Assembly (NCBI GenBank): GCA_017858055.1
Contig: JAFMCA010000004.1
Location: forward strand, 1-64,000
Source: Flavobacteriaceae bacterium
GTDB taxonomy: Bacteria > Bacteroidota > Bacteroidia > Flavobacteriales > Flavobacteriaceae
Direction: 5' to 3'
Length of the DNA: 64,000 nt
In this document: positions 1 through 64,000 of the stretch, piece by piece
Numbering within the stretch: the first letter of the stretch is position 1
Layout of the letters: every line of letters begins with the position of its first letter
Translations under genes and position numbers: made by a program
The notes under the pieces: model-generated
What the model saw: only the letters and a program-made list of their open reading frames with translations
What the model was told of the DNA's origin: nothing
Database searches by the model: none

Positions 1-10
1 TGTACATCAT
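1..10 (-). CDS. actF: ActF start (partial, cut by window edge)
   Basis: Reading the minus strand past the actE stop there is a 15-base gap and then two consecutive ATG codons followed by TAC. Flavobacterial ActF proteins, the second NrfD-like quinol:cytochrome c oxidoreductase subunit, usually follow actE and begin Met-Tyr. Only three codons are visible, so the call rests on position and gene order rather than on protein sequence. Confidence 0.4.
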
Positions 11-25
11 TTGTTTTCCTTAATA

Positions 26-574
26 TTATTTAACTAACTTATTTCTTAATTCCATAACGTGTTGGGCTATTTGCCAGCGTTCTTCCGCGTTGACTTGACC
101 CGCATGAGATCCCATTGCATTTTTCCCGTACATCAACACGTGATAAATGCTTCCAGGAGTAATTTGTCTATCGGCATAACTCGGTACACCGAGAAATTTT
201 TCTCTGGTCATCAAAATACCTTGTCCGTCTCCTTTGGTTCCATGACAAACCGCACAATAGATTCCGTACAATTCTTTTCCATTGGCAAGATGCTCTTCTG
301 TTGCCATTAAAGGGGATACCAATTCAGCTTTTGCTGCTTCATACCCTTCGTTGGTGTCAGGATAGTCATAGGGTTGCCATCCTCTAGCCACTGTACCTTG
401 AACGGGTATCTGGGCTTCAATTCCATTAGCAAAAGCATCTGTATCAGCATAGGTTTCATATCCTACAGGCTCATACATGTTAGGGAAATATTGGTAATTA
501 GGCACGGAAGGATCAGCACAAGACTGCATTCCTAAAACAACAATTACGCAAATCAATAGGCCTTTATAACTCAT
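26..574 (-). CDS. actE: Alternative complex III subunit ActE, monoheme cytochrome c lipoprotein
   Basis: This is a 182-residue exported cytochrome c of alternative complex III, which passes electrons from menaquinol to periplasmic carriers or a terminal oxidase. The N-terminus is a lipoprotein signal with the acceptor cysteine at residue 19. A single CAVCH heme-binding motif lies at residues 107-111, and Met154 is a plausible distal ligand. Its stop is followed by the apparent start of actF, and its start codon directly abuts the actD stop, so it is translated within the act operon. Length, lipobox and single heme fit ActE of other Bacteroidota. Confidence 0.9.
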   Translation of the reverse strand: MSYKGLLICVIVVLGMQSCADPSVPNYQYFPNMYEPVGYETYADTDAFANGIEAQIPVQGTVARGWQPYDYPDTNEGYEAAKAELVSPLMATEEHLANGKELYGIYCAVCHGTKGDGQGILMTREKFLGVPSYADRQITPGSIYHVLMYGKNAMGSHAGQVNAEERWQIAQHVMELRNKLVK

Positions 575-1102
575 CTATTCTGGCTTTTCTATTATGGATA
601 CATCTATAGCTCCTGACTTTTTCAAAAGCGATTCAAGCTCTTTTTCATTGTCATGGATTTCGATTTCTACAAGAAATTTATCGTCTGTAGTTAGTGGGTT
701 TGGGTTTTCCGCTTTTTTGAAGGGCCACAATTTACTTCTCATATAAAAAGTAATTACCATCAAATGGGCTGCAAAAAATACAGTCATTTCGAACATGATT
801 GGGACAAAGGCAGGCATATTTTCTAAATAAGAAAAACTCGGCTTTCCACCAATATCCTGAGGCCAATCGTCAATCATGATGAAATTCATCATCGCAACGG
901 CTACACATAAACCAATACATCCGTAGATAAATGCCATAATGGCGATACGGGTTCCTTCCAATCCCATGGCTTTGTCGAGCCCGTGCACAGGAAATGGGGT
1001 ATACACCTCTTCGATATGGTGCTTTTCAGAACGAATCATTTTGACAGCACTTAAAAGCACATCGTCATCGTCGTAAAGGGCATGTACTACTTTATTACTC
1101 AT
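575..1102 (-). CDS. actD: Alternative complex III subunit ActD (DUF3341 membrane protein)
   Basis: This 175-residue protein has an N-terminal cytoplasmic part followed by two hydrophobic segments (about residues 53-75 and 98-120) and a charged C-terminus. That is the layout of DUF3341 proteins, the small ActD subunit of alternative complex III. ActD carries no cofactor and is thought to be structural. The start overlaps the stop of actC by four bases (1099-1102), indicating translational coupling. The order A-B-C-D-E matches known act operons, which makes the identification firm even though the protein itself has few motifs. Confidence 0.9.
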   Translation of the reverse strand: MSNKVVHALYDDDDVLLSAVKMIRSEKHHIEEVYTPFPVHGLDKAMGLEGTRIAIMAFIYGCIGLCVAVAMMNFIMIDDWPQDIGGKPSFSYLENMPAFVPIMFEMTVFFAAHLMVITFYMRSKLWPFKKAENPNPLTTDDKFLVEIEIHDNEKELESLLKKSGAIDVSIIEKPE

Positions 1103-2487
1103 GATTTACCGTCTCTTAATTTTTTATACTTCTCTCCAGAAGCTTTTAATATTGTTTTTACTTCAGCCTGAGCAATTACAGGGAAAGTTCGTGCATACAA
1201 CAAGAATAACACAAAGAAGAATCCTATGGTACCGATGAATATTCCGATATCTACAAATGTAGGAGAGAACATCGTCCATGAGGAAGGAAGGTAGTCTCTA
1301 TGTAATGAAGTTACGATAATTACAAAACGTTCGAACCACATACCAATGTTTACTACTATGGAAATGATAAAAGAGAACATAATACTGGTTCGCAATTTTT
1401 TAAACCACATAAATTGAGGAGAAAATACATTACAGGTCATCATGGACCAATACGCCCACCAATAAGGTCCTGTAGCTCTGTTTAGGAAAGCATACTGTTC
1501 GTATTCTACTCCGGAGTACCAGGCGATAAAGAGTTCCGTAATGTAAGCAACCCCAACGATTGATCCGGTAATCATGATGACAATATTCATCAATTCGATG
1601 TGTTGAACTGTGATATAGTTTTCTAGATTGGAGACTTTACGCATGATGATTAACAGCGTATTTACCATGGCGAAGCCAGAGAAAATTGCTCCTGCAACAA
1701 AATAAGGGGGAAAGATTGTCGTGTGCCAACCAGGAATTACTGAAGTGGCAAAATCAAACGATACAATTGTATGTACAGAAAGTACAAGAGGTGTAGCTAA
1801 TCCAGCTAAAACTAACGAAACCTCCTCAAAACGTTGCCAGTCTTTTGCTCTACCTGACCATCCAAAACTTAGGAGGCTGTATATTTTTTTCTGAAAGGGC
1901 ATTACAGCTCGATCACGAATCATCGCAAAATCAGGAAGTAATCCAGTCCACCAAAATACTAAAGAAACCGAAAGATAAGTAGAGATTGCAAATACGTCCC
2001 AGAGTAAAGGAGAGTTAAAGTTAACCCAAAGAGAACCAAATCCGTTAGGAATTGGCAATACCCAATAGGCTAGCCAAGGTCGTCCCATGTGAATAATAGG
2101 AAATAAACCGGCTTGAATAACTGAGAATATGGTCATGGCTTCCGCAGAACGGTTTATGGCCATACGCCACTTTTGTCTGAATAGCAAAAGTACTGCAGAA
2201 ATTAAAGTTCCTGCGTGACCGATTCCTACCCACCATACAAAGTTCGTAATGTCCCAAGCCCAACCTACGGTCTTGTTCAATCCCCATGTCCCAATTCCAG
2301 TGGAGATGGTATAAATGATACATCCAACTCCCCATAAGAAAGCAGTTAGTGCAATACCAAAAACAATCCACCACTGTTTGTTTGCAACTCCTTCAACAGG
2401 TGCGGCAACATCTACAGTAACATCATGGTAGGTCTTGTCTCCTGTTACCAGCGGTTTTCTAATAGGTGCTTCGTAATGCGATGCCAT
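1099..2487 (-). CDS. actC: Alternative complex III subunit ActC, NrfD/PsrC-like quinol-binding membrane protein
   Basis: This 462-residue polytopic protein has about ten hydrophobic segments and belongs to the NrfD/PsrC family of quinone-interacting integral membrane subunits. In alternative complex III, ActC and ActF are the two NrfD-like subunits, and ActC is the likely site of menaquinol oxidation next to the iron-sulfur subunit ActB. It sits 17 bases downstream of actB and overlaps actD by four bases. The soluble N-terminal tail of about 40 residues before the first helix is typical of the family. Confidence 0.92.
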   Translation of the reverse strand: MASHYEAPIRKPLVTGDKTYHDVTVDVAAPVEGVANKQWWIVFGIALTAFLWGVGCIIYTISTGIGTWGLNKTVGWAWDITNFVWWVGIGHAGTLISAVLLLFRQKWRMAINRSAEAMTIFSVIQAGLFPIIHMGRPWLAYWVLPIPNGFGSLWVNFNSPLLWDVFAISTYLSVSLVFWWTGLLPDFAMIRDRAVMPFQKKIYSLLSFGWSGRAKDWQRFEEVSLVLAGLATPLVLSVHTIVSFDFATSVIPGWHTTIFPPYFVAGAIFSGFAMVNTLLIIMRKVSNLENYITVQHIELMNIVIMITGSIVGVAYITELFIAWYSGVEYEQYAFLNRATGPYWWAYWSMMTCNVFSPQFMWFKKLRTSIMFSFIISIVVNIGMWFERFVIIVTSLHRDYLPSSWTMFSPTFVDIGIFIGTIGFFFVLFLLYARTFPVIAQAEVKTILKASGEKYKKLRDGKS

Positions 2488-2504
2488 AGATCTATTTTTC
2501 TAAA

Positions 2505-5500
2505 TTATACCTCGTCGGTATTTCTAACTTTTACGTGATACATTACATTCGGCTTGGTTCCGACATGCTCCAACAAATGGTACATACGGTCGTCTTGGTG
2601 CAATGCAGCAACTTTACTCTTTTTATCGTTGAGGTCTCCAAAGACCATTGCTCCTGTGGTACACGCTTTTGAACAAGCCGTTTGGAACATTCCGTCTTCA
2701 ATTTCTTCTCCTTTTAATTTGGCGTCCAGAATCGTTTTTTGTGTCATTTGAATACACATAGAACATTTTTCCATAACCCCTCTTGAACGAACAACAACAT
2801 CAGGATTCAACACCATTCGACCTAAATCATTATTCATATGGTAGTCAAACTCATCGTTTTTATTGTACAAGAACCAGTTAAAACGACGTACTTTATAGGG
2901 ACAGTTATTTGCACAGTAGCGCGTTCCTACACAGCGGTTATAAGCCATGTGATTTTGTCCTTGGCGACCGTGTGATGTAGCTGCAACTGGACATACGGTC
3001 TCGCATGGTGCATGATTACAATGCTGACACATCACGGGTTGGAAAGCAACCTGTGGGTTTGCAGCAGCATTTTCCATTTCTCCAAAAGTATTTAACGAAT
3101 CCCCAATACCTGAGATGTTGTCTTTGGTTTGGTTATCCCCTTCAAAAGAAGAGGCGGAAGAATAGTACCGGTCAATACGCAACCAGTGCATATCTCGAGA
3201 CTTTCTAACTTCACGTTTTCCTACTACAGGTACATTATTTTCAGCATGACAAGCAACAACACATGCCCCACATCCGGTACATGAATTCAAGTCAATCGAT
3301 AAATTAAAATGGTGCCCAATACTCCGGTCGAACTCCTGCCAAAGGTCCACCTCTGGTGAGGTGACATCAAATTCCATATGGTTTTTAGAAACCTGTGGCA
3401 TAGGGTTCCAATGGGTTTTGTCCTTGGTATTAAATACTTCAAGACTAGTCTCTTTAACAATGTCTCCACGACCCATTAGGGTATTGTGTAGCTGTACACA
3501 AGCAAATTCATGCTCTCCAGATTCAGCTTTTACTTCAACGTTTTGGACATTTTTAAAATTATCGTAAAGTGCATAGGCATTAACACCCGTTTGCATTTCA
3601 GCTTTAAGGCCTAAACGTTCTCCATAACCAAAAGAAAGACCAACCGTTCCATTGGCTTGACCGGGCTGGATAATTACAGGCACTTTTAAAGTAGTGGATC
3701 CAACAGTAACAGACGCATAACTTCCATTAAGTGCACCATTAGCTGTGTTGGTATTTTTCAAACCAAGTGCTTTAGCATCACTCATAGAAACGGTAAGGTA
3801 GTTGTCCCAAGAAACTCGGGTAATTGGATCAGGGAATTCTTGTAACCAAGGATTATTGGCCTGTTGACCATCTCCCATTCCTATTTTACTGTACAACACC
3901 AAACTCATCCCCTCAGCAGTTGCAGATCGAAGATTGCTCAGATTTAAACCTGAAAAATCTGGTGCCGCTACTTGAAGTGTATTTTCCGAGGAAAAATAGC
4001 CATCGTGGAGCGCTTTATTCCATGAACTTGATCCTAAAATCGATTCATTCCAATGGGTTTTAATTGCATCGTAGTATTTTGAATTCTTACCCGCTAATCG
4101 GAGTAAAACATCTTGAAATTGTTGGGTATCAAATAAAGGTCTGATGGTTGGCTGAGCCAGCGCAAAATGACCTGATTTAAATTCGTAATCTCCCCATGAT
4201 TCTAAATAGTGGGGGGTTGCAGCAACAAATTGAGAGGCTTGTGCCGTTTCATCAATTTTGGAATTGAAACTCAACGAAAATTCTAATTTTTGAATCGCTT
4301 CAGCAAGAACTGCTCCATCAGAAGAAGTAAACACAGGATTAACTCCCACAGATATAAGTCCACTAACGGATCCCGAGGTAATTGCACTTAACGCATTCTG
4401 AACTTGCGTTGCATTTCCTTGACGGATTAATTTAGGACTTGAGGGAATAAAGGCCTCACTTTGAAGAAATTCATTAATTGCAAGAACTACCGCTTGAGCG
4501 TTTTGATCATCAACACCAGAAACTAAAACTCCGTGTGATCCAGCCTTTTTTAAAGCTGCAATTGCTTTGTCTGCTGCAGGTTTTAATGCCTCAGATAGCG
4601 TTCCTCCTGAACCTCCAATAAGGCGATCGTGAATGTATGCTAAAATATTTTTTTGTTCTGCTGGTGTACAAGGAGTGCGATAATCCGCATTGGCTCCTGT
4701 GAGTGACAAATTGGATTCAAACTGAAAATGCTGAGACATTTCAGCTTTCCCATGAATGCGATGTGGAGTTTTGGAAATGCCATAGCCCTTCGCATAGCCT
4801 CCTCCTTGCCAATCTCCTAGAAAATCTGCGTCAACAGAAACTATAGTTTTTGCTTTTGAAAAATCGTAATCTGCAAGTGCTCGGACACCGTAATGCGCTT
4901 CAAAGGCATTTAAAGCAGCATCAGATGAAATGGTATCGTATATTACAGTACGTATATTCGGATATACCGAAATGAAATCTGAAATAATTTTTTTAGTCGT
5001 TGGACTAGGCAGTGTTGGTATGAGAAGAACAATCTCTTTATTACTTGCTGCCAATGCCTTTAGCATCGCTCCAACTCGAAGGTAAAAATCGTCCCAACTT
5101 ACGTCTTCTCCATTAGCTAACGGTCCTTGTAAGCGCAGGGTATCGTACAAAGAAAGTACCGAAGCGTGCATTCTCGCATTCGCTATTCCTAAAGTTGGTG
5201 CATCAGGATTGCTCTCCACTTTTATGGGTCTCCCCTCTCTTGTTTTGATCAAGACACTTCCAAAATCAAAACCATCGGCTATAGTGGTTGCGTAGTAATT
5301 GGCAACACCAGGTCGGATTTGTTCAGGCTGAACAACATAAGGTACAGATTTAATCACCGGACCTTCACAAGCTGCTATCGTTGCAGCAGCAGTACTAAAC
5401 CCGACATATTTTAAGAAATCTCTTCGTGAGGTACTACTTTCCTCAAGGGTTTTCTCATCACTCAAAAAATCTTCTGGAAGTTTGGATACAAACTCATTTT

Positions 5501-5576
5501 GCTCCAATTTTTGAATTGCTTGATCAGAAGGATCTAGTTGTGCAATGTTTTTCCAATAAGTTTTATTTGATGCCAT
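2505..5576 (-). CDS. actB: Alternative complex III subunit ActB, molybdopterin-oxidoreductase-like iron-sulfur protein
   Basis: This protein of about 1023 residues is the large peripheral subunit of alternative complex III. I chose the ATG at 5576 because the product then begins MASNKTYWKN as in homologs, and this leaves 20 bases after actA. The ATG at 5618 would instead overlap actA. Residues 50-56 carry a twin-arginine motif (SRRDFLK), followed by a hydrophobic stretch ending at Cys70. The middle resembles a molybdopterin oxidoreductase but belongs to a family that lacks the cofactor. The C-terminal third holds four cysteine clusters (CTGCGACVVAC, CQHCNHAPCETVC, a CVGTRYCANNC group and CSMC...CSKAC) expected to bind three 4Fe-4S centres and one 3Fe-4S centre. 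Confidence 0.93.
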   Translation of the reverse strand: MASNKTYWKNIAQLDPSDQAIQKLEQNEFVSKLPEDFLSDEKTLEESSTSRRDFLKYVGFSTAAATIAACEGPVIKSVPYVVQPEQIRPGVANYYATTIADGFDFGSVLIKTREGRPIKVESNPDAPTLGIANARMHASVLSLYDTLRLQGPLANGEDVSWDDFYLRVGAMLKALAASNKEIVLLIPTLPSPTTKKIISDFISVYPNIRTVIYDTISSDAALNAFEAHYGVRALADYDFSKAKTIVSVDADFLGDWQGGGYAKGYGISKTPHRIHGKAEMSQHFQFESNLSLTGANADYRTPCTPAEQKNILAYIHDRLIGGSGGTLSEALKPAADKAIAALKKAGSHGVLVSGVDDQNAQAVVLAINEFLQSEAFIPSSPKLIRQGNATQVQNALSAITSGSVSGLISVGVNPVFTSSDGAVLAEAIQKLEFSLSFNSKIDETAQASQFVAATPHYLESWGDYEFKSGHFALAQPTIRPLFDTQQFQDVLLRLAGKNSKYYDAIKTHWNESILGSSSWNKALHDGYFSSENTLQVAAPDFSGLNLSNLRSATAEGMSLVLYSKIGMGDGQQANNPWLQEFPDPITRVSWDNYLTVSMSDAKALGLKNTNTANGALNGSYASVTVGSTTLKVPVIIQPGQANGTVGLSFGYGERLGLKAEMQTGVNAYALYDNFKNVQNVEVKAESGEHEFACVQLHNTLMGRGDIVKETSLEVFNTKDKTHWNPMPQVSKNHMEFDVTSPEVDLWQEFDRSIGHHFNLSIDLNSCTGCGACVVACHAENNVPVVGKREVRKSRDMHWLRIDRYYSSASSFEGDNQTKDNISGIGDSLNTFGEMENAAANPQVAFQPVMCQHCNHAPCETVCPVAATSHGRQGQNHMAYNRCVGTRYCANNCPYKVRRFNWFLYNKNDEFDYHMNNDLGRMVLNPDVVVRSRGVMEKCSMCIQMTQKTILDAKLKGEEIEDGMFQTACSKACTTGAMVFGDLNDKKSKVAALHQDDRMYHLLEHVGTKPNVMYHVKVRNTDEV

Positions 5577-5596
5577 ATACTTTTCTTGATCGCCTT

Positions 5597-6910
5597 TTAA
5601 TAGTGACATTTTCCACATTCAAGTCCACCCATTTGGGCAACAGTTAATTTTTCTACACCGTATTTTTTGGAGAGTGCTTCATGTATTTTGGCATAATATT
5701 CATTACTCTCTACATTAACATTAGTCTCCCGGTGACAATTGATACACCATCCCATCGTAAGAGGGGAATATTGGTACATAATTTCCATTTCTTCAACGGG
5801 GCCGTGACATTTTTGACATGCAATCTCTCCAACCTCTACGTGCTGAGCGTGATTAAAATACACAAAATCTGGAAGATTATGTATTCGAACCCACTTCACC
5901 GGTTGGGTCTCCCCAGTATATTGCTGATTGGTTTCATCCCAACCTACAGCAGCATATAATTTTTTGATCTCTTTAGTATAAAAATCTTTGGTGTATCCAT
6001 TTTCAAGATCCTCTTCTCCGTTGTATTCAGCTATGTTTTGATGGCAATTCATACATACATTCAAAGACGGAATCCCTGAATGTTTGGAAACTCTTGCAGA
6101 AGAATGACAATACTTACATTCTATCTGATTTGCGCCTGCGTGAATTTTGTGAGAGTAGTGAATGGGCTGTACAGGCATATACCCTTGATCTACTCCAACC
6201 TGCATAAAATAACCGTAAACAAAATAAGCGCTACTTAACAACAAGAGGATGACGGTCACGAATATCAAAAATTGATTTTGAACAAAGGCCAACCATATTG
6301 GTGTTCTTTTAGGTTTCTCTTCAACGGTAATGTCAACTCCACTTGCCGCTGCAATCCGCAATAAGGTTTTCTGAACCAAAAACAACATGACAATGAGAAT
6401 CAAGAAAACCAATGATAAGGCAGCAAGGATGATGTTGTTACTCACTCCGGAAGAGGCCGTTTGTCCCACAGCAGCACCAGCCGAATCCGCGGCAGCTACA
6501 CTTGCTGGAGGAGTGTAATCTGTGTAAGCTATGATATTGTCGATATCCTCATTAGACAATTGAGGAAAGGAGGTCATTACAGAACCGTTGTATTCTTCAT
6601 AGATAGCAACAGCTTGAGCATCTCCAGATTTGACTAGGGCAGTACTGTTTTTAATCCAACTGTACAGCCACTCTTTATCGTATTTGGCTGAAACTCCTTG
6701 CAGGGCTGGCCCTACGGCTCTTTTATTGAGCTTGTGACAAGCAGCACAATTGGCGTTGAATAGTTTTTTCCCGGCTTGAACCGCTTCATCCTCCTGAGCA
6801 AGTGCATCGAAAGAATTGAAAAAACTGACTAGAATTAGTAAAGTAGGAAAAAGGAATTTAAAGGAATCCTTGATCTTGATCTTTTCAAATAAATGTGTTC
6901 GTATGTCCAA
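5597..6910 (-). CDS. actA: Alternative complex III subunit ActA, multiheme cytochrome c with N-terminal monoheme domain
   Basis: This 437-residue protein has a signal peptide ending near residue 38 and then a class I cytochrome c domain with CAACH at 55-59. Two hydrophobic segments follow (about 159-179 and 213-233). A C-terminal multiheme domain has five CXXCH motifs, at 265-269, 286-290, 365-369, 389-393 and 432-436. The pentaheme part corresponds to ActA of alternative complex III; the sixth heme is in the fused N-terminal domain. It is the first gene of the operon and has a TAAATTTG -7 element at 6933-6940 just upstream. It probably relays electrons from ActB toward ActE or the oxidase. 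Confidence 0.92.
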   Translation of the reverse strand: MDIRTHLFEKIKIKDSFKFLFPTLLILVSFFNSFDALAQEDEAVQAGKKLFNANCAACHKLNKRAVGPALQGVSAKYDKEWLYSWIKNSTALVKSGDAQAVAIYEEYNGSVMTSFPQLSNEDIDNIIAYTDYTPPASVAAADSAGAAVGQTASSGVSNNIILAALSLVFLILIVMLFLVQKTLLRIAAASGVDITVEEKPKRTPIWLAFVQNQFLIFVTVILLLLSSAYFVYGYFMQVGVDQGYMPVQPIHYSHKIHAGANQIECKYCHSSARVSKHSGIPSLNVCMNCHQNIAEYNGEEDLENGYTKDFYTKEIKKLYAAVGWDETNQQYTGETQPVKWVRIHNLPDFVYFNHAQHVEVGEIACQKCHGPVEEMEIMYQYSPLTMGWCINCHRETNVNVESNEYYAKIHEALSKKYGVEKLTVAQMGGLECGKCHY

Positions 6911-6932
6911 AGTGTTATTCTAAAATCCATGG

Positions 6933-6940
6933 CAAATTTA
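6933..6940 (-). promoter_or_regulatory. Candidate promoter -7 element for the act operon
   Basis: On the minus strand this reads TAAATTTG, a full match to the Bacteroidota -7 element TAnnTTTG, about 20-25 bases upstream of the actA start. I see no convincing TTTG box at the expected distance. Confidence 0.5.
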
Positions 6941-7012
6941 AATCATAGCTGGCTTTTAAAATACCTAATAAAACAAGATTTTAATAATTTATAATCATTC
7001 TAAATAAAAGAA

Positions 7013-7020
7013 TACCTTTG
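7013..7020 (+). promoter_or_regulatory. Candidate promoter -7 element for the SPOR-domain gene
   Basis: This reads TACCTTTG, a full match to TAnnTTTG, placed 44 bases before the ATG at 7065. The upstream box is not clear. It lies in the divergent intergenic region shared with the act operon promoter. Confidence 0.5.
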
Positions 7021-7064
7021 TTAAAACATTACCTATTAAAAAGAAAAAGTTGTTTTTTTGTATT

Positions 7065-7454
7065 ATGAAAAATAGAACGTTGAACACCTTGTATTTAGTG
7101 CTTTTTTGCGGAATTAGTTCCGTCTGTTTTGCACAAGATTCAAAAGTTGTGATTAAACAAGATCCTAAACTGGACAGTTTACTCAATCAAAAAATAGCGC
7201 TTGATCGGGAACGGTATGCAAACGAGTATTTCACATTACAACTCTATTACGGAACCTTGGAGGTTGCGAATGAAACTTTAGAAAAAGCTACAGAGGCGTT
7301 TCCACATATTCCAATGGACTTGAGTTTTGAAACTCCAAATTATAAAGTACAAGCTGGAAAGTTTAAAGATAAAATCCTAGGATTAAAAACCCTTGATACC
7401 GTCAAAAAAGTATTCCCTTCCGCCTTTTTACTGACTCGTAAATCAAGAAATTAG
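7065..7454 (+). CDS. Secreted SPOR-domain protein
   Basis: I chose the second ATG (7065) because it gives a clean signal peptide, [20 protein letters not shown] followed by CFAQ. The ATG at 7050 would add five hydrophobic residues in front. The mature part of about 105 residues ends in a SPOR-like segment (FTLQLYYG at the start, YKVQAGKF in the middle, AFLLTRK at the end). The SPOR fold binds denuded peptidoglycan glycan strands, often at the division site, so a periplasmic cell-wall role is likely. The gene converges on infB and the two 3' ends overlap by four bases (7451-7454). Confidence 0.75.
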
Positions 7455-10144
7455 AGCGATTTTTTTACGGCTACTTCTTGGAAGCATTCTAGGACGTCGC
7501 CCTCTTTGATGTCGTTGTAGTTTTTTATTTGCAGACCACAATCGTAACCTTTAGCAACTTCTTTTACATCATCTTTAAATCGTTTCAGAGAGGAGAGTGC
7601 CCCAGTGTAAATAACAACCCCTTCCCGAATAATTCGGATTCCAGAATTTCTATAAATTTTACCTGTGGTGACCATACATCCAGCAATGGTTCCGATTTTT
7701 GAGATTTTAAATGTCTCTCGAATTTCTGCATTTCCAGTAATTTCCTCACGCATTTCAGGAGACAACATTCCTTCCATCGCATCTTTAATGTCGTTGATGG
7801 CATCGTAGATAATAGAGTAGGATCGGATATCTATCTCTTCTTTTTCTGCAATCATTCGGGCATTACCCATAGGTCTTACATTAAACCCTATCACTATAGC
7901 GTCGGATGCTGAAGCGAGAAGCACATCGGATTCTGTGATGGCTCCAACTCCTTTGTGAATAATTTTTACTTCAATTTCGCCTGTAGAAAGTTTTTGCAAA
8001 GAATCGGTTAAAGCTTCTACAGAACCATCCACATCCCCTTTTAGAATAATGTTGAGTTCTTTAAATTCACCCAATGCAATTCTTCTTCCAATTTCATCCA
8101 AAGTGATGTGTCGTTGTGTTCGTACACTTTGCTCCCGAATTAATTGAGTTCGTTTGGCGGCAATTTGTTTCGCTTCTCGTTCGTCTTCCAATACAAAGAA
8201 AGAATCCCCGGCTTGAGGAGCACCGTCTAGTCCTAATATTGAAACTGGAGTAGATGGAGGGGCATCTTCCAAACTTGTTCCGCGCTCATTGAAGATTGCT
8301 TTTACTTTACCACTGTGTTTTCCAGCTAATAAATAGTCTCCTATTTTAAGGGTCCCATTTTGAACTAAAACAGTTGAAACGTATCCCCTTCCTTTGTCCA
8401 AAAAGGCTTCTACAACAGTTCCTTTAGCCGTTCTGTTTGGATTGGCTTTAAGTTCGAGTAATTCTGCTTCAAGTAGAACTTTTTCGAGGAGTTCTTTTAC
8501 TCCTGTACCTTTCAGTGCAGATACCTCTTGAGATTGAATTTTTCCACCCCAATCTTCAACCATTAAATTCATCCCCGCAAGACCTTCTTTGATTTTTTCA
8601 GGATTGGAGTTTTCTTTATCAATTTTATTAATGGCAAATACGATAGGAACTCCAGCAGCTTGAGCGTGGCTGATCGCTTCTTTTGTTTGTGGCATGATAT
8701 CGTCATCTGCAGCTACCACAATGATAGCTAAATCCGTGACCTGAGCTCCACGAGCACGCATGGCGGTAAACGCTTCGTGACCGGGGGTATCAAGAAAAGT
8801 AATCTTTTGACCGTTTTCTAATTCCACACTGTATGCGCCAATATGCTGTGTGATTCCACCCGATTCTCCTGCAATTACATTCTCATTTCTGATGTAATCC
8901 AGCAAGGAAGTTTTTCCGTGATCAACATGACCCATAACGGTTACTATGGGTGCTCTTGGTCTTAAATCTTCTTCTAGATCAACTGTTTCGTTGATATTTT
9001 CTTCTTGTTCAGCCTTTTCAAAAGTTACTTCAAAGCCAAACTCATCGGCAACAATACTTAGGGTTTCTGCGTCTAGTCTTTGGTTCATCGTAACCATGAT
9101 TCCCAAACTCATACAGGCAGAAATAATTTGTGTAGAGCCAATGTTCATCATGGTTGCTACTTCACCTACGGTAATGAATTCAGTAACTTTCAACACTTTA
9201 CTATCCGCAGCGATTTGGGCCATTTCTTCCTCCGATTTCTGTCGGTGTTGCACCCTTTTATCTCTTCGGTATTTCGCCCCCTTGGATTTGGTTGATTTTC
9301 CTTGAAGTTTTTCTAAAGTTTCGCGGATTTGCTTCTGTACTTCTTCCTCTGTGGGCTCTTCTTTTTTGACTACCGCGGGTCTGTTTCTCGACTGATTCCC
9401 TCGGGTATTTGCTGTTTTGTTATCGGTTCTACTGCTAGGAGAAGGTTTTACATCCTTACTTATTCTTTTACGCTTTCTTTTTCGCGCGTCTTCAACCGTT
9501 TTCTCTTTTTTGTTGACCTCATCCAAGTTAATGGTTTGCCCAGTTTTCTTAGGCCCAGTCAATTTTTGATACTGTGTTTTTAACGTTTCATTTTCTGCCT
9601 CTGGAGCCTTCTCCTCCGCATGGGGTTCTTGAACTACTGGCTCTGTTTCAGCCACTATTTCTACTTCTGGCTCGGAAATATGAACAGGAGCTTCCTCGAT
9701 TTCTTGTGGCAAATCAGCGGCCACCTCAGGAATTATTTCAACTTCTTTTTCTTGAGGTACAACTTCTTTTTTAGCTGGTCTTTTTAAAGCTTCCAAATCA
9801 ATTTTACCAAGAGATTTTGGTTTTTCAAGAGCAACTCTGTTTGTTTTAAGAGATTCTCTTTTTGCGATTTGGTCCAAGCGTTCTTGCTCTTTCTTTTCCT
9901 GAATGATTCGAAGCGTTTCTTTCTCCTTGCGCTTTTCCTCACTCACTTCATGGGAAGCTACCTTTTTGGATTTGTCCGTCTCAAATTCATCCAAAAGTGT
10001 GGTATACACTTCTGTGGTGATTTTGGTAGTCGGACGCGCATCGATTTCAATTCCTTTTTGATTCAGAAATTCAACAGCACGGTCAAGGGAGATATTTAAT
10101 TCCCTTAACACTTTGTTTAGTCGAACACTGGGTTGGTCAGCCAT
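7451..10144 (-). CDS. infB: Translation initiation factor IF-2
   Basis: This 897-residue protein is the GTPase that places initiator tRNA on the small ribosomal subunit. It has an IF2 N-terminal motif at the start, a long charged low-complexity linker rich in Glu, Lys and Arg (about residues 60-330), and then the GTPase domain. That domain shows G1 GHVDHGKT, G3 DTPGHE and G4 NKID. Two beta-barrel domains and the C-terminal fMet-tRNA-binding domain follow. Length and layout are normal for Bacteroidota. It is the last gene of rimP-nusA-infB, 42 bases after nusA. Confidence 0.98.
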
Positions 10145-10186
10145 ATAATTATATCTATTTGCAAAAATAGGAATTATTTTTGCAGT

Positions 10187-11419
10187 CTATTCTTCAAATT
10201 CTGCTTTCAATATTTTTAAAACGTCTTGAATCGTTTCTTCTTCTAAATCCGTTCTCTTAATCAGGTCAGCCTTGTCAAGCTCTAAAATACTTTTTGCCGT
10301 ATCTAAACCTACTTTTTTGAACTCGTCAATAATCCATTGTTCGATTTCATCGCTAAACTCTTTCAATTCGATGTCTTCTTCAACTCCGTCACGGAAAACA
10401 TCAATCTCATAACCCGTAAGTTTCCCCGCCAAACGAATGTTGGTTCCCCCTTTTCCGATTGCTTTAGAAACCTCCTCAGGGTTGAGAATAACTTCAACTC
10501 GTTTGTTTACTTCATCGATCTTCAAGGAGTTTACTTTTGCTGGGCTCAAGGCTCGTGTGATAAACAACTGTAAATTATTAGTGTAATTGATGACATCAAT
10601 ATTTTCATTTCCCAATTCCCTTACAATTCCGTGAATTCGAGATCCTTTCATCCCCACACAAGCTCCTACTGGATCAATTCTATCATCGTAAGAGTCTACA
10701 GCTACTTTAGCTTTTTCTCCAGGAATACGAACTGCTTTTTTGATGGTGATTAATCCGTCAAAAACTTCAGGAATTTCTTGCTCAAATAATTTTTCTAAAA
10801 ATACAGGGGAAGTTCTAGAAAGCACTATTCTAGGCTTATTCCCGCGAAGTTCTACAGATTCAATGATACCGCGAACGTTATCCCCTTTTCTAAAAAAGTC
10901 ACTAGGGATTTGACGGTCTTTAGGTAAAATGATTTCATTTCCATCATCATCTAGCAAAATGATTTCTCGACTTCGAATGTGGTGTACCTCAGCGGTGTAA
11001 ATTTCACCTTCACGATCTTTAAATTGTTTAAAAATGTTCGTGCTGTCGTGTTCAAATATTTTGGCAACTAAATTCTGTCTTAAGTATTGAATTGAACGTC
11101 TTCCCAAATCAATAAGTTTCACTTCTTCAGAAACGTCTTCACCTACTTCAAAGTCAGGTTCAATTTTTCGAGCTTCTGAAAGCGCAATTTCTTGGTTATC
11201 ATCCTCTACTTTTCCATCTTCCACCACGACGCGGTTTCTCCAGATCTCTAAATCCCCTTTATCTGGGTTGATGATGATGTCAAAATTTTCATCAGAACCA
11301 AACTTTCGCTTTAATGTGTTTTTAAACACGTCTTCTAATATGACCATCAAAGTAACACGGTCAATGAATTTATCATCTTTAAATTCTGAAAAAGAATCAA
11401 TTAAGGCTAAATTTTCCAT
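10187..11419 (-). CDS. nusA: Transcription termination/antitermination factor NusA
   Basis: This 410-residue NusA binds RNA polymerase and modulates pausing, termination and antitermination. The N-terminal polymerase-binding domain covers about residues 1-130, followed by an S1 domain and two KH domains. The KH region is marked by GACVGMKGSRI and IGKGGTNIRLA. A short acidic C-terminal tail replaces the two acidic repeats found in the E. coli protein, which is usual in this phylum. It lies between rimP (14 bases upstream) and infB in the standard order. Because NusA itself affects termination, the hairpin in the operon leader is a plausible place for feedback control. Confidence 0.98.
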   Translation of the reverse strand: MENLALIDSFSEFKDDKFIDRVTLMVILEDVFKNTLKRKFGSDENFDIIINPDKGDLEIWRNRVVVEDGKVEDDNQEIALSEARKIEPDFEVGEDVSEEVKLIDLGRRSIQYLRQNLVAKIFEHDSTNIFKQFKDREGEIYTAEVHHIRSREIILLDDDGNEIILPKDRQIPSDFFRKGDNVRGIIESVELRGNKPRIVLSRTSPVFLEKLFEQEIPEVFDGLITIKKAVRIPGEKAKVAVDSYDDRIDPVGACVGMKGSRIHGIVRELGNENIDVINYTNNLQLFITRALSPAKVNSLKIDEVNKRVEVILNPEEVSKAIGKGGTNIRLAGKLTGYEIDVFRDGVEEDIELKEFSDEIEQWIIDEFKKVGLDTAKSILELDKADLIKRTDLEEETIQDVLKILKAEFEE

Positions 11420-11433
11420 TGTTTTTAAATTAT

Positions 11434-11898
11434 CTATTTCACTAAAACTTTTGCACTAAGGATGTCTTGGTACAAAAGGGTTTCTTTTTTTATTACGGTT
11501 ATTTTCCCTTTACCTACAGGTTTGGGTTCTCTTTGTTTCCACTCAAGTGTAAATGCGTTTTCATCTGCCTCTTGAAGGATTCCTTCAACTGCTCGGACAC
11601 CTTCTCGTTCAACGCGAAGTGTACGTCCTTTGTTTTTAATAAACTGCCTTGCATTTAATAATGGACTTCCGACGCCTGCTGAACCTACTGCAAGCGAAAA
11701 ATCAAAAACTTCCCGATCCAAGTTGTGTTCTATATGACGACTAACCTCCATGCAAGATAGCATATTGACCCCCTCATCACCATCCAAAAGAATATTAATG
11801 TGGTTGTCCTCTGAAATGGTACATTCAATCAAAAACAAATCCGGCCGGCTCTCCAAGGCGGCGTTTAATAACTCATTAACTTGTTCTTTAAATGTCAT
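11434..11898 (-). CDS. rimP: Ribosome maturation factor RimP
   Basis: This 154-residue protein assists 30S subunit maturation. The N-terminal alpha/beta domain carries the family signature around DGDEGVNMLSCMEVSRHIE and VGSAGVGSPL, followed by an Sm-like C-terminal barrel. It is the first gene of rimP-nusA-infB. The ATG is preceded on its own strand by a run of nine T and a hairpin, so the translation start lacks the A-rich upstream context usual in this phylum. Confidence 0.96.
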   Translation of the reverse strand: MTFKEQVNELLNAALESRPDLFLIECTISEDNHINILLDGDEGVNMLSCMEVSRHIEHNLDREVFDFSLAVGSAGVGSPLLNARQFIKNKGRTLRVEREGVRAVEGILQEADENAFTLEWKQREPKPVGKGKITVIKKETLLYQDILSAKVLVK

Positions 11899-11900
11899 CT

Positions 11901-11927
11901 AAAAAAAAAGGGGACTTTAAAGTCTCC
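11901..11927 (-). terminator. Terminator-like hairpin in the rimP-nusA-infB leader (candidate attenuator)
   Basis: On the minus strand GGAGACTTTAAAGTCCCC (11927-11910) is an inverted repeat with one A-C mismatch, followed at once by nine T and then AG and the rimP ATG. This is the form of an intrinsic terminator, yet it sits between the operon promoter and the first gene. The plus-strand version pairs slightly better (G-U in place of A-C) but lacks a following T run. Confidence 0.6.
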
Positions 11928-11952
11928 TCTGGATTTTGTTCAGAAATGTCTG

Positions 11953-11984
11953 CAAATTTATAAAGAATTCCCTGAAATTCCGAA
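11953..11984 (-). promoter_or_regulatory. Candidate promoter of rimP-nusA-infB
   Basis: On the minus strand TTCG (11984-11981) is followed after 20 bases by TAAATTTG (11960-11953), a full TAnnTTTG match with a one-mismatch upstream box. Transcription would start near 11945-11950, giving a leader of about 50 bases that contains the hairpin. Confidence 0.55.
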
Positions 11985-12132
11985 TATTATGAGTAAAATT
12001 TACTAAAGTAACTGCCTTGTCGTCTAAGATCGAGGAGTCTATTTTACTCGCACAAAGTAGCTCTGCTTCCTTTTTCTGCTACAACAATTAATTTTTTAAA
12101 TCAATTCGAGTATGAAATAGCATTGATGAAGT

Positions 12133-12163
12133 TTTGAGTATTTATTAAAATTCGATAAGTTTG
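12133..12163 (+). promoter_or_regulatory. Promoter of the beta-helix/diheme cytochrome pair
   Basis: TTTG at 12133-12136 and TAAGTTTG at 12156-12163 are separated by 19 bases, a full match to the Bacteroidota promoter pattern. The predicted transcript starts near 12167, about 70 bases before the ATG at 12239. Confidence 0.7.
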
Positions 12164-12238
12164 GAATACTAGAGATCGATAAGAATTCTAGAAGATTTGA
12201 CTTTTTAGTTTTCCTCTTTGTATTTATATTTTCCTCTA

Positions 12239-13513
12239 ATGAAGAACCTATTTAAAATACTGATTTTCCTTGTTGCGATTGCAATTGTTGTTTTGATCTG
12301 GCCCTATCAAATGCCCAGCTACACCCCTCAAAGAGACTATCTCGATATGGAAGAACAAATTTTGGAAGCTTTTATTTTAGCCAAGGACAGCACTACGATT
12401 CAGCTCCCAGAAGGACATTATCTTTTTTCACAATCCTTGAGTTTAGACGGAAAAAAACATGTCACCATCAAAGGCATGGGGATGGATAAAACTGTATTGT
12501 CGTTCAAGGGTCAGACCCAAGGTGCTGAAGGTATTAAAATCACCAATTCTCAAAACATCACCATTGAAGATCTTGGGATTGAAGATGCTGCAGGGGACAA
12601 TATTAAAGTAAGTGATACGGATACGATTACACTTCGCAACATTCGTTCTGCATGGACAGGCAAAGTTTCCGATAAAAATGGGGCTTATGCCTTATATCCT
12701 GTTTTAAGTACTCATGTGTTAATTGAGGGTTGTGAGGCTATTGGTTCCTCGGATGCAGGAATATATGTGGGTCAATCCCAACATGTAATCATTCGGAACA
12801 ACAAAGCTTTTTACAATGTTGCTGGTATAGAAAGTGAAAACAGTACCCATGTTGAAATTTACAAGAACGAAGCTTATGAAAATACCAGTGGATTATTAAT
12901 TTTTAACCTCCCAGAACTCACCGTCTACGGGAGTCATGTCCGGGCATATGAAAATACGATTTACAATAATAATGTGCCGAATTTTGGTGTAAAAGGCTCC
13001 ATCGTAAGTGCCGTACCCAAAGGTACGGGAGTAGTGATTATGGCAACACAAGACGTGCGGTTTGAAAACAATACCATTGCAGACCATAAAACCTCAAACC
13101 TTTCTGTGGTGAGTTATAAAGTGTTTGCTGCAGATGAAGATCCTGAAAGTGGAACGTTGAGTGCGGCTGCTGAAGCTCAGGGCCTTCGTGCTATACAAAG
13201 TGATTATCAAAACGACCAAAACTATAACCCCTACCCGGGAAAAGTAAGCATTAACAACAATCAATTTGAAAATCGTTTTAGGTTTCCTACCCTTTCAAAC
13301 GATTTTGGAAAATTATGGTTTTTTAAAAATCGAGGTCGCATTCCTGATATTGCCTATGACGGAATTTTACCAGAGGGAACAAAACTCCAAGATCCAAAAG
13401 TTATACTCTGCATTCAAAACAATGAAAATGCATCCTTTGTATTTTTAGATGCTGCAAACGACTTTGAGGGTTTTTCATCCGAGCTAACGCCATTTAATTG
13501 TTCTTTAAACTAA
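12239..13513 (+). CDS. Parallel beta-helix repeat protein, partner of a diheme cytochrome
   Basis: Using the ATG at 12239 gives 424 residues starting MKNLFKILIFLVAIAIVVLI, a signal anchor or signal peptide. Most of the rest is made of right-handed beta-helix rungs, visible as repeated NxxxI/N-T-I units such as SQNITIEDL, THVLIEGCEA, QHVIIRNNKA, THVEIYKNEA and QDVRFENNTI. This matches my recollection of the TIGR03805 family, which is regularly found as a two-gene pair with the family of the next gene and has no known function. The two genes overlap by one base (TAATG at 13511-13515). A pectinase-like carbohydrate role is possible, but I see no basis for a substrate. Confidence 0.8.
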   Translation: MKNLFKILIFLVAIAIVVLIWPYQMPSYTPQRDYLDMEEQILEAFILAKDSTTIQLPEGHYLFSQSLSLDGKKHVTIKGMGMDKTVLSFKGQTQGAEGIKITNSQNITIEDLGIEDAAGDNIKVSDTDTITLRNIRSAWTGKVSDKNGAYALYPVLSTHVLIEGCEAIGSSDAGIYVGQSQHVIIRNNKAFYNVAGIESENSTHVEIYKNEAYENTSGLLIFNLPELTVYGSHVRAYENTIYNNNVPNFGVKGSIVSAVPKGTGVVIMATQDVRFENNTIADHKTSNLSVVSYKVFAADEDPESGTLSAAAEAQGLRAIQSDYQNDQNYNPYPGKVSINNNQFENRFRFPTLSNDFGKLWFFKNRGRIPDIAYDGILPEGTKLQDPKVILCIQNNENASFVFLDAANDFEGFSSELTPFNCSLN

Positions 13514-14628
13514 TGGCAAAAGAAGGAATCCGTTTGATAAAACATTTTCAATTACTGTTTTTTTGCTTCCTATTTCTCCAATGTGGCTCTAAAGATCCTT
13601 CTCCTCCACAAGCCAAAAAAGTTACTTCAACTACAGCGATAAGTACTTCCACTTCTAATCAAAAACAAAACTTATCTGACTATGGTTTTTTTGAAGGAAA
13701 ACTTGCTGATCTCCTCCCAAGTGAAAACGTTTTACCCTATACTTTAAACACCCCCTTATTCACTAATTATGCCTTTAAAAAAAGGTTTATTTATTTCCCC
13801 CAAGGTAAACCAATGACTTACAAGGAGAAGGGTGTTTTTGATTTTGAAAACGGGACAGTACTAATCAAAAACTTTTATTATCCAGTGGATTTTAGACTTC
13901 CAGAAGGTGAAAAAAGAATCCTTGAAACCCGTTTGCTTCTTAAAGAAAACGAAGAATGGATTCCTTTAAACTATGTTTGGAATGAAGATCAAGACGAAGC
14001 TTCGTTAAATTATATCGGGAAAAAAACCGAAATCGACTGGATCCATACTGATGGAACTCCAAAGACGATTACTTACAACGTTCCCAACAACAATCAATGT
14101 AAAAACTGCCATCTGAATGGTAAAGAGATCAGCCCTATTGGCCCTACTGCAGCACAATTAAACGGAAACTTCAAAGCACTTTCCGAAAGTTTGAATCAAT
14201 TGGATTTTTATACTCAACACGGCTATTTAAAAGACAAACCACAAAACAGTACACTCCCTCAATTTGCTGTTTGGGATGATCCCCAAACAGGTTCGCTGGA
14301 AGATCGGGCTAAGGCCTATTTGGACATCAACTGTGCGCATTGCCATCAGCCCCAAGGAAGTGCAAAAAATTCAGGGCTCGATTTGAGCTTTTATCAAACC
14401 GAGGCTCGTAAGCGAGGGATCTTTAAACCTCCTGTTGCTGCTGGAAAAGGTTCTGGGGATTTAGAATACAGCATTGTTCCTGGACATCCTGAAAATTCGA
14501 TCTTACTTTACCGCATGATGAGTAATGATCCGGGGATTATGATGCCTGAGGTTGGTCGCTCCGTAGTCCACGAAGAAGGGGTTGCTTTAATTTCAGAATA
14601 TATTGCTGGATTGATCCAAAATAAATAG
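13513..14628 (+). CDS. Diheme cytochrome c-like lipoprotein (SO_2930/HNE_0200 type)
   Basis: I take the ATG at 13513, which overlaps the previous stop (TAATG). The product has 371 residues with a lipoprotein signal ending LFLQC (Cys24) and then a Ser/Thr-rich linker to about residue 50. Two heme motifs are visible, CKNCH at 196-200 and CAHCH at 274-278. The second lies in a C-terminal cytochrome c-like segment with a possible Met ligand in the region IMMPEVGRSV. The protein fits TIGR03806, the usual partner of the upstream beta-helix family. The pair is probably exported and surface- or periplasm-anchored, with an unknown redox role. Confidence 0.78.
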   Translation: MAKEGIRLIKHFQLLFFCFLFLQCGSKDPSPPQAKKVTSTTAISTSTSNQKQNLSDYGFFEGKLADLLPSENVLPYTLNTPLFTNYAFKKRFIYFPQGKPMTYKEKGVFDFENGTVLIKNFYYPVDFRLPEGEKRILETRLLLKENEEWIPLNYVWNEDQDEASLNYIGKKTEIDWIHTDGTPKTITYNVPNNNQCKNCHLNGKEISPIGPTAAQLNGNFKALSESLNQLDFYTQHGYLKDKPQNSTLPQFAVWDDPQTGSLEDRAKAYLDINCAHCHQPQGSAKNSGLDLSFYQTEARKRGIFKPPVAAGKGSGDLEYSIVPGHPENSILLYRMMSNDPGIMMPEVGRSVVHEEGVALISEYIAGLIQNK

Positions 14629-14683
14629 AATTTTAAGTTTTTTAAAAACCCCATTCCCTTAAAAAATACTAGTTTTGAAGACT

Positions 14684-15805
14684 ATGAAATTTAAGTCTGG
14701 AATCCATTTTACTAAACACGTTCCAAAAACACTGACTCCTTTTGAACGCTTGTTTGAGATCTTCAAAGAACTCATAACGCATACTTCTGGAGATTTTGAC
14801 GAAGCTATAGAATGGCTACGAGAATTGGATGAGGAATACCAACTAACGGATGAAAATTATACTGTAGATGATTTTATAGAGGATCTCAAGCAAAAAGCGT
14901 ACATCCAACCCAAATCAGGTAAAGGTGGCGATGGAAAAGGGGAAGGATTTGCTCTGACCCCAAAGACAGAAAAACTACTCCGAGAACATGCTTTAAAACA
15001 AATTTTTGGCAATCTTAAAAAAACATCCTCTGGCGATCATAAAACCAAAAGCACTGGATCTGGTCAAGAAAATACTGGAGAATTTAAAGCGTATCAGTTT
15101 GGTGACCCACTAGAAAAAATTGCCATAACCGAGAGCATCAAAAATGCTCAAATTCGAAACGCAATGGGTGATTTTAACCTACAAGATCAGGACCTCGTCG
15201 TTGAGGATTCTTTCTTCAAAACGCAAATGAGTACTGTGTTAATGATAGACATTAGTCACAGCATGATTTTATATGGAGAAGATCGTATTACTCCTGCTAA
15301 AAAAGTAGCCATGGCTTTAGCGGAACTCATTACAACCCGTTACCCCAAAGACACTTTGGACCTCCTCGTTTTTGGAAATGACGCTACACAAATACTCCTA
15401 AAAGACCTTCCCTATTTAGAAGTAGGGCCTTATCATACGAATACGGTGGCCGGGTTAGAGCTTGCAATGGATTTACTTCGGCGAAAGAAAAACACCAACA
15501 AGCAGATTTTTATGATTACCGATGGAAAGCCCAGTTGTTTAAAATTACCCGACGGCACCTATTACAAAAACAGTGTGGGATTAGACGAAATGATCGTCGA
15601 GAAATGTTACAATATGGCCCGCCAAGCTAAAAAACTACACATTCCCATCACCACTTTTATGATAGCACAAGATCCGTATTTACAGCAATTTATTCGCACG
15701 TTTACGGAAGCCAACAGAGGAAAAGCTTTTTTTACTGGTTTAAAAGGATTGGGAGAAATGATTTTTGAAGACTATGAAAAAAACAGAAAAAAACGCTTAG
15801 AATAA
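14684..15805 (+). CDS. VWA-domain protein (CoxE-like), partner of AAA+ ATPase
   Basis: The ATG at 14684 gives 373 residues; a TTG nine bases upstream is in frame but unlikely. Residues 1-75 are helical and acidic, 76-135 are a Gly/Lys/Ser-rich linker, and a von Willebrand A domain begins near 180. The metal-ion site motif DxSxS is present as D189-I-S191-H-S193, with a later T in MITDGKPS. No signal peptide is seen, so it is cytoplasmic. The next gene, six bases downstream, encodes a MoxR/magnesium-chelatase-type ATPase. Such VWA/ATPase pairs act as chaperone-like machines that insert metals or remodel targets; the target here is unknown. Confidence 0.85.
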   Translation: MKFKSGIHFTKHVPKTLTPFERLFEIFKELITHTSGDFDEAIEWLRELDEEYQLTDENYTVDDFIEDLKQKAYIQPKSGKGGDGKGEGFALTPKTEKLLREHALKQIFGNLKKTSSGDHKTKSTGSGQENTGEFKAYQFGDPLEKIAITESIKNAQIRNAMGDFNLQDQDLVVEDSFFKTQMSTVLMIDISHSMILYGEDRITPAKKVAMALAELITTRYPKDTLDLLVFGNDATQILLKDLPYLEVGPYHTNTVAGLELAMDLLRRKKNTNKQIFMITDGKPSCLKLPDGTYYKNSVGLDEMIVEKCYNMARQAKKLHIPITTFMIAQDPYLQQFIRTFTEANRGKAFFTGLKGLGEMIFEDYEKNRKKRLE

Positions 15806-15811
15806 AGCCAA

Positions 15812-17275
15812 ATGAAAGAAAAAGAAATAACCAATATAGGACAATTAAAAAAATCTGGATATCAAGCCCAATCCATTCAAAAAGAACTGGCAAAAAACTT
15901 AAAACTAAAACTTCAAAAAGGAGAACAAACCTTTGAAGGAATTATAGGCTATGAAAACACCGTCATTCCTGATGTAGAACGTGCCCTACTCTCAGGACAT
16001 AACATGAACTTACTTGGCTTACGAGGCCAGGCAAAAACCCGAATTGCACGGCAACTTACCAGTTTATTAGACGAATGGGTTCCTGTCGTTTCGGGCTCTG
16101 AAATAAACGATGATCCTCTCGATCCCATTAGCCGAGAAGCAAAAGCACTTATTACGGAACAAGGGGAGGCCACTCCCGTAAGCTGGCTTCATCGAAGCGA
16201 GCGTTTTTATGAAAAACTTGCTACACCTGATGTTACTGTTGCCGATCTAATTGGTGATGTAGATCCAATAAAAGCCTCCAATCTAAAATTGTCTTATGCT
16301 GATGAGCGGGTTATCCATTTTGGAATGATCCCAAGAGCCCATCGTTGTATATTTGTATTAAACGAATTACCCGACCTACAAGCTCGAATTCAAGTAGCAC
16401 TTTTCTCCATTCTTCAAGAAAAAGAGATTCAAATTCGCGGATTTAAATTGCGTTTCCCTGTACAACCGCTGTTGATTTTTACAGCAAACCCAGAAGATTA
16501 TACCAACAGGGGTAGTATTGTCACTCCTCTGAAAGATCGTATAGGTTCACAAATATTGACCCACTACCCGCACAATAGGGATATTGCAAAACAGATTACC
16601 AAACAAGAAGCCAAAGCAACTGAGAATCAAGCGGCTCATATTCACATCCCCGAATTGGCTCGTGATATCCTAGAGCAAATTAGTTTTGAAGCACGAAAAA
16701 GTGATTATGTCGATGCTAAAAGTGGGGTAAGTGCTCGATTGAGCATTACCGCTTTTGAAAACCTACTTTCCACGGCAGAACGAAGAATGCTGTTGAGCGG
16801 TGAGGAAAAAACGACTTTACGAATGGCTGATTTTCTCGGAATTATTCCTGCGATTAATGGTAAGATCGAATTGGTGTATGAAGGAGAGCAAGAGGGTGCT
16901 GAACAAATCTCTTACTACCTCATCACTCAAGCCGTAAAAACTCTATTTCCTTCTTATTTTCCCGAAGTAAAAAAACTAGAAAAAGCAAATGAAATAGGTC
17001 CCTATGATACTCTTCTTGGTTGGTTTTTCAAAGACAATGAACTTTTTATTGACGATACACTGACCGATGTCAACTACCGGAAACTTTTAGACCAACTCCC
17101 CGGGATTGAAAGCATTCTAAAAAAACATCAACCCGACTGCGCTCCTGAGGATCGTTATTTTTTAATTGAGTTTTTATTATGGGGGCTAGAAGCTTATAAA
17201 AAGCTAAATAAGTACCGAACTCACGAAGGTTTTCAGTTTAAAGACACCTTGGGAAGTTACATCAGTAGGCTTTAG
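15812..17275 (+). CDS. AAA+ ATPase, magnesium-chelatase/MoxR type
   Basis: This 487-residue cytoplasmic ATPase has its Walker A-type loop at residues 69-76 (GLRGQAKT). The Walker B segment at 180-187 reads IFVLNELP, with Asn184 in place of the usual Asp before Glu185. The segment that follows (DLQARIQVALFSILQEKEI) and the sensor region IFTANPEDY resemble BchI/ChlI. I recall the NE form from other members of this family, so it may be a subfamily feature rather than a defect. It is cotranscribed with the VWA protein and followed by a strong bidirectional terminator. The pair resembles the I and D subunits of magnesium chelatase, without a catalytic H subunit nearby. Confidence 0.85.
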   Translation: MKEKEITNIGQLKKSGYQAQSIQKELAKNLKLKLQKGEQTFEGIIGYENTVIPDVERALLSGHNMNLLGLRGQAKTRIARQLTSLLDEWVPVVSGSEINDDPLDPISREAKALITEQGEATPVSWLHRSERFYEKLATPDVTVADLIGDVDPIKASNLKLSYADERVIHFGMIPRAHRCIFVLNELPDLQARIQVALFSILQEKEIQIRGFKLRFPVQPLLIFTANPEDYTNRGSIVTPLKDRIGSQILTHYPHNRDIAKQITKQEAKATENQAAHIHIPELARDILEQISFEARKSDYVDAKSGVSARLSITAFENLLSTAERRMLLSGEEKTTLRMADFLGIIPAINGKIELVYEGEQEGAEQISYYLITQAVKTLFPSYFPEVKKLEKANEIGPYDTLLGWFFKDNELFIDDTLTDVNYRKLLDQLPGIESILKKHQPDCAPEDRYFLIEFLLWGLEAYKKLNKYRTHEGFQFKDTLGSYISRL

Positions 17276-17290
17276 AATTCTATAAGACAT

Positions 17291-17320
17291 AAAAAAACCT
17301 CCCATTTTGGAGGTTTTTTT
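17291..17320. terminator. Bidirectional intrinsic terminator
   Basis: Seven A, CCTCC, a short loop, GGAGG and seven T form a symmetrical hairpin with T runs in both orientations. It separates the AAA+ gene (ends 17275) from the converging BNR gene (ends 17343). Confidence 0.9.
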
Positions 17321-17342
17321 ATATGCATTAACAACTAAGCAA

Positions 17343-20300
17343 CTACTCTATTTCAAATAATTTTGTTTCCTCAAATTCGGAAAGTTGTACCGCTTCGATT
17401 TTTGACTTTAAATCCTCCCATTGTTCTTTGAAAAAAGCATTTGTTTTTTCTAATGCTGTTTTCAAGTCCTCGCGAGCGTGTTCCAAAAGTTTTTCTTCTG
17501 TTGAAGTAATTCCTGTAGGTCTTGATTGCACATACCTATTCGCAATAGAAATTCTACTGACTACGCTATTTTCAAGATTTCTAACAATCCCTTGTCGTTT
17601 GTCCTCTTTTCCTAAAAATAAATCTATAATCGAATCTATATTTTTTGTGCCTTCTTCAATGGATTCAAGCACCTCTTTATGAGACTCTTTCTCTTTGGCT
17701 TCTATTCTTTTTTTATAGCTAGCTAAGGTTTTTTGACTCCGCTTCAATTGCTCTACGGCTTCTGTTGCTTTTTCAGTAAACTGTTCGATCGTTTTTGCGT
17801 AATGATATCGATCGTCTGTAGCTTTTTGGGAAACTTCAATTCTTGGATCATTAAGAACACTTACCGTTGTTTCTGATTGGGTTTCTTTACTTTCAAGTAC
17901 CACTCTATAAGTGCCTGGTTTCACCGTAACTCCTCCGGGTTCAGCGCCTTTTTTCTGCTCTGATCTCCTCGGGCGTGAGACCCCTTTTTCATTCATATAC
18001 CAATACCACCGATGCAATCCAGTTTCTGTAGGTGCTTTTTTCTCCAGTGTGCGAATCAATCGTTCACCATCATAAAACTTTAAAGTTATGGAATCTTTAT
18101 TTTTTTCATCCGTTACCTTGTAAAAGTAAGTAAGCATACTTCCCGCTTTTCTATTTTCTGCGTTGAACAAAGCATCACCGCCAAAACGAGATCCTGTAGG
18201 CTGTTGATATTCCGCTAAATAAGCTGTAGGAGGTTCAAAAAGATGAGATTGTTTCGTTGTGATTTCCGGGTTTTTTGCAATGGCGCGAAGTGGTCGGAGA
18301 TCATCCAACACCCAGGCAGCTCTACCGAAGGTTCCAATCACCAAATCGTGTTCACGCGGATGAATCATCAGGTCTTTGGTCGATACTGTAGGAAAGACCT
18401 TTGAATCAAATTTGATCCAATTTTCACCAGCATTAATAGAATAATACAAGCCGTCGTCCGTTCCTAAAAACAACAGGTTTTCGGTCTCCAAATCCTCAAC
18501 GAGGCTTAAAGCATACCCAAATACATCTTTTTCATCTACAATACGTTCCCAACTTTTTCCATAATTACTGGTTTTAAAGACATAAGGAGCATAATTGAAA
18601 CGACGGTAATCGTTGGCTACTAAAAAAGCGGTTCCTGACTGCTTGTTGGAAGCTTTAATTTGTGCAATCCAACTGCCTTGGGGAAGCTGTTTGATGTTCT
18701 TTGTTACTTCTACCCAACTCTTCCCACCATCTTGTGTGAAGTGGACCCTACCGTCATCGGATCCCGTCCACAATACCCCTTTCTGGATTGGGGAAGGTTC
18801 GATCACCAATAAGGTACAGTGGTTTTCAGCACCGGTAGCATCAAGGGTTAGTCCACCGCTTTCACTTTGCTTTTGTTTATCAGGATCGTTCGTTGTTAAA
18901 TCAGGAGAGATAACCTCCCACGTCAGTCCTTTGTCTGTGCTTTTGTGGACAAATTGACTTCCAAAATAGACGGTACTGTTATCAAAAGGATCTTGACCAA
19001 TGGCAGCATTCCAATTGAATCTGAGAACCATCTCAGGATCGGGATGTGTTGGTCTAACCCCATAATTATTTCCCGTTTGCCAATCGTAGCGGGACACATT
19101 TCCCTGCTGGCTCATCGCGTAACCAAAACGAGAATCATCTTTATCTGGAACGACATCAAACCCGTCGCCAAAAGCAATTTCTTGCCAATAAGAATTCCGG
19201 ATTCCTTGTGCTTTCCATACATAGGCAGGGCCCCTCCAAGAACCATTGTCTTGCATCCCTCCGTAAACATTGTAGGGATATTCATTATCCACATTGATAT
19301 GATAAAACTGACCCACAGGAATATTCCCAACAAAACGCCAAGAAGCTCCCCCGTCACGGGTAATGTTTAATCCACCGTCATTTCCATCAATCATAAATGA
19401 ACCATCCTCTGGATGAATCCACCAGGCGTGGTGATCAGGATGTACCCCATTGTTGGCATTGTATGCAGGCATTAATTCTTTAAAGCTTCGCCCTCCGTCC
19501 TCGGATACATTTACATAGGTAAATACCGAATACACTCTGTTTTCATTTTGAGGATCTACAAAAAGATCCGAATAATAAAAAGGCCTATTCCCTATATCTG
19601 GACTGTCGTTTATTTTAACCCACTGATCACCTCCATCTGTGGACTTGTAGAGCGCATTCTTTTTTGCTTCCACTAAAGCGTAGATGATGTTTGGTTTGTT
19701 TTGTGCCATTGCTAAGCCAATACGTCCCAATTCCCCCTCAGGAAGTCCCTCTTTACTGGTTTTTTTAGTCCAGGTTTTACCCCCATCGATTGTAATATAT
19801 AGTCCACTCCCCTTTCCGCCAGAATTAAAAAACCAGGGGTCTCTTTTGTGTTCCCAAAGAGCTGCTACCAGTTTATTTGGATTTTTGGGATCCATGATTA
19901 AATCTGCTGCACCTGTTTTGGCGTTGACATACAGTATTTTTTGCCAGCTAACTCCACCGTCTGTAGTTTTAAAAATTCCACGCTCTGGATGTTCGCCCCA
20001 AGGCGATCCTATAGAAGCAACATATACTACTTTGGGATCTGTTGGATCGATAATTATTCTGTGAATATGTCGGGTTTTTTCCAGGCCCATGAGGCTCCAT
20101 GTTTTCCCTGCATCAAGAGAACGATAAACCCCATACCCTCCGTTTAAACTGTTTCTGGGATTTCCTTCTCCTGTTCCTACCCAAATAACGTCTGGGTTGG
20201 ATTGCTGAATGGCCACAGCTCCTATAGAAGCGGTTACTTGATCATCAAATATTGGTTTCCAATTCACTCCTCCACTGGTAGACTTCCACACTCCACCGGA

Positions 20301-20483
20301 GGCAGTTCCTACATAAATAATTTCTCTGTTTGTATTAACTACGTCAATTGAAGTGACTCGCCCACTCATCCCGCCGGGCCCAATATTACGCGGAGCAATA
20401 CCTTTCATCCAATGGGGATCCAATCCCTGAGAGCTTAGGATTTGCACTAGTAGAATACAACTGAGGAAATATAGTTTTTTCAT
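17343..20483 (-). CDS. Secreted BNR/sortilin-like beta-propeller protein (copy 1)
   Basis: This 1046-residue protein has a signal peptide (MKKLYFLSCILLVQILSSQG) and about a dozen Asp-box-like units of the form S-x-D-G-G-x-x-W (for example STSGGVNW, TTDGGVSW, TIDGGKTW, STDGGDQW, TQDGGKSW). These indicate one or two BNR/VPS10-type propellers over about residues 30-720. The C-terminal 300 residues hold a beta-sandwich-like part and a helical, Lys/Glu-rich tail. Such proteins are often labelled glycosyl hydrolase, but I see no identifiable catalytic pair. A paralog of almost identical length lies at 51642-54785. A palindrome with a T run lies in its leader. Confidence 0.8.
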   Translation of the reverse strand: MKKLYFLSCILLVQILSSQGLDPHWMKGIAPRNIGPGGMSGRVTSIDVVNTNREIIYVGTASGGVWKSTSGGVNWKPIFDDQVTASIGAVAIQQSNPDVIWVGTGEGNPRNSLNGGYGVYRSLDAGKTWSLMGLEKTRHIHRIIIDPTDPKVVYVASIGSPWGEHPERGIFKTTDGGVSWQKILYVNAKTGAADLIMDPKNPNKLVAALWEHKRDPWFFNSGGKGSGLYITIDGGKTWTKKTSKEGLPEGELGRIGLAMAQNKPNIIYALVEAKKNALYKSTDGGDQWVKINDSPDIGNRPFYYSDLFVDPQNENRVYSVFTYVNVSEDGGRSFKELMPAYNANNGVHPDHHAWWIHPEDGSFMIDGNDGGLNITRDGGASWRFVGNIPVGQFYHINVDNEYPYNVYGGMQDNGSWRGPAYVWKAQGIRNSYWQEIAFGDGFDVVPDKDDSRFGYAMSQQGNVSRYDWQTGNNYGVRPTHPDPEMVLRFNWNAAIGQDPFDNSTVYFGSQFVHKSTDKGLTWEVISPDLTTNDPDKQKQSESGGLTLDATGAENHCTLLVIEPSPIQKGVLWTGSDDGRVHFTQDGGKSWVEVTKNIKQLPQGSWIAQIKASNKQSGTAFLVANDYRRFNYAPYVFKTSNYGKSWERIVDEKDVFGYALSLVEDLETENLLFLGTDDGLYYSINAGENWIKFDSKVFPTVSTKDLMIHPREHDLVIGTFGRAAWVLDDLRPLRAIAKNPEITTKQSHLFEPPTAYLAEYQQPTGSRFGGDALFNAENRKAGSMLTYFYKVTDEKNKDSITLKFYDGERLIRTLEKKAPTETGLHRWYWYMNEKGVSRPRRSEQKKGAEPGGVTVKPGTYRVVLESKETQSETTVSVLNDPRIEVSQKATDDRYHYAKTIEQFTEKATEAVEQLKRSQKTLASYKKRIEAKEKESHKEVLESIEEGTKNIDSIIDLFLGKEDKRQGIVRNLENSVVSRISIANRYVQSRPTGITSTEEKLLEHAREDLKTALEKTNAFFKEQWEDLKSKIEAVQLSEFEETKLFEIE

Positions 20484-20506
20484 TTTTTGAATTTTTTAAA
20501 AAGTAC

Positions 20507-20532
20507 AAAAAAAGGAAATCATGATTTCCTTT
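20507..20532 (-). terminator. Palindromic hairpin with T run in the leader of the BNR gene
   Basis: The 22-base sequence at 20511-20532 (AAAGGAAATC/ATGATTTCCTTT) is a perfect palindrome. On the minus strand it is followed by a run of T ending near 20507, then by about 23 bases to the BNR start codon at 20483. It has terminator form but lies upstream of the gene. Confidence 0.5.
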
Positions 20533-20653
20533 CTGATGACCAAATCTCTCCAAACGATAAAAAATTGCGATGTACTATGCTCCTAACTCTCATAAAAAGC
20601 AAACTAAAAGAGAGGGTCGAGAGAATGTATTTAAAAATTGATCCCAAATGAAT

Positions 20654-20683
20654 TTTGGTTCTAAATGAGTTTTATTAGTTTTA
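20654..20683 (+). promoter_or_regulatory. Candidate promoter of the GH43 gene
   Basis: TTTG at 20654-20657, an 18-base spacer and TAGTTTTA at 20676-20683 (one mismatch to TAnnTTTG), ending 16 bases before the ATG. Confidence 0.4.
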
Positions 20684-20699
20684 AGACTTAAACAAAAAA

Positions 20700-21752
20700 A
20701 TGATGAAACTTATAAAAACTAGTGTCCTACTCGCTTTGATTTTGGCTTGTCAAAGTAAACCTGAACAAAATCAAAAGGAGACTTATAGTCCTCTAGTTAC
20801 AGAAATGTATACCGCCGACCCTTCTGCTCATGTGTTTGAAGGAGCATTGTATATCTATCCTTCACACGACATAGACGGAGGTGTTCCTGAAGACGATTTG
20901 GGAAGTCACTTTGCAATGCGTGATTATCATGTACTGAAAATGAATTCAGACGAAACCGTCCAGGATATGGGTAAAGCTCTCGATTTGGATGATATCCCTT
21001 GGGCAAAAAAACAACTTTGGGCACCCGATATCGCTGAAAAAAACGGAACGTATTATTTTTATTTTCCCGCGAAAGATATGGACGATATCTTCCGTATTGG
21101 CGTAGCAACCGCCTCAACTCCCATCGGTCCTTTTACTCCCGAAGTACAACCTATTGCTGGAGCTTACAGTATTGATCCTGCGGTATTTAAAGACCAGGAC
21201 GGTTCGTATTATATGTACTTTGGTGGAATTTGGGGAGGACAATTACAACGTTGGGAAAGCGGTCGCTATAGACCAGAAGACCAGTACCCCAATGCCGATG
21301 AAAAAGCGATTGCACCTAAAGTTGCAAAACTGTCTGAGGATATGTTTCAATTTGAATCTGCTGTTCAAGACATTCAATTGCTGGATGCAGAGGGGAATCC
21401 ACTACTGGCTGGAGACAATGAACGTCGTTTTTTTGAAGCTGCCTGGATGCATACCTACCAGGGAACGTATTATTTTTCATATTCCACAGGAGATACCCAC
21501 AATATTGCCTACGCCACAGGCGACTCTCCCTTAGGACCCTTCACCTATCAAGGAGTTCTCTTAAAACCTGTATTGGGATGGACCAATCATCATTCCATCG
21601 TAGAATACAATGGGCAATGGTTTCTTTTTTTTCATGACAGCTCGCTTTCAAAAGGTGTTACCCATCTTCGAAGTATCAAAAAAGCAAAATTGGTACACCT
21701 TCCCGATGGTCGTATTCAAACCATTGATGCTATGGTTGAAGTAGCACAGTAA
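20700..21752 (+). CDS. Glycoside hydrolase family 43 lipoprotein
   Basis: This 350-residue protein has a lipoprotein signal ending LILAC (Cys17). The five-bladed propeller typical of GH43 is recognisable from TADPSAHVF (Asp40, likely catalytic base), YSIDPAVF (Asp159, pKa-modulating Asp) and FFEAAWMH (Glu246, likely general acid). All three catalytic positions are therefore present. GH43 enzymes are arabinofuranosidases, xylosidases or arabinanases acting on plant or algal pentose polymers. The next genes, a GntP permease and a pentonate-type dehydratase on the other strand, support a pentose theme. It ends 10 bases from the converging permease gene. Confidence 0.88.
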   Translation: MMKLIKTSVLLALILACQSKPEQNQKETYSPLVTEMYTADPSAHVFEGALYIYPSHDIDGGVPEDDLGSHFAMRDYHVLKMNSDETVQDMGKALDLDDIPWAKKQLWAPDIAEKNGTYYFYFPAKDMDDIFRIGVATASTPIGPFTPEVQPIAGAYSIDPAVFKDQDGSYYMYFGGIWGGQLQRWESGRYRPEDQYPNADEKAIAPKVAKLSEDMFQFESAVQDIQLLDAEGNPLLAGDNERRFFEAAWMHTYQGTYYFSYSTGDTHNIAYATGDSPLGPFTYQGVLLKPVLGWTNHHSIVEYNGQWFLFFHDSSLSKGVTHLRSIKKAKLVHLPDGRIQTIDAMVEVAQ

Positions 21753-21762
21753 AAGGTCCCAT

Positions 21763-23109
21763 TTAAAAAAACAATCTCCATACCCCTTGGATACCATAAA
21801 GGGTTAATAGAGCAGAAATGCCTAGAATTAAAGAGGCTAAAGTATGTAGTCGATACCCTTGAGGGACAGACATCTGACTAAATTGAGTAACTACCCAGAA
21901 AAAGCTATCATTGGCATGGGAAACTACGGCAGAACCCGCACCGATGGCGACGACTACCAAGGCTTTATCATATGCAGCTGTCAGCCCCAAACTCTCTAGA
22001 ATGGGAAGTACTAAAGAAGCCGCTGTAACGATGGCTACAGTAGAGGAACCTTGAGCCGTTTTGATTAATGCCGCTAATAGAAAGGGCATGACCAACCCCA
22101 AGGGCAACCCTTTTAATAAAGGCTCTATGTTGTGATGGATTCCCGAACTTTGAATCACCTTGCCAAAAGCACCCCCAGCAGCTGTGATCAACAATATGGT
22201 GGCAGCACCTTTGACCGCCATTCCTAACCAACCGTCTTGAGTCAAACGTTGTCCCTCCCATTTTTTGGGAACAAACATTGCCAAAAAAACACCAATAAAC
22301 AAAGCAATAATAGGATGTCCAATAAAGGCAATCGAATTTTTTAGAGCACCCACTTCCATAGGAAAGCTAGGATAGGAAACTATAGAATTGCATACAATGA
22401 GTGCAATAGGCACTAGAATTGGAAGCAAGGTTCTTTTCAATGAAGGCAAAGATTGTTCATTGATTTCCTCCGTGGGATGGGTTTCTATTTGAGGTGCTAT
22501 CCAAATCCGATTCCCCATAAACTTGGCAAAGAGAATACAGATGCCTACCCCAATACTGCTCGCAAGCAATCCAAAAACAATGACCAAACCCAAGTCAGCA
22601 CCAATAATAGCTGTAGCAGCTATGGGTCCGGGTGTAGGAGGAACCATAGTGTGCGCTCCCGTTAAACCCATACTCAAGGCTATGGCTGTACCCGCCAAGG
22701 ATACCCCCACCTTTTTAGTCAACGCTTTGTTTAAAGGGGAGAGAATTACAAATCCTGAATCTGCAAAAACGGGGATGGAAACCAAATAGCCGATGCAACC
22801 CATTACCCAATGAATCCTTTTGCCCCCTAGTTTACGGATAAAAAAATGTGCAATGACCTGTGCGCCTCCCGATTGTTCCAGAAAAGTCCCAATGATTAGT
22901 CCAGCAACAATAATGATTCCAATAGCTCCTAGGGTCCCTCCAAAACCATCCTGAAGTGCTTTAAGAATGTCTGCTGAGGGCATGCCTACTGCCCAACCAA
23001 AACCTATACTGACTACAATCAGTGCCAAAAAAGGATGCCATTTCCATCGGCTGGTTAACACTATAATTCCAAGGATTGCGAGAAATAATGGAAGAAAAGC
23101 CCACATCAT
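21763..23109 (-). CDS. GntP-family sugar-acid permease
   Basis: This 448-residue inner-membrane protein has about 12 hydrophobic segments and the GntP family features GLTGAHTMVPPTPGPIAA and SGGAQVIAHFF, typical of gluconate/H+ symporters. The start codon directly follows the stop of the dehydratase gene, so the two are cotranscribed. Given the dehydratase subtype, the substrate may be a pentonate or similar aldonate rather than gluconate. The exact substrate cannot be read from the sequence. Confidence 0.9.
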   Translation of the reverse strand: MMWAFLPLFLAILGIIVLTSRWKWHPFLALIVVSIGFGWAVGMPSADILKALQDGFGGTLGAIGIIIVAGLIIGTFLEQSGGAQVIAHFFIRKLGGKRIHWVMGCIGYLVSIPVFADSGFVILSPLNKALTKKVGVSLAGTAIALSMGLTGAHTMVPPTPGPIAATAIIGADLGLVIVFGLLASSIGVGICILFAKFMGNRIWIAPQIETHPTEEINEQSLPSLKRTLLPILVPIALIVCNSIVSYPSFPMEVGALKNSIAFIGHPIIALFIGVFLAMFVPKKWEGQRLTQDGWLGMAVKGAATILLITAAGGAFGKVIQSSGIHHNIEPLLKGLPLGLVMPFLLAALIKTAQGSSTVAIVTAASLVLPILESLGLTAAYDKALVVVAIGAGSAVVSHANDSFFWVVTQFSQMSVPQGYRLHTLASLILGISALLTLYGIQGVWRLFF

Positions 23110-24825
23110 TTAATGCAAATCCCGTGATACTTCGGCTCCAGACCCTCCCACCAAAAAGTCCATATCACAACCTTGATCAGGTTGGTTGACATGATCGATA
23201 TACAGTTTAGCATATCCACGAACGGCTTGGGGTTCGGGTGCTTTCCATTGGGCTTTTCGTGAAGCCAGTTCCTCTGCAGAAATTTCTAAATTTAAACTTC
23301 GATTCGGGACATCCAGAGAAATTATATCTCCGTTTTGTACCAATGCCAAAACTCCACCTATTGCCGCTTCTGGGGCCACATGAAGCACTACCGTACCGTA
23401 AGCTGTCCCACTCATTCTCCCATCGGATATACGCACCATATCGGTAATTCCTTGATCCAATATTTTTTTAGGTAAGTCCATATTACCCACTTCTGGCATA
23501 CCCGGGTAGCCTACAGCACCAACACCTTTGAGCACCATAACGCTATTTTTATCGATTTCTAAATTGGGATCGTTCACTCGATCATGATAGTCCTCTATAG
23601 ATTCAAAAACGACCGCTTTTCCTCGATGTTTTAACAAATGAGCACTGGCCGCGCAGGGTTTAATAACCGCGCCTTTTTCACATAAATTTCCGTACAACAC
23701 AGCAATTCCTGCCTCCTTCATAAAGGGTGCGGAGGGACTTCCAACCACCTCTTCGTTGTAGTTTATTGAGGATTCCGCATTTTCGATTAAAGTTTTACCA
23801 TTGGCAGTAGGGGTAGGTTTGAGATGCTGTTTCATGGCTTTGACGACAACACTCAAACCTCCTGCATAAAACAAGTCTTCCATCAAATAGCTTCCAGCTG
23901 GTTGTAAGTTGACTATCATCGGAAGCTTGCTTGCTAATTCGTCAAAATCATTCAACTCCAAAGGAATCCCCAATCGTTTGGCAATAGCCAGCAAGTGAAG
24001 TACCACATTGGTAGATCCTCCGATAGCGGCATTCATCTTTATGGCATTTTCAAAAGCGTCTCTGGTTAATATTTTTGATAGGGTCAAGTCTTCTTTTACC
24101 ATTTCGACAATCCGATTCCCAGAGAGATGCGCCATTACTTTTTTTCGAGCATCAACAGCAGGAATGGCAGCTGCATTCGGCAAGGTCAATCCGAGGGCTT
24201 CCACCGTACAAGCCATCGAAGAAGCCGTCCCCATTGTCATGCAATGCCCAGCACTTCTGCTCATACAGGATTCGGCTTCGCGCATTTCTTCACTACTTAG
24301 TTCACCTTTGATTAGTGCTTCAGACAATTTCCAAGTAAGTGTTCCAGAGCCTACTTTTTTACCCTGCCAAACTCCATTCAACATAGGACCCCCAGGGACC
24401 ACTAGAGTTGGCAAATCCACACTACAGGCACCCATAATGGTGGAGGGCGTTGTTTTATCACAACCTGTCAATAATATCACCCCGTCTATGGGATTGGCAC
24501 GTATGCTTTCCTCCACATCCATACTTGCCAAATTCCGCCAAAGCATAGTGCTTGGCTTCATTAGAGTTTCCCCCAAAGACATAACGGGAAATTCTAAAGG
24601 AAATCCACCGGCTTCATAAACTCCTCTTTTAACAATTTCAGCGAAATCCCGTAAATGTGCATTACAAGGGGTAAGATCAGACCAAGTATTACAAATTCCA
24701 ATAACTGGTTTTCCTTGAAACATATGATCAGGATGGCCTTGGTTTCTCATCCAAGAGCGATGGACAAATCCCATTTTGTCATTGTGCCCAAACCATTCGC
24801 TACTTCTAAGTTTTTTTTCTTTCAT
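23110..24825 (-). CDS. IlvD/Edd-family sugar-acid dehydratase (L-arabinonate/xylonate type)
   Basis: This 571-residue dehydratase removes water from an aldonate to give the 2-keto-3-deoxy acid. The expected 2Fe-2S ligands are Cys54, Cys122 and Cys195, with Lys124 as the metal-bridging carbamylated lysine. These sit at a constant offset of five from the positions I recall for Rhizobium L-arabinonate dehydratase (Cys59, Cys127, Cys200, Lys129). The motif CNTWSDLTPCNAHLRDFAE is that of pentonate dehydratases rather than of biosynthetic IlvD. A full-consensus promoter lies at 24861-24891. Cotranscription with a GntP permease points to catabolism. Confidence 0.88.
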   Translation of the reverse strand: MKEKKLRSSEWFGHNDKMGFVHRSWMRNQGHPDHMFQGKPVIGICNTWSDLTPCNAHLRDFAEIVKRGVYEAGGFPLEFPVMSLGETLMKPSTMLWRNLASMDVEESIRANPIDGVILLTGCDKTTPSTIMGACSVDLPTLVVPGGPMLNGVWQGKKVGSGTLTWKLSEALIKGELSSEEMREAESCMSRSAGHCMTMGTASSMACTVEALGLTLPNAAAIPAVDARKKVMAHLSGNRIVEMVKEDLTLSKILTRDAFENAIKMNAAIGGSTNVVLHLLAIAKRLGIPLELNDFDELASKLPMIVNLQPAGSYLMEDLFYAGGLSVVVKAMKQHLKPTPTANGKTLIENAESSINYNEEVVGSPSAPFMKEAGIAVLYGNLCEKGAVIKPCAASAHLLKHRGKAVVFESIEDYHDRVNDPNLEIDKNSVMVLKGVGAVGYPGMPEVGNMDLPKKILDQGITDMVRISDGRMSGTAYGTVVLHVAPEAAIGGVLALVQNGDIISLDVPNRSLNLEISAEELASRKAQWKAPEPQAVRGYAKLYIDHVNQPDQGCDMDFLVGGSGAEVSRDLH

Positions 24826-24860
24826 TTGGCATACTGTTCATCTGCCTAGACAGTGTCTTC

Positions 24861-24891
24861 CAAATGTATCAATTATATTGGCGGTCCCAAA
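24861..24891 (-). promoter_or_regulatory. Promoter of the dehydratase-permease operon
   Basis: On the minus strand TTTG (24891-24888), a 19-base spacer and TACATTTG (24868-24861) match the Bacteroidota promoter exactly. Transcription would start near 24857, about 32 bases before the ATG. A near-palindrome CTGCCTAGACAG (24842-24853) lies just after the predicted start. Confidence 0.7.
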
Positions 24892-24982
24892 AGTTTTTTT
24901 ACGCTATATCTAGAATTCTACCCTCAACTTTTCCCTTTAAAAATGTAAAACATAAAAATTGATCTCGCTCTCCTCAAGGCAT

Positions 24983-25009
24983 AAAAAAACCCTCTGGAAT
25001 GCAGAGGGT
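24983..25009 (-). terminator. Intrinsic terminator of tRNA-Gln
   Basis: On the minus strand a hairpin with stem ACCCTCT/AGAGGGT and a seven-base loop is followed by a run of seven T. It lies 12 bases after the tRNA 3' end. Confidence 0.88.
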
Positions 25010-25021
25010 GAAATTAAAGAG

Positions 25022-25094
25022 TTGGCCTACTAGGGCTCGAACCTAGACTCTTCTGAACCAAAATCAGACGTGTTGCCAGTTACACCATAGGCCA
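25022..25094 (-). tRNA. tRNA-Gln (anticodon TTG)
   Basis: The minus strand folds into a full cloverleaf: acceptor stem TGGCCTA/TAGGCCA with all seven pairs, D stem GTGT/ACAC, anticodon stem TCTGA/TCAGA with loop TTTTGGT (anticodon TTG), and T arm CTAGG-TTCGAGC-CCTAG. The discriminator base is A and CCA is not encoded. It is flanked by its own promoter and terminator, so it forms a single-gene unit. Confidence 0.97.
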
Positions 25095-25103
25095 AAAGTG
25101 GTG

Positions 25104-25135
25104 CAAATTTAAACGAAAGTTTTTTGTAGACCAAC
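25104..25135 (-). promoter_or_regulatory. Candidate promoter of tRNA-Gln
   Basis: On the minus strand GTTG, a 20-base spacer (ending in CGTT) and TAAATTTG (25111-25104) lie just upstream of the tRNA. The predicted start is only a few bases before the mature 5' end. Confidence 0.55.
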
Positions 25136-25249
25136 TTTTCCTTAATTTTCTTCTTTGTGGGTTTTAATTAATGGAATGTTAATGGCAAAAGAATGGTTTT
25201 CTCTTCCTTGATTTATGCTTACATTCGTTGTTCAAAATTGATGCAAATA

Positions 25250-28200
25250 ATGATTGACAAAACATTTCGCTTATGGAACCACAGCTTTGGATGGACGGTT
25301 TTTGCGATTGCCTTGTTTACTTTTGGAAGTACAGTAGAACCCACTGCAAGTTTTTGGGATGCTGGAGAATACATTTCCACTTCTGCTAAACTTCAAGTAG
25401 GTCATCCTCCAGGAGCGCCTCTCTTTCAAATGATCGGTGCATTTTTTGCTCTTTTTGCTACAAGTGCTCAAAAAGTGGCGCTTATGGTCAATTTTATGTC
25501 GGTATTTTCTTCGGCGTTTACAATCCTCTTTTTATTTTGGACACTTACCCTTTTGCTCATAAAATTGCCCAATTTTCAACAGCTTGAAAATCGGTCCGAT
25601 AAAATTGCACTTTTTGGAAGTGCTGCTGTAGGTGCTTTAGCTTTTTGTTTTTCGGATAGTTTTTGGTTTAATGCCGTTGAGACGGAAGTCTATGCGATGG
25701 CAACTTTAATCCTCTCTGCGCTATTTTGGATGGGGCTTCGCTGGGAACAAGAAATGAACACTCCTAGAGGTGATCGTTGGTTGTTGATGATCGCTTTTGT
25801 CATTGGACTTTCGTTTGGTGTTCACTTTATGGGTCTACTAACTATTCCAGCACTTGGAATGATTTATTATTTTAAAAATTACAAAAAAATTACTGTCAAA
25901 GGTTTTGTATATGCCAATCTTATTTCGGTAGCGATTTTGCTGTTTATTTTTAAATTACTCCTTCCTCTTACCCTCTCATTTTTCGGAAAAGCAGAAGTGT
26001 TTTTTGTAAACTCTATCGGACTTCCTTTCAATAGCGGCACCCTAATCGCAGCCTTAATTTTTATTGCTTTTTTTTATTATACCCTTGGCTATACTCGAAA
26101 GAAAAATTGGGTAAATCTCAATACTGCTGTTTTGTCTGTGCTATTTGTTTTGATTGGCTTTTCTTCATGGATCATGATTCCAATTCGCGCGAATGCCAAT
26201 ACGGTGATCAATGAAAATTCTCCCTCCGATGCGCGTTTGCTTTTGGCTTACTACAATATGGAACAATACCCGGAAACCAAGTTGTTTTACGGACCCATGT
26301 TTTCTGATATTTATGCGGGTCAAGATCCCGAAAAACCTTTTATAGACGACAAACCCAAATACGAAAGGGATTATAAAACGGGGCGTTATAAAATTGTAAA
26401 CTTTTGGAAGAATGCTCGATTTAATTCGAACAGTGCACACAACGGTTTATTACCACGATTGTGGAGTAGTGAACACGCTGGCAACTATATGAATTTTACA
26501 GAACCACTGAATTTTACGATAAAATCAAGTTACCGATCCAATCCACAACTCCAACAACGCATCCAAGAATTTAGAGAAGATGTCGAAGACGATGCTGTAA
26601 CAGGAGAACAGTACCATCAATTTTTAAAAACGTTTAGTCCCTATATCAATATTGAAAAACCGAGCTTTTTATCCAATTTAAAATTCTTTTTTGAGTACCA
26701 AATTGGGTATATGTATTGGCGCTATTTGATGTGGAATTTTACGGGACGACAAAACGACATTCAGGGAGAATACAATGTGCTGAATGGAAATTGGATTAGC
26801 GGCATCCCCATTATTGATGAACTCCGCTTAGGCAATCAATCTGAGCTTCACCAAGATGCTTTGAACAACAAAGCGAGAAACACCTATTTTTTCCTTCCCT
26901 TCCTTCTCGGATTGATCGGACTCTATTTTATTTATCAAAAAGATCCCAAACGTTTTTGGGTGCTTTTATTGTTCTTCTTATTCACCGGTTTGGCTTTAAA
27001 GGTATATCTCAACGAACGCCCTTTTGAACCCCGAGAGCGAGACTATGCATTGGTTGGTTCGTTTTATGTTTTTGCAATTTGGATTGGAATTGGAAGTTGG
27101 GCTTTGGTTCAAAAACTGCAGGCCTTTCTCTCTAAGAAAATTGCAGGACCAGTGGTTGTGAGTGTTTGTCTGCTGTGTGTTCCTGTCCTCATGGGGTCTC
27201 AAAACTGGGATGATCACGACCGATCGAATCGGTACACCGCGCAATCCATGGCTAAATCTTATTTGCAATCCATTCAAAAGGACAAAGGGGCAATTATATT
27301 CACCATTGGAGATAACGACACTTTTGCACTTTGGTATGCTCAGGAAATTGAAGGATTCCGAACGGACGTTCGAACCGTAAATTCAAGTTTGTTAGGCACC
27401 GATTGGTATATCGACCAGATGAAGCGAAAAACCTATGAGAGCGATCCTATTCCCTCTCAGTTAACTCATGACCTTTATGCCTATGGAGTTCGTGATGTAA
27501 TCCGTTACCAGCCCGTTTTGGATTCTGTTCGATGGGACATCAAAGACTTGATGAATTGGATTGCTAGCGATCACCCTCGGACAAAAATCAAAGATTTATT
27601 AAAACAATCTGGAGAAGATCCAAACCAACTCCCTGAAAGCCAGCAAGAGGGTGTGTTTTATCCAACTCGAAAGATTAGAATTCCTGTCAATAAAGAAAAT
27701 GTCTTAAAAAGTGGGATCGTAAAAGCCGAAGATGCAGATAAAATTGTTCCCTATATCGACATCGATTTGCCTGAAAGTGCATTGCTCAAAAACCAAATGA
27801 TGATGTTGGATATTGTTGCAAATAACGATTGGGAACGCCCCATTTATTTCACCGGGGGCAGCTATTCAGATTCAGAATATTTGTGGATGAAAAAATACCT
27901 GCAATTAGAAGGCTTGGTTTATAAATTGGTTCCGATAGAAACGAATTTAGGTGAGGAAAATCCGTATTTGATGGGACGTATCGATCCCGATTTGATGTAC
28001 GATATCGTTATGAAATGGGACTGGGGAAATTCGGAACGCACAGATATTTATCACGATCCTGAAACTCGAAAAAACAGTATTTCATTTCGTAGTAATATGG
28101 CACGACTCGCTGAAATTTTAATCAATGAGGAAAAGTTTGAAAAAGCACGGGACATCATCGATCTCGCTATTGAAAAAATGCCCATTGATTATTTTGGCTA

Positions 28201-28795
28201 TTACAGTCTATTAGTTCCTTTTGTAGATGGCTATTTCAGAATGGATGAAGTGGAAAAAGCACGAGATTTGTCAGGAAAAATTGCAGTAAAATACAGCGAT
28301 CGATTAAGCTACTTCAACAGCCTAGAGGCAAATTTACAGTATGCTATGGGAGAGGAAATCATCACCGAAATTGAACGCTATCGTACGTTGATTGAAGCCA
28401 GTCTAAAACACGCTGAAAAAAATGAATTATCTCCAATCTTAAATACGTTCCTAGACTCCATAGAACCTTTTAAATACCTTTATGGTGATTATGAATTCTA
28501 TACGGGATTAGTGGATGTTGTTGAAGGGTATTATCTGGAGGACACCCTTGAGAGTGCACAATCTTTAAGTAAGAAAATCGGTGAACAATACAGCAATCGG
28601 ATTCAATTATTTAGTCAGATTTCAGAGGAAAATCAAAGGCAACTTCTTACCAGAATTCAGGATGAACTTTCTGAATACAACTATTTTGTACAGCTTGTAA
28701 AATCTTATGACAGCACTTCTTTTGGAAATGAAATAGAAGCCGATTTTAATAAAAACCTCAACGTATTTGCACCCCTTTTATCTGAAGAAGAATAA
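25250..28795 (+). CDS. DUF2723 multi-spanning protein (GT-C-like, TMEM260 family)
   Basis: I use the ATG at 25250, giving about 1181 residues beginning MIDKTFRLWN; ATGs at 25241 and 25193 are in frame. The family motif TVEPTASFWDAGEYI and KLQVGHPPGAP is present near the N-terminus. About ten or more hydrophobic segments follow, spread over residues 1-640. The C-terminal 500 residues are soluble, with helical repeat-like stretches near 930-1150. DUF2723 proteins are the bacterial relatives of eukaryotic TMEM260 and have a GT-C glycosyltransferase fold, so a lipid-linked sugar transfer to proteins is possible. It ends two bases from the converging thioredoxin-fold gene. Confidence 0.85.
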   Translation: MIDKTFRLWNHSFGWTVFAIALFTFGSTVEPTASFWDAGEYISTSAKLQVGHPPGAPLFQMIGAFFALFATSAQKVALMVNFMSVFSSAFTILFLFWTLTLLLIKLPNFQQLENRSDKIALFGSAAVGALAFCFSDSFWFNAVETEVYAMATLILSALFWMGLRWEQEMNTPRGDRWLLMIAFVIGLSFGVHFMGLLTIPALGMIYYFKNYKKITVKGFVYANLISVAILLFIFKLLLPLTLSFFGKAEVFFVNSIGLPFNSGTLIAALIFIAFFYYTLGYTRKKNWVNLNTAVLSVLFVLIGFSSWIMIPIRANANTVINENSPSDARLLLAYYNMEQYPETKLFYGPMFSDIYAGQDPEKPFIDDKPKYERDYKTGRYKIVNFWKNARFNSNSAHNGLLPRLWSSEHAGNYMNFTEPLNFTIKSSYRSNPQLQQRIQEFREDVEDDAVTGEQYHQFLKTFSPYINIEKPSFLSNLKFFFEYQIGYMYWRYLMWNFTGRQNDIQGEYNVLNGNWISGIPIIDELRLGNQSELHQDALNNKARNTYFFLPFLLGLIGLYFIYQKDPKRFWVLLLFFLFTGLALKVYLNERPFEPRERDYALVGSFYVFAIWIGIGSWALVQKLQAFLSKKIAGPVVVSVCLLCVPVLMGSQNWDDHDRSNRYTAQSMAKSYLQSIQKDKGAIIFTIGDNDTFALWYAQEIEGFRTDVRTVNSSLLGTDWYIDQMKRKTYESDPIPSQLTHDLYAYGVRDVIRYQPVLDSVRWDIKDLMNWIASDHPRTKIKDLLKQSGEDPNQLPESQQEGVFYPTRKIRIPVNKENVLKSGIVKAEDADKIVPYIDIDLPESALLKNQMMMLDIVANNDWERPIYFTGGSYSDSEYLWMKKYLQLEGLVYKLVPIETNLGEENPYLMGRIDPDLMYDIVMKWDWGNSERTDIYHDPETRKNSISFRSNMARLAEILINEEKFEKARDIIDLAIEKMPIDYFGYYSLLVPFVDGYFRMDEVEKARDLSGKIAVKYSDRLSYFNSLEANLQYAMGEEIITEIERYRTLIEASLKHAEKNELSPILNTFLDSIEPFKYLYGDYEFYTGLVDVVEGYYLEDTLESAQSLSKKIGEQYSNRIQLFSQISEENQRQLLTRIQDELSEYNYFVQLVKSYDSTSFGNEIEADFNKNLNVFAPLLSEEE

Positions 28796-28797
28796 TT

Positions 28798-29103
28798 TTA
28801 GTCGGAATTCACCTGATCTTGTAAAAGGCTGATCAAAGTGTTAGCATCTTGCACACCACTTTGACGCCAGATCATTTCACTGAATTTATAGATCATAAAC
28901 GTAGGTAAAACTCGTACACGAAGAGCTTCCGATAATTTATGGTTTTTATCGATATCGATTTTGATTACTTTTCCCTTATCTCCCAGTGCTGCAGCAACAT
29001 CCTTGAGTGTGCTTTGCATGTTGAAGAGATCATCCTCCTCTTGGCGATAAAACGCTAAAAGAATGGGGGTTTTTTCATCTAATAATTCACCAAATTTAGA
29101 CAT
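28798..29103 (-). CDS. Thioredoxin-fold protein lacking the CXXC motif
   Basis: This 101-residue cytoplasmic protein has the thioredoxin pattern: beta strand ILLAFYR, KVIKIDIDKN and the cis-proline segment VRVLPTFM (Pro67). Where WCGPC is expected (about residues 19-25) it has YRQEEDD and no cysteine at all. It therefore cannot do thiol-disulfide exchange and may be a binding or chaperone protein. A TACATTTG -7 element on its strand (29124-29131) lies 20 bases upstream of the ATG. The gene ends two bases from the DUF2723 gene. Confidence 0.8.
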   Translation of the reverse strand: MSKFGELLDEKTPILLAFYRQEEDDLFNMQSTLKDVAAALGDKGKVIKIDIDKNHKLSEALRVRVLPTFMIYKFSEMIWRQSGVQDANTLISLLQDQVNSD

Positions 29104-29142
29104 AGCTAGTTCGAATTATGAAACAAATGTAAAAGATTTTGT

Positions 29143-30369
29143 TTAAACTACGCCTTTTGACTTTTTTAATGTAATCACACTAATTTCAGGCCACATCCCT
29201 ACTCTTCCTGGATAGGCAAGATATCCAAACCCTCGATTAACATTCAAGCGCTGTTTTGCATCACCATAAATTCCAGCCCATTGTTTGTATCTCCATTTTA
29301 CTGGGCTCCATTTTATCCAGCCTGGAATTTCGATTCCAAACTGCATTCCGTGAGTATGTCCACTTAATGTTAAATGAATGTTGAAAGGGTGCGGTAAAAC
29401 TTTAGCTTCCCAATGGGAAGGGTCGTGAGAAAGCAGGATTTTAAAGTCTTGAGCTGCCACCTTATCCAAAGCTTTGTCGAGATCGCCTTCTTGTTTGAAT
29501 CCACTTCCCCAATTTTCAACTCCAACAAGCGCAACTCGCTGTCCATCTTTTTCAATAAAACGGGACTCATTCAACAATAAATCCCACCCCATATCTTTAT
29601 GGGCTTGATATAAATCCTTGATGTTTTGAGTTTTTTCTTCTGGACTATCCCAACGTGTATAATCCCCGTAATCGTGATTTCCTAAAATAGAATAGACTCC
29701 GTAGGGTGCTTTAATTTTGCCAAAATGAGGAATCCAAGGGAGTACTTCTTCGGTTTTGTTATTTACTAAATCTCCTGTAAATAAAACGACATCGCTCTGC
29801 TGTTGACTTATCAGGTCAATCCCATAATTGACTTGTTCAACATTATCGAAACTTCCACTGTGTATGTCCGAAATCTGAGTGAGGGTAAAACCATCAAATG
29901 CTTCGGGCAAATCATCGTATTCTAAGGTATATTTTAATACCTTAAAATTGTATTTCCCTTTGTACATCCCATACAAAAGGGAGACTAACGGTATTGCTGC
30001 GACACCAAGGGCTATCTGTGAAATAAAAATACGTCGTGAGGGTAAATAGCGAAGTTGTCCGGGTATTTTGGTGAAATAATTGTAAATCGTAAAAGGAATT
30101 CGAATAATATCCTCCGCAAGTAACGCGATGGAGAGCACGGCTTGAAATACAAAGAGAGCGATAAAGAAACCGATGGCATACATAAATTTCGGCTCCATGG
30201 TGGGTGTTCTTTCAAATACAAGAGTATGAAGAAGAAGGTTGCCAATGATCAGCAACACAACTAAAAAATAGATTCCCCAAACCCATTTATTAGAAGTAAC
30301 TGTCTTCAAGGCTTGAAAACCGTACCATTGGAAAAGTAGTAATAATGTGATTGTGACTAGCCACCTCAT
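29143..30369 (-). CDS. Membrane-anchored metallophosphoesterase (calcineurin-like)
   Basis: This 408-residue protein has an N-terminal membrane region of about 140 residues with four hydrophobic segments, then a calcineurin-like phosphoesterase domain. The metal-binding motifs appear in order: QISDIHSG, FTGDLVN, LGNHDYGDY, LLSHDP and LSGHTHGMQFG. This set of dinuclear metal ligands is complete, so an active hydrolase is likely, facing the periplasm or membrane surface. Relatives include YaeI-type phosphodiesterases and UDP-diacylglucosamine hydrolases; the substrate is unknown. TACCTTTG at 30391-30384 is a possible -7 element. Confidence 0.88.
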   Translation of the reverse strand: MRWLVTITLLLLFQWYGFQALKTVTSNKWVWGIYFLVVLLIIGNLLLHTLVFERTPTMEPKFMYAIGFFIALFVFQAVLSIALLAEDIIRIPFTIYNYFTKIPGQLRYLPSRRIFISQIALGVAAIPLVSLLYGMYKGKYNFKVLKYTLEYDDLPEAFDGFTLTQISDIHSGSFDNVEQVNYGIDLISQQQSDVVLFTGDLVNNKTEEVLPWIPHFGKIKAPYGVYSILGNHDYGDYTRWDSPEEKTQNIKDLYQAHKDMGWDLLLNESRFIEKDGQRVALVGVENWGSGFKQEGDLDKALDKVAAQDFKILLSHDPSHWEAKVLPHPFNIHLTLSGHTHGMQFGIEIPGWIKWSPVKWRYKQWAGIYGDAKQRLNVNRGFGYLAYPGRVGMWPEISVITLKKSKGVV

Positions 30370-30411
30370 CGTCTTTTTTTTTGCAAAGGTAGTCGGTTCA
30401 GAGGGAACTAA

Positions 30412-31740
30412 CTAATGATCATATCCTCCGATATCTTGAGCCATTCGGAGAGCCTTACCATCTGATAAACTTGCTACAAAACAACTGACATTCAGCAAAG
30501 TTTCATACAAATTACTCCCTTGCATGGGGATACCTTCTGGAACTAAGGAGAGTAAAAGTTTGTCGAAGGTGTGGGCATTTCCTTGCCATTTCTGAACGGC
30601 TGCATGGGTATAGTGTTCTAGCAAAATCGATAGGGCTCGATGACCGACAACTTCTTTTTGAATTACTTCTTTAGATTGATAGATATTTCGAACACTCAAG
30701 CTGATAATATCTTCTATTTGAGCTTTATACTGACTTTTATCTAATAAAGCCGCTTCAAAAGTCCCGGCTAAGATTGCCGATTCATTTTCTAAAAAAATCT
30801 TTACCGCATCTTGAATTAAACTGTTAATGGCTAAAGCTCGAAGATAACTTAAGCGCTGAGGTTTAAACTTTAATTGTGCATATTTCTTGGTATCTATTCG
30901 ATCTCGAACAAGATTAATTAAATATTCCAAAGCATATTCTTCTGAAATCCATCCAAGATTGATCCCGTCTTCAAAATCAATAATGGTATAGCAAATATCA
31001 TCCGCTGCTTCTACGAGATAAGCTAATGGATGACGAAAATAAGTCCCGTTATTTTCTAACGTAAGTTCCGTTGCTAAGTCCTTAAAAAAAGGAGCTTGAG
31101 CCTGAAAATAACCGTATTTTTTATCTGCTACATGCGAAGTGGGTTTAAGGGGTAAACTCGCTTTGGGGTATTTTACAAATGCCCCGAGTGTGGCATAACT
31201 CAAACGAAGTCCTCCTTCCGTACCGGGCATGGAATCCGTGAGTATTTTTAAGCCATTCGCATTCCCTTCAAAGTCACATAAATCTTGATACTCTAGGGAC
31301 GTTAGTTGGGATTTAAATTGAGCTCCTTTCCCTGCAGAAAAAAAATGCCCAATAGCTTTTTCTCCACTATGACCAAAAGGTGGATTCCCGATATCATGAG
31401 CTAAAGAGGCTGCTGCCGTTATTGCGCCGAAATCGTTAGGTTGATATCCAAGGCTGTGCTGTAAATGAGGGTGCTTGTCTACTATCGCTTTTCCTGCCAA
31501 TCGCCCTATGCTCCTTCCAACTACGGATACCTCTAAACTATGGGTAAGACGGGTGTGAACAAAATCGGTTTTAGAAAAAGGAATCACTTGCGTTTTATCT
31601 TGCAAACTTCGAAAAGGATTAGAAAATACAATCCGATCATAGTCTACCTCAAAGCCCAATCTCAAGTTATCCTGTTCTACTCTTAGGCGTTTATTTGTGT
31701 CGCCGAAACGTTTTAAAGACAATAATGATTCCCACTTCAT
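30412..31740 (-). CDS. dgt: Deoxyguanosinetriphosphate triphosphohydrolase (dGTPase)
   Basis: This 442-residue HD-superfamily enzyme hydrolyses dGTP to deoxyguanosine and triphosphate. The N-terminus has the dGTPase signature DYDRIVFSNPFRSLQDKTQV followed by RLTHSLEVS (His67). The HD pair is at His115-Asp116 in SLAHDIGNPPFGHSGE. Length and the later YLVEAADDICYTIIDFEDG motif match the family. Its activity links it to the ribonucleotide reductase genes further along, although they are not cotranscribed. Confidence 0.93.
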   Translation of the reverse strand: MKWESLLSLKRFGDTNKRLRVEQDNLRLGFEVDYDRIVFSNPFRSLQDKTQVIPFSKTDFVHTRLTHSLEVSVVGRSIGRLAGKAIVDKHPHLQHSLGYQPNDFGAITAAASLAHDIGNPPFGHSGEKAIGHFFSAGKGAQFKSQLTSLEYQDLCDFEGNANGLKILTDSMPGTEGGLRLSYATLGAFVKYPKASLPLKPTSHVADKKYGYFQAQAPFFKDLATELTLENNGTYFRHPLAYLVEAADDICYTIIDFEDGINLGWISEEYALEYLINLVRDRIDTKKYAQLKFKPQRLSYLRALAINSLIQDAVKIFLENESAILAGTFEAALLDKSQYKAQIEDIISLSVRNIYQSKEVIQKEVVGHRALSILLEHYTHAAVQKWQGNAHTFDKLLLSLVPEGIPMQGSNLYETLLNVSCFVASLSDGKALRMAQDIGGYDH

Positions 31741-31790
31741 AAAGAGTATGTTATGTAATAGTTATGAAAAATTACTTGGGATAATGTTTT

Positions 31791-31857
31791 GTTAAAAAAC
31801 CAAGCCAATGATTTAACCTTTAGCTAAACCCCCACCTTTCCATGCCCTATACATTTG
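31791..31857 (+). promoter_or_regulatory. Activator-type promoter region with TTAAC repeats upstream of the lipoprotein/TonB-receptor unit
   Basis: Three 6-base elements GTTAAA (31791), TTTAAC (31812) and GCTAAA (31823) are spaced 21 and 11 bases apart. A perfect -7 element TACATTTG lies at 31850-31857, and there is no TTTG box at the normal distance. The repeats end about where the upstream box should be, which is the layout of an activator-dependent promoter. The same 0/21/32 spacing occurs before the porin gene. Confidence 0.6.
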
Positions 31858-31895
31858 CAACAAATCTAATTCATCTAATTAAAACTTAAAACAAA

Positions 31896-33227
31896 ATGAC
31901 AAAATTTAAATTTATTCCCCTAATTGCAAGTTTCGCATTTTTTTCTTCTTGTTCTGAAGAAGAACCCATTATTGAATATGTCACCATTACTGAAACTGTT
32001 GTGGAAACCGTGGTAGAAACACAAACAGTTAAAGTGGAAACTGGACTCTATTCCGATTCTACTTTAGAAGGTAAAATTACAGATGACCTTACATTAGATT
32101 CCTCTAAAATATGGCTACTTAAAGGTAGGGTTTCTGTAGTTGCTGGAGTTACTTTAACCATTCCTGCTGGAACCATTATTAAAGCTGCTTCTGGAACAGG
32201 ATCTGATGCTTCCACCTTAATCATAGCCCGTGGAGCGAAAATAGTTGCTAATGGTACATCAGCTGCTCCCATTGTTTTCACCTCAATTTCTGACAACATA
32301 GAAGTAGACGGAACCTATCCAACAAATGGACCGTCATTAAATGTTGACACCCGAGGTTTATGGGGTGGACTCATTGTTCTTGGGAACGCTCCTGCTTCAT
32401 TCTCTGGAGATGTTACTGAACTTCAAATTGAAGGAATTCCAACTTCAGACACTAGCGGACTTTATGGAGGAACAGATCCTTTGGATAGTTCCGGTTCTCT
32501 TCAATACCTCTCTATACGACATGGTGGTGCAGAGATTGGAGAAGGTAATGAAATCAACGGACTCACTTTAGGTGGAGTAGGTTCTGGAACCACAATAAAT
32601 CAGATTGAAGTAGTTGGAAATGTAGATGACGGAATCGAATTCTTTGGAGGAACAGTTAATGCTTCAAACTTGCTCGTCTGGGGACAAGGAGACGATGCCT
32701 TAGACATTGACCAGGGTTATGCTGGTACTATCGACGGGGCTTTAGTGATATTGACTGCGGCTTCAGATCACGGCTTTGAAATTGATGGCCCCGAAGGATC
32801 TGCCCCAGGACGCTTTGCAATAAAAAATGCTACCGTTATTGGAGCAACATTTAATTGTATCGCTGAGGGTGTAGATGGAGAAATGGCTGACTTTAGAAAA
32901 GGAGCGACTGGAGACCTTATAAATATTTTATTCAAAAATTTTGCAGGTGGGAAAGATGTAGAATTAGACGATACTGCTGATGCGAACTCCTATACTGCTG
33001 GAACACTAACCTTTACCAATATTGACATCCAATACCCTACAGATTCTGAAGGTGCTGTTTGTAGTGACGTTGAAAGTTTAGATAAAATTTTTGATGACAA
33101 AACAGAAACTACAGAAAGTTCTTTTGAAACCGATGCTTTAAACTTTGCAGAAATTGTCTCAACTCAACAACAAGGAAATGGAGTTGATGAAAGCATATTC
33201 TCCTGGACCTTTTACGCCAAAAACTAA
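31896..33227 (+). CDS. Surface lipoprotein with beta-helix-like repeats, partner of TonB-dependent receptor
   Basis: This 443-residue protein has a lipoprotein signal ending FFSSC (Cys19), followed by acidic residues that could act as a surface-export signal in this phylum. A Val/Thr/Glu-rich stalk with repeated ETVVETVV-type units follows. The rest is Gly/Asn/Asp-rich with the pattern IPAGTIIKA, GGLIVLGNA, GVGSGTTINQIEVVGN and GDDALDIDQGY, which suggests stacked beta-helix rungs. I know related proteins as uncharacterised partners of TonB receptors. The following gene is such a receptor, and both lie beside phosphate porin and transporter genes. The function is unknown; ligand capture at the surface is an inference. 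Confidence 0.72.
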   Translation: MTKFKFIPLIASFAFFSSCSEEEPIIEYVTITETVVETVVETQTVKVETGLYSDSTLEGKITDDLTLDSSKIWLLKGRVSVVAGVTLTIPAGTIIKAASGTGSDASTLIIARGAKIVANGTSAAPIVFTSISDNIEVDGTYPTNGPSLNVDTRGLWGGLIVLGNAPASFSGDVTELQIEGIPTSDTSGLYGGTDPLDSSGSLQYLSIRHGGAEIGEGNEINGLTLGGVGSGTTINQIEVVGNVDDGIEFFGGTVNASNLLVWGQGDDALDIDQGYAGTIDGALVILTAASDHGFEIDGPEGSAPGRFAIKNATVIGATFNCIAEGVDGEMADFRKGATGDLINILFKNFAGGKDVELDDTADANSYTAGTLTFTNIDIQYPTDSEGAVCSDVESLDKIFDDKTETTESSFETDALNFAEIVSTQQQGNGVDESIFSWTFYAKN

Positions 33228-33276
33228 GTCTACCGAAAAGAATTATTTATTCCATTTTTAAATTTCATTTAACAAG

Positions 33277-33302
33277 AATTGCTCGAACTATTTCGGGCAA
33301 TT
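33277..33302 (+). terminator. Intergenic hairpin between lipoprotein and receptor genes
   Basis: AATTGCTCGAA and TTCGGGCAATT can form an 11-pair stem (one G-U) around a four-base loop, followed by TTGTTGTTTA. It could be a weak terminator or a processing site that sets different levels of the two proteins. Confidence 0.5.
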
Positions 33303-33328
33303 GTTGTTTAACTCCTTAAACCCTTCTA

Positions 33329-36166
33329 ATGAAAAACAACTTCTATTTCCAAATCATTCTCCCTTTAATTGTTTCTACTTTTTCTTTTGGTCAAGCCGGA
33401 ATTACTGGAACGGTAATCGATGGAGATTTTAATGAACCCCTACCCTTTGCAAATATTTTAATTCAAGAAACAGGGGATGGTGTGACTTCAGATTTCGATG
33501 GGAAATACACTTTTGAACTGGCAGCGGGAACCTATACCCTTCAATTTTCTTTTGTTGGTTATGAGACAAAAATAATTACAGGAATCCTTGTATCTGGTGA
33601 TGAATATACCCTCACTGATGTTGTTTTAAATTCTGCTTCTGAAGGTTTGGAGGAAGTGATTGTTACCGTGGAAGCGCTACGTAATACGGAATCCTCTGTT
33701 TTGAATATTCAACGAAAATCTGCAAGTCTTTTAGACGGAATCTCAGCGGAAGCTTTTAAAAAAATTGGGGCAAATGATATTGCTGCTGCTGTAAAAAGTG
33801 TCCCAGGAGTTTCTGTACAAGGTGGAAAATATGTTTATGTCAGAGGTTTAGGTGACCGGTACTCCAAATCCATTTTGAATGGGGTGGATATCCCAGGACT
33901 TGATCCTGACCGTAATACAATTCAAATGGACCTTTTTCCTACCAATATGCTTTCCAATGTTTTGGTAATTAAATCCGCTAGAGCTGATTTACCAGCTGAT
34001 TTTACAGGAGGAGTTATTGATATTGTGACTAAGGATTTTCCCACGAAAGAGGAGTTTGCTGTATCCATCAGCACTGCCTATAATCCAGACATGCATTTTA
34101 ATAAAAACTACTTGAACTATACAGGAGGTGCTACCGATTTTTTAGGATTTGATGACGGCTCAAGAAAAAACACCATTGCCAATACCTTTTTGGGGAATAC
34201 CTTCGACCCCAGATTAAACCCCTCGGAAACGGGCTTAAGTGTTATCAATCGAATCAGTAATCAATTCGATCCACAAATGGCACCAAAACAAGCAAACAGT
34301 GGGATGAATTATGGTTTGGGGATTAGCTATGGAAATCAATATAATTTTGAAAATGGACATCAATTTGGGGTATTGGGATCTCTATCTTATAAAAACGAAC
34401 AATCCCTCTATGAAAACACACAGGATAATATCTACAATTACAATCCCATAAAAACCGAATTTGCATTTGAAGAAAATAGAATACAAACCGGAACTATAGG
34501 AGGGCAAAATGTAATTGCTAGTGGACTGTTGGGATTGACCTACAAAACTTTAAATTCCAAAATAAAATTGAACGGCTTACATATTCAAAACGGTGAAAGT
34601 ACCGCCGGGAGTTTTAGACAACTTACTCGTTTTTCTGACTTTATCGATTTCAATAAATTCAATTTGGAGTATAACGAACGTAGTATTTCAAACGCTATGC
34701 TTTCTGGTCTCCACTCTTTTGAAGATTCAAACTTAAAATTGGAGTGGACCTTGTCTGGAACTCTGGCAAAGGTGCACGATAAAGATGTACGAAACACCAC
34801 CTTTCAGGATGAGGAAGGAATTTTTAGTTTTCAAGAAAACACAGAGCCCAAAAGAATATGGAGAACACTGGATGAATACAATTTGGTGAGTAAAGTCGAT
34901 TTTACGAAACGATATGAATTTTTAAAATCCAATGCGGTTCTAAAATTTGGTACCTACGGTTCATATAAGGAACGTGATTTTTCAATTGCACAGTATTCTG
35001 TAAGTTCCAATTACACTTCAGAAAATGATTGGAATAATTACAATGGAGATCCAAACCAACTTTTTAATCCCAACTTTCTTATCGGCCCAAACAATCTCAA
35101 AGGAACCTATATTAATCCACAAACTACCCTAAGACAAGATGCAAATGTATTCAATGCCAAACAGCAGAATTTTGCGGCTTATGTTTCTAATGAATTCAAT
35201 TTTACTGAAAAATTAAAATCTATTCTGGGATTTCGCTTTGAAAAGTATCAGGTGTTTTACACTGGGAAAAACAGTCAGTTAGGACAAGTATTCAACAATC
35301 AAAATATCATAAATAAAAACAATATATTTCCTTCAGCGAATTTTATTTACAGCTTGAATGAAAATCGGAATATCCGTCTTGCGTATTCGTTGACCACGGC
35401 AAGACCGAGTTTTAAAGAGGCTTCAATTGCCGAAATTTACGACCCCCTGTCCAACTTATTTTTTATCGGAAACATTAATATCCGTCCCACCTATATCGAT
35501 AATTTTGATCTCCGCTATGAAGCCTTTGGTGAAAATGCACAACTGTTTGCCCTAAGTGCCTTTTACAAAAACCTTACTGATCCCATTGAAATTGGTTTTG
35601 TTGCGGCATCTACCTCCAACTACAAGCCCCTCAATCTTGAACAAGCGAAAGTCTTTGGCTTAGAACTGGAGTTGAGAAAAGACCTCAGCACTTGGTTCGC
35701 AAATTTAACCCATTGGAATCTCAATATAAACGGATCTTATATTCTTTCAGATGAAAAATACAGTGAGGATGAATTGAAATTGAGACAACTTGGCCTGAGA
35801 GAAGGACAAACCTTGGGAGATTCAAGACCTTTACAGGGACAATCCCCATATTTAGTTAACGCTGGTTTGGAATACAACAACCAAGAAAAAAGTGTTCAGG
35901 GAGGTCTCTACTATAACGTTCAAGGAAAAACACTTCAAGTTGTTGGGGATGGCTTTTATCCTGATGTCTTTACTATGCCTTTTCACAGCCTTAATCTGAA
36001 TTTGACTAAGCAACTAGACCGCGGGCAAAAATTAACCTTAAAAATCACTAACCTATTAAACGATACTCAAGAAAGCCTGTTTATAGGAGCCGAAAATGAA
36101 AGTCAAGTATTTAGCTACAGGTTTTTGGGAAGAACCTTAAGTCTGGGGTACTCTGTAGCATTTTAA
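33329..36166 (+). CDS. TonB-dependent outer-membrane receptor
   Basis: This 945-residue receptor has a signal peptide (cleavage after FSFGQ) and a carboxypeptidase-regulatory-like beta-sandwich at about residues 24-110 (GITGTVIDGDFNEPLPFANI, FDGKYTF). A plug domain follows (about 120-230, with VPGVSVQGGKYVYVRGLGDRY), then a 22-strand barrel ending in an aromatic-rich C-terminus (RTLSLGYSVAF). It is not paired with a SusD-like protein; its partner is the upstream beta-helix lipoprotein. The convergent downstream genes encode a phosphate transporter and a porin, and the operon shares an operator pattern with them, so phosphate or an organophosphate is a reasonable substrate guess. Confidence 0.85.
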   Translation: MKNNFYFQIILPLIVSTFSFGQAGITGTVIDGDFNEPLPFANILIQETGDGVTSDFDGKYTFELAAGTYTLQFSFVGYETKIITGILVSGDEYTLTDVVLNSASEGLEEVIVTVEALRNTESSVLNIQRKSASLLDGISAEAFKKIGANDIAAAVKSVPGVSVQGGKYVYVRGLGDRYSKSILNGVDIPGLDPDRNTIQMDLFPTNMLSNVLVIKSARADLPADFTGGVIDIVTKDFPTKEEFAVSISTAYNPDMHFNKNYLNYTGGATDFLGFDDGSRKNTIANTFLGNTFDPRLNPSETGLSVINRISNQFDPQMAPKQANSGMNYGLGISYGNQYNFENGHQFGVLGSLSYKNEQSLYENTQDNIYNYNPIKTEFAFEENRIQTGTIGGQNVIASGLLGLTYKTLNSKIKLNGLHIQNGESTAGSFRQLTRFSDFIDFNKFNLEYNERSISNAMLSGLHSFEDSNLKLEWTLSGTLAKVHDKDVRNTTFQDEEGIFSFQENTEPKRIWRTLDEYNLVSKVDFTKRYEFLKSNAVLKFGTYGSYKERDFSIAQYSVSSNYTSENDWNNYNGDPNQLFNPNFLIGPNNLKGTYINPQTTLRQDANVFNAKQQNFAAYVSNEFNFTEKLKSILGFRFEKYQVFYTGKNSQLGQVFNNQNIINKNNIFPSANFIYSLNENRNIRLAYSLTTARPSFKEASIAEIYDPLSNLFFIGNINIRPTYIDNFDLRYEAFGENAQLFALSAFYKNLTDPIEIGFVAASTSNYKPLNLEQAKVFGLELELRKDLSTWFANLTHWNLNINGSYILSDEKYSEDELKLRQLGLREGQTLGDSRPLQGQSPYLVNAGLEYNNQEKSVQGGLYYNVQGKTLQVVGDGFYPDVFTMPFHSLNLNLTKQLDRGQKLTLKITNLLNDTQESLFIGAENESQVFSYRFLGRTLSLGYSVAF

Positions 36167-36195
36167 CAACCGGAAACGCCCCCTTCCAAACAGTA

Positions 36196-36236
36196 AAGTT
36201 ATAAGAAATAATCCTAAGGATTATTTCTTATAACTT
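36196..36236. terminator. Perfect 20-bp inverted repeat spanning the pit stop codon
   Basis: Arms of 20 bases (36196-36215 and 36217-36236) are exactly complementary around a single A at 36216. The right arm contains the last codons and stop of the Pit-DUF47 gene. It lies between convergent genes and would form a very stable hairpin in both transcripts, though neither side has a strong T run. Confidence 0.65.
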
Positions 36237-38464
36237 GTATAATACTCGTTGAGAAGATTCATAACACTTTTTACTATGTCCTTCGTTTCTAATAAAATAT
36301 TAAAATACAATGTCGTATTTTTTGGACTTGATTCTTCTTTTCGAGTACGCTCAATCTGCTTGTTTATTTTTTCAGAGATCATATCAACGATCTCTTGTTT
36401 TTGAGCAGTTAAAAACGAAACTCTCTCAAATTTTCTGCTGCTAAAAACTTCGATGATCTCAGCATACAACAACTCCAATCGGTCGTTGATTTCCTTTAAA
36501 TCTTTAAATTGATTGAACTTGAGCTTTTCGTGCTGATTTCTTACGTGCTTATAACTTTTCCTAGAAATAAATTCTAACGACTGTGCGATATCTGTTAGAT
36601 AAGCCAAAATAATGATATAAAAATTACTGCCCCGTACACTGGTCTCATCTAAACTTTTTATCAAATAGAAAATATTGTCTCTAAGCTCCTCTATTTCGCT
36701 TTCTAACTTCTCAACTCCTTTTTTGCTCTTCTTAAGCGTATCTACATTTTGAGTAGATAATCCCTTTAAAAAATTCGCATAGATCTTATTGGTTCTGGAG
36801 ATCACATTTACAATGTTATCTGCGGATTCAAATATGATCCCTTGAACCGTACTACTTTCAGATTTCTTTAATTCTCTTTGGGTTACTTGAGTCGTTTTCT
36901 TTTTGTGCTGAAGGAAGTTTCTAGCCAAAAGAAGAATTGTAACCAGCAATAATACAGGAATCATGGTGAATTTATCCCAACGAATTAGGAAAACAACAAT
37001 CCCAGAAGCAACAAAGGCTGCAAAAGCTGTTAAAAACCAACCTCCAATTACATTTACTACTCCTGCGACGCGGTATACGGCACTTTCTCGGCCCCATGCT
37101 CTATCCGCTAAGGAAGTTCCCATAGCTACCATAAAAGTAACATAAGTAGTAGATAAAGGCAGTTTCATCGCCGTAGCAATAGAAATCAGTATTCCAGCAA
37201 CCATTAAATTCACAGAAGCTCGGATCATATCAAATGCAGGTGCATCGAGACTTTGATCTTTACTGATCATAAAATTACTATTGCGTTCAAAGCTTTTTTC
37301 AATTTTTTTATGTGTGGATTCCGGTATCAAAGAACCGATGACTGAAGAAGACTTAAAGAAAAAGTTAACGATGCCTCTTGAAAAGAAATTCGGATTGAAT
37401 TTCTCATGCGTATCGTTTTGTCTTGACAAACCGATTTCAGTTTCTGCAACGGTTTTTGCCTTTTTAGAAAACCATAGTGTTACCACCATTATGCCCCCAG
37501 CAATAAATAATAAAAAGGGTTCTGCTGGCACTTTTTTATCCAGAGATTCCATGGAAAATAACGATGCGTCTATACCCGAAACGCTCCATGCCTCATAGGA
37601 ATGATATGCTGCCATAGACACTCCGATAAAGTTAACCAAGTCATTCCCTGAGAATGCTAAAGCAAGGCCAAAAGTTCCTACTAGGATGACAACAATCAAA
37701 ATACTTTTTTCAGAAATCTTCTGAAAGAGGTAGGAAAAAGCGGTCAAAATGATAAACGATATCACAACTAAAACAATTTCATTGTTTTTGAGTAGTCCAG
37801 ATATTTCGCTGTAAAAAGGAGTTCCTTGTAACCCTTTGATAAAGATAAAATAGGTTATAGAAGTGAGCGCTATTCCCCCAAAAAGGGCTCCAAAGTTTTT
37901 GATTTTCTTCTCAAACTGAAAAGTAAAAACTAGTCTAGATATATATTGAACAAAAGCACCCACAGAAAATGAAATTACCACAGATAAGAGTATTCCGCTG
38001 ATAATGGTAATCGCTTTGTCGGTATTGATATACCTTCCTATATCCACAAGTGTTTCTGTGTCGGATTCTAGTATTTTAAAAATAGACATCACAACCGAGG
38101 CTCCTAAAAGTGTAAAAACGATTGAAACGGTAGTGGAAGTAGGTAACCCTAGGGTATTAAAAAAATCGAGCAGTAAAATATCCGTAATGATTACTGCCAT
38201 AAAAATGATCATGATTTCATCAAAATAAAACTCACCAGGATTGAAAATTCCTTTTCGAGCTACTTCCATCATCCCACTGGAAAAAATTGCTCCAACAAAG
38301 ATTCCGACACTTGCAACAATCATGATAGTCTTCAGTGATATAGCTTTTGAGCCAATGGCAGAGTTTAAAAAGTTAATTGCATCATTGCTAACTCCCACTA
38401 CGATATCCAATACAGCAAGGGCTGCAAGGGCAATCAACATATATAAATAAATATTATCCATCAT
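36221..38464 (-). CDS. pit: Pit-family inorganic phosphate transporter fused to a DUF47 (PhoU-like) domain
   Basis: This 747-residue inner-membrane transporter has the two inverted PHO4 repeats, marked by GVSNDAINFLNSAIGSKA near the N-terminus and KLPLSTTYVTFMVAMG near residue 440. Multiple transmembrane segments follow to about residue 520. The C-terminal 210 residues are soluble and helical, with features of DUF47, the PhoU-like Pit accessory protein. In many bacteria DUF47 is a separate gene beside pit; here it is fused. The gene lies 56 bases after the porin gene and is probably cotranscribed with it. The stop codon is inside a long inverted repeat. Confidence 0.92.
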   Translation of the reverse strand: MMDNIYLYMLIALAALAVLDIVVGVSNDAINFLNSAIGSKAISLKTIMIVASVGIFVGAIFSSGMMEVARKGIFNPGEFYFDEIMIIFMAVIITDILLLDFFNTLGLPTSTTVSIVFTLLGASVVMSIFKILESDTETLVDIGRYINTDKAITIISGILLSVVISFSVGAFVQYISRLVFTFQFEKKIKNFGALFGGIALTSITYFIFIKGLQGTPFYSEISGLLKNNEIVLVVISFIILTAFSYLFQKISEKSILIVVILVGTFGLALAFSGNDLVNFIGVSMAAYHSYEAWSVSGIDASLFSMESLDKKVPAEPFLLFIAGGIMVVTLWFSKKAKTVAETEIGLSRQNDTHEKFNPNFFSRGIVNFFFKSSSVIGSLIPESTHKKIEKSFERNSNFMISKDQSLDAPAFDMIRASVNLMVAGILISIATAMKLPLSTTYVTFMVAMGTSLADRAWGRESAVYRVAGVVNVIGGWFLTAFAAFVASGIVVFLIRWDKFTMIPVLLLVTILLLARNFLQHKKKTTQVTQRELKKSESSTVQGIIFESADNIVNVISRTNKIYANFLKGLSTQNVDTLKKSKKGVEKLESEIEELRDNIFYLIKSLDETSVRGSNFYIIILAYLTDIAQSLEFISRKSYKHVRNQHEKLKFNQFKDLKEINDRLELLYAEIIEVFSSRKFERVSFLTAQKQEIVDMISEKINKQIERTRKEESSPKNTTLYFNILLETKDIVKSVMNLLNEYYTSYKK

Positions 38465-38520
38465 TTGGTTTTTAAAAGGTAAAGATGTGTTTTTTTATGA
38501 ATATCAAGGTTACTAAACTA

Positions 38521-39729
38521 TTAAAAATGCAAATCAAAACCAGTTCTGAAAAGCACGTAATCTTTCCTAGTGTCCGATCTTGAAAAACTGAGATCTGCCT
38601 GAACTTTTAAACTATGACCCACAATATACTTTGAGAGTCCATAGGTAATCTGCTGAAGATCGGATAGTCGGGTGATTTCTTGAAAATCTAAATTCGTATA
38701 CCTTATGGTCATTTCTACATTGTTTTTAAAGAGATAACTTCCTTGGAAATTGATTGCAGAACCTGCGCCTACCACTGCTCCTGTTTTTGTTTTTCCATCA
38801 TCTTCTAAAGCTTCAATGGCGTCTGCAGTTCTTTTTGCATATTCTCCAGTGAGTGCAAAACCATTGTATTTAAGTACTCCATCAACAAATAGGGTGGTAA
38901 TGTCAGTTTCAAATAAACCTCCACTGGATTGTGTCATGTATGAACCCAGATTTGAGCGGGTCTTTACTGCATTTTTGTTTATATCATAGGTGATTCCAAA
39001 CATAGCTTTAACGGTAGCCTCTCTAGATAAATCTCCCTGAGAGTAGTCTCCTTTGGATTTAAATTCACCGAAGGGTAATATTTCCAATCTACTGGTGTAC
39101 TGAAGACCCCCGAGATTCCCTTCTGTTATGTTTCTTCCTTCACCTTGTGATACTGCAAATTTTTCTTTGCTGATCCAGTTTCCAAAAAGTTTGGATTGGT
39201 GTCTCAATTGAACCCCCATATCCCGATCAATATTAAATCTGCTATTTAATAACGACCGATCAATCAATTGAAGGTTTGCTGAGGATACAACCCGCTCTAT
39301 GTTCCCTGGAAGTTTGGTTTGACCTGCCCACAATTCAAAGCCTTGATAGAATTCCCATTGGATTACGGCATCAAGGATATAACGAGGTGTATTCCTATTA
39401 AAAATACTTGCCCCAGAAATATCTCTGTTAGAAAGCCCTAGTTCTACCTTGTAAGAGAGTTTAGGCGAAAAAGCAAAGCCATCAAATTTTAATCGAGCTC
39501 TGCGGATCTGGAAGTTATATTCTGCAGGAGCATAGCTGTCTTCATCATAGTCCCACTGACTTTCGTAGCGTGTTTGGAAACGGGGAGCAAATTTTACACT
39601 AAAGGAACTGTCTTTAGCAATAAAATTAATCATCCCTTTGCCAAATTTAGTGTCACTGACTTGTTGAGCAAAAAGAAGGTTAGTAAATACGGTAATAAAA
39701 AATAAGCTGGATACTGTCCAATATTTCAT
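38521..39729 (-). CDS. OprO/OprP-type phosphate-selective porin
   Basis: This 402-residue outer-membrane protein has a signal peptide (MKYWTVSSLFFITVFTNLLF, cleaved near AQQ) and a porin O/P fold. FAPRFQTRYESQWDYDEDSY is followed by NFQIRRARLKFDGFAFSPKLS, and the protein ends in aromatic FDLHF as barrel proteins do. The family includes phosphate- and polyphosphate-selective porins of Pseudomonas. The Pit transporter directly downstream supports a phosphate role. The upstream region contains several GTTAAC-type repeats resembling Pho boxes. Confidence 0.88.
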   Translation of the reverse strand: MKYWTVSSLFFITVFTNLLFAQQVSDTKFGKGMINFIAKDSSFSVKFAPRFQTRYESQWDYDEDSYAPAEYNFQIRRARLKFDGFAFSPKLSYKVELGLSNRDISGASIFNRNTPRYILDAVIQWEFYQGFELWAGQTKLPGNIERVVSSANLQLIDRSLLNSRFNIDRDMGVQLRHQSKLFGNWISKEKFAVSQGEGRNITEGNLGGLQYTSRLEILPFGEFKSKGDYSQGDLSREATVKAMFGITYDINKNAVKTRSNLGSYMTQSSGGLFETDITTLFVDGVLKYNGFALTGEYAKRTADAIEALEDDGKTKTGAVVGAGSAINFQGSYLFKNNVEMTIRYTNLDFQEITRLSDLQQITYGLSKYIVGHSLKVQADLSFSRSDTRKDYVLFRTGFDLHF

Positions 39730-39770
39730 TTTCAGAAATTTTCTGCAAAAGACCGTATTTATGGAATATC

Positions 39771-39831
39771 CAATGTTAAGTTAACGTTAAGCATTTAACT
39801 CTTAGTTAACATGGCTTGTGAATATGTTAAC
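39771..39831 (-). promoter_or_regulatory. TTAAC repeat cluster upstream of the porin-pit operon (candidate Pho-type operator)
   Basis: Read on the minus strand, GTTAAC (39831), GTTAAC (39810) and GTTAAA (39799) are spaced 21 and 11 bases, followed by CTTAAC, GTTAAC and CTTAAC copies down to 39775. TAACATTG at 39778-39771 is a one-mismatch -7 element. The region can only serve the porin gene because nrdA ends at 39861 in the same direction. Confidence 0.6.
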
Positions 39832-39860
39832 AAACCGTTATTGTTTAGTGCATTTGTCCG

Positions 39861-42302
39861 TTATGAACCACACATCAAACAGTTGTCATCTTCATTCCCT
39901 TTGGCTTGTGCCAACATTTCTTTAAGTTCTTGTGGACTCAAGGGTTCTACAGGTACACTCGCCTGAGCAGTTGCTACGGAAGCTCCTGCTACTCCAGAGG
40001 CCATTTCGGCTACCGGTGGTGCTTCTGCTTTTACTTTATTATCTATAGTAAATTTGATTGCGTCAACAGCAGATTTCGTTCTCAAATAGTACATTCCTGT
40101 TTTTAGTCCTGATTTCCAACCGTAAAAATGCATTGATGTCAATTTAGCCATCGTAGCCCCCTCCATAAAAAGATTTAAGGATTGAGATTGGTCGATAAAG
40201 TACCCCCGTTGGCGCGACATATCAATAATGTCTTTCATACTCATTTCCCATACGGTACGGTAAAGTTCTTTTAGATCATTTGGAATGCCTTGGATATTTT
40301 GAACAGAACCATTATTACGCATCAATTCTTGCTTCATGTCTTCATTCCACAAACCTCGTTCAACCAAATCCTCCAGTAGGTGTTTGTTTACCACAATAAA
40401 TTCCCCCGAAAGAACGCGTCGAGTATAAATATTCGAGGTGTAAGGTTCAAAGCATTCGTTGTTACCTAAAATCTGAGAGGTACTTGCTGTAGGCATGGGA
40501 GCTACCAACAGTGAATTCCGTACTCCTTGCTTTTTAACCGTTTTGCGTAAAGCTTCCCAATCCCATCGTCCGCTAAGCTCCTCATCTTTAATGCCCCACA
40601 AATTGTGCTGGAATTCTCCATTAGAAATGGGAGATCCTTTGTAGGTAGGGTAGGGTCCATCTTTTTTGGCTTCCTCTGTGGAAGCGGTTACAGCTGCAAA
40701 ATAAAGCGTTTCAAAAATTTCTTGATTCAGTTTTTTAGCCTCGTCAGAGGTAAAAGGCAGTCTTAGCATAATAAAGGCGTCTGCTAAACCTTGAACCCCC
40801 AATCCAATTGGACGATGTCTGAAGTTAGAATTTTCTGCCTCTTTTACCGGGTAATAATTTCGATCGATTACTCGGTTAAGGTTTTTAGTCACCCTTACCG
40901 TCACATCAAATAGCGCCTTATGGTCAAATGCTTTGTCTTTGATGAACATGGGTAAAGCGATTGAAGCAAGATTACAAACCGCAACTTCGTCTGCTGAGGT
41001 ATATTCTAAAATTTCAGTACATAGGTTGGAAGACCGTATCGTCCCAAGATTTTTTTGATTGGATTTTCTGTTAGCAGAATCCTTATAAAGCATGTAAGGA
41101 GTACCCGTCTCAATTTGAGATTCTAATATTTTTTCCCAAAGCTCACGAGCTTTAATGGTCTTTCTACCCTTACCTTCTTTTTCGTATTGAGTATAGAGTG
41201 CTTCAAATTCTTCCCCGTGTACATTGAATAAGTTGGGACATTCGTTTGGACACATCAGAGTCCAATCTGCATTTTCTTCAACGCGTTTCATAAATAAATC
41301 CGGTGTCCACATGGCGTAAAACAAATCTCTTGCACGCATTTCCTCTTTCCCGTGATTCTTTTTTAATTCCAAAAATTCGAATATGTCCGCATGCCAAGGC
41401 TCTACGTAAATCGCAAAAGATCCTTTGCGCTTCCCTCCCCCTTGATCAACATAACGTGCTGTGTCGTTAAATACTCTGAGCATGGGTACGATTCCATTGG
41501 AAGTTCCATTGGTTCCTGAGATGTAGGAACCTGTTGCACGAACGTTGTGAATAGACAATCCGATTCCACCTGCTGATTGGGAGATTTTGGCGGTTTGTTT
41601 TAGCGTGTCGTAAATCCCGTCAATACTATCGTCTTTCATGGTTAAAAGAAAACAAGAAGACATTTGAGGTTTGGGAGTTCCTGAATTAAACAAGGTCGGA
41701 GTAGCGTGGGTAAAATAGCGCTTCGACATTAATTCGTAGGTCTCCAAAGCCGATTCGATATCGTCTAAATGAATACCAATGGAAACTCGCATGAGCATGT
41801 GCTGAGGACGCTCTACAATCTTTCCGTTAAGCTTCAAAAGATACGAGCGCTCTAAAGTTTTAAACCCAAAAAAGTCATAGCCAAAATCACGATTGTAGAT
41901 GATGCTTGAATCCAGTTTATCCGCATTTTTTTGAATGATTTTAAACACCTCATCCGAAAGTAAAGGAGCCTTCTTTCCGGTTCTTGGGTTGATGTATAGA
42001 TATAAATCGGTCATCGTTTCGGAGAACGACTTTTTGGTGTTTTTGTGGAGGTTGGATACCGAAATTCTGGCCGCCAACTTTGCATAATCGGGGTGTGTAG
42101 TGGTCATGGTCGCAGCGATTTCTGCAGCCAAATTATCCAATTCAGAGGTAGTTACTCCATCATACAGTCCTTCAATTACACGCATCGCAACCCGAACTGG
42201 ATCGACAAGAGGATTTAATCCATAGTTGAGCTTTCGGATTCTGGCGGTAATTTTATCGAACATGATGGGCTCTTTACGACCATCTCTTTTTACTACAAAC
42301 AT
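39861..42302 (-). CDS. nrdA: Class I ribonucleotide reductase, large (alpha) subunit
   Basis: This 813-residue catalytic subunit reduces ribonucleoside diphosphates to deoxyribonucleotides. An N-terminal ATP-cone ([16 protein letters not shown]) gives allosteric activity control. The active-site region includes [15 protein letters not shown] and CNLASIALP, and the mobile C-terminal tail ends with the redox pair CLMC before GS. These cysteines are all present. The gene follows nrdB by 64 bases on the same strand. An Ala/Pro-rich linker precedes the tail, as in other flavobacterial NrdA. Confidence 0.96.
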
Positions 42303-42366
42303 GATTTTGACTTTTATTGATTACTAATTCGGTTACTTCTGATTTATGGTTTGGTTTTAAAGCGAC

Positions 42367-43344
42367 TTAAAAGTCAGCATCAAAACTAATTTTGGTCTCG
42401 CTTTGTTCGTTATTAAGCACACCCGCTTTCTGGTATTCCCCTACACGCTTTTCAAAAAAGTTCGTTTTCCCTTGCAGTGATATCATATCCATGAAGTCAA
42501 ACGGATTGGTCACATTGAATTCTTTTTCTAGATTGAGTTCAACTAACAAACGATCCGTAACAAACTCCAAGTACTGAGTCATCAATTTAGAATTCATCCC
42601 TATCAAACTGATGGGTAAGGATTCTGTAATAAATTCACGCTCAATATTTAAAGCATCTAAAAGGATTTCTTTAATCCGAGCTGGGGGCACTTTGTTAACT
42701 AAATGATGGTTGTGTAAGTGCACCGCAAAATCACAATGAACTCCTTCGTCTCTTGAGATTAATTCGTTTGAGAAAGTGAGTCCGGGCATAAGACCTCTCT
42801 TTTTCAACCAATAAATTGAACAAAAAGCTCCTGAAAAGAAAATTCCCTCTACGGCTGCAAAGGCTATCAGACGCTCTGCGAAAGAATCCGAATCAATCCA
42901 CTTCAATGCCCAATCTGCTTTTTTCTTGATTGCGGGAAACACTTCGATTGCCTTAAACAAATTGTTCTTTTCAACATCGTCTTTCACATAGGTGTCAATC
43001 AACAACGAATAGGTTTCTGAGTGAATGTTCTCCATCATAATTTGGAAACCGTAGAAAAATTTTGCCTCAGAATATTGAACTTCATTGACAAAGTTCTCCG
43101 CTAAATTTTCATTTACGATTCCATCCGAAGCAGCAAAAAAAGCTAAGATATGCTTGATGAAATATTTTTCATCATCATTCAACTTGTTGTTCCAATCCGA
43201 CAAATCTTGATGGAGATCAATTTCCTCTGCTGTCCAAAAACTAGCCTCCATTTTTTTATACCATTCCCAAATGTCGTGATGTTGGATTGGGAAGATTACA
43301 AATCGGTTTTCATTTTCTTGGAGAATAGGTTCTACTGCTGCCAT
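42367..43344 (-). CDS. nrdB: Class I ribonucleotide reductase, small (beta) subunit, eukaryote-like
   Basis: This 325-residue diiron/tyrosyl-radical subunit carries the expected metal ligands and radical site: Asp74 (AASDGIV), Glu105 and His108 ([10 protein letters not shown]), with Tyr112 in the position of the stable tyrosyl radical. The segment [13 protein letters not shown]...[21 protein letters not shown] is much closer to animal R2 proteins than to E. coli NrdB, as I recall for this phylum. It precedes nrdA in the same operon. I saw no NrdR-type box upstream. Confidence 0.95.
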
Positions 43345-43571
43345 CTGTTTCGGTTGTTATTTGGTTAAAAAAGTATTTGAATATCGTCTTACAAAGATTC
43401 TAAAATCAACTCATATTTGAAAGACGAACTTTTCCACAATGGATGCTAGTTTTTAACAAAATGAACTCTTTTTATGATTTTAAGATCAAATCATATTATA
43501 ATTAAAGTGCTGTTTATAAGCAACTTAGACTATACGTCCCTCTTGAATCCCCTAGAAACAGTAACAATTCA

Positions 43572-44138
43572 CTAAGACGTCTTTTGAGCGTACTCTTCTA
43601 AAGCTTGATACCATGCTTTTCCAAATTTGCGAACCAGTGCTGTTTTTACAAATTGATAGACCGGAATTTTAAAGATTTTTCCATAGCTACATGCATCAGA
43701 ACAAATAGACCAGCTGTGATAATTTACGGCAACCATATTTTCATATTCGGTTACTCGGACTGGGTATAAATGACAAGAAATGGGCTTTTGAAAATCTATC
43801 GCACCTTGATTGTGGGCTTTTTCTATTCCACAGGAGGCAATTCCAGTTTCTGAAAAAACAGTATATGCGCACTCTTTACCTTTTACCAAAGGAGTTTCAA
43901 AATCCCCATCGACTCCTTTAACATAAACACCTTGTTCTTCAATCGATTTAATGCCTTTTTTATTTAGAAAGGGTTTAATTTTGGAGTAGTTTTTTTCCAG
44001 AAAGAGGGTTTCTTCCTTTTCTAAAGGAGCCCCTGCTTCTCCTGCAACACAACATTCTCCTTTACATTTTGATATATTACAAACAAAATCTTCGGAAAAT
44101 AAATCATCGGAAACTAAGGTATTTTCAATAGACAACAT
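43572..44138 (-). CDS. DUF3109 family cysteine-rich protein
   Basis: This 188-residue cytoplasmic protein has an N-terminal CNISKCKGECCVAGEAG cluster and further cysteines in the middle (GIASCGIE, ISCHLYPVRV, SICSDACSYG). The spacing matches DUF3109, a group related to YkgJ-type zinc or iron-sulfur binding proteins. The function is not known. A TAATTTTG -7 element on its strand (44152-44159) lies just upstream, back to back with the MarC promoter. Confidence 0.82.
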   Translation of the reverse strand: MLSIENTLVSDDLFSEDFVCNISKCKGECCVAGEAGAPLEKEETLFLEKNYSKIKPFLNKKGIKSIEEQGVYVKGVDGDFETPLVKGKECAYTVFSETGIASCGIEKAHNQGAIDFQKPISCHLYPVRVTEYENMVAVNYHSWSICSDACSYGKIFKIPVYQFVKTALVRKFGKAWYQALEEYAQKTS

Positions 44139-44151
44139 CTCGCTTTTTTTT

Positions 44152-44202
44152 CAAAATTACTGATTATTTAGCGGTTCATTTCTGTGAATGAAATTACATT
44201 TG
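44152..44202. promoter_or_regulatory. Back-to-back promoter elements for DUF3109 and marC genes
   Basis: TAATTTTG on the minus strand (44159-44152) and TACATTTG on the plus strand (44195-44202) are both full TAnnTTTG matches, each placed 13-16 bases from the respective start codon. Upstream boxes are weak. Confidence 0.5.
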
Positions 44203-44217
44203 CAAAAAAATTGAGTA

Positions 44218-44787
44218 ATGTTTGATTTTAAAGAACTTTTATCTGCTAGTTTAGTCTTATTCGCGGTTATTGATATCGTTGGGAGTATTCCCTTAATCAT
44301 CAGTCTTCGCGCCAAAGTAGGACACATTCAGTCTGGCAAAGCTTCAGTGATTTCTGCTTTTATCATGATCGGCTTTTTATTTTTAGGAGAGGAAATATTA
44401 AAGCTTATCGGAATAGACATCAATTCTTTTGCCGTTGCGGGTTCATTTGTTATTCTATTTTTAGCTCTAGAAATGATTTTAGGGATTAACTTATACAAAG
44501 ACGATGTGCCGGAAACAGCCTCTATCGTTCCCCTTGCCTTTCCGATGATTGCTGGTGCAGGGACCATGACTTCCTTATTATCCCTCCGAGCAGAGTATCA
44601 TGTACTGAACATTATTTTGGCCATATTGATCAACATCATTTTTGTGTACATCATACTGAAATCTTCCAAGCTAATTGAAAAAAAACTAGGTAAATCGGGA
44701 ATAAACATCATTCGCAAGGTTTTTGGAATTGTACTGTTAGCTATTGCCGTAAAACTATTTACGACCAACATTGGTCAACTCTTTTAA
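44218..44787 (+). CDS. MarC family integral membrane protein
   Basis: This 189-residue inner-membrane protein has six hydrophobic segments and the family motifs FAVIDIVGSIPL near the N-terminus and PLAFPMIAGAGTMTSLL in the middle. MarC proteins were once linked to multiple antibiotic resistance, but their role is unproven and transport of small molecules is only suspected. A TACATTTG promoter element lies upstream, and the following small membrane gene is 17 bases downstream. Confidence 0.9.
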   Translation: MFDFKELLSASLVLFAVIDIVGSIPLIISLRAKVGHIQSGKASVISAFIMIGFLFLGEEILKLIGIDINSFAVAGSFVILFLALEMILGINLYKDDVPETASIVPLAFPMIAGAGTMTSLLSLRAEYHVLNIILAILINIIFVYIILKSSKLIEKKLGKSGINIIRKVFGIVLLAIAVKLFTTNIGQLF

Positions 44788-44804
44788 ATCACTACTTTTA
44801 TAGA

Positions 44805-45002
44805 ATGAAAATTCTGCTTCCCATTTTAATGATACTTGCCCTTGGCATGGGTGTTTTTAATCTTATCCAAATTGATTGGGAGGCTCCTTTGGAGGGGAAA
44901 AGTAGTATCGCACTCATCGGCTCCATGGCTTCAGGAAGTGCTTTTTTACTCCTTCTTATTCTATTGCTCTCCAAAAAAATTTCTCAAAAATTAAAAAAAT
45001 AA
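44805..45002 (+). CDS. Small membrane protein, unknown function
   Basis: The product is 65 residues with two hydrophobic segments (about 3-22 and 34-57) and a lysine-rich tail, consistent with a two-helix inner-membrane protein. I do not recognise the family. It starts 17 bases after marC and is probably cotranscribed with it. Its stop lies one base from the stop of the converging protease gene. The closeness to marC and a clean hydrophobic pattern support it as real. Confidence 0.65.
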   Translation: MKILLPILMILALGMGVFNLIQIDWEAPLEGKSSIALIGSMASGSAFLLLLILLLSKKISQKLKK

Positions 45003-45003
45003 A

Positions 45004-46614
45004 TCAGTCTCCTTCTATTAAACGGAGGGCCTTCTTTACGAAGGGGTCTTCTTGATTAATAATACGCGTGTATAGATTTTCATCAAAAAGCTGCATGGCT
45101 ATAAATGCTTTGATTGAAATCACTAAGCCTTTTTCGTCTTTAATTTCAATAGGGTAATTGTTTGCTGTACAATACTCTTTAAAGGCTTGGATAAAGTCCT
45201 CTTTAAAGGGCAACTCCTCACTAAAGAATTTCGGTGCATTTTCGAATTTATACTTGTCCGTATTCTTGTCTAATTCAAGAAATACAAACCGATCGACTAA
45301 ATTAGAACGCATCATTAATAAATTCCATTCCTCTTCTGGTGTGTTTTGATTACTGAGATAAATGTCAGGGATAATTCCCCCACCTCCATATACCTTTCTG
45401 CCTCCTGGTGTAGTATATTCTAGGCTGTCGTTAAAAGGAACGTTCGAAACATTTTCCATTTCACCGTTTCCATAGCGTTGTTGAACCTCGGCATAGTATT
45501 CGGTCTTATTGGTTGAATCGTAGGGACGCTGAATTGACCTCCCTGTTGGGGTGTAGTACCGAGCCGTAGTCAGTCGAATCTGATCTCCTTCCCCCAAGGG
45601 CATTTGTTGCTGTACCAATCCTTTCCCGAAAGTTCTCCGCCCAATGATCCAACCTCTGTCGTTGTCTTGAATTGCACCTGCAATAACTTCACTTGCTGAG
45701 GCAGAATCTTCATCCACCAATACATAAAGGCTTCCATTTTCAAAAATGCCACCAGATGAAGCTACAGTACGTTCTCGCTTTCCGTTGTTTTCTTCTACAA
45801 TTACTATGGGCATTCCAGAGGCGAGAAAGTCGTCTAAAATTTGCTTTGCTGGAAGCAGATAGCCTCCTGGATTTCCTCTGAGATCCAAAATCAAATGCTT
45901 CATGTCTTGCTGGACAAGCTTTTTCATGGCAGATTGGAATTCCGTATAGGTTGTTTGTGAAAATCGATTGATTTTTAAATATCCAATTGCCTGTTTAATA
46001 ATATAAGATGAAGAAACACTGGGCAAGGGAACAGGTCCTCTTTTAAGATCAAAAACATAGAGGGAGTCCATTTTTTTTCGGTAGACCGTAAGTTGAACGG
46101 GGGCTCCCGATTGACCTTTGAGTTTTGAAATTATTTCCTCATTTGTTTTCTGCTTTGAATAGAGCGTGTCTTGATCTGCGATAAGAATCCGATCCCCCGA
46201 TTTCAATCCTGCCTTTTCACTAGGCCCTCCCTCTAAAACACGAACTACGGCAATGGTGTCATTCATCATAAAAAACTGAACTCCTATGCCTTCAAAATTT
46301 CCTTGCATACTCTCCGAAAGAGCCTGTCTATCTTTTGCGGGTATATACACGGAATGGGGATCAAGTTCGTCCACTATATCCTCAATGACGGAACTGACCA
46401 AACTATCGGTATTGATTTTGTCTACATAGTCCTCAGATAAGTAGGTAATCAACCGATTGAGTTTTTGAATGCTTGGATGAGCAAAACCTACCCGAATATT
46501 TTCTCTATTGAGCCTAGACCCGAATAGGTAACCTATCGCTGAAGATAGCAATACAATTAAAAACAAAAAAATGGTGTTTCTTTTCACAATCCTCAATTTT
46601 AAAGTGGAACACAT
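45004..46614 (-). CDS. C-terminal processing peptidase (S41 family, CtpA-like)
   Basis: This 536-residue serine protease has an N-terminal membrane anchor (about residues 14-33), a PDZ domain (about 105-185, GIGVQFFMMNDTIAVVRV) and the S41 protease domain. The catalytic pair is Ser306 in DSASASE and Lys331 in RRTFGKG, 25 residues apart as in known C-terminal processing proteases. It acts in the periplasm on C-termini of envelope proteins. The ATG used overlaps the upstream deaminase gene by 16 bases; a GTG at codon 10 is a possible alternative start giving MKRNTIF. Confidence 0.92.
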   Translation of the reverse strand: MCSTLKLRIVKRNTIFLFLIVLLSSAIGYLFGSRLNRENIRVGFAHPSIQKLNRLITYLSEDYVDKINTDSLVSSVIEDIVDELDPHSVYIPAKDRQALSESMQGNFEGIGVQFFMMNDTIAVVRVLEGGPSEKAGLKSGDRILIADQDTLYSKQKTNEEIISKLKGQSGAPVQLTVYRKKMDSLYVFDLKRGPVPLPSVSSSYIIKQAIGYLKINRFSQTTYTEFQSAMKKLVQQDMKHLILDLRGNPGGYLLPAKQILDDFLASGMPIVIVEENNGKRERTVASSGGIFENGSLYVLVDEDSASASEVIAGAIQDNDRGWIIGRRTFGKGLVQQQMPLGEGDQIRLTTARYYTPTGRSIQRPYDSTNKTEYYAEVQQRYGNGEMENVSNVPFNDSLEYTTPGGRKVYGGGGIIPDIYLSNQNTPEEEWNLLMMRSNLVDRFVFLELDKNTDKYKFENAPKFFSEELPFKEDFIQAFKEYCTANNYPIEIKDEKGLVISIKAFIAMQLFDENLYTRIINQEDPFVKKALRLIEGD

Positions 46615-47021
46615 TCCAATTCAACACCTGCTTTTTCTAGAAACTTTAATCCACTGGTATCTTTATACGCTTTGGAATATACTACCCGAATAATTCCAGA
46701 TTGGTGGATGAGTTTACTGCATTCTTGACAAGGGGATAAAGTGATGTAAAGCGTCGCTCCTTTGCACGATTGAGTAGAGGAAGCCACTTTCAAAATTGCA
46801 TTTGCCTCGGCATGCAAGACATACCACTTTGTATAATGGTCTTCATCTTCACAAACATTTTCAAAACCACTTGGAGTGCCGTTATAGCCGTCCGAAATAA
46901 TCATGCGCTCTTTTACGATAAGTGCACCTACTTTTTTTCTTTCACAATAGGATAACTGACCCCATGTATCAGCCATTTTGAGATAGGCTCTATCGTACTT
47001 ATTTTGTTTGTTTTCCACCAT
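46599..47021 (-). CDS. dCMP/cytidine deaminase family protein
   Basis: This 140-residue zinc enzyme has the complete deaminase signature HAEANAI (His70, Glu72) and PCQEC (Cys98, Cys101). Sequence and length fit dCMP deaminases of the ComEB type, which make dUMP for thymidylate synthesis. It is the upstream partner of the Ctp protease gene, overlapping it by 16 bases, a pairing that is likely only of operon convenience. Substrate assignment is by family resemblance. Confidence 0.9.
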   Translation of the reverse strand: MVENKQNKYDRAYLKMADTWGQLSYCERKKVGALIVKERMIISDGYNGTPSGFENVCEDEDHYTKWYVLHAEANAILKVASSTQSCKGATLYITLSPCQECSKLIHQSGIIRVVYSKAYKDTSGLKFLEKAGVELECVPL

Positions 47022-47056
47022 TGGGACTAAGATACCAAATTAGGGCTGAACGGTGT

Positions 47057-47632
47057 TTATATCCGTTCAAATATCATCACAAAAACTTGTGAAAGAACCA
47101 CAATCCCGATTAAAAATTCCCATTTAATGCGATTGCTTTTCATGAGTTGTAGTACCAAAAAATTTATCAAAAGAACCCCAGTTACAATGACTATTTGTGC
47201 TAGTTCTACCCCAACGGCAAATGAAAAAAGAGCGAGACTTGCAGCGTCCTCTGGAATCAACATACTAAAATACCTTCCAAAACCAAGACCGTGTATAATT
47301 CCAAAAAGGACCGTCAAAAAAGGGAAGAACCAAGGCGTTTGAGATTCAAAAAAACGCTTGTTAGGAAGAACCAACGGAAGGGTACTGAGCCCTATGGTAA
47401 TGGGTATTAACAATTCTATCCAATAACTCGAAAATTCAATCCCTGCATAAAAATTACCGATCAAGGAAAGGGTATGCCCTAGAGTAAACAGAGTAACCCA
47501 TAGCACAACTTTTTTGACCTCTTTAAAAGTAAAAGGCAACGCCAAGGTGACGATAAAATATAAATGGTCCAAGCCTTGCCAATCAATCACATGACGCAAA
47601 CCTAAATTTGTATAAAAACCGAAAGTCTCCAT
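47057..47632 (-). CDS. HupE/UreJ-like membrane protein
   Basis: This 191-residue protein has about six hydrophobic segments and the motifs GLRHVIDWQGLDHLYFI, LFTLGHTLSL and FGIIHGLGFG, typical of HupE/UreJ_2 proteins with conserved His residues. Relatives are associated with nickel or cobalt permeation for hydrogenase and urease, but no such enzyme is in the window and this subgroup is widespread without them. The ATG overlaps the stop of the upstream DnaJ-like gene by one base. A seven-pair inverted repeat (47047-47069) spans its stop codon. Confidence 0.82.
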   Translation of the reverse strand: METFGFYTNLGLRHVIDWQGLDHLYFIVTLALPFTFKEVKKVVLWVTLFTLGHTLSLIGNFYAGIEFSSYWIELLIPITIGLSTLPLVLPNKRFFESQTPWFFPFLTVLFGIIHGLGFGRYFSMLIPEDAASLALFSFAVGVELAQIVIVTGVLLINFLVLQLMKSNRIKWEFLIGIVVLSQVFVMIFERI

Positions 47633-48354
47633 TACATATTTCTTTCTTTTTGAATGTTTTCATAAGCCTCTTGAACTTTCTGAAACTTTTCTTGAGCTCC
47701 TTTGATCAATGCTGGATCACGAGAAAGTAATTTGTCGGGGTGGTATTTCTTTGCCATAGTTCTGTAGGCTTTTTTCACCTCTGCATCTGTCGCTGTAGGC
47801 TCTATTTCAAGAATTTTATAGGCATTCCCCGTAGCTTTGATAAACATGGCTTTAATACTTTCCCTATCATTTGGACGGATCCCCAAAGCTGCAGCAATTT
47901 GCTCCACTTTATCCAATTCCGTTTGGGAAATCGACCCATCTGCATTGGCAACACCAAAGAGAAAATGCAAAATTTGCAAACGTGTTTCGTACGTGGATTG
48001 ACTGGTGAAAATTTGGGTTAAATCAGGGATGCTTTGTTTTTCTTTTTTTACCTCTTCATTGAACTTTTCGAAAATTGAAGTTGCTCGATCCGAGCCGTAA
48101 TTGGTAATAAAAAAATTTCGGACAAACTGAAGTTCCTGAGCCTTTACCTCACCGTCTGCTTTGATGACCGTAGCAGCAAGTGCAAGTAGATTGAGTTGAA
48201 AAAGTCCCGAATTTTTGTTCTGAGCTTGACCTGAACTCCAGGTGGTGGTGGGTTTAAAAAACTGGTCCATCAACCCTCCGACAATAAAACCTAAAATTGC
48301 TCCAGGAAATCTAAAAAATGAGTACCCTATGAAAGTGGCAATCCATTTGATCAT
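47632..48354 (-). CDS. TerB/J-domain protein (DjlA-like)
   Basis: The ATG at 48354 gives 240 residues; one six bases upstream is also in frame. An N-terminal hydrophobic hairpin (GYSFFRFPGAILGFIVGGLMD) anchors it to the membrane. A TerB-like helical domain follows (about 50-160), and a C-terminal J domain (about 175-238) has the HPD motif in KKYHPDKL. This is the layout of DjlA co-chaperones, which stimulate DnaK at the membrane. It is cotranscribed with the HupE-like gene. Confidence 0.88.
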   Translation of the reverse strand: MIKWIATFIGYSFFRFPGAILGFIVGGLMDQFFKPTTTWSSGQAQNKNSGLFQLNLLALAATVIKADGEVKAQELQFVRNFFITNYGSDRATSIFEKFNEEVKKEKQSIPDLTQIFTSQSTYETRLQILHFLFGVANADGSISQTELDKVEQIAAALGIRPNDRESIKAMFIKATGNAYKILEIEPTATDAEVKKAYRTMAKKYHPDKLLSRDPALIKGAQEKFQKVQEAYENIQKERNM

Positions 48355-48411
48355 ATTCAAAATCTACTTTGTGAATGCAAATTTGAAAAATAAAAACGGG
48401 GCATCAAAACG

Positions 48412-48441
48412 TTTGGAGATGCTATTACTTTATTATCTTTG
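48412..48441 (+). promoter_or_regulatory. Promoter of the bacilliredoxin-plsC unit
   Basis: TTTG at 48412-48415, an 18-base spacer and TATCTTTG at 48434-48441 fit the Bacteroidota promoter. The leader would be very short, about 8 bases, A-rich, before the ATG at 48453. Confidence 0.6.
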
Positions 48442-48452
48442 AAAAAAAAAAT

Positions 48453-48863
48453 ATGTATCCTCCAGAACTAGTAAAACCGATGAGAGAAGAGTTAACCAAC
48501 ATAGGATTTGTTGAATTAAGTTCTTCTGAAGATGTTTCTAATGCCCTTGCAAAATCAGGAACTACATTAGTTGTTGTCAATTCGGTTTGTGGATGTGCGG
48601 CAGCAAACGCACGCCCAGGTGTATTTTACTCCCTTCAGAATGAAAAAACTCCGGATCATCTGGTTACTGTTTTTGCTGGAGTAGATACAGAAGCTACAAA
48701 AAGTGCTCGAGACATGATGGTGCCTTTCCCTCCGTCTTCACCCAGTATTGCCTTGTTCAAAGATGGTGAATTGGTTCATATGGTAGAACGTCACCACATT
48801 GAAGGAAGACCCGCAGAACTTATTGCTGAAAACTTAAAAGCGGCTTATCAAGATCATTGCTAA
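48453..48863 (+). CDS. Bacilliredoxin, BrxA/BrxB family (YphP/YqiW)
   Basis: This 136-residue thioredoxin-like protein has the hallmark CGC motif (Cys46, Cys48 in NSVCGCAAANARP). Family members remove bacillithiol or similar mixed disulfides from proteins. Several Bacteroidota make bacillithiol, so a de-thiolation role is reasonable but not shown here. It has a clear promoter and is followed after 24 bases by plsC. Confidence 0.93.
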   Translation: MYPPELVKPMREELTNIGFVELSSSEDVSNALAKSGTTLVVVNSVCGCAAANARPGVFYSLQNEKTPDHLVTVFAGVDTEATKSARDMMVPFPPSSPSIALFKDGELVHMVERHHIEGRPAELIAENLKAAYQDHC

Positions 48864-48887
48864 AAAGCTCTTTTCTCTCGTATAGGC

Positions 48888-49646
48888 ATGAAGAAAAAAC
48901 TTGCCTTTTTCATCAGCGTAATCTTCTACTTTTGTTTTGGTAGCTTACTTGTTATTTTCCACCTCTTACAATGGATTAGCTTTTATGGATTTGGGTATCG
49001 TGCTCATTTATACACCGTTGAATATTTAAATTTAGGACTGCTGGTTTGCCTAAAAATTTTGGGGACTAAAATCAGTTTTGTGCAAATCGATGCTTTACCA
49101 AAGGACAGGCCGCTGATTTTTGTTGCTAACCATCAAAGCACCTATGATATTCCTCCCATGATTTGGCACTTGAGGAAACATCATCCAAAATTTATAAGTA
49201 AAAAAGAATTGGGTAAAGGAATCCCCAGTGTTTCTTTTAACCTGAGACACGGAGGAGCGGTATTAATCGACCGGAAAAAAACGAAAGAGGCCATGGATCT
49301 CATCTCCGATTTTGGAAAAAAACTAAACCAAAAAAAACGGAGTGCCGTAATTTTCCCAGAAGGCACTCGAAGTAGGGACGGTAGCCCTAAAAAATTTCAA
49401 AAATCAGGTCTTATTTGCCTTTTCGAATCCATGCCTGATGCCTTGATCGTTCCTATAAGTATTGGAAATTCTTGGAGATTCGGAAAAGACAATTACTTCC
49501 CCATGCCTTTGGGGGTTCATCTCAAAATAACGGTTCACCAAGCACGAGAAATCGATCGCAAAAACCCCTTGAAATGTATCGATGAAATAGAACAATGTAT
49601 AGGGGAAGCGGTGCGAAAAAAACAAAACCCTACTCCTTCATTTTAG
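48888..49646 (+). CDS. plsC: 1-acyl-sn-glycerol-3-phosphate acyltransferase
   Basis: This 252-residue membrane-bound enzyme makes phosphatidic acid from lysophosphatidic acid. N-terminal hydrophobic segments (about residues 5-30 and 45-60) precede the catalytic motif NHQSTYD (His82 and Asp87 of HX4D). The substrate-binding motif FPEGTRSRDG follows near residue 157, and IVPISIGNSW comes later. All family blocks are present. Its 3' end overlaps the converging histidine kinase gene by 17 bases (49630-49646). Confidence 0.92.
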   Translation: MKKKLAFFISVIFYFCFGSLLVIFHLLQWISFYGFGYRAHLYTVEYLNLGLLVCLKILGTKISFVQIDALPKDRPLIFVANHQSTYDIPPMIWHLRKHHPKFISKKELGKGIPSVSFNLRHGGAVLIDRKKTKEAMDLISDFGKKLNQKKRSAVIFPEGTRSRDGSPKKFQKSGLICLFESMPDALIVPISIGNSWRFGKDNYFPMPLGVHLKITVHQAREIDRKNPLKCIDEIEQCIGEAVRKKQNPTPSF

Positions 49647-51102
49647 GTAAAACAATAGTAAATGTTGTTCCCTTGTTTGGTGTCGAAACAAAAGTGATCG
49701 TTCCGTTGTGTGATTTGATAATATTCTTAACTATTCCCAATCCCAACCCCATTCCAGCAGATTTTGTGGTAAACTTTGGTTCAAATATTTTACTTTTTAA
49801 ATTCGGAGGAATCCCGCTGCCGTTATCCATAATAGAAATTATGGTTTGTTCAGGTTCTGCAATAATCTGAACCCCTATTTGTGGAGTTTTCTTTTTAGAA
49901 ACGGATTGCAGGGCATTTTGTACAAGATTGGTGATGACCCGAATCCATTGGGTTCGATCAATTTGAAGAAAAACATGAGGTGCATTGGAAGAAAAGACGA
50001 TATATTCTTGCTGAAAAATACTGATCGCCATTTGGGTAACCTCCACCAAATCTGAGTTTTTCATATTGGATTTGGGAAGGGACGCAAAGTCAGAAAATGC
50101 CTCGGCGACCTCACTCATGGTGTCGATCTGCTGTATTAATAATTTTGAAAAATCTTTTAATTTTTTTGCACTATCCGCATCGTTTGGATCAAAGGTATGT
50201 TCAAAACTTTGAATCGTAAGTCGCATCGGCGTCAATGGATTTTTGATTTCGTGAGCTACTTGTCTTGCCATTTCTTGCCATGCATTTTCTCGTTCCGTTT
50301 TAGCTAATTTTTCTGCACTCTCGGCCAGATCGTCCACCATCTTGTTATAGGAATTGATCAAGCTGTCAATTTCTCTAGTAGCGTTTTTTAGGTGTATTTT
50401 TTCATTCTTTTTTTGTAATCCCATCTCTCCCATTCGAACTCGAATCGTTTCGAGAGACCGAGTGACAAATTTGGAAAGGAAATAGGCTATAAAAATTACC
50501 CCCCCTAAAAGAACAATGTATATTTGGTATAAATTTTCTAAGAAAGTATTCAATTCGTTTTCAGAAAAAGAAACGTCTTCAAAGTAGGGGAAAAACAATA
50601 TGCCATAGGGTTTTTGAAATCGATCTTTTAACAAACGATAGGAGGCATGAAATTTATCGATATCTGAGGTATATTGTTCGATATAGCGCCCTTGTTCACT
50701 TTGATTAATTTTCTGTAGTAATAAGGGATCCAACACATAATCATTTGCGATAACTTCCAAAGGGGAATGGTAAATAAACAACGGGCTACCGTCCAAATTG
50801 AAAAGAGAATATTGAATACTGTGTATTTCATTGATTTTTTCAAAATCATTCGCATACTGCTGCCACACACTATCTGGACGATTGTATAAATCGTGTTTTT
50901 CTACTAAATAATCGATATGCCTTTGAATCTGGATCTCTTTTCTGTTCAGCCTACCGAGATGGTAGTTTTCCCTTTGAGATTCATATTGAATACTCGTGGT
51001 CCCCAAAATTAGTAAACCCGCAACGAGTAGCATTAGAATCATTACCGCAAAAAGGCGTGTTCTAAAAGAAAACTTACCAGGAAATTTAAATGCGTTGCTC
51101 AT
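49630..51102 (-). CDS. NtrY-like sensor histidine kinase (orphan)
   Basis: This 490-residue membrane kinase has transmembrane segments at about 17-36 and 193-213 flanking a periplasmic sensor domain, then a HAMP-like linker and a coiled coil. The H box QVAHEIKNPLTPM carries phospho-acceptor His284. The ATPase domain has N box NLVQNALQSV, G1 DNGSGIP and G2 GLGLGIV. The H-box context is that of NtrY kinases. No response regulator lies nearby. Its start overlaps the hemJ stop by four bases, so it is translated from the hemJ transcript. Confidence 0.9.
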   Translation of the reverse strand: MSNAFKFPGKFSFRTRLFAVMILMLLVAGLLILGTTSIQYESQRENYHLGRLNRKEIQIQRHIDYLVEKHDLYNRPDSVWQQYANDFEKINEIHSIQYSLFNLDGSPLFIYHSPLEVIANDYVLDPLLLQKINQSEQGRYIEQYTSDIDKFHASYRLLKDRFQKPYGILFFPYFEDVSFSENELNTFLENLYQIYIVLLGGVIFIAYFLSKFVTRSLETIRVRMGEMGLQKKNEKIHLKNATREIDSLINSYNKMVDDLAESAEKLAKTERENAWQEMARQVAHEIKNPLTPMRLTIQSFEHTFDPNDADSAKKLKDFSKLLIQQIDTMSEVAEAFSDFASLPKSNMKNSDLVEVTQMAISIFQQEYIVFSSNAPHVFLQIDRTQWIRVITNLVQNALQSVSKKKTPQIGVQIIAEPEQTIISIMDNGSGIPPNLKSKIFEPKFTTKSAGMGLGLGIVKNIIKSHNGTITFVSTPNKGTTFTIVLPKMKE

Positions 51103-51635
51103 TCACTTTTTCTTGTTTTCTTGTACAGTTTAATTCCTAAAAACAGGACCACTCCTAGACCGATGAGGCCGAGCATTCCTGAAATCCAATGCATACTGTC
51201 TTTTAAAATTGCCAAAAAAACAATGGCAAACAAAAGTAATGTAGCACCCTCATTCCATATCCGCATGTACGCACTTGAATAGGTCGCTGAATCTTGCTTA
51301 AATTTTAAAAACATCTTATGTGTTTTAAGATGATACAAAAACAATAGAAAAACAAAAAATAGCTTAAGGTGCATCCATGGTTGTAATAGCCACTCAGGCA
51401 TCAAGTAAAGTAACCATCCTGCAAATAGAACAGTCAGTATTGCTGAGGGCCAAGTTATGATATACCACAGCCGTTTTTCCATAATCTTGAACTGAGAAAC
51501 TAGTAGGGCAGCCTCTACTTTAGATTTCTTGAGTGCCTCTATATGGTAAATAAAGAGCCGAGGAATGTAGAATAAACCTGCAAACCAGGTTATTACAAAA
51601 ATTAAATGCAAAGCTTTTACATAGTTGTAATACAC
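51099..51635 (-). CDS. hemJ: Protoporphyrinogen oxidase HemJ
   Basis: This 178-residue four- to five-helix membrane protein begins MYYNYVKALHLIFVITWFAG, with the conserved His10 of HemJ and the motif LFYIPRLFIYH. HemJ oxidises protoporphyrinogen IX to protoporphyrin IX in bacteria that lack HemG and HemY. The presence of hemH, A, C, D, E and F a few kilobases away agrees with this role. It lies six bases downstream of the second BNR gene and overlaps the kinase gene. No hemG or hemY is seen in the window. Confidence 0.85.
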   Translation of the reverse strand: MYYNYVKALHLIFVITWFAGLFYIPRLFIYHIEALKKSKVEAALLVSQFKIMEKRLWYIITWPSAILTVLFAGWLLYLMPEWLLQPWMHLKLFFVFLLFLYHLKTHKMFLKFKQDSATYSSAYMRIWNEGATLLLFAIVFLAILKDSMHWISGMLGLIGLGVVLFLGIKLYKKTRKSE

Positions 51636-51641
51636 GACCTT

Positions 51642-54600
51642 CTATTTTAAGGTTAAATAATCCAAATTTAATTCCGCAAAAGCTGCATTAAATTCTGCCA
51701 AATCTTTTGAAATAAGTTGGTTATAGTGTTGTAGTTGCTCTTCCACTCGTTGGGTCAACTCTTGTCTAACTGCTTCATCTTGTGCGGTTGGTGGAAAGTC
51801 ACTTCCCGTAACCAAACGATTCAGGTGACCGAGTTTATTGGTCAGTCGAATTGGAAAATTTAAAGGATCTTGATTGCTTTTGTTTTGAGTTTGATATAGT
51901 GCCTTTTCGATTTCTGAAAATTCGTTTTTCAAGCCCTTTACCTTTTCTAACAAAGTCGCTGTCTCCTCCATACTACCATAATTCGATTCAAAATCAGTGA
52001 GTTTTTTGGTAATACTTCTAATGTTCTTGATGGCCTTATGGGCTTCGTCCACTGTTTTGTTTACACGATTTACAAACTCAAACTGTTCTTGCATCTGAGC
52101 CACACTAACCTCTGCTCGAGGATCGCTTAAGATGGTAAATTCTTGTTGTTCCGTTTGCCCGTTTCTCTCCAGAATTACCTCGTAAGTTCCAGGAACTGCT
52201 TTTGCACCAGAGAAAGATGCTGACCAAAATATCATCCCGTCCAAGGTTTCCGCTCCCTCATAACGAGTATTCCAAACAAATTGATTTCCGCCAGAACTGA
52301 CCTTTAATACCTCCTCTTTAGAGGCTGTACTATAGGTCTTTATGGTTTTGCCGTTTTTTTCTTTAAAATGCAATTGAATGGTATCTTTTGATTGGTCAAA
52401 ATCTTTAATATTAAAATAGACCACTACTCCATTGGGTAAATTGGTCCCTTCGGTCAAGGAAGGTCTAGAAGCATATCCTTGTGTTCGATAACTGTCTTTT
52501 GGTTTAAATAAATTCATCTCTTTGTTAGCTGTCTTCGCGTCCAACTGGTGAATGACCGTCAGATCGTCTAGTATCCAAAGACTTCTCCCTTGTGTAGCAA
52601 CAATTAAACTGTGCTCCTTAATCGTCAAGTCCGTAATCGGTACAATAGGAAGGTTTAATTGAAATTCGTTCCAACTTAATCCATCATCATGAGAAATGTA
52701 CATTCCTTTTTCTGTCCCTGCATAAAGCAATCCTTTTTTTGCAGGATCTGCCCTTACTACTCTTGTAAAATCTTCAGCTCCAATTCCGTTTGTAATTTTT
52801 GTCCAGGTTTTACCATAATCGGTCGTTTTATACAAATACGGCTGAAAATCTCCCGTTTTGTATAAGGTCCCTGCCACATAGCAAACGGCTGGATCAAAGG
52901 AAGAAGGTTCTACACTATTGACCATCATCCACTTAGGCATTTGAGAGGGTGTTACATTTTCCCAGTTTGCCCCACCATCTCTAGTCAGATGAAGCAGCCC
53001 GTCATCACTACCTACCCACATAAGTCCTTCTTGAAGGGGGGACTCGTTTGCTGCAAAAATGGTGCAATAATACTCTACACTGGTATTGTCTTGGGTGATG
53101 GGTCCCCCAGAAGACCTCAATTTTTCAGGATCATTTCGTGTTAAATCGGGGCTAATAATCTCCCAACTTTGCCCTTCATTTTCAGAAACATGTACATGAT
53201 TCGAGAAGGTGTACAACTTCTTGGGATTGTGTTTACTAAAATGAATTGGAAAATTCCATTGAAAACGGTATTTCATTCCTTCAGCTCCATATCCCATCGG
53301 GTTATCCGGCCAAACATTGATTCCACGTTCACTGTTGGTTTGATGATTGAGTCGGGTTAAATAGCCCCCATAACTTCCTCCATAAACAATTTCATTATTT
53401 AGTGGATCTACAGCGATATGTGCAGATTCTCCACCTGCAGTAGGTTCCCAATCGTCTTCAGAAATTGAATTCCCATCCGAACGGTATTTGACCCTCAAAG
53501 TGGAATTGTCTTGTTGAGCTACATAGATTCGATAGGGAAAGGAATTGTCTGTAGTGACTCGATAAAATTGTGCCGTGGGTTGGTTGTGATAGGTGCTCCA
53601 TGTTTCTCCTCCATCATAAGATATTTGAGCTCCACCATCATCGGCAATGATGAGGCGCTTATTATCTTCAGGGGCTATCCATAAATCGTGGTGATCACCA
53701 TGAGGTGCGTTTTTAGACTCAAACGTTTTTCCCCCGTCTTTCGACTTGTGATAAGAGACATTCATGACATAAACGAGATCTTCATCTTGTGTATCTGCAT
53801 ATATTTTTGAATAATACCATGCGCGTTGTCTCAAAGCTCTACTGTCGTTGATATGTTTCCATGTAGCACCGCCGTCTTCGGATTTATACACCCCGCCTTC
53901 CTCTTTGTTTTCAACGATAGCCCATACTTTTTGTGAATTAATTGGAGAGACTGTAATTCCCATAATTCCCAAGATTCCTGGGGCAAAACCTTCGTTTGTA
54001 CTAATCTCATTCCATGTTTGCCCTTCATCCGTACTTTTCCATAAAGCAGATCCTTCCCCACCGCTGTTTAAGCTGTAGGGTGTTCGGTTTACTCTCCAAG
54101 TGCTGGCATACAAAACTCTTGAATTACTAGGATCCATAACCAATTCAACAGCCCCAGAATGTTCGTTAGAAAATAATACTTTATCCCAACTTTTACCCCC
54201 GTCCATACTTTTATAGACTCCCCGATCTTTTGTGGGTTTATAAATATTCCCCAATACGGCGGCATAAACTATGTCTGGATTAGTGGGATGTATAGCAATT
54301 CTGGGGATGTGCCTTGAATTTGGCAATCCAGAAAAAACCCATGTTTTTCCTGCATCAACAGATTTCCACAAGCCGTACCCAGAAGATACGTTTCCTCTTA
54401 AAGTTACTTCACCACCACCTACGTAAATTACGTTTGGATCACTTTGAGCTACGGCCACAGAGCCGATACTTCCTCCAAAATAACCGTCGGAAATATTTTC
54501 ATAGGTTTGACCCCCATCCTCGGTTTTCCATACTCCTCCCCCAGTTGCACCAAAATAAAATAAATTGGGTTTTCCAGAAACACCTGTCACTGCAGCAGAA

Positions 54601-54785
54601 CGGCCCCCACGAAAAGGTCCGATCGATCTGTACTGAATCGCATCGTAAACTTTCTCAGGATAGCTTACGGTTGAGACTTGAGCATTTCTCCTGTTGCGTT
54701 GTCCATAAAAAGGAGTAGCCATTAAAAAAACGAACAACGTTAAAGTCAAAAGTATAGTGGGATGTTTTGAATATCTCAGTTTCAT
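51642..54785 (-). CDS. Secreted BNR/sortilin-like beta-propeller protein (copy 2)
   Basis: This 1047-residue protein has a signal peptide ending near TPFYGQ and many Asp-box-like units (KTEDGGQTY, SVDAGKTW, SMDGGKSW, STDEGQTW, SEDGGATW, SYDGGETW, TRDGGANW, SHDDGLSW). These form VPS10/BNR propellers over most of the chain, followed by a C-terminal sandwich and helical tail. It shares length, layout and sequence blocks (SIGPFRGGRS versus NIGPGGMSGR; PDLTRNDPEK versus PDLTTNDPDK) with the protein at 17343-20483. Function unknown; no catalytic residues could be assigned. It is followed closely by hemJ. Confidence 0.8.
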   Translation of the reverse strand: MKLRYSKHPTILLTLTLFVFLMATPFYGQRNRRNAQVSTVSYPEKVYDAIQYRSIGPFRGGRSAAVTGVSGKPNLFYFGATGGGVWKTEDGGQTYENISDGYFGGSIGSVAVAQSDPNVIYVGGGEVTLRGNVSSGYGLWKSVDAGKTWVFSGLPNSRHIPRIAIHPTNPDIVYAAVLGNIYKPTKDRGVYKSMDGGKSWDKVLFSNEHSGAVELVMDPSNSRVLYASTWRVNRTPYSLNSGGEGSALWKSTDEGQTWNEISTNEGFAPGILGIMGITVSPINSQKVWAIVENKEEGGVYKSEDGGATWKHINDSRALRQRAWYYSKIYADTQDEDLVYVMNVSYHKSKDGGKTFESKNAPHGDHHDLWIAPEDNKRLIIADDGGAQISYDGGETWSTYHNQPTAQFYRVTTDNSFPYRIYVAQQDNSTLRVKYRSDGNSISEDDWEPTAGGESAHIAVDPLNNEIVYGGSYGGYLTRLNHQTNSERGINVWPDNPMGYGAEGMKYRFQWNFPIHFSKHNPKKLYTFSNHVHVSENEGQSWEIISPDLTRNDPEKLRSSGGPITQDNTSVEYYCTIFAANESPLQEGLMWVGSDDGLLHLTRDGGANWENVTPSQMPKWMMVNSVEPSSFDPAVCYVAGTLYKTGDFQPYLYKTTDYGKTWTKITNGIGAEDFTRVVRADPAKKGLLYAGTEKGMYISHDDGLSWNEFQLNLPIVPITDLTIKEHSLIVATQGRSLWILDDLTVIHQLDAKTANKEMNLFKPKDSYRTQGYASRPSLTEGTNLPNGVVVYFNIKDFDQSKDTIQLHFKEKNGKTIKTYSTASKEEVLKVSSGGNQFVWNTRYEGAETLDGMIFWSASFSGAKAVPGTYEVILERNGQTEQQEFTILSDPRAEVSVAQMQEQFEFVNRVNKTVDEAHKAIKNIRSITKKLTDFESNYGSMEETATLLEKVKGLKNEFSEIEKALYQTQNKSNQDPLNFPIRLTNKLGHLNRLVTGSDFPPTAQDEAVRQELTQRVEEQLQHYNQLISKDLAEFNAAFAELNLDYLTLK

Positions 54786-54863
54786 AGTCTTTAAATTGTG
54801 ATGAATTAAAAGTATAAATTTAATTCTGAAATAAGGTGCTCTCCAGAAAAGCTTTTCCCTGCA

Positions 54864-56210
54864 CTAAGAGGCAAAAAGCTCTTTCTTTACTGCTCGATTC
54901 AGAAAAAAGGCAGTGACAATAGTTGAAATCACGTCCGAAATTGGAAAGGCTAACCAGACCCCTTGAACCCCATATTGATAGGACAAAAGATACAGTAAAG
55001 GAATAAAAACCAAACCTTGTCTGCTCAAGGTTAACAATAAAGCAGGCAATGCTTTCCCAATAGCCTGGAAATATGCAGCCCCAATCAACTGTATTCCAAC
55101 CATAGGCAAAGCAGCGAAAACGATTTTTAATGCGCCCGGTGTTTGAGAGTTTACGACTGCATCCTTCGTGAAAAGTGTTGGGATTTGATCTGCAAAAAAC
55201 ATAATAAACAACAACACCAATGTCGCTAAAACCGTAGCATACCCTATAGAAATATTAATTACTTTTCGAACTCGATCCCAATTTTTTGCTCCGTAATTAT
55301 ACCCTGCAATTGGAAGGAAACCTTGGGTAATCCCAAAAATAGGAAAGGTTGCAAACATCAGCATCCGACTTAAAATGGCATAAACTGCTATAGTAGATTC
55401 CCCTCCAAATGAAAATAAAATATTATTTACAAGAAGAACCGTAATACTAACCATGGCTTGCCTTGCTAGAGTAACTGATCCTAAAGAAGAAATTTCTTTT
55501 ACAAGGGAAGCGTCTAATCTAAAAGCACTCCATTTTGGACGAAGCACTGATTTTTTAGATACAAAAAAATAAACAATATAGGCTGCACATACACCATAAG
55601 ATAGCGTTGTTGCCCATGCGGCACCCATCATTCCCCAATCAAAAACACGGATAAATACATAATCCAATACTAAATTGGAAACGGAAGGTAAAAGCATGGC
55701 ATACATTGCGTTTTTCGGTTTCCCTTCGGCACGTATCGTATTGTTCGACATCATGCAAAAAGCGAGTACCGGCACACCGTACATCACAATAACGTAATAG
55801 GTTTTGGCCAAGGAAAACAGGCTCCCTTTCCCTCCAAAAATTGGGAGGATTTCATTGACAAAAAACAAGCCAAAAAAGACTACAATGATGGTTAATAAAA
55901 ATGTTAGGGTAATCTGATTGGCAAAAGTTCGCTCTGCCTTGTTATGATGGTGTTCTCCTAAGGCTCTAGAGATTATGGAGGCTCCACCAACTCCTATGGA
56001 CATTCCTAGAGCAGCAATAAAAAAAGACACCGGCAAAACTACATTGATGGCTGCAATAGCCTCTGAGCCGATCCACTGACCAACAAAAATAGTGTCGATC
56101 AGGATATTAAGTGACATCACTAATATCCCTATAGAGGCAGGAACGGCTTGTTGTATTAATAATTTGGGTATGGACTGAATTCCTAAAGCGGCTGTTGACT
56201 TTAAACTCAT
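54864..56210 (-). CDS. MATE family efflux transporter
   Basis: This 448-residue inner-membrane protein has twelve hydrophobic segments in two halves of six, with MATE-type features such as PASIGILVMSLNILIDTIFVG near the N-terminus and GITQGFLPIAGYNYGA at the start of the second half. Family members export cationic drugs or metabolites using a sodium or proton gradient. It overlaps the hemH gene by four bases, so it is expressed with ferrochelatase; export of a heme-pathway compound is possible but unproven. Confidence 0.92.
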   Translation of the reverse strand: MSLKSTAALGIQSIPKLLIQQAVPASIGILVMSLNILIDTIFVGQWIGSEAIAAINVVLPVSFFIAALGMSIGVGGASIISRALGEHHHNKAERTFANQITLTFLLTIIVVFFGLFFVNEILPIFGGKGSLFSLAKTYYVIVMYGVPVLAFCMMSNNTIRAEGKPKNAMYAMLLPSVSNLVLDYVFIRVFDWGMMGAAWATTLSYGVCAAYIVYFFVSKKSVLRPKWSAFRLDASLVKEISSLGSVTLARQAMVSITVLLVNNILFSFGGESTIAVYAILSRMLMFATFPIFGITQGFLPIAGYNYGAKNWDRVRKVINISIGYATVLATLVLLFIMFFADQIPTLFTKDAVVNSQTPGALKIVFAALPMVGIQLIGAAYFQAIGKALPALLLTLSRQGLVFIPLLYLLSYQYGVQGVWLAFPISDVISTIVTAFFLNRAVKKELFAS

Positions 56211-57238
56211 TGAGCCATTTCTTTAAGGGCCCATTCGTCTATCCATCTACTCATTACATTCACCCAATCTTCTCTGTCGTTCACACAAGGAATTACATGT
56301 AGTTTTTTTCCTCCGTTGTCTTCAAAATCTTCAGCTGCTTCCATCCCAATCTCCTCTAAGGTTTCCAAACAGTCTGAAATAAAAGCTGGAGTTACTATGG
56401 CCAATTCTTTCGTTCCGTTTTTCGCAAAAGCTTCAACCGTTTTGTCGGTGTAAGGTTTTAACCAAGACCCCAAAATGGAAACTCGAGATTGAAAACTTGT
56501 AGAATAAGTTCCTTCTTTTAATTCTAAATATGCTGCTACGTTTTGAGTCGTCTTTTCACATTGATGTCTATAGCAATAGGCATGGGCAGGGGAATCCTCA
56601 AAACAACATTTACAATCCATTTTACAATGCGATTTGGTAATGTCTGATTTGCGAATATGCCGTTCTGGAACTCCGTGATAAGAAAACAAAAGATGCTCCC
56701 AGTTTTTTCCTTTTAGTGACTCCTGTATGGTATTGGAAAGTACACGGATATAATCAGGATGATCGTAAAAAGCTGGCAAAGATGTAAATTCCATATGAGG
56801 AAAATGCTTTGCTCTAATCTCTTCAGCCAATACCAAAATCGTTTCTGTAGTTGCCATGGCAAACTGAGGATAGAGAGGGAGAAGTAAAACTTCCGTTACC
56901 CCTTTTTTTGCAAGGGCATCCAAACCAAAATGAATGGATGGGTTGCCATATCGCATTGCAAGTTCAACAGGGATACTTACTTTGTTTTGAACTTTTTCAA
57001 GGAGTCTTTCTGAGAGGACAATTAATGGAGAACCTTCCTTCCACCAAATTTTGCGATAGGCTTTTGCGGATTTTTTCGGTCGTGTATTTAAAATAATTCC
57101 TTTAACTAAAAATGTTCGGAACCATTTGGGTAAATCGATAACCCTCTCATCCATTAAAAACTCATCTAAATACGACTTAACATCTTCGGTTTCGGTACTA
57201 TCTGGAGAGCCCAGATTAACTAATAGTACTCCTTTCAT
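56207..57238 (-). CDS. hemH: Ferrochelatase
   Basis: I take the ATG at 57238 (MKGVLLVNLGSP, about 343 residues); one six bases upstream is in frame. The enzyme inserts ferrous iron into protoporphyrin IX. The metal-binding His is in FSYHGVPERH, and the second acidic motif is in SDCLETLEEIGMEA. A cysteine-rich segment (HCKMDCKCCFEDSPAHAYCYRHQC) lies in the middle, as in ferrochelatases that carry an iron-sulfur cluster. It lies between the AraC-type regulator and the MATE gene on one transcript. Confidence 0.95.
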   Translation of the reverse strand: MKGVLLVNLGSPDSTETEDVKSYLDEFLMDERVIDLPKWFRTFLVKGIILNTRPKKSAKAYRKIWWKEGSPLIVLSERLLEKVQNKVSIPVELAMRYGNPSIHFGLDALAKKGVTEVLLLPLYPQFAMATTETILVLAEEIRAKHFPHMEFTSLPAFYDHPDYIRVLSNTIQESLKGKNWEHLLFSYHGVPERHIRKSDITKSHCKMDCKCCFEDSPAHAYCYRHQCEKTTQNVAAYLELKEGTYSTSFQSRVSILGSWLKPYTDKTVEAFAKNGTKELAIVTPAFISDCLETLEEIGMEAAEDFEDNGGKKLHVIPCVNDREDWVNVMSRWIDEWALKEMAQ

Positions 57239-57249
57239 GAACAAATTTT

Positions 57250-58137
57250 TTACGAAGATACTGAACCTAAATATTTCTTAGGAGTGGTTCCATATTTCTT
57301 TTTGAAGGCTGCAATAAAATGACTGGCCGTGCTGTAGCCAAGTTTTAAGCCTACTTCATTGACATTGTATTTTTGAGAATTTAACATTCTACAGGCTTCT
57401 TCCATTTTATGGTCTAAGAGGTATGCATATACCGTATCCCCATAAAGTTCCTTAAAACCCTCTTTTAATTTTTTCAAAGAAAGTCCAATTTCGACGGCTA
57501 GGCTTTCCAAGGAAGGAGGTGTCGTCATTCGCTCCAAAATTATTTCTTTGGCCTGACGAATTTTTCTAACATTCTCCTCATCTACCAAAAAAGGACATTG
57601 TGCAATGGATGGATCTTCACTTTTATTAAAGTAAAGACTGAGTAATTCATATACCTTCCCTTTGATATAAAGTGCTTTAATACTGTCGTGAATTTTCGAT
57701 TGAAGTATCTGACTCAAAACAACAGCTATGGAGGAGGAAAACTCCTGATTGTCATAGAATTTTTTTGAGCTGTTTTCAGGACTCAAAAATGGAATATGAT
57801 CGGCATCTGAAGAAAACAATGCGTGAAATTTAGTGATTGAAATCAAGACGCTAATCAACCATGTGTTGGGACTGAGTTCCACATCAATGGGCAATTTTTT
57901 TACAGGATTATAAAGGAGCATGGAATGATTTTCATAAAGTGGAAATGTATAGCTACCCTCATTGTAAATAAAATTCAGATTCCCTTTTAAGCAGAAGTGA
58001 AATTGCAAATAGTCTTGAGCAACATGATGAGTCAAGTGTTTAACTGCATCCTGGTCATTTTTCGTTCTTAAAACAACACATCCCACCCCAATTTCTGTTG
58101 TCTCAAAAGAACTTTTACCGTTATTTTTATCCTCCAT
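57250..58137 (-). CDS. AraC-family transcriptional regulator beside heme genes
   Basis: This 295-residue protein has a cupin-like N-terminal sensing part (HFCLKGNLNFIYNEGSY) and a C-terminal double helix-turn-helix (about 195-290, LESLAVEIGLSLKKLKEGFKE and VNEVGLKLGYSTASHFIAAF). The DNA-binding part resembles PchR-type iron/siderophore regulators. It stands between hemH (12 bases downstream) and the divergent hemA operon, so it is well placed to control both in response to iron or heme; this is inference. No clear -7 element was found on its strand. Confidence 0.87.
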   Translation of the reverse strand: MEDKNNGKSSFETTEIGVGCVVLRTKNDQDAVKHLTHHVAQDYLQFHFCLKGNLNFIYNEGSYTFPLYENHSMLLYNPVKKLPIDVELSPNTWLISVLISITKFHALFSSDADHIPFLSPENSSKKFYDNQEFSSSIAVVLSQILQSKIHDSIKALYIKGKVYELLSLYFNKSEDPSIAQCPFLVDEENVRKIRQAKEIILERMTTPPSLESLAVEIGLSLKKLKEGFKELYGDTVYAYLLDHKMEEACRMLNSQKYNVNEVGLKLGYSTASHFIAAFKKKYGTTPKKYLGSVSS

Positions 58138-58287
58138 AAAATGATAATTAAAATGAATCCTTTCCGATTACAATTCAAAATTTTATATAAAAATAAGCCT
58201 TTTCAAGGAGTTACAAGAATACTTATAAAAAAACCTTAAGGGACATTTATAAACTTTATAGCGTTATTTTTTAGACACACACTCTTT

Positions 58288-58295
58288 TATTTTTG
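58288..58295 (+). promoter_or_regulatory. Candidate -7 element of the hemACDEF operon
   Basis: TATTTTTG is a full TAnnTTTG match located 23 bases before the TTG start of hemA. A transcript starting near 58299 has no ATG in the hemA frame, which supports the TTG start. The upstream box is weak, which would suit activator control. Confidence 0.5.
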
Positions 58296-58318
58296 TACTC
58301 GAATTTAAACGAATCTCA

Positions 58319-59533
58319 TTGACCAAAATAAAGTCATTTTTTGCTGTTGGTGTAAGCCACAAAACCGCTTCAATAGATCAAAGGGGACATTTTAGTTTTA
58401 GTGATTCGAATCTGCACGGTTTGTTTTTGGATGCCAAAGAAAAAAGAATCCAAGACTTATTGATTATCAACACCTGTAACCGTACCGAGATTTATGGCTG
58501 GACCAGTTCACATGATGTCCTAAAGAATCTATTGCTTACGCATTCTGAAGGGACCCAAGAAATCTTTGATGAAATCGGTTACACCTTACAAGGTGAAGAA
58601 GGATTCCATCATTTGTTTCGAGTTGGGACTGGTTTAGAAAGTCAAATATTAGGTGATTTTGAAATCATTGGACAAATCAAGCAAAGTTTTTATCGCTCAA
58701 AAAAAATGGGGCTCGCCCATGGGAATCTTGAACGATTAACCAACTCTGTAATTCAAGCGAGCAAACGTATTAAAACCGAAACTCAGATCTCCAGTGGAGC
58801 TACTTCAGTAGCTTTTGCTTCGGTACAATACATTTTACAAAATGTCCCCGATATTTCAAAAAAGAACATCTTGCTTTTTGGAACAGGTAAAATCGGGGCA
58901 AATACTTGTGAAAATCTGGTTAAACACAGTCAAAATGATCATATTGTTCTTATCAACAGAACTCAAGAAAAGGCCGAAAAAATAGCGGGTAAATTTCCGG
59001 TACAGGTAAAACCCTTTGGAGAATTAGCCGCTTCTATTCGGGAGTGTGATGTCCTTATTGTGGCTACCAGTTCTCAAAAGCCTACTATTACAGCTGACCT
59101 CATTCACAACCAAAAACCTTTACTCATCTTGGATCTTTCCCTTCCCAGAAATGTTGATGCTAAAATAAAAGACAGACCCAACACTCAAGTGATTCACCTT
59201 GATGAACTTTCTCAAATTACAGACGCTACGTTTGAGAAAAGAAAAAAATTCATTCCTCAGGCTGAAAAAATCATTGCGTTGGTCCAACAAGAATTTATGG
59301 AATGGGTAACGCATCGTAAATACGTCCCAACCTTAAAAGCATTTAAGGAAAAAATAAGTACCCCTACAGCTAATACTGAACTGCTCCCTGAAAGGGATTT
59401 GGATTATATGGCACAGAAAATCATGGGACAAGTTGCTGCCTATCTTAGATCAAATCCACACAAAGCTGATGAAACCGTGCATCTTTTGCAAGAAGTTTTT
59501 GAGTTGAACCCTGAGCGTTTTATTAAGAAATGA
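58319..59533 (+). CDS. hemA: Glutamyl-tRNA reductase (TTG start)
   Basis: This 404-residue enzyme reduces glutamyl-tRNA to glutamate-1-semialdehyde, the first committed step of tetrapyrrole synthesis. The catalytic cysteine is Cys53 in INTCNRTEIYG. The NADPH-binding part begins at ILLFGTGKIGANTCENL, and a C-terminal dimerisation helix follows. The start appears to be TTG at 58319: the N-terminus FFAVGVSHKTASIDQRGHF needs about this start to match homologs, and there is no in-frame ATG upstream. A weak start could limit flux. It overlaps hemC by four bases. Confidence 0.95.
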   Translation: MTKIKSFFAVGVSHKTASIDQRGHFSFSDSNLHGLFLDAKEKRIQDLLIINTCNRTEIYGWTSSHDVLKNLLLTHSEGTQEIFDEIGYTLQGEEGFHHLFRVGTGLESQILGDFEIIGQIKQSFYRSKKMGLAHGNLERLTNSVIQASKRIKTETQISSGATSVAFASVQYILQNVPDISKKNILLFGTGKIGANTCENLVKHSQNDHIVLINRTQEKAEKIAGKFPVQVKPFGELAASIRECDVLIVATSSQKPTITADLIHNQKPLLILDLSLPRNVDAKIKDRPNTQVIHLDELSQITDATFEKRKKFIPQAEKIIALVQQEFMEWVTHRKYVPTLKAFKEKISTPTANTELLPERDLDYMAQKIMGQVAAYLRSNPHKADETVHLLQEVFELNPERFIKK

Positions 59534-60432
59534 TACGGATTGGAACTCGGAAAAGCACACTAGCCCTCTGGCAAGCGAATCAAGTTAAAGATCAATTGGA
59601 TGCGCTAGGGGCTCAGACCGTAATCGTGCCCATCGAAAGCGAAGGAGACCAAAACCTAACCGACCCGCTTTATCAAATGGGAATTCAAGGAATTTTCACC
59701 AAAGCTTTGGACCAAGCACTTCTTCTCAATAAAATCGATCTGGCAGTTCACAGTCTTAAAGACGTGCCTACATTAATGGCGCAAGGAATTGAAATTAGTG
59801 CAGTATTAGCTCGTGGTTCCCATTGGGATGTGCTCGTACCCCGACAAGAAAATACCCCTCTCCCTAAAAAAAACTGTATCGGCACAGGAAGTTTAAGAAG
59901 AAAAGCCCAGTGGCTTAGACGATATCCCAATTACAGCGTAGAAAATCTCCGAGGAAATGTCCAAAAACGCATAGAAAAACTAAACCACTCCACATGGGAA
60001 GGAGCCATTTTCGCTCAAGCTGGGCTCGAGCGATTGGGACTTAAGAATTTAAACTATGAAACACTTGACTGGATGATCCCTGCTCCAGCACAAGGGATTG
60101 TCGGTATTGCAAGTTTGGTAACCAATACCAAACTCCATCCTCTTTTGAACCAAATGAATTGTACCCTTACAGCACTTTGCGCAACTGTTGAACGTACTTT
60201 TTTAAATACCCTAGAAGGGGGGTGTACCGCGCCTATCGGTGCTTTCTCTGAAATAAAAAACAACACTTTGTATTTTAAAGGCGGGCTGTTTTCACTTGAC
60301 GGAAAAGATGCCATCCTCTTGGAAGAGGAAGTTCTTGTAAACCACGCTGCTGAGTTTGGAATTAAAGCCGCACAAAAAATATTAGCTCAAGGGGGGGCAT
60401 CCTTAATGCAACAAATAAAATCCCAAATGTAA
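59530..60432 (+). CDS. hemC: Hydroxymethylbilane synthase (porphobilinogen deaminase)
   Basis: This 300-residue enzyme polymerises four porphobilinogens into hydroxymethylbilane. The dipyrromethane cofactor is attached to Cys232 in LEGGCTAPIGAF, and the catalytic aspartate is Asp78 in HSLKDVP. N-terminal IRIGTRKSTLALWQA is the family signature. The ATG overlaps the hemA stop (ATGA), so translation is coupled. It is followed by hemD after one base. Confidence 0.97.
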   Translation: MIRIGTRKSTLALWQANQVKDQLDALGAQTVIVPIESEGDQNLTDPLYQMGIQGIFTKALDQALLLNKIDLAVHSLKDVPTLMAQGIEISAVLARGSHWDVLVPRQENTPLPKKNCIGTGSLRRKAQWLRRYPNYSVENLRGNVQKRIEKLNHSTWEGAIFAQAGLERLGLKNLNYETLDWMIPAPAQGIVGIASLVTNTKLHPLLNQMNCTLTALCATVERTFLNTLEGGCTAPIGAFSEIKNNTLYFKGGLFSLDGKDAILLEEEVLVNHAAEFGIKAAQKILAQGGASLMQQIKSQM

Positions 60433-60433
60433 G

Positions 60434-61111
60434 ATGCGACTACTAGCAACCAAACATCTTGCTCCTTCCTTTAGAGACCGTCTGATACAACATGGTTTTT
60501 CTCTCATTGAACAACCCTTCATACAGATCCAGGAACTTCCATTCCAAAAAAAAGAAATCCATAATAACTTAATTTTTACGAGTCAAAATGCAGTAAAAAT
60601 TGCGTTTTCTAAAGAAGAAATCACAACGCAAATCCAAGGGAGAAAATATTATTGTGTCGGTGAAAAAACAAAAACTCTTATTGAGAAAAATGGTCAAATA
60701 GTGATCAAAATGTCTCCAAATGCAGCGGAATTGGTTCAATTTTTAATTAAAAAGGGGCAAAATGAGCAATTTTCATTTTTCTGTGGAAAACTTCGTCGCC
60801 CCGAAATTGAGACTCAACTGTTTGAAAATAAGATAGAATTCAACACCCATAAAATCTACGATACCCTTATCACTCCTGTAGAAATAAACAAGGTCTTTGA
60901 TGGGGTGCTCTTTTTTAGTCCGTCTGCCGTAATAAGTTATTTTAAAACCAATACTTGGAATTCAGAAACTCATGGGTTTTGCATTGGGAATACTACTGCA
61001 GCAGAACTGGCTAAACACACAAAGAATTTCAGTGTCGCTAAAGAGCCTACCGATGCCCAACTTTTACTCAGCATTCACAACTATTATACTCAACACCATG
61101 CTCAAAAATGA
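60434..61111 (+). CDS. hemD: Uroporphyrinogen-III synthase
   Basis: This 225-residue enzyme closes hydroxymethylbilane with inversion of ring D. HemD sequences are very divergent; support comes from the two-domain alpha/beta pattern, the segments [27 protein letters not shown] and [14 protein letters not shown], and the position between hemC and hemE. The 3' end overlaps the hemE start by 14 bases. Confidence 0.9.
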
Positions 61112-62120
61112 TTTGTTTTTAAAAGCCCTTAGAGGGGAAACCGTAACCAGACCCCCTGTATGGATGATGCGTCAAGCGGGACGATATTTACCAGACTTTA
61201 TGGTGTTAAAAGAAAAATATGATTTTTTTACTCGTTGTCAAACCCCCGAGTTAGCTACCGAAATCACCCTCATGCCGATAGACCAAATTGGTCCCGATGC
61301 AGCTATCTTATTTAGCGATATTTTAGTTGTCCTTCAAGCCATGCAGATTCCTGTAGAAATGAAAGAGAGTGTGGGACCATGGCTTCCCAAGCCAATCCGT
61401 TCACAAGCGGAGGTTGACCAAGTGATTCTTCCGGATATACACGAACACCTTGGGTATGTTCTAGATGCGGTTAAAATGACCAAACAAGAGCTTGCTAACC
61501 GAGTTCCGCTTATTGGCTTTGCTGGATCCCCTTGGACGCTACTTTGTTATGCCGTTCAGGGGCAAGGTTCGAAAACGTTTGATAAAGCCAAAGCTTTTTG
61601 TTTTAGTCAACCGGAATCAGCCCACGAGCTCCTCCAAAAAATCACCACTACTACCATTGCCTATTTAAAAGAAAAGGTCAAATCCGGTGTCGATGCAGTA
61701 CAAATTTTTGATTCATGGGGTGGACTTCTTTCTCCAGAGGATTACCAAATTTTTTCTTGGCCCTATATTCAACAAATCATCGATGCATTAAAAGAAGAAA
61801 TCCCTGTAATTGTCTTTGGAAAAGGATGCTGGTTTGCACTTCATGAAATGGGAAAATCTGGTGCATCAGCATTGGGTGTGGACTGGACTTGCTCTGCAAG
61901 AAATGCTCGATATCTCTCTGGTGGACAGATTACACTCCAAGGAAATTTTGATCCCGCAAGATTACTTTCCCCCATCCCTGAAATTACAGAAGCGGTTTAT
62001 AAAATGATCAATGAATTCGGAAAAGATCGTTACATTGTCAATCTAGGGCATGGCATTTTGCCTAACATCCCTGTTGATCATGCCAAAGCATTTGTAGATG
62101 CTGTGAAATCCTATTATTAA
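61098..62120 (+). CDS. hemE: Uroporphyrinogen decarboxylase
   Basis: This enzyme of about 340 residues removes four carboxyl groups from uroporphyrinogen III to make coproporphyrinogen III. The ATG at 61098 gives [14 protein letters not shown], the family N-terminus; a longer frame from 60972 runs within hemD and is not the start. Substrate-binding motifs [25 protein letters not shown] and NLGHGI are present. It overlaps hemD by 14 bases and is followed by hemF after 17. Confidence 0.97.
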
Positions 62121-62137
62121 ATGAACCTGCCTACACC

Positions 62138-63040
62138 ATGAAAAATCGGTTTTACACTTACATTCAAAAACTTCAAAATGAGATTACTCTTGCCTTGGAG
62201 GGTGTTGATGGTAAAGCACGATTCAAAGAAGACGTGTGGACGCGTTCAGAAGGGGGCGGAGGACAAAGTCGTATTCTTGAAAATGGTGCCGTAATAGAAA
62301 AAGGAGGGGTAAATATTTCGGCAGTTCATGGACCATTACCCAAAAGCATGCAAAGCTATTTTAAAGTAGGTGATGTTAATTTTTATGCCTGTGGATTGAG
62401 TTTGGTTCTTCATCCTAAAAATCCAATGGCCCCTACTGTTCACGCCAATTGGCGATATTTTGAAATGTATGACAAATCCAATACCCTTATTGATCAATGG
62501 TTTGGTGGTGGACTTGATTTGACTCCCTACTACCTTTTTGAAGAGGATGCAATTCATTTTCATCAGCAATGTAAAACCGCTTGTGATGTGCACCACCCCG
62601 ATTTTTATTCCGACTTTAAAGCCCATTGCGACAACTATTTTTATAACGAACACCGGGAGGAAGCACGAGGTATCGGAGGTTTGTTTTTTGACTATCTCAA
62701 AGCAAACCCTACCATTGGTATCGAAGATCGATACAATTTTGTTACAACTGTTGGGGATGCCTTTCTTGAGGCTTACCTTCCCATATTAAAGAAACGAAAA
62801 GATCTTCCCTACACCAAAGCACAAAGAGATTGGCAGGAAATCCGGAGAGGACGTTATGTAGAATTCAATCTAATCCATGATAAAGGAACCCTCTTTGGAC
62901 TCAAAACTAAAGGCCGAATGGAGAGTATTTTAATGAGTCTTCCTCCTCATGTTCAGTGGCGTTACGATTATCAACCGGAAGAAGGAAGTGAAGAAGCAAA
63001 ACTTCTAGCGGTTTTAAAAAATCCAAAAGAATGGGTCTAA
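62138..63040 (+). CDS. hemF: Oxygen-dependent coproporphyrinogen-III oxidase
   Basis: This 300-residue enzyme uses molecular oxygen to convert coproporphyrinogen III to protoporphyrinogen IX. Family motifs include WTRSEGGGGQSRIL, HANWRYFEM, WFGGGLDLTPYY and EIRRGRYVEFNL. Choice of the oxygen-dependent form agrees with aerobic respiration through ACIII. It is the last hem gene of the run in this window. The product is the substrate of HemJ at 51099-51635. Confidence 0.97.
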   Translation: MKNRFYTYIQKLQNEITLALEGVDGKARFKEDVWTRSEGGGGQSRILENGAVIEKGGVNISAVHGPLPKSMQSYFKVGDVNFYACGLSLVLHPKNPMAPTVHANWRYFEMYDKSNTLIDQWFGGGLDLTPYYLFEEDAIHFHQQCKTACDVHHPDFYSDFKAHCDNYFYNEHREEARGIGGLFFDYLKANPTIGIEDRYNFVTTVGDAFLEAYLPILKKRKDLPYTKAQRDWQEIRRGRYVEFNLIHDKGTLFGLKTKGRMESILMSLPPHVQWRYDYQPEEGSEEAKLLAVLKNPKEWV

Positions 63041-63091
63041 ATCGAAATTCTACATTTCAGTTTTTGTATTTTAATTGCAAAATGAATCCCT

Positions 63092-64000
63092 ATGAATAGC
63101 CTGATTATCTTATTTGTACTCCCACTACTGATCATATTTTCCTATTTGTTTGATGCCTTTTCGCGAAAAACAAAATTTCCGTCTGTCATACTTTTAATGT
63201 TTACTGGAATTGTGGTTCGGGTGATATCAAACGCCTATGGAATTGAAAAATTAGGGTTTTTAGATGATCTAATTCCTGTACTAGGAACCGTCGGATTGAT
63301 TTTAATCGTTTTGGAAGGTGCCTTAGAACTAGAAATTAAAAGAGAAAAGCTTTTCCTTATTTTAAAAGGATTCCTTGCCGCTCTTGTCCTTTTAATACTC
63401 AATATAGTTGCATTGCAATGGGTTTTTGCTCATGTATTTCAAATGAATACCCAATTGGCTATCTTATCCGCTATCCCACTGGCAATCATAAGCAGTGCAG
63501 TGGCAATCCCTTCCGCAGCAAGTTTCCTCAATCAAGATCGTGAGTTTGTTGTCTATGAATCTACTTTTTCTGATATCCTGGGAATCATGATTTTTAATTA
63601 TGCCTTGAGACAGTTTGAAACTGATCAAGCCCTTATTGGTGTTACACCCATGGTTTCGCTTTTTCTTCAAATTATTGGAGTCATTGTAATTTCTCTCGCC
63701 ATAACCTACGTATTGTTTAAACTCTTGCGAGAGATTGATCACCATGTCAAATTTTTCTTAATTCTAGCATTACTCATCTTGGTATATGCTTTTGGAAAGT
63801 TGTTCCATCTACCCGCATTAGTAACCATTTTTATCTTTGGAATTTTCTTGAGTAATGTGAAAAGTTTACTCCCTCGGTTTTTAAAAAATTATTTAGACTT
63901 GGACCACACAGAAAAGGAATTGCATGAGTTTCATATACTCACTGCAGAATCAACCTTTATCGTTAGGACGTTCTTTTTCTTGTTCTTTGGTTTTTCCATT
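63092..64000 (+). CDS. Cation:proton antiporter (partial, cut by right edge)
   Basis: The reading frame is open from the ATG at 63092 to the window end, 303 codons. The product begins MNSLIILFVLPLLIIFSYLF and has about nine hydrophobic segments. Features of monovalent cation:proton antiporters (CPA family, Na+/H+ exchanger domain) include KFPSVILLMFTGIVVR, LIVLEGALELEIKREKL and the segment IPLAIISSAVAIPSA followed by ESTFSDILGIMIF, which supplies the acidic transport residue. Whether a C-terminal TrkA domain exists cannot be seen. An earlier ATG at 63082 gives only five codons. Confidence 0.82.
   Translation, partial: MNSLIILFVLPLLIIFSYLFDAFSRKTKFPSVILLMFTGIVVRVISNAYGIEKLGFLDDLIPVLGTVGLILIVLEGALELEIKREKLFLILKGFLAALVLLILNIVALQWVFAHVFQMNTQLAILSAIPLAIISSAVAIPSAASFLNQDREFVVYESTFSDILGIMIFNYALRQFETDQALIGVTPMVSLFLQIIGVIVISLAITYVLFKLLREIDHHVKFFLILALLILVYAFGKLFHLPALVTIFIFGIFLSNVKSLLPRFLKNYLDLDHTEKELHEFHILTAESTFIVRTFFFLFFGFSI

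Follow-up and report, generated by a model that had tools for sequence, protein, structure and literature searches.

The PhoP box of Bacillus subtilis is built from TTAACA-like repeats, and promoters of the Bacteroidota follow a -33/-7 consensus. Members of this phylum are major users of organic phosphorus, and we found little in print on their phosphate-response operator. In Riemerella anatipestifer, which belongs to the Flavobacteriales, PhoPR is upregulated in phosphate starvation, the PhoP motif obtained by DAP-seq is ArcA-like with TTTAACA as its most conserved part, and a TonB-receptor promoter is among the targets of PhoP in EMSA (PMC9603813). In the PhoBR locus of F. johnsoniae, the TBDT Fjoh_0545 and the lipoprotein Fjoh_0546 have fold-change values of 8.02 and 9.91 on Pi depletion, figures for which the source text uses log2, and the porin beside phoBR, Fjoh_0542, which need not be an ortholog of the porin studied here, is not induced (PMC8115612). 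The word 'motif' occurs 0 times in the main text of that paper, and no operator is described there under that word. Putative Pho boxes, meaning predicted PhoB sites, have been placed at plcP clusters of marine bacteria, Flavobacteria included (PMC4796936), and PhoB of B. fragilis binds the pstC promoter, for which the sections of that report cited here give no motif (PMC3547664). Neither of two Bacteroides papers, PMC12596196 and PMC10994844, contains the term 'PhoB'. Here, we analyze a 64,000-nt stretch of flavobacterial DNA (the window), in which the promoters of a beta-helix lipoprotein gene and of a porin-pit operon both carry a predicted flavobacterial Pho box. With a probability of roughly 0.85, we propose from the sequence that the two boxes answer to a phosphate-starvation regulator.

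Results

An earlier note on this DNA had described the two transcription units as divergent. They are convergent, with the lipoprotein gene starting at 31896 on the plus strand and the porin gene at 39729 on the minus strand (Table 1). Its six hexamers are all in place, namely GTTAAA at 31791, TTTAAC at 31812 and GCTAAA at 31823 on the plus strand, and GTTAAC at 39831, GTTAAC at 39810 and GTTAAA at 39799 on the minus strand; the claimed offsets of 0, 21 and 32 bases, the shared orientation toward the gene and the 73 and 70 bases left to the start codons are likewise correct. When both strands of the window were scanned, this triple occurred at just these two places, whether the search used the four hexamers or the pattern [GT][TC]TAA[AC] (means of 0 and 0.017 in 60 dinucleotide shuffles), the hexamer set having been picked after the fact. 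The 0/21/32 spacing is thus present at both promoters, but it turns out to be composed of half of one 11-bp pair and the whole of a second pair located 32 bp further on. The reported porin triple draws on the first two of three pairs; the third, absent from the earlier list, holds the conserved 26-bp distance to the TTTG of the -7 element, a place that in the lipoprotein promoter is occupied by the second pair. The two triples are therefore alike, yet they stand 19 bp apart relative to their own promoters. We also searched the whole genome for the exact 0/21/32 arrangement; it occurred twice, at the porin site and at one further place, and twice in the control as well, so that the triple itself is no useful unit. 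An 11-bp direct repeat in fixed register to the promoter serves as the functional unit.

Table 1. Operator elements and genes at the two loci, in window coordinates
Feature	Positions	Strand	Basis
dGTP triphosphohydrolase gene (dgt), divergent from lipoprotein gene	30412..31740	-	NCBIfam TIGR01353
Lipoprotein promoter, upstream box GATAAT-N5-GTTAAA (final letters 31785, 31796)	31780..31796	+	sequence
Lipoprotein promoter, proximal Pho-box-like pair TTTAAC-N5-GCTAAA (final letters 31817, 31828)	31812..31828	+	pair + TTTG at +26 in orthologs
Lipoprotein promoter, -7 element TACATTTG	31850..31857	+	TTTG start 31854, 26 bp after 31828
Beta-helix lipoprotein gene, 443 aa, resembling F. johnsoniae FII type	31896..33227	+	AlphaFold model, fold comparison
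TonB-dependent receptor, 945 aa	33329..36166	+	PF00593, PF07715, PF13715
PiT-type phosphate transporter gene, 747 aa, next after porin on the same strand	36221..38464	-	PF01384
Phosphate-selective porin O/P family gene, 402 aa	38521..39729	-	PF07396
Porin promoter, -7 element TTTG (within TTTTGCA)	39746..39749	-	26 bp after 39775
Porin promoter, proximal pair CTTAAC / CTTAAC (final letters 39786, 39775)	39775..39791	-	same place in orthologs
Porin promoter, second pair GTTAAC / GTTAAA (final letters 39805, 39794)	39794..39810	-	32 bp after first pair
Porin promoter, upstream pair AATAAC / GTTAAC (final letters 39837, 39826)	39826..39842	-	sequence
Ribonucleotide reductase large subunit gene (nrdA), directly upstream of porin promoter	39861..42302	-	PF02867

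No Pfam or NCBIfam match was found for the lipoprotein. Its AlphaFold model (pLDDT 86) has strands throughout and few short helices, and the nearest solved folds, all with weak scores, are right-handed beta-helix enzymes and tailspikes. Among 80 homologous lipoprotein loci, 79 have a receptor match, with the receptor homolog coming after the lipoprotein gene in most, and 35 (named genomes) have a dgt match. Porin orthologs are present in 118 of 199 family genomes.

Conservation of the repeats in related species is clear, for porin and lipoprotein promoters alike, within the genus and in other genera. NTAAY elements at 11-bp spacing occur in 14 of 17 genus porin upstreams, which are related sequences (shuffle mean 1.15, maximum 5 in 500 runs), and spacings of 21 and 32 bp are likewise overrepresented (6/17 and 7/17, unreached in 500 shuffles). 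The array is absent in three genus members (L004, L014, L017), and there the porin gene closely follows nrdA. Upstream of the genus lipoprotein orthologs, a pair with TTTG at +26 is found in 22 of 26 cases, or in 24 when TTTA or a shift by one base is accepted, and a second pair lies exactly 32 bp above the proximal one in 10. In other genera, all three repeats are located at -37/-26/-15 to TTTG in 46 of 68 porin promoters, and at least two of them in 62 (shuffle means 0.005 and 1.0, maxima 1 and 4 in 200 runs). Of the 77 lipoprotein promoters from named genomes of other genera, 47 have the pair in register (shuffle mean 0.44, maximum 3 in 200 runs) and 30 are out of register; 1.35% of 3401 other windows from the same loci conform to this register. 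As in a Pho box, there are at least two head-to-tail direct repeats of 11 bp, and they hold a fixed place beside the promoter core, counted to TTTG, where they would replace the -35/-33 element. These counts bear on the idea that the repeats arose by chance, or that a constitutive promoter has a conserved -33 region resembling TTAAC. The AT-rich intergenic DNA, the overlap of the conserved block with the promoter and the good -7 element of the lipoprotein gene would all suit it. Exact 11-bp steps in fixed register at so many porin and lipoprotein promoters argue against it, as does their absence from the non-Pho control genes (0/20 with a pair in register), and a constitutive promoter needs no three consecutive repeats. 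Judged by the repeat counts against shuffles, chance is refuted, and we consider this the least probable of all readings.

The two window sites are the two best matches in this genome (E 0.0044 and 0.0048; next 0.18) to a motif model, R2, whose training set includes both of them. Its strong matches within the genus are porin and lipoprotein promoters. The further R2 matches listed comprise 20 regions (E 0.0076-0.23). Of these, 14 fall within frames that stay open for 150 codons or more, and one (L154) is located ahead of a frame encoding a TonB plug domain. A second model, R3, was built solely from porin promoters of other genera. Its next 20 matches include the promoters of a pstS, a pit and TonB-receptor genes, with 6 of the 20 inside genes. 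In 20 family genomes, half of the 12 further R3 matches that precede a gene are found before pstS, before pit, before a TonB receptor or before a gene with a CarboxypepD domain that is linked to a receptor or to porin-pit. Model R1, derived from 12 genus porin promoters, was rejected with two shifted rows, L005 and L006, which MAFFT had moved by 11 columns. It failed to recover the lipoprotein site, and its second match (C56:20054, E 0.018) had no gene start downstream within the stretch read.

The enrichment before phosphate genes anticipated in the earlier note holds for part of the set. At the 68 loci of other genera the porin gene is followed by pit (61) or pstS (6) in all but one case, where no such gene was found, and the upstreams of pstS itself have a pair in register in 3 of 10. 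It does not hold for the PhoX family, where 0 of 26 upstreams are in register (3 of the 29 entries supplied had no sequence upstream); many proteins of this set match the PhoX profile only in part. PstS above cut-off was found in none of the 38 genus genomes, with 3 weak matches below it.

Of the six response regulators that we found in this genome, only two have a DNA-binding domain of the OmpR type; one of these is PhoB-like and the other RprY-like. The window itself contains no phoBR; the PhoB-like regulator lies elsewhere in the genome (L021, at G000:C42:61979), adjoining a PhoR/PnpS-like kinase (PF00512, PF02518). Its receiver (PF00072) and OmpR-type winged helix (PF00486) place it in the OmpR/PhoB class to which the repeats had been ascribed. 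Its scores fall short of the curated PhoB cut-offs (209.6 of 296.2 bits for TIGR02154, 205.9 of 270 for NF053854), and it is thus called PhoB-like; it also scores with the YycF/WalR and VanR families. A clear repeat array was not seen upstream of its gene. In 20 of the 80 homologous loci a PhoB-like regulator is encoded within the lipoprotein-receptor locus, 15 times immediately divergent from the lipoprotein gene, and these 20 regulators share 50-64% identity with L021 and 31-37% with RprY. RprY could in principle bind the sites, since the six include no third regulator of OmpR type, but an RprY-like gene occurs in just 1 of the 80 lipoprotein loci, and we judge its involvement very improbable.

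OmpR-family boxes with an 11-bp period are not specific to phosphate; taken by itself, the motif is also compatible with WalR-, ArcA- or CpxR-like regulators. The sites may thus be genuine and yet be read by a regulator that senses another signal, from the envelope or redox state as with WalR and ArcA, the phosphate genes forming one part of its regulon. The sub-cut-off scores of L021, its likeness to the YycF/WalR and VanR families, the missing sites at PhoX upstreams and the 583 peaks and ArcA-like motif of R. anatipestifer PhoP (PMC9603813) are in line with such a regulator. It is harder to reconcile with strong genus R2 matches that are porin and lipoprotein promoters, with the 6 of 12 gene-preceding R3 matches described above, or with the induction of the corresponding F. 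johnsoniae locus by Pi depletion (PMC8115612), and we regard it as unlikely. The predicted Pho box is preferred, on the conservation of the repeats and the pit/pstS neighbours, and the tie between the TonB receptor and phosphate starvation suggested in the earlier note is supported by the synteny with a PhoB/PhoR-like pair and the published F. johnsoniae data.

Most of the porin loci that we examined in other genera also contain a candidate sRNA with complementarity to the porin leader. Across the Flavobacteriaceae, it is likely that the same Pho operator also drives this RNA of ~85-115 nt just upstream of porin-pit or porin-pst, with its AGUUUUUGUCG stretch complementary to the extreme 5' terminus of the porin transcript (CGACAAAAACU). 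Together with the operator and the uptake operon, the sRNA would then form a feed-forward circuit tuning phosphate uptake post-transcriptionally. The lineage of the window has kept the operator and has no sign of the sRNA. A seed search (17 nt, at most 2 mismatches) in 38 genus genomes found none in this genome and matches in 12 of the 38, fewer than the reversed control. Rfam returned no match for 10 loci with the candidate. RNAalifold, applied to 33 of 50 sRNA sequences, detected two-sided changes at 8 of 12 pairs, all within the terminator, and no consensus for the 5' hairpins; five sequences folded singly gave z values of -4.3 to -5.8.

Discussion

We infer that a phosphorylated PhoB/PhoP-type regulator, here the product of the phoB-like gene, would bind in head-to-tail fashion to 11-bp repeats of the form TTAACATTAAG. 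Because one repeat sits at the -33 position, the regulator may take over that contact and recruit RNA polymerase to the -7 element at its fixed distance, while additional upstream pairs could load further dimers. Phosphate starvation would thereby turn on uptake through the porin and PiT. The beta-helix lipoprotein and its TonB receptor, whose probable role is to capture phosphorus-bearing matter, would be switched on in parallel. Given a family-wide Pho box in exact register to the promoter, the phosphate regulon could be read from genomes, even those of uncultured lineages. Such a box also predicts a role in phosphorus capture for a poorly known class of TonB receptor that comes with a beta-helix lipoprotein. 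The register suggests how a PhoB-type activator fits the -33/-7 promoters of Bacteroidota, and the candidate sRNA, if true, would be a conserved phosphate-response RNA.

The B. subtilis PhoP box is similar in core and period, and differs in phylum and promoter type. Compared with E. coli, where the Pho box repeat is CTGTCAT, the core here is TTAAC/GAAAC and the promoter core is the Bacteroidota -7 TTTG with a repeat at the -33 place; head-to-tail 11-nt direct repeats with phosphate-uptake genes downstream are common to both (PMC4415409). The R. anatipestifer account, in the sections cited here, names neither a fixed -7 register nor a porin-pit or lipoprotein-receptor operon (PMC9603813), and the Pho boxes of plcP clusters precede genes that differ from those of the window (PMC4796936). 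In the F. johnsoniae PhoBR locus, PUSIV (Fjoh_0541-0549), PhoRB is found beside a TonB receptor and a lipoprotein annotated IPR011050, together with an OprP-type porin, whereas in the window porin-pit lies beside the receptor and the regulator is located elsewhere (PMC8115612). A PhoB/PhoR-like regulator within the locus, comparable to phoBR of F. johnsoniae, occurs in the 20 of 80 homologous loci described above. As judged by fold model and gene order, the window shares with the F. johnsoniae FII pair a beta-helix lipoprotein beside a TonB receptor.

The spaced hexamers are part of paired 11-bp repeats

An earlier note had described two sets of hexamers with 0/21/32 spacing, upstream of the beta-helix lipoprotein gene and of the porin-pit operon, as an operator shared by two divergently placed transcription units. 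All six hexamers are present at their coordinates (see the table), and the two units actually face each other. Across the 64 kb of the window the spaced triple is confined to these two sites, with a chance expectation of 0 (mean of 60 dinucleotide shuffles of the window) or of 0.017 for a relaxed class.

We compared both promoters to their counterparts in the genus of the window, whose own genome is a 2.0-Mb assembly of 67 contigs (95.9% complete), the window being part of contig C48. Porin orthologs from 17 of 38 genomes provided 17 upstream regions, 14 of which contain NTAAY elements at 11-bp spacing (shuffles: mean 1.15, maximum 5 in 500 runs); 21- and 32-bp spacings are likewise in excess. 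The last repeat is located 26 bp from the TTTG of the -7 element in 10 of the 12 genus porin promoters used to build a first model, R1, and the window's lipoprotein promoter shares this geometry. Lipoprotein orthologs were found in 24 of 38 genus genomes. After empty regions were left out, 26 upstream regions remained: in 22, TTTG follows a pair at +26 exactly, two have the pair with a one-base shift or with TTTA, one (L055) is cut by a contig end, and one (L062) lacks the pair. A second pair lies exactly 32 bp above the lower one in 10 of the 26, and likewise in the window. The 0/21/32 triple therefore consists of one half of the upper pair together with the entire lower pair. In the porin promoter of the window, a third pair comes after these two and occupies the conserved promoter-proximal place. 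The two operators also have CAAGCCA in common; it lies between the first pair and the second, at offsets of 10 and 13 relative to the first hexamer.

Coordinates of operator elements, the dgt neighbor, and candidate sRNA examples (hexamers by first letter, repeats by final letter)
Feature	Position	Strand	Remark
GTTAAA, TTTAAC, GCTAAA	31791, 31812, 31823	+	hexamers, lipoprotein
GTTAAC, GTTAAC, GTTAAA	39831, 39810, 39799	-	hexamers, porin
Repeats	31817, 31828	+	lipoprotein promoter
TTTG	31854	+	lipoprotein promoter
Third pair	39786, 39775	-	porin promoter
CAAGCCA	31801-31807, 39812-39818		both operators
dgt	30412-31740	-	divergent from the lipoprotein gene
Candidate sRNA	L182:2782-2887	-	complementary to porin mRNA 5' end; among L175-L241
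Candidate sRNA	L188:1288-1377		as for L182

The repeats are kept in other genera

We identified porin orthologs in 118 of the 199 family genomes and, from these, read 68 porin loci of other genera (28 loci and 40 regions). All three repeats at -37, -26, and -15 from TTTG are present in 46 (shuffles 0.005), and at least two in 62 (shuffles 1.0), which yield the consensus ATTAACCTTTAGGAAACATTAAGTTAACAT. The next gene on the porin strand is pit in 61 loci and pstS in 6, and was not found in 1. In the genus of the window the -37 and -26 repeats are present and the -15 repeat is mostly absent. For the lipoprotein, we used the best 80 named loci of 507, five of them in or near the genus. Repeats are in register in 47 of the 77 with enough upstream sequence (shuffles 0.44, maximum 3 in 200 runs), and the background rate is 1.35% of 3401 other sequence windows from these loci. 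The 11-bp repeats are conserved in relatives, both across the genus and in other genera.

The dgt gene is present in 35 of the 80 lipoprotein loci. A Pho-like box faces dgt itself in three genomes (L355, L359, and L364). In two genus members (L010 and L011), the start of dgt, judged by eye, apparently opens the porin upstream region, and the porin operon seems to lie beside dgt with no lipoprotein or receptor gene in between.

Matches at other phosphate genes

Another model, R3, built from 44 porin promoters of other genera, was run over 20 family genomes; its top match is a porin promoter in 19, many such sites being within the training set. Matches up to ~350 bp upstream of a porin (10), which bear on the candidate sRNA described below, were set aside. 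Among the next 20, 6 fall within genes, and for 2 we found no downstream gene. The other 12 are located ahead of a gene: three CarboxypepD-domain genes (porin-pit comes next in one case and a TonB receptor in two), dgt in three cases, and one each of pstS, pit, a TonB receptor gene, aspS, a DUF4230 gene, and an RNase R-like gene. The R3 matches show enrichment for phosphate uptake as well as for the locus, with some matches unexplained. Genuine pstS upstream regions have repeats in register in 3 of 10 cases, several others closely following a porin; the counts are 0 of 26 for the PhoX family and 0 of 20 for other binding proteins, which served as a control. The suggested enrichment before known phosphate genes is seen in part. 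PstS above the family cut-off was found in 0 of 38 genus genomes, whose completeness varies, and the genus may rely on porin and PiT. One genus member (L154, G020:C89:46530) has a well formed box with TTTGCA ahead of a TonB-plug-domain frame.

A candidate sRNA upstream of the porin

The 5' bases of the porin leader are perfectly complementary to an upstream stretch over at least 10 nt in 52 of 64 loci and at least 12 nt in 44 (shuffled leaders: 0-5 of 64 in 20 rounds), the set being the porin loci of other genera minus 4 of 68 without any repeat. The stretch, TTTTTGTC, lies ~105-205 nt ahead of the porin TTTG in 58 loci, in an element of ~85-115 nt (delimited in 50 of 58) ending in a terminator with co-varying pairs. 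Upstream of it, repeats of a looser element class occur at the porin register, 41 of the 58 loci having two or more and 13 having three (the shuffle mean of 0.24 applies to the three-repeat count alone). The element is a candidate sRNA that may have Pho-like repeats at its own promoter; the main alternative is that the complementarity represents an inverted repeat at the DNA level. Pairing of leader and element is better within than between genomes, to an extent reached in 0 of 2000 permutations (56 loci used, 8 dropped; relatedness not removed). The candidate sRNA has no Rfam match (10 loci), nothing resembling it is among the literature matches listed, and in the genome of the window we found no trace of it.

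A PhoB-like regulator and comparison with known systems

Six response regulators score over the cut-off in the window's genome, two of them with an OmpR-type DNA-binding domain. L021 has PhoB as its best NCBIfam match, below the curated cut-off, and adjoins a PhoR/PnpS-like kinase; L022 is RprY-like and located beside its kinase. The other four are a sigma-54 activator, a PglZ-domain protein, which we take to be PorX-like, a LuxR-type, and a LytTR-type regulator. The 80 lipoprotein loci contain a TonB-receptor match alongside in 79, pit in 32, porin in 14, and a PhoB-like regulator in 20, a count that leaves out a weak partial match (L311) and comes from loci many of which are cut by contig ends. 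In 15 of the 20, among them loci of Gillisia, Arenibacter, Maribacter, Lutimonas, and Croceitalea, the regulator gene is the direct divergent neighbor of the lipoprotein gene. The 20 proteins share 50-64% identity with L021 and 31-37% with RprY. Beyond the repeats, register, conservation, and synteny observed here, we infer binding, activation, and signal: most likely, a PhoB-like activator would occupy the 11-bp repeats in head-to-tail order and, once bound, would take over the -33 contact.

The lipoprotein has no match in Pfam or NCBIfam. Its structure model (pLDDT 86) consists mostly of beta strands. Right-handed beta-helix enzymes and tailspikes come closest among solved folds; TM-scores are low (~0.3), and one match has an E value under 0.001. 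The predicted fold agrees with the pectin-lyase-type annotation of the Flavobacterium johnsoniae lipoprotein FII.

Among the open-licence literature matches listed, none describes an operator for the porin-pit or the lipoprotein-receptor promoters of Flavobacteriaceae. The Escherichia coli Pho box consists of two 11-nt direct repeats (PMC4415409), and putative Pho boxes are mentioned for plcP clusters of marine bacteria (PMC4796936). TTTAACA is most conserved in the Riemerella anatipestifer PhoP DAP-seq motif, which resembles the ArcA motif (PMC9603813). In F. johnsoniae, the porin of the PhoBR locus, Fjoh_0542, is reported as not induced on phosphate depletion; the same locus contains the TonB-dependent receptor Fjoh_0545 and FII (Fjoh_0546, IPR011050), with -fold changes of 8.02 and 9.91, respectively, on phosphate depletion (PMC8115612).
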